Assembly (NCBI GenBank): GCA_903831165.1
Contig: CAIKWV010000216.1
Coordinates: forward strand, 1-6,911
DNA length: 6,911 nucleotides
Direction: 5' to 3'
Origin: an uncultured cyanobacterium
Lineage (GTDB): Bacteria > Cyanobacteriota > Cyanobacteriia > PCC-6307 > Cyanobiaceae
In this document: positions 1 through 6,911 of the stretch, piece by piece
Numbering within the stretch: position 1 is the stretch's first letter
Layout: each line of letters starts with the position of its first letter
Position numbers and translations under genes: made by a program
Notes under the pieces: generated by a model
Seen by the model: the letters and a program-made list of their open reading frames with translations, nothing else
The model's database searches: none
Told to the model about the DNA's origin: nothing

Positions 1-380
1 AGGTAGGTGCGGGCGTTGGCCGCCACCGCCTCGGCCGTGAGCTGCACCCGGGTGGCGCTCTTGCCGGTGGGATCTCCAATGCGGGCGGTGAAATCGCCGA
101 TGATCAGCACCGCCGTGTGGCCGGCGTCCTGGAAGGCCCGCAGTTTGCGGAACAGGATCGAGTGGCCCAGGTGGATGTCGGAGCCGGTGGGGTCGATGCC
201 GAGCTTCACCCGCAGCGGCCGGTCCTGGGATTCGGCCTCGGCCAGGCGGGCGGCGAGGGTCTGATCCGGATCGGCCAGCGCCTCAGGCGCAGGGGCGGCG
301 GGGAACAGATCGGCCAGACCGCGCCGCAGCCAGGCCGGCAGGGCCGCCATGTTGAGATCGGGGCTGGACGGCTCAACCAT
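1..380 (-). CDS. tyrS: Tyrosyl-tRNA synthetase, N-terminal part (runs off left edge)
   Basis: Class I aminoacyl-tRNA synthetase that charges tRNA-Tyr with tyrosine in the cytoplasm. About 127 residues are present, covering the start of the Rossmann catalytic domain. The visible motifs are KLGIDPTG (about 59-66), the HIGH-type ATP motif HLGH (70-73), [28 protein letters not shown] (about 92-108) and the following QLT. Together they match the TyrRS form usual in cyanobacteria; the KMSKS loop and tRNA-binding domain lie outside the window. I chose the ATG at 380 because the extra codons look coding and a TACGAT box lies 34 bp upstream. The in-frame ATG at 350 (protein beginning [10 protein letters not shown]) is a real alternative. 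Neither start has a clear Shine-Dalgarno sequence, as is common in cyanobacteria. The product is sure; the start is not. Confidence 0.93.
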
Positions 381-413
381 GGGGTCGCGAAGCCTGGGGC
401 ATCGGGTCGCCGG

Positions 414-419
414 ATCGTA
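414..419 (-). promoter_or_regulatory. Putative -10 box (TACGAT) of tyrS
   Basis: On the minus strand the sequence reads TACGATCC, a match to the bacterial -10 pattern TAnnnT. It lies 34 bp before the ATG at 380 and 64 bp before the ATG at 350. The identical octamer occurs upstream of pepA (5923-5930). No convincing -35 element was seen. Inferred by position and by recurrence only. Confidence 0.4.
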
Positions 420-459
420 CGCAGGGGGCCACAACGGCGTGGAACTGGAGCGGAACAAC

Positions 460-484
460 GGGGACGGCCGAACGCCGCTGCCCC
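460..484 (-). terminator. Possible hairpin terminator after the channel gene
   Basis: Outer arms GGGG (460-463) and CCCC (481-484) and inner arms CGGC (465-468) and GCCG (474-477) pair around a 5-base loop, with a small internal bulge. The hairpin begins 17 bp past the stop codon of the minus-strand channel gene and lies before the tyrS promoter box. No strong T-run follows (only GTTGTT), so it is at best an atypical terminator. Confidence 0.3.
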
Positions 485-501
485 AGGAGCACAGCGCCGG
501 C

Positions 502-1725
502 TCAGGTCCCGGGAGGAATCAGCATCCAGGAGAAGGCGATGGCCGTGCCACTGAAGGCCACCACCACCAGGGGCCAGCTGTTGTCGAGGTCTTCCAGGCG
601 TTGTTGCAGCTTGGTCCGGTCGGGGCCTTCCTCCAGCGCCTCCATGTAGGCATAGCGGCGACCGATCCAGATCACCAGAATGAAGGCCACCAGTGTCACC
701 ACATAGGCCACCACATACACCTGATCGAGGAAGGTGAGGAATGGAAGAACAGGCAGTTCATCGCGATAGGTCTGCTGCAGGAACACCAATGTCAACAACA
801 CCGTGACCGGGATACTGGCCCGGGCGTCCTGTTCGTCGGGGCGCACCTTGAACACCAGCAGCACCATCGCCATCAGCACCGACAAGGGCAGCAGCAGGCG
901 CCAGAAGGAGGCCCAGGACGAAGTACCAAAGGAGCTCTCGAACAGGATCAGGCTGTAATCGCTCTCCGGCCCACCCAGGCCGAAGTTGCTGGCGTAGTGG
1001 TGGCGGTATTCGGCGATCGACCAACCCTGGTTGAGCCAGCCGATGATGCGCGCGTAGAGACCCATGCCGCTGTTGCGGATGTCCGGCTCCAGCCGCAACT
1101 GCAGATAGCCGAGTTCACCGTCGACATCGTCGAACTCAAGCGACAAGGGCAGACTGACGCTCATGAACGGATAATGGCGGAAACTGGCCTGATCGAGGTA
1201 ATAGCGGCCCCGATAGGTGAACAGCTGGTAATAGCTGCCATCGGCGAGACGTACCGGTGACGGATCCACCGGCTGCAGCAGCGGCGGCGCATCGGTGATC
1301 AGGGTGTTCAGCAACTTGAAGCGCTGATCAATTGCGGCACCCTTGGCATCGAGATAACTCTGCAACGGCTGCTCCCAGTGCAGCCAGACATACCCGCTTG
1401 AGGCATAGCTGGGGACGCTGAGATCAAGTTCGGACGCGGTGTTGGCATAGACACCCACTTGCACGTGGTGGGTCGCCGCCTCCAACGCCTCCTGATCGAC
1501 ACGGGCCTCGCTGTCGTTGAGCACATCGCCGCGCAGGGTGCTCCAGCCGCTGGGGGGCAGCTGCCGCGGATCGATGATCAGGGCCCGGGCGGAGGCGGAC
1601 AGGCGCAGGGCGTCGCGACTGCGCACCTGCGTGACATCGATCCGGGCGATGGCCATGATGGCCAGAATCGTCGCCAGCAGCACCGAGCCGATGGCAACGA
1701 GGTTCCAGCGTTTCTGCTTCCGCAC
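502..1725 (-). CDS. Pentameric ligand-gated ion channel (Cys-loop receptor superfamily)
   Basis: Predicted inner-membrane ligand-gated channel subunit of 407 aa. A positively charged start and hydrophobic stretch (about 8-26, possible cleavage after AIA at 25-27) give a signal peptide or anchor. After a ~60-residue extension comes a beta-rich periplasmic domain (about 88-270) with loop-D-like WLHWEQP (W117) and the Cys-loop equivalent FRHYPF (182-187). Four membrane helices follow: M1 about 274-294 with the conserved Pro280, M2 about 302-320, M3 about 333-357 and M4 about 385-403. ELP then LP in the M2-M3 loop and FLDQ opening M3 resemble the bacterial channel ELIC. The usual Asp and Gln after Y-P-F are Met188 and Val190. 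The start is GTG with GGGGGAA (1739-1733) upstream; the next ATG (Met24) would cut the hydrophobic segment. GC is visibly lower than in the downstream plus-strand genes. The family call is firm; ligand and ion selectivity are unknown. Confidence 0.85.
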
Positions 1726-1759
1726 CGGCAGGTTCCCCCAGGTCGGCCCGACGTTAAGG
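1726..1759. promoter_or_regulatory. 34-bp divergent gap between channel and binding-protein genes
   Basis: This gap separates two divergent GTG starts. On the minus strand it holds GGGGGAA (1739-1733), a plausible ribosome-binding site 7 nt before the channel start. On the plus strand TTAAGG abuts the binding-protein GTG and is too close for a normal Shine-Dalgarno. There is no room for two separate promoters, so each gene's promoter must lie at least partly inside the opposite gene, or one start is misplaced. Confidence 0.4.
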
Positions 1760-2917
1760 GTGCAGGGCTGGTTTGCCGTGCTCCTGCCCCTGCTCGGCTC
1801 CCTGACAGCGTCCCCGGCCGCGGCGGTCGCGGCGGTCCCGCAGACGGCGACACCGGCCGGCAGTGCCGAACTCGTGCTCGGCCAGTCGGCCCCTTTGAGC
1901 GGACCCTCCGCCCAGCTCGGGCGCGACTACCGCGAGGGAGCGCTGGCCTGGTTCGAGGAGGTGAACCGGCGCGGCGGCATTCACGGCCGCAAGCTGCGGC
2001 TGGTGAGCCTCGACGATCGCTACGAACCGGCCCTGACCCTGCGCAACACGCGCCAGCTGATCGGGAAGGAGCGGGCCTTCGCCCTGTTCGGCTACGTGGG
2101 CACGCCGACGGTGAAGGCGATCCTGCCGCTGGTGGAGCAGGCGCAGATCCCACTGGTGGCGCCCCTCACCGGCGCACGCCTGCTGCGGGAACCGTTCCGG
2201 CCGATGGTGTTCAACCTCAGGGCCAGCTACCAGGCGGAAATCGACCGGATCGTCGACGATCTGGTGCGAGCGGGCCGCCACCGCATCGCCGTGCTGCACC
2301 AGGAGGATGCCTTCGGTGAAGATGGCCTGCGCGCCACCCGCAGCGCCCTGGCCCGCCATGGCCTGCAGCCGGTGGCCATCGCCGGGGTGAAGCGCAACTC
2401 CACCGCCACCGAGGGGGCCGCACGGCAGGTGCACCAGGCTGATCCCAGCGCCGTGGTGATCATCAGCGCCTATGCCAGCTCGGCAGCCTTCAGCCGCAGC
2501 CTGCAGCGCCTGGGCAGCACGGCCCAACTGATGAACGTCTCCTTCGTGGGCACCGGCGGCCTGCAGGACTCGCTGCCGGGTGGACAGGCCAGCGGCATCG
2601 GCGTCAGCCAGGTGGTGCCCTTCCCCTGGAACCGGCGGGTGCCGGTGGTGGCGGAGTATTTGCGCCTGATGCGCCAGAAGCAGACCACGGCCCGCTACGG
2701 CTTCACGAGCCTGGAGGGATTCCTGGCGGCCCGGCTGATGACGGAGGGGCTGCAGAGGGCGGGGGCGAACCCGAGCCGCCAGGCGCTGGTGCGTGCTTTC
2801 GAGAGCATGCACCAGCTGGATCTGGGCGGCTACAAGCTCTCCCTGGGCCCGCGCGATCACCAGGCCAGCGACTTCGTCGACCTGACGTTCTTGAGCACCC
2901 AGCGCTGGGGACCCTGA
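1760..2917 (+). CDS. Periplasmic substrate-binding protein, Leu/Ile/Val type (PBP type 1)
   Basis: Predicted periplasmic solute-binding protein of 385 aa from the GTG at 1760. A hydrophobic N-terminus ending in ASPAAAVAA (about 17-25) looks like a Sec signal peptide, though without the usual basic residues. Mature motifs fit Peripla_BP_6: LGQSAPLSGPSAQLG opening lobe 1, then EVNRRGGIHGRKL, FGYVGTPTVKAILPLVEQ, a lobe-2 strand IAVLHQEDAFGEDGL, and near the end a helix TSLEGFLAARLMTEGLQRAG. Family members usually bind branched-chain or other amino acids, amides or urea and feed an ABC importer, but no permease or ATPase gene is adjacent. It is divergent from the ion-channel gene by 34 bp, which suggests a joint sensory role. 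An in-frame ATG at 1691 ([10 protein letters not shown]) would supply positive charges but overlaps the channel's 5' end by 35 bp. Family firm, ligand unknown, start uncertain. Confidence 0.85.
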   Translation: MQGWFAVLLPLLGSLTASPAAAVAAVPQTATPAGSAELVLGQSAPLSGPSAQLGRDYREGALAWFEEVNRRGGIHGRKLRLVSLDDRYEPALTLRNTRQLIGKERAFALFGYVGTPTVKAILPLVEQAQIPLVAPLTGARLLREPFRPMVFNLRASYQAEIDRIVDDLVRAGRHRIAVLHQEDAFGEDGLRATRSALARHGLQPVAIAGVKRNSTATEGAARQVHQADPSAVVIISAYASSAAFSRSLQRLGSTAQLMNVSFVGTGGLQDSLPGGQASGIGVSQVVPFPWNRRVPVVAEYLRLMRQKQTTARYGFTSLEGFLAARLMTEGLQRAGANPSRQALVRAFESMHQLDLGGYKLSLGPRDHQASDFVDLTFLSTQRWGP

Positions 2918-2960
2918 ATCGACCGCAACGTCGGGAAGCCGAGGGAAGCGATGCTGCATC

Positions 2961-3094
2961 AGGAGTTTGCTGAAAAACCCGGCGAACTCAGCTGCAGTGC
3001 TCGCCACGAGATCGAGAAACCCAGTCGTGACTTGGGTTTTAATCAAGACCCGTGGTCGCGTCCCAGGGTGCGAGTTTTTTTCAGCAGGCTCTTA
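2961..3094. mobile_element. MITE-like or relic insertion-sequence element
   Basis: About 134 bp bounded by imperfect terminal inverted repeats: left GGAGTTTGCTGAAAAA (2962-2977), and right, read on the other strand, AGAGCCTGCTGAAAAAA (3092-3076). They share GAG, two differing bases, then TGCTGAAAAA. Ends of the type GAGCCTGCTGAAAAA are familiar from several DDE-transposase IS families. The bases just outside, TCAG on the left and TTAG on the right, could be a diverged 4-bp target duplication. The left tip also forms a subterminal hairpin (2963-2970 with 2982-2989). Inside is a hairpin AAACCCA/TGGGTTT (3017-3023, 3033-3039) followed by TTTTAAT, which may terminate transcription from the binding-protein gene 44 bp upstream. 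No transposase gene is present, so it is a non-autonomous element or a collapsed IS. Confidence 0.6.
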
Positions 3095-3240
3095 GGGCCT
3101 GGAATCATCACCCAGATTGCGTCTTGCCGGGCTCCAACAGAATCACGCCATGGCGAAGACCACGTTGCACATCCCCACTCCAGCGATCAGCTGGGCGGTA
3201 TCAGCGACGCCAGCCGCGCCAATCCCTCCCCGCGCCGGCT
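3095..3240. other. Non-coding tail between the mobile relic and the DUF1825 stop
   Basis: No convincing gene was seen here. Short open frames exist (for example a plus-strand one beginning MAKTTLHIPT near 3150) but show no recognisable domain or ribosome-binding site. A weak hairpin, GCTGGGCG (3190-3197) with CGCCAGC (3208-3214), lies 27 bp past the DUF1825 stop on the minus strand and could end that transcript. It lacks a T-run. Confidence 0.3.
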
Positions 3241-3564
3241 TCAGCCCTGCACCTCCAGCTGGCTCTTCATGCGCTCCAGGGTCTGGTTCATCTGGGCGAA
3301 CATGGTTTCCGGCGTCAGGCCGAACTGGCCCAGCTGGGTGCGCAGCTGCTCAACGGTGAGCTTGGCCTGAAAGTCCTCGGAGAGCTCGAAGCGTTTCATG
3401 AACACCCGATAGCGATCCATCATTGCTTCCATGCGCTCGATGTATAGCTTTTTGCCCTCGCGATCGAACTTGCCGTACTCGCTGCCGAGCTGCATCAGAT
3501 TCTGGTAATCACTGAACAGGTGTTTGGCTTCGTCCTGAACGATCTCGGATTCGAAGAAAGCCAT
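3241..3564 (-). CDS. DUF1825 family cyanobacterial protein
   Basis: A 107-residue cytoplasmic protein, predicted mostly alpha-helical, beginning MAFFESEIVQDEAKHLF. It continues with YQNLMQLGSEYGKFDREGKK, then YRVFMKRFELSEDF, TVEQLRTQLGQFGLTPE and a C-terminal helix MFAQMNQTLERMKSQLEV. These signatures and the length match the DUF1825 family, which I know as conserved across cyanobacteria; its biochemical role is not established. The ATG at 3564 was chosen over the longer open frame (to 3702) because homologs begin MAFFE and the upstream translation is low-complexity and arginine/proline/glycine-rich. It lacks signal or membrane segments. The gene is divergent from the LuxR-type regulator with a 146-bp gap. 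Its lower GC relative to the plus-strand genes shows that GC varies among core genes here. Confidence 0.9.
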   Translation of the reverse strand: MAFFESEIVQDEAKHLFSDYQNLMQLGSEYGKFDREGKKLYIERMEAMMDRYRVFMKRFELSEDFQAKLTVEQLRTQLGQFGLTPETMFAQMNQTLERMKSQLEVQG

Positions 3565-3710
3565 GGCAGCGGTTGCGCTCGGCGGCACGGGGGGTCTGTG
3601 CAGGCGATTCTGCTCAGGGCAGCCGCTGCCGGGGAGTTCGGATCCACGTATTCCGCCGCCGCAGGCAGCAGCATGGGGCCGGCCTTGCGCTTCCCGCCCC
3701 ATCCCTGACC
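3565..3710. promoter_or_regulatory. Divergent intergenic region, DUF1825 / LuxR-type regulator
   Basis: The 146-bp gap between two divergent starts must hold promoters for both, unless the regulator is transcribed from elsewhere. No clear -35/-10 pair was identified. The most A/T-rich spot is CACGTATTCC near 3646-3655, with GGATCC just before it. Promoter function is inferred from gene arrangement only. Confidence 0.3.
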
Positions 3711-4424
3711 GTGGACTTCACTCCCCTGCTGGCCCAGGTCCGCGCCTACAACCTGCGCACCCACGATCTGCTGCGGGGCGCCCGGGTGGTGCTCTGCCTC
3801 GGCAGCCGGGCCCAGATCAGCTTTCTGATGGGCTCGGTGGACGCCCCCGAGCTGATCCTCGGCGCCGCCACCACCGAAGCGGAGGGTCTGGAGCTGGTGC
3901 GGACGCTGCAACCGGATTTTCTGTTCACCAGTGACCGGCTGGAGGGCGGCTGCGGCATCGACCTGGTGGTGGCGATCAAGCGACGCCACGCCGCCACCCG
4001 CACCCTGTTGATGATCTGCGAGCAGCCCCAGCGGGCGCGCCTGCAGCGGGCGATTGAAGCGGGCTGCGACGGCGTGCTGCTGGAATCCAACATGGGCCTG
4101 GGCACCGGTCTGGCCGCCATTCGCACGGTCTGTGGCGGCGGCATCTACCTCGAGCGGGAGCTGGCCGAACTGTTCCGCAGCGAGGATCCCGGCGCCTGGG
4201 CTGCGGCACCGGCGCTGCAACGGCTCACGGCCCGGGAGACGGAAGTGCTGGCCAAGCTGGTCACCGGTGCCAGCAACAGCGAGATCGCCCAGCAGCTGGT
4301 GGTCTCCCTCGACACCGTCAAGAGCCACATCAGCAACCTGCTGAGCAAGCTGCAGGCCCGCGACCGCACCCACGCCGCCGTGATCGGCCTCCGGCTCGGC
4401 CTGATCGACTGGCCCGATGCCTGA
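3711..4424 (+). CDS. LuxR-family response regulator with degenerate receiver domain
   Basis: Predicted 237-aa DNA-binding transcription regulator. Residues about 24-141 form a receiver-like alpha/beta domain. Residues about 171-232 form a GerE/LuxR helix-turn-helix: LTARETEVLAKL, then NSEIAQQLVVSLDTVKSH as the recognition helix-turn-helix, then ISNLLSKLQ. The receiver lacks normal phosphorylation residues: the acidic pair after strand 1 is replaced by Gly31-Ser32 (VLCLGSRAQ); the acceptor aspartate column aligns with Ser74 in PDFLFTSDRLEGG (an Asp follows at 75); the strand-5 lysine is Glu125 (VLLESN). It may act without phosphorylation. No histidine kinase is nearby. GTG at 3711 is the start; the open frame extends upstream, but there the translation loses the domain pattern. 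The helix-hairpin-helix gene begins 46 bp downstream. Target genes are unknown. Confidence 0.85.
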   Translation: MDFTPLLAQVRAYNLRTHDLLRGARVVLCLGSRAQISFLMGSVDAPELILGAATTEAEGLELVRTLQPDFLFTSDRLEGGCGIDLVVAIKRRHAATRTLLMICEQPQRARLQRAIEAGCDGVLLESNMGLGTGLAAIRTVCGGGIYLERELAELFRSEDPGAWAAAPALQRLTARETEVLAKLVTGASNSEIAQQLVVSLDTVKSHISNLLSKLQARDRTHAAVIGLRLGLIDWPDA

Positions 4425-4433
4425 AATCACCGC

Positions 4434-4439
4434 TACGTT
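4434..4439 (+). promoter_or_regulatory. Possible -10 box (TACGTT) of the HhH gene
   Basis: The context CGCTACGTTC resembles the CGCTACGATCC box before pepA and lies 32 bp before the preferred ATG of the helix-hairpin-helix gene (4471). If real, that gene and the nuclease gene can be transcribed separately from the regulator upstream. The evidence is resemblance and spacing only. Confidence 0.3.
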
Positions 4440-4470
4440 CAGACCCGTCCTCCGCACGGTTCCAGCCGGC

Positions 4471-5235
4471 ATGGCCCAGCGGCACTGGCTCGATCCCCTG
4501 GCCCGCCAGCTGCTGATCGCCAGTGGCCAGCTGCCGCGGCCGCAGCGAGCGCCGGGCGAGCCGCCCCTGTTTCGCGGCGATGGGGCCGGGAACGGAGAGT
4601 CCCTGGAGCGGCCTGGGGATTCCGTCGCGGGGACAGGGCCAGCCGGCGAGCGGGCCGACGCCCGGGCCGAGGCGATTGAACGGGATCTGATGGCGCTGAA
4701 ACTGGCCCACGACCCCGGCCGGCGCCTCGGCAATGCCGAAGAGGTACGCCATGCCGCCGCCCTCGGCTGGCGCCTGGATGTCAACCGGGCCACCGCCGCC
4801 GACTGGCTACGGCTGCCCGGCTGCCGCAGCGACCAGGTGGATCTGCTGCTGCGGCTCCAGGCCGGCGGCGTGCAACTGAGCGGCCCGGAGGATCTGCAGC
4901 GGCTGCTGGCGCTGAGCGAGGCCGAGCTGCAGACCTGGCTGCCACTGCTGGAGTTCCGCTGGTACGGAACGGCTCCACCGGCCGCCAGCGCCTGCCCGGC
5001 GATCGCCGTCAACCAGGCCAGTGACCCGGAGCTGAACCAGCTGCCCGGCATCGACGCGGCGCTGCTGGGCCGGCTGCGGTACGAGCGCGCACGGCGCCCC
5101 TTCAGCGATCTGGCGGATCTGCAACAGCGCCTGCAGCTGAGTGCCGCCACCGTGGAGGCCTGGATCGGCCGGGTGGCCTTTCAGAGCGCCCCGGCCGGCC
5201 CGGTGCTGCCCCGGGCCCAACGCCCCGACCCATGA
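4471..5235 (+). CDS. Tandem helix-hairpin-helix (ComEA-like) protein
   Basis: A 254-aa protein with no signal peptide or membrane helix, so unlike exported ComEA it is probably cytoplasmic. It starts MAQRHWLDPLARQLL, followed by a Gly/Pro/Arg-rich low-complexity stretch (about 22-65). Two similar helix-hairpin-helix units follow: LDVNRATAADWLRLPGC (about 102-118) and IAVNQASDPELNQLPGID (about 178-195). Each has the VN.A...L..LPG pattern and a second half containing LSGPEDLQRL or FSDLADLQQRL. HhH units bind the DNA backbone without sequence specificity. The next gene, a GIY-YIG nuclease-like protein, overlaps it by ATGA, implying translational coupling and joint action. An in-frame ATG at 4417 would add 18 residues and overlap the regulator, but those codons include AGA, CCA and other low-GC choices unlike the body of the gene, so I prefer 4471. 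Precise function unknown. Confidence 0.8.
   Translation: MAQRHWLDPLARQLLIASGQLPRPQRAPGEPPLFRGDGAGNGESLERPGDSVAGTGPAGERADARAEAIERDLMALKLAHDPGRRLGNAEEVRHAAALGWRLDVNRATAADWLRLPGCRSDQVDLLLRLQAGGVQLSGPEDLQRLLALSEAELQTWLPLLEFRWYGTAPPAASACPAIAVNQASDPELNQLPGIDAALLGRLRYERARRPFSDLADLQQRLQLSAATVEAWIGRVAFQSAPAGPVLPRAQRPDP
4999..5006. repeat. HIP1 octamer (GCGATCGC)
   Basis: A single highly iterated palindrome, inside the extended form GGCGATCGCC (4998-5007), within the second HhH unit of the coding sequence. HIP1 is abundant in many cyanobacterial genomes and here supports the host assignment. Confidence 0.6.
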
Positions 5236-5882
5236 CCACACCGCCCGGCCGCCAGGGCGATCTGTTCGCGGCTGCCAGCACCGGCGCCGCTGGCCCCGGG
5301 CCCTTGCCCCCGCCGTTGCTGCGCCAGCAGCTGCTCCGCTGGCAGGAGCGCCTGCTGGCCCATCAGCAGCCCCTGTTCGCCCTGGCGGCCGCCGGTCCCG
5401 CCGCGGCCCTGGCCGCCGGGCCTAGCCAGGGCCTGTTGTTCCAGACCAGCGCCAACCCGACGGACGGGGGCAGCCCAGGCCATGATCGGGCCTCCAGCCT
5501 CAATCCCCTGGATCTGCAGGCCCAGAGCCTGACCTTCTGGCGTTGGCCCAGTGCCCCCCAGCAGGGTGCCGCCATCTATCTGGTGCTGGATCGCCCCACC
5601 GGCCTGCCCTCCCCCCTGCTGCTCTACGTGGGTGAGACCGGCTGCGCCGACCGCCGCTGGAAGGGTGATCACGACTGCAAGAGCTACCTGGCGGCCTACA
5701 GCGAGGCCCTGAGCCGGGCCGACCTGGCCACCAGCCTCAGCATCCGCTTCTGGAGCGATGTACCCAGCGACGGCCGCGGGCGCCGCCGCCTGGAACAGAC
5801 CCTGATCCGCCGCTGGCTGCCGCCGTTCAACAAGGAGACCCGCGAGCGCTGGGCCACGCCCTTCACCGCCGATCCCGGCTGA
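5232..5882 (+). CDS. GIY-YIG nuclease-like protein
   Basis: A 216-aa protein whose C-terminal half (about 112-205) fits the GIY-YIG endonuclease fold. AIYLVLD (114-120) is the GIY strand and LYVGET (131-136) the YIG strand. Arg141/Arg142 in ADRRWKGDHDC are candidates for the catalytic arginine, Glu188 in RRLEQTLIRRW for the metal-binding glutamate, and Asn200 in PPFNKETRERW for the conserved asparagine. The N-terminal half is low-complexity (Ala/Gly/Pro-rich) apart from a helix LLRQQLLRWQERLLAHQQPLF (20-residue core about 30-49) and a QGDLF peptide at 8-12 resembling a sliding-clamp-binding motif. GIY-YIG enzymes nick or cut DNA; members include UvrC and Slx1. The ATG overlaps the HhH gene's stop (ATGA), so the two proteins are probably made in balance and may act together. 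Activity is inferred from the motifs; the substrate is unknown. Confidence 0.8.
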   Translation: MTTPPGRQGDLFAAASTGAAGPGPLPPPLLRQQLLRWQERLLAHQQPLFALAAAGPAAALAAGPSQGLLFQTSANPTDGGSPGHDRASSLNPLDLQAQSLTFWRWPSAPQQGAAIYLVLDRPTGLPSPLLLYVGETGCADRRWKGDHDCKSYLAAYSEALSRADLATSLSIRFWSDVPSDGRGRRRLEQTLIRRWLPPFNKETRERWATPFTADPG

Positions 5883-5892
5883 AGCCGCTCGG

Positions 5893-5913
5893 GCCCGGCT
5901 CAGTCGGCCGGGC
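5893..5913 (+). terminator. Possible hairpin terminator after the nuclease gene
   Basis: A perfect 7-bp GC stem, GCCCGGC (5893-5899) with GCCGGGC (5907-5913), around a 7-base loop. It begins 11 bp after the nuclease stop and lies before the pepA promoter box. No T-run follows, so intrinsic termination is doubtful. Confidence 0.35.
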
Positions 5914-5922
5914 GGCCATCGC

Positions 5923-5928
5923 TACGAT
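5923..5928 (+). promoter_or_regulatory. Putative -10 box (TACGAT) of pepA
   Basis: The context GCTACGATCC lies 25 bp before the pepA ATG, giving a very short predicted leader. The TACGATCC octamer is identical to that upstream of tyrS. No clear -35 element was seen. It suggests pepA has its own promoter rather than being only read through from the nuclease gene. Confidence 0.45.
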
Positions 5929-5952
5929 CCCAGTTCAGCCCTTGCACCCTCC

Positions 5953-6911
5953 ATGGATTTCCGCTGCGTGGCCCCCGGCGGCCATCCCCTCGAGAGCTGG
6001 AGCGGCGACACCCTGGCGGTGGGGCTGTTCAGCGACGCCGACCATCCGGGACGCCGCCAGCTGGGCGAGCTGTTCGGGGACGCCCTGACCGAGCTGCTGG
6101 AGCAACGGCGCTTCAAGGCCAAAGCGGGCGAGCTGCTCGGCGTCGAGCGCCTGGGCCAGACCCCGGCCCATCTGATCGTGGTGGGCCTGGGTGAGGCCGC
6201 CGAGTTCCACCTCAACGGCCTGCGCCAGGCCTGCGCGGCTGTCGCCCGCCACAGCGCCAAGCTGGGCACACGCCAACTGGGGCTGCTGATGCCGGTGGAG
6301 GCCCTGGGCACCGCCGCCGCCGCCGCCGCCATGGCCGAGGCCACCCGGCTGGGGCTCTACGTGGATCAGCGCTTCAAGAGCGAGGCCGAACCCCAGAACC
6401 TGCCGCAGGATGTGGCCCTGCTCGGCCTTGGCGAGGAGGGCTGGGAGGGATTGGCCCATCTCGATGCCATCTGCGGCGGTGTCGAGCTGGCCCGTCAGCT
6501 GGTGGCCGCGCCACCGAATGTGGCCACCCCGGCCGCCCTGGCCGACATCGCCGCGGCCATCGCCCAGGGTTTCGGCCTGGAGCTCAAGGTGCTGGAGCGC
6601 GCCGACTGCGAGGCCCTCGGCATGGGGGCCTACCTGGCCGTGGCCCAGGGCTCGGACCTGGATCCCAAATTCATCCACCTCACCTATCGCCCCGCCGGTG
6701 AGGTCAAGCGTCGGGTGGTGCTGATCGGCAAGGGGCTCACCTTCGACTCCGGCGGCTACAACCTCAAGACAGCCGGCTCCCAGATCGAAATGATGAAATA
6801 CGACATGGGGGGCAGCGCCGCCGTGCTGGGCGCAGCCCGGGCCATCGGCCAGCGCCGACCGGAAGGCGTGGAGGTGCACGTGATCGTCGCCAGCTGCGAA
6901 AACATGATCAG
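5953..6911 (+). CDS. pepA: Leucyl aminopeptidase (M17 family), C-terminus beyond right edge
   Basis: Cytosolic two-metal aminopeptidase that removes N-terminal residues, especially leucine, from peptides during protein turnover; M17 enzymes are typically hexamers. The first 319 residues are present. The N-terminal domain (about 1-165) includes LIVVGLGE (74-81) and a six-alanine run encoded by six GCC codons (6313-6330). The catalytic domain begins around LARQLVAAPPNVATP (179-193). Active-site landmarks are IGKGLTFDSGG (258-268) with metal ligands Lys260 and Asp265, the likely catalytic Lys272 in NLKTAG, and MMKYDMGG (280-287) with metal ligand Asp284. The last visible residues, CENMI, precede the second metal motif (NTDAEGR in the family), which is outside the window. 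Family members run about 490-500 aa, so roughly a third is missing. ATG at 5953 fits with the promoter box 25 bp upstream. Confidence 0.95.
   Translation, partial: MDFRCVAPGGHPLESWSGDTLAVGLFSDADHPGRRQLGELFGDALTELLEQRRFKAKAGELLGVERLGQTPAHLIVVGLGEAAEFHLNGLRQACAAVARHSAKLGTRQLGLLMPVEALGTAAAAAAMAEATRLGLYVDQRFKSEAEPQNLPQDVALLGLGEEGWEGLAHLDAICGGVELARQLVAAPPNVATPAALADIAAAIAQGFGLELKVLERADCEALGMGAYLAVAQGSDLDPKFIHLTYRPAGEVKRRVVLIGKGLTFDSGGYNLKTAGSQIEMMKYDMGGSAAVLGAARAIGQRRPEGVEVHVIVASCENMI

Follow-up and report, generated by a model that had tools for sequence, protein, structure and literature searches.

A predicted pLGIC gene in picocyanobacteria and its divergent periplasmic binding protein gene, a candidate sensor for the channel

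Introduction

The roles of prokaryotic pLGICs in their native cells are largely unexplained. The DNA analysed here, a stretch of 6,911 nucleotides from an uncultured cyanobacterium that is called the window throughout, had been given an initial annotation as carrying a Cys-loop-type ligand-gated ion channel in a picocyanobacterium-like genome. The genome assignment agrees with the nearest named relatives, which are titled Cyanobium, Synechococcus or Cyanobacteria. The channel gene, LG-A (502..1725, minus strand), and a periplasmic binding protein gene, SBP (1760..2917, plus strand), stand back to back, their divergent start codons separated by 34 bp (1726..1759). The locus raises the question of whether LG-A is a pLGIC, and what a binding protein is doing beside it.

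LG-A as a pLGIC subunit

The LG-A gene starts with GTG and is open to its stop codon, encoding 407 amino acids. The single-chain model (mean pLDDT 88.0, pTM 0.80) runs from an N-terminal hydrophobic helix at residues 2-28 (1642..1722) through a beta-rich domain to four helices, all features mentioned being on the minus strand. The first helix is predicted to be either a membrane anchor or a signal peptide, with a candidate A-I-A|R cleavage site at its end. The model, together with a GLIC alignment that starts at model residue 82, places an extracellular (periplasmic) beta-sandwich domain at residues 82-267 (925..1482). The four following helices were assigned to M1 (residues 270-293; 847..918; model and alignment), the pore helix M2 (299-321; 763..831; model and alignment to ELIC), M3 (332-363; 637..732; model) and M4 (368-402; 520..624; model). 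Every element of the layout listed in the initial annotation, from signal or anchor through the beta-rich domain to M4, is thus present, and the predicted single chain shows the beta-sandwich followed by four transmembrane helices in the arrangement of a pLGIC.

The sequence motifs named in that annotation were followed among 45 aligned family members. Its Y-P-F equivalent of the Cys-loop corresponds to residues 185-187, within a Pro-loop at residues 180-192 (1150..1188, minus strand; alignments), and none of the 45 varies at P186 or F187. The same holds for the conserved proline of M1 (P280), the proline of the LP-containing M2-M3 loop (P325) and the aspartate of the FLDQ that opens M3 (D334). 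P186 forms the tip of the Pro-loop, and Jaiteh et al. (PMC4795631) describe the proline that tips the beta6-beta7 loop as the most conserved pLGIC position. A strict (animal) Cys-loop disulphide was looked for as well, and there is no cysteine anywhere in the 407 residues. LG-A is therefore not placed among the strict Cys-loop receptors but called a "Pro-loop" receptor; of the designation "Cys-loop-type channel", the channel family stands and the Cys-loop does not.

The standard profile search that had been proposed as a check gave no match above cut-off and, taken alone, would have counted as a refutation of the initial annotation by its own criterion. PF02932 stayed below its cut-off of 28.1 bits with a score of 17.1, PF02931 was not listed for LG-A, and the NCBIfam model LIC reached an E value of 6.7e-7 but 28.4 bits, the cut-off being 280.2. 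Naming the protein by Pfam and NCBIfam alone would leave it unnamed. Since the standard profiles fall below their cut-offs, the identity of LG-A was decided by comparing the family profile with solved structures and by fold comparison. The family profile matched ELIC at 5.5e-34 over positions 73-354, covering both domains, whereas the single sequence reached 3.7e-5 over 237-359 only. On this family-profile and predicted-fold evidence, LG-A is a pLGIC.

The weak response to standard models is shared by its relatives. When the 45 family members were searched with Pfam at E <= 0.01, PF02931 matched two and PF02932 matched 16. A large protein database contains 412 proteins that match LG-A at E <= 0.001, and none of the 120 matches listed carries a precomputed Pfam domain. 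A genome search with PF02931 found no match in the window's own genome and none in 14 control genomes; because the controls also gave nothing, this search proves no absence.

Distribution of the channel

Such channels had been called sporadic in bacteria, which does not describe the bacterial family to which LG-A belongs. Of 400 genomes drawn from this family, 122 encode one or more homologs (E <= 0.001), and several have 2-5 matches. The proportion is 89 of 251 among the good family genomes, and 19 of the 59 genera have a homolog. The 122 genomes and the 412 database proteins together argue that the LG-A reading is more than chance. In a phylum-wide draw, the family profile matched 36 of 339 genomes at E <= 1e-8, and a tblastn search of 72,556 plasmid records gave no match.

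A second, distant pLGIC-like ORF (24% identity) is present in the window's own genome (G000:C76:1077-1649; L079). A further pLGIC type, visible to standard models, was seen at L091:307-1275 and L084:16598-17731, the former matching NF033918 at E 1.5e-32 and TIGR00860 at E 3.1e-31. One record titled Bifidobacterium breve (L033, CALPNT020000043.1) carries the cyanobacterial locus of LG-A at 88% identity, and is probably a mislabelled MAG.

Pore and agonist site

The M2 helix was numbered by alignment to ELIC, anchored on L238 at 7' (title of 6hjx) and L240 at 9'. This places D300 of LG-A at -2', R302 at 0', P306 at 4', T308 at 6', L311 at 9' and F315 at 13'. Among the 45 members, position -2' is D or E in 42, 0' is R in 44 and K in one, and P at 4', L at 9' and F at 13' are found in 43, 43 and 42, respectively. 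To our knowledge, a proline at 4' of M2 is unusual. Cation-selective pLGICs have a ring of acids at the inner mouth of the pore (PMC9897478), and by analogy the -2' acid suggests that the LG-A pore is cation-selective.

Most of the ELIC agonist pocket appears to be kept as well. By alignment, five of the six compared positions are retained: F19, Y38, E131, Y175 and F188 of ELIC correspond to Y93, Y112, E197, Y244 and Y257 of LG-A, while F133 is replaced by D199. These five are unvaried in the 19 members of the LG-A group. Y112 (1390..1392, minus strand) is Y in 33 of all 45 members, and E197 (1135..1137, minus strand) is E in 42. We take F19, Y175 and F188 of ELIC to be agonist positions. Direct contacts with the ligand have been described for Y38, E131 and F133 (PMC9674596). 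Agonists of ELIC include GABA and primary amines, cysteamine among them, but most amino acids tested fail to open this channel (PMC3430861).

The acidic residue that follows P-F in the Pro-loop has been called apparently universal (PMC549065). LG-A has M188 at this position, and D or E stands there in 11 of the 45 members. This methionine, and the 4' proline that 43 members have within the predicted M2 helix, would fit a protein that has kept the pLGIC fold but lost conduction, serving as a ligand-driven membrane switch or scaffold. We regard this as very improbable, as the residues along the pore (the acid at -2', T at 6' and L at 9') are strongly conserved, and so are the prolines of the gating loops.

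The neighbouring binding protein

SBP belongs to the type I periplasmic binding proteins, with a match to the Peripla_BP_6 family profile above the cut-off and a two-lobed fold. Its gene has a GTG start; an alternative in-frame ATG at 1691 would make the 5' ends of SBP and LG-A overlap. Among solved structures its counterparts are the Leu/Ile/Val-type ABC substrate-binding proteins (4kv7, 3lop and 4m88), from which it differs in having no linked permease. A BPD_transp_2 permease was linked to SBP in none of the ten genomes checked, the nearest being at least 59 kb away, start to start. Unlinked permeases of the right family exist in all ten, and could serve SBP.

The protein ends in W-G-P, a W-x-P ending that tail comparison makes a candidate docking tail (2888..2914, plus strand). 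The tail lies beyond the stretch aligned with 4kv7, 3lop and 4m88 (the profile ends at 373-376 of 381), and the model's final block (residues 381-385) reaches a mean pLDDT of 57. All 44 distinct channel-linked SBPs have the W-x-P ending, whereas the eight compared members of a sister SBP clade, located beside a Bestrophin-like gene, all end in [FY]-I-[HN]. The two endings follow the two SBP clades, and their difference may be mere ancestry.

Pairing of channel and binding protein genes across genomes

The pairing was followed in 400 genomes of the family, using the 77 best channel matches (E <= 4.4e-72, counting partial matches but neither the weaker ones nor the second fragment of either of two split genes) and 74 of the first 75 SBP matches (the 75-residue fragment in G183 left out). 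Divergent pairing of LG-A with SBP is maintained across the family: among these best matches, 53 of the 58 LG-A places (at least 51% identity) have a divergent SBP next door. As only one of the five places without SBP is at a contig edge, LG-A can be kept without SBP. Channel places at 45-50% identity are divergently paired in one of three cases. Those of the paralog LG-B (35-40% identity) are convergent (tail-to-tail) with SBP in seven of 16 cases and without SBP in nine; six of the seven convergent cases are in one other genus, and the seven include G364, where the SBP of an LG-A pair adjoins the LG-B gene. Seen from the other side, 60 of the 74 SBP places adjoin a channel place, and five of the remaining 14 (fragments or partial) lie outside the fetched loci.

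What flanks the pair varies from one group of loci to another, so that channel and SBP genes travel as a unit. Two cultured strains, Cyanobium sp. FACHB-13342 (L037) and Synechococcus sp. CS-1330 (L039), have two channel/SBP pairs in a row. Here, each SBP is closer to the SBP located beside the same channel type elsewhere (distance 0.04-0.16) than to its neighbouring copy (0.43-0.46), and the channel copies behave like their SBPs. Channel and SBP distances correlate at 0.85 over 44 pairs, which include one UrtA-like pair and the mispaired LG-B of G364, and at 0.88 over the 38 divergent pairs, although species kinship alone would give some correlation. Outside the family, local searches found no SBP beside the channel in 11 loci fetched from 18 matching genomes, and no decarboxylase, MFS or Bestrophin-like neighbours at the same loci.

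We consider it fairly probable that SBP binds a small molecule, docks on the LG-A channel and gates or modulates it. Five LG-A subunits would form a pentameric pore in the plasma membrane that passes cations. SBP would catch the small molecule in the periplasm, close around it and present itself in this closed form to the extracellular domain of LG-A, possibly by way of the W-x-P tail, so that the level of the ligand would be turned into ion flux instead of uptake. As most of an agonist pocket like that of ELIC appears to be retained in LG-A, SBP might deliver an amine or amino acid to this pocket, or it could act as an allosteric cap. Counted against gating by SBP are the five LG-A places without it, the unpaired loci outside the family, the change from F133 to D199, M188, and the failure of most amino acids to open ELIC (PMC3430861).

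The conserved pocket would also suit a channel that detects its ligand by itself, in the manner of ELIC and GLIC, with SBP serving an ABC transporter that is encoded elsewhere and takes up the same nutrient, and the divergent region merely co-regulating the two. Divergent neighbour genes can share regulation without any physical contact between their products, and both the 34 bp between the start codons in the window and the right-family permeases elsewhere in the genomes would fit such an arrangement. Against this somewhat unlikely alternative, SBP has followed the channel through duplication and through the change from divergent to convergent order, and was never near a BPD_transp_2 permease in the ten genomes.

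A sister clade of SBP beside Bestrophin-like genes

The sister SBP clade has no pLGIC beside it (L099-L107). In all nine fetched loci, the next gene encodes a Bestrophin-like protein, often followed by a PstS-like gene, and all seven of these proteins that were scanned matched PF14023 above the cut-off. These neighbours could mean that the SBP clade supplies adaptors for several kinds of membrane protein, and that SBP of the window is mainly a sensor that acts on gene expression or on another receptor, its link to the channel being secondary. We give this reading little weight, since the Bestrophin-like protein is by name also a candidate channel, and the common denominator is still SBP with a membrane channel candidate.

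Related channel loci

Related ARRANGEMENTS comprise a PLP decarboxylase block with LG-B, and a third channel clade with a UrtA-like protein. The decarboxylase block consists of a predicted histidine decarboxylase, a sensor-like membrane protein, an MFS protein and the pLGIC paralog LG-B (L059:2023-7238; also L140, L141 and L143). The decarboxylase gene was found in nine of the 400 family genomes, all of which carry LG-B; with 16 LG-B genomes among the 400, the hypergeometric probability of such overlap by chance is 1.7e-14, kinship being ignored. The four genes occur in this order on one contig in eight of the nine genomes, and in G105 they are split between two contig ends. The one decarboxylase scanned (L059:2023-3348) matched the histidine decarboxylase model NF002748 with 366.2 bits against a cut-off of 305, whereas its nearest solved structure is named serine decarboxylase (8.3e-72), ahead of histidine decarboxylase (2.9e-59). 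The predicted substrate is histidine or serine. The middle protein had been taken by eye for Cache-like, but its profile gave no solved-structure match better than an E value of 0.42 and the single sequence had no Pfam match, so it is called only sensor-like.

The block is located between LG-A and tyrS in G262, on the SBP side in G364, and beside decayed LG-A and SBP genes in G348. In the window it is absent and LG-A abuts tyrS; the window's own genome, which is 64% complete, shows no such decarboxylase. In L031, a tyrS-like fragment (9317-9520), 46% identical to the tyrS piece of the window over residues 51-126 of the latter, lies right after LG-A and before the decarboxylase block, and is possibly a trace of the insertion of the block. 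SBP and LG-A are reduced to fragments at L057:2136-2892 and L063:545-1301, and the adjacent decarboxylase block is intact in L063.

The third channel clade adjoins the UrtA-like protein in ten of 16 chosen genomes by coordinates, nine on the same strand and one convergent. The protein scored 443.2 bits, below the UrtA cut-off of 492.75. In five same-strand cases (L083, L084, L085, L145 and L146), a UrtA-like gene with a lipoprotein-looking product lies directly 3' of a pLGIC of about 30% identity. Several such genomes have a second, more distant UrtA match elsewhere, which suggests that the UrtA-like partner is a paralog. DnaJ and ALAD were also considered as partners of channels with about 30% identity (L069, L074 and L075), but reflect a conserved place and not a likely partnership.

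Taken at its boldest, the decarboxylase block could be read as a synapse-like signalling cassette, in which a single block encodes an enzyme producing an amine (the predicted decarboxylase of histidine or serine), an exporter of the MFS type, a sensor-like membrane protein and a pLGIC receptor, beside a second pLGIC with a detachable periplasmic binding protein as ligand detector. Picocyanobacteria would then make, release and sense a small amine through channels of the Cys-loop family, and the binding-protein module would be exchangeable between pLGICs and Bestrophin-like channels. We regard this as speculative and unlikely.

Comparison with known systems

LG-A resembles GLIC (Gloeobacter) and ELIC (Dickeya/Erwinia) in its fold over residues 82-405 and by profile match, both domains being included, and shares with them the Pro-loop proline, the prolines of M1 and the M2-M3 loop, the -2' acid and most of the ELIC agonist pocket, at about 17% identity to GLIC. 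Unlike these two, it has about 80 extra residues before the domain, with the N-terminal helix, carries the 4' proline in M2, lacks an acid after P-F and comes with a conserved SBP partner encoded by its own gene.

The PBP-I-LGIC fusions of alpha-proteobacteria described by Tasneem et al. (PMC549065) likewise bring together a type I periplasmic binding protein and a pLGIC, with the same suggested logic of multiple ligand-binding modules. Unlike in those fusions, LG-A and SBP are two ORFs, and SBP is a separate soluble protein encoded by a divergent or convergent gene, so that the sensor can come and go. As far as excerpts of Tasneem et al. (PMC549065) show, they report PBP-I domains fused to LGICs, and stand-alone PBP-II and Cache neighbours but not stand-alone PBP-I, and propose for such proteins a role in concentrating or sensing the channel's ligands. 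The present data add a stand-alone PBP-I partner that has been retained across a large family, though in different gene orders, and that has a sister clade belonging to another membrane protein. DeCLIC also carries a periplasmic accessory module on a pLGIC core; in that case the module consists of N-terminal jelly-roll lobes in the same chain, and calcium is the known regulator (PMC9897478). Searches of the open-licence literature turned up no description of a pLGIC gene with a stand-alone PBP-I gene as its partner, none of a block joining a decarboxylase and a pLGIC, and none of pLGICs in Cyanobium.

A whole pLGIC clade that is common in picocyanobacteria and invisible to Pfam thus comes with a candidate ligand detector, and its natural ligand can be fished for with the soluble SBP instead of being guessed. 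If SBP gates the channel, the two would form a two-component ligand-gated channel with sensing and pore on separate proteins, a logic comparable to that of the PBP-like domains in single-chain animal glutamate receptors. The Bestrophin-like pairing of the sister SBP clade, and the decarboxylase block around the paralog, offer independent tests of the sensor-channel idea.

Other features of the window

Downstream of LG-A, the window contains a gene of the tyrosyl-tRNA-synthetase type (tyrS). Beyond SBP follow genes for a DUF1825 protein, a LuxR-type regulator, a helix-hairpin-helix (HHH) protein and an M17 peptidase. Between SBP and DUF1825, a MITE-like element at 2963-3091 has inverted ends of 15 nt that are 87% complementary and 99 nt apart; a second copy was not found in the window's own genome (64% complete). 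A 216-aa ORF at 5232-5882 has no Pfam or NCBIfam match, and is conserved beside the HHH gene in relatives.
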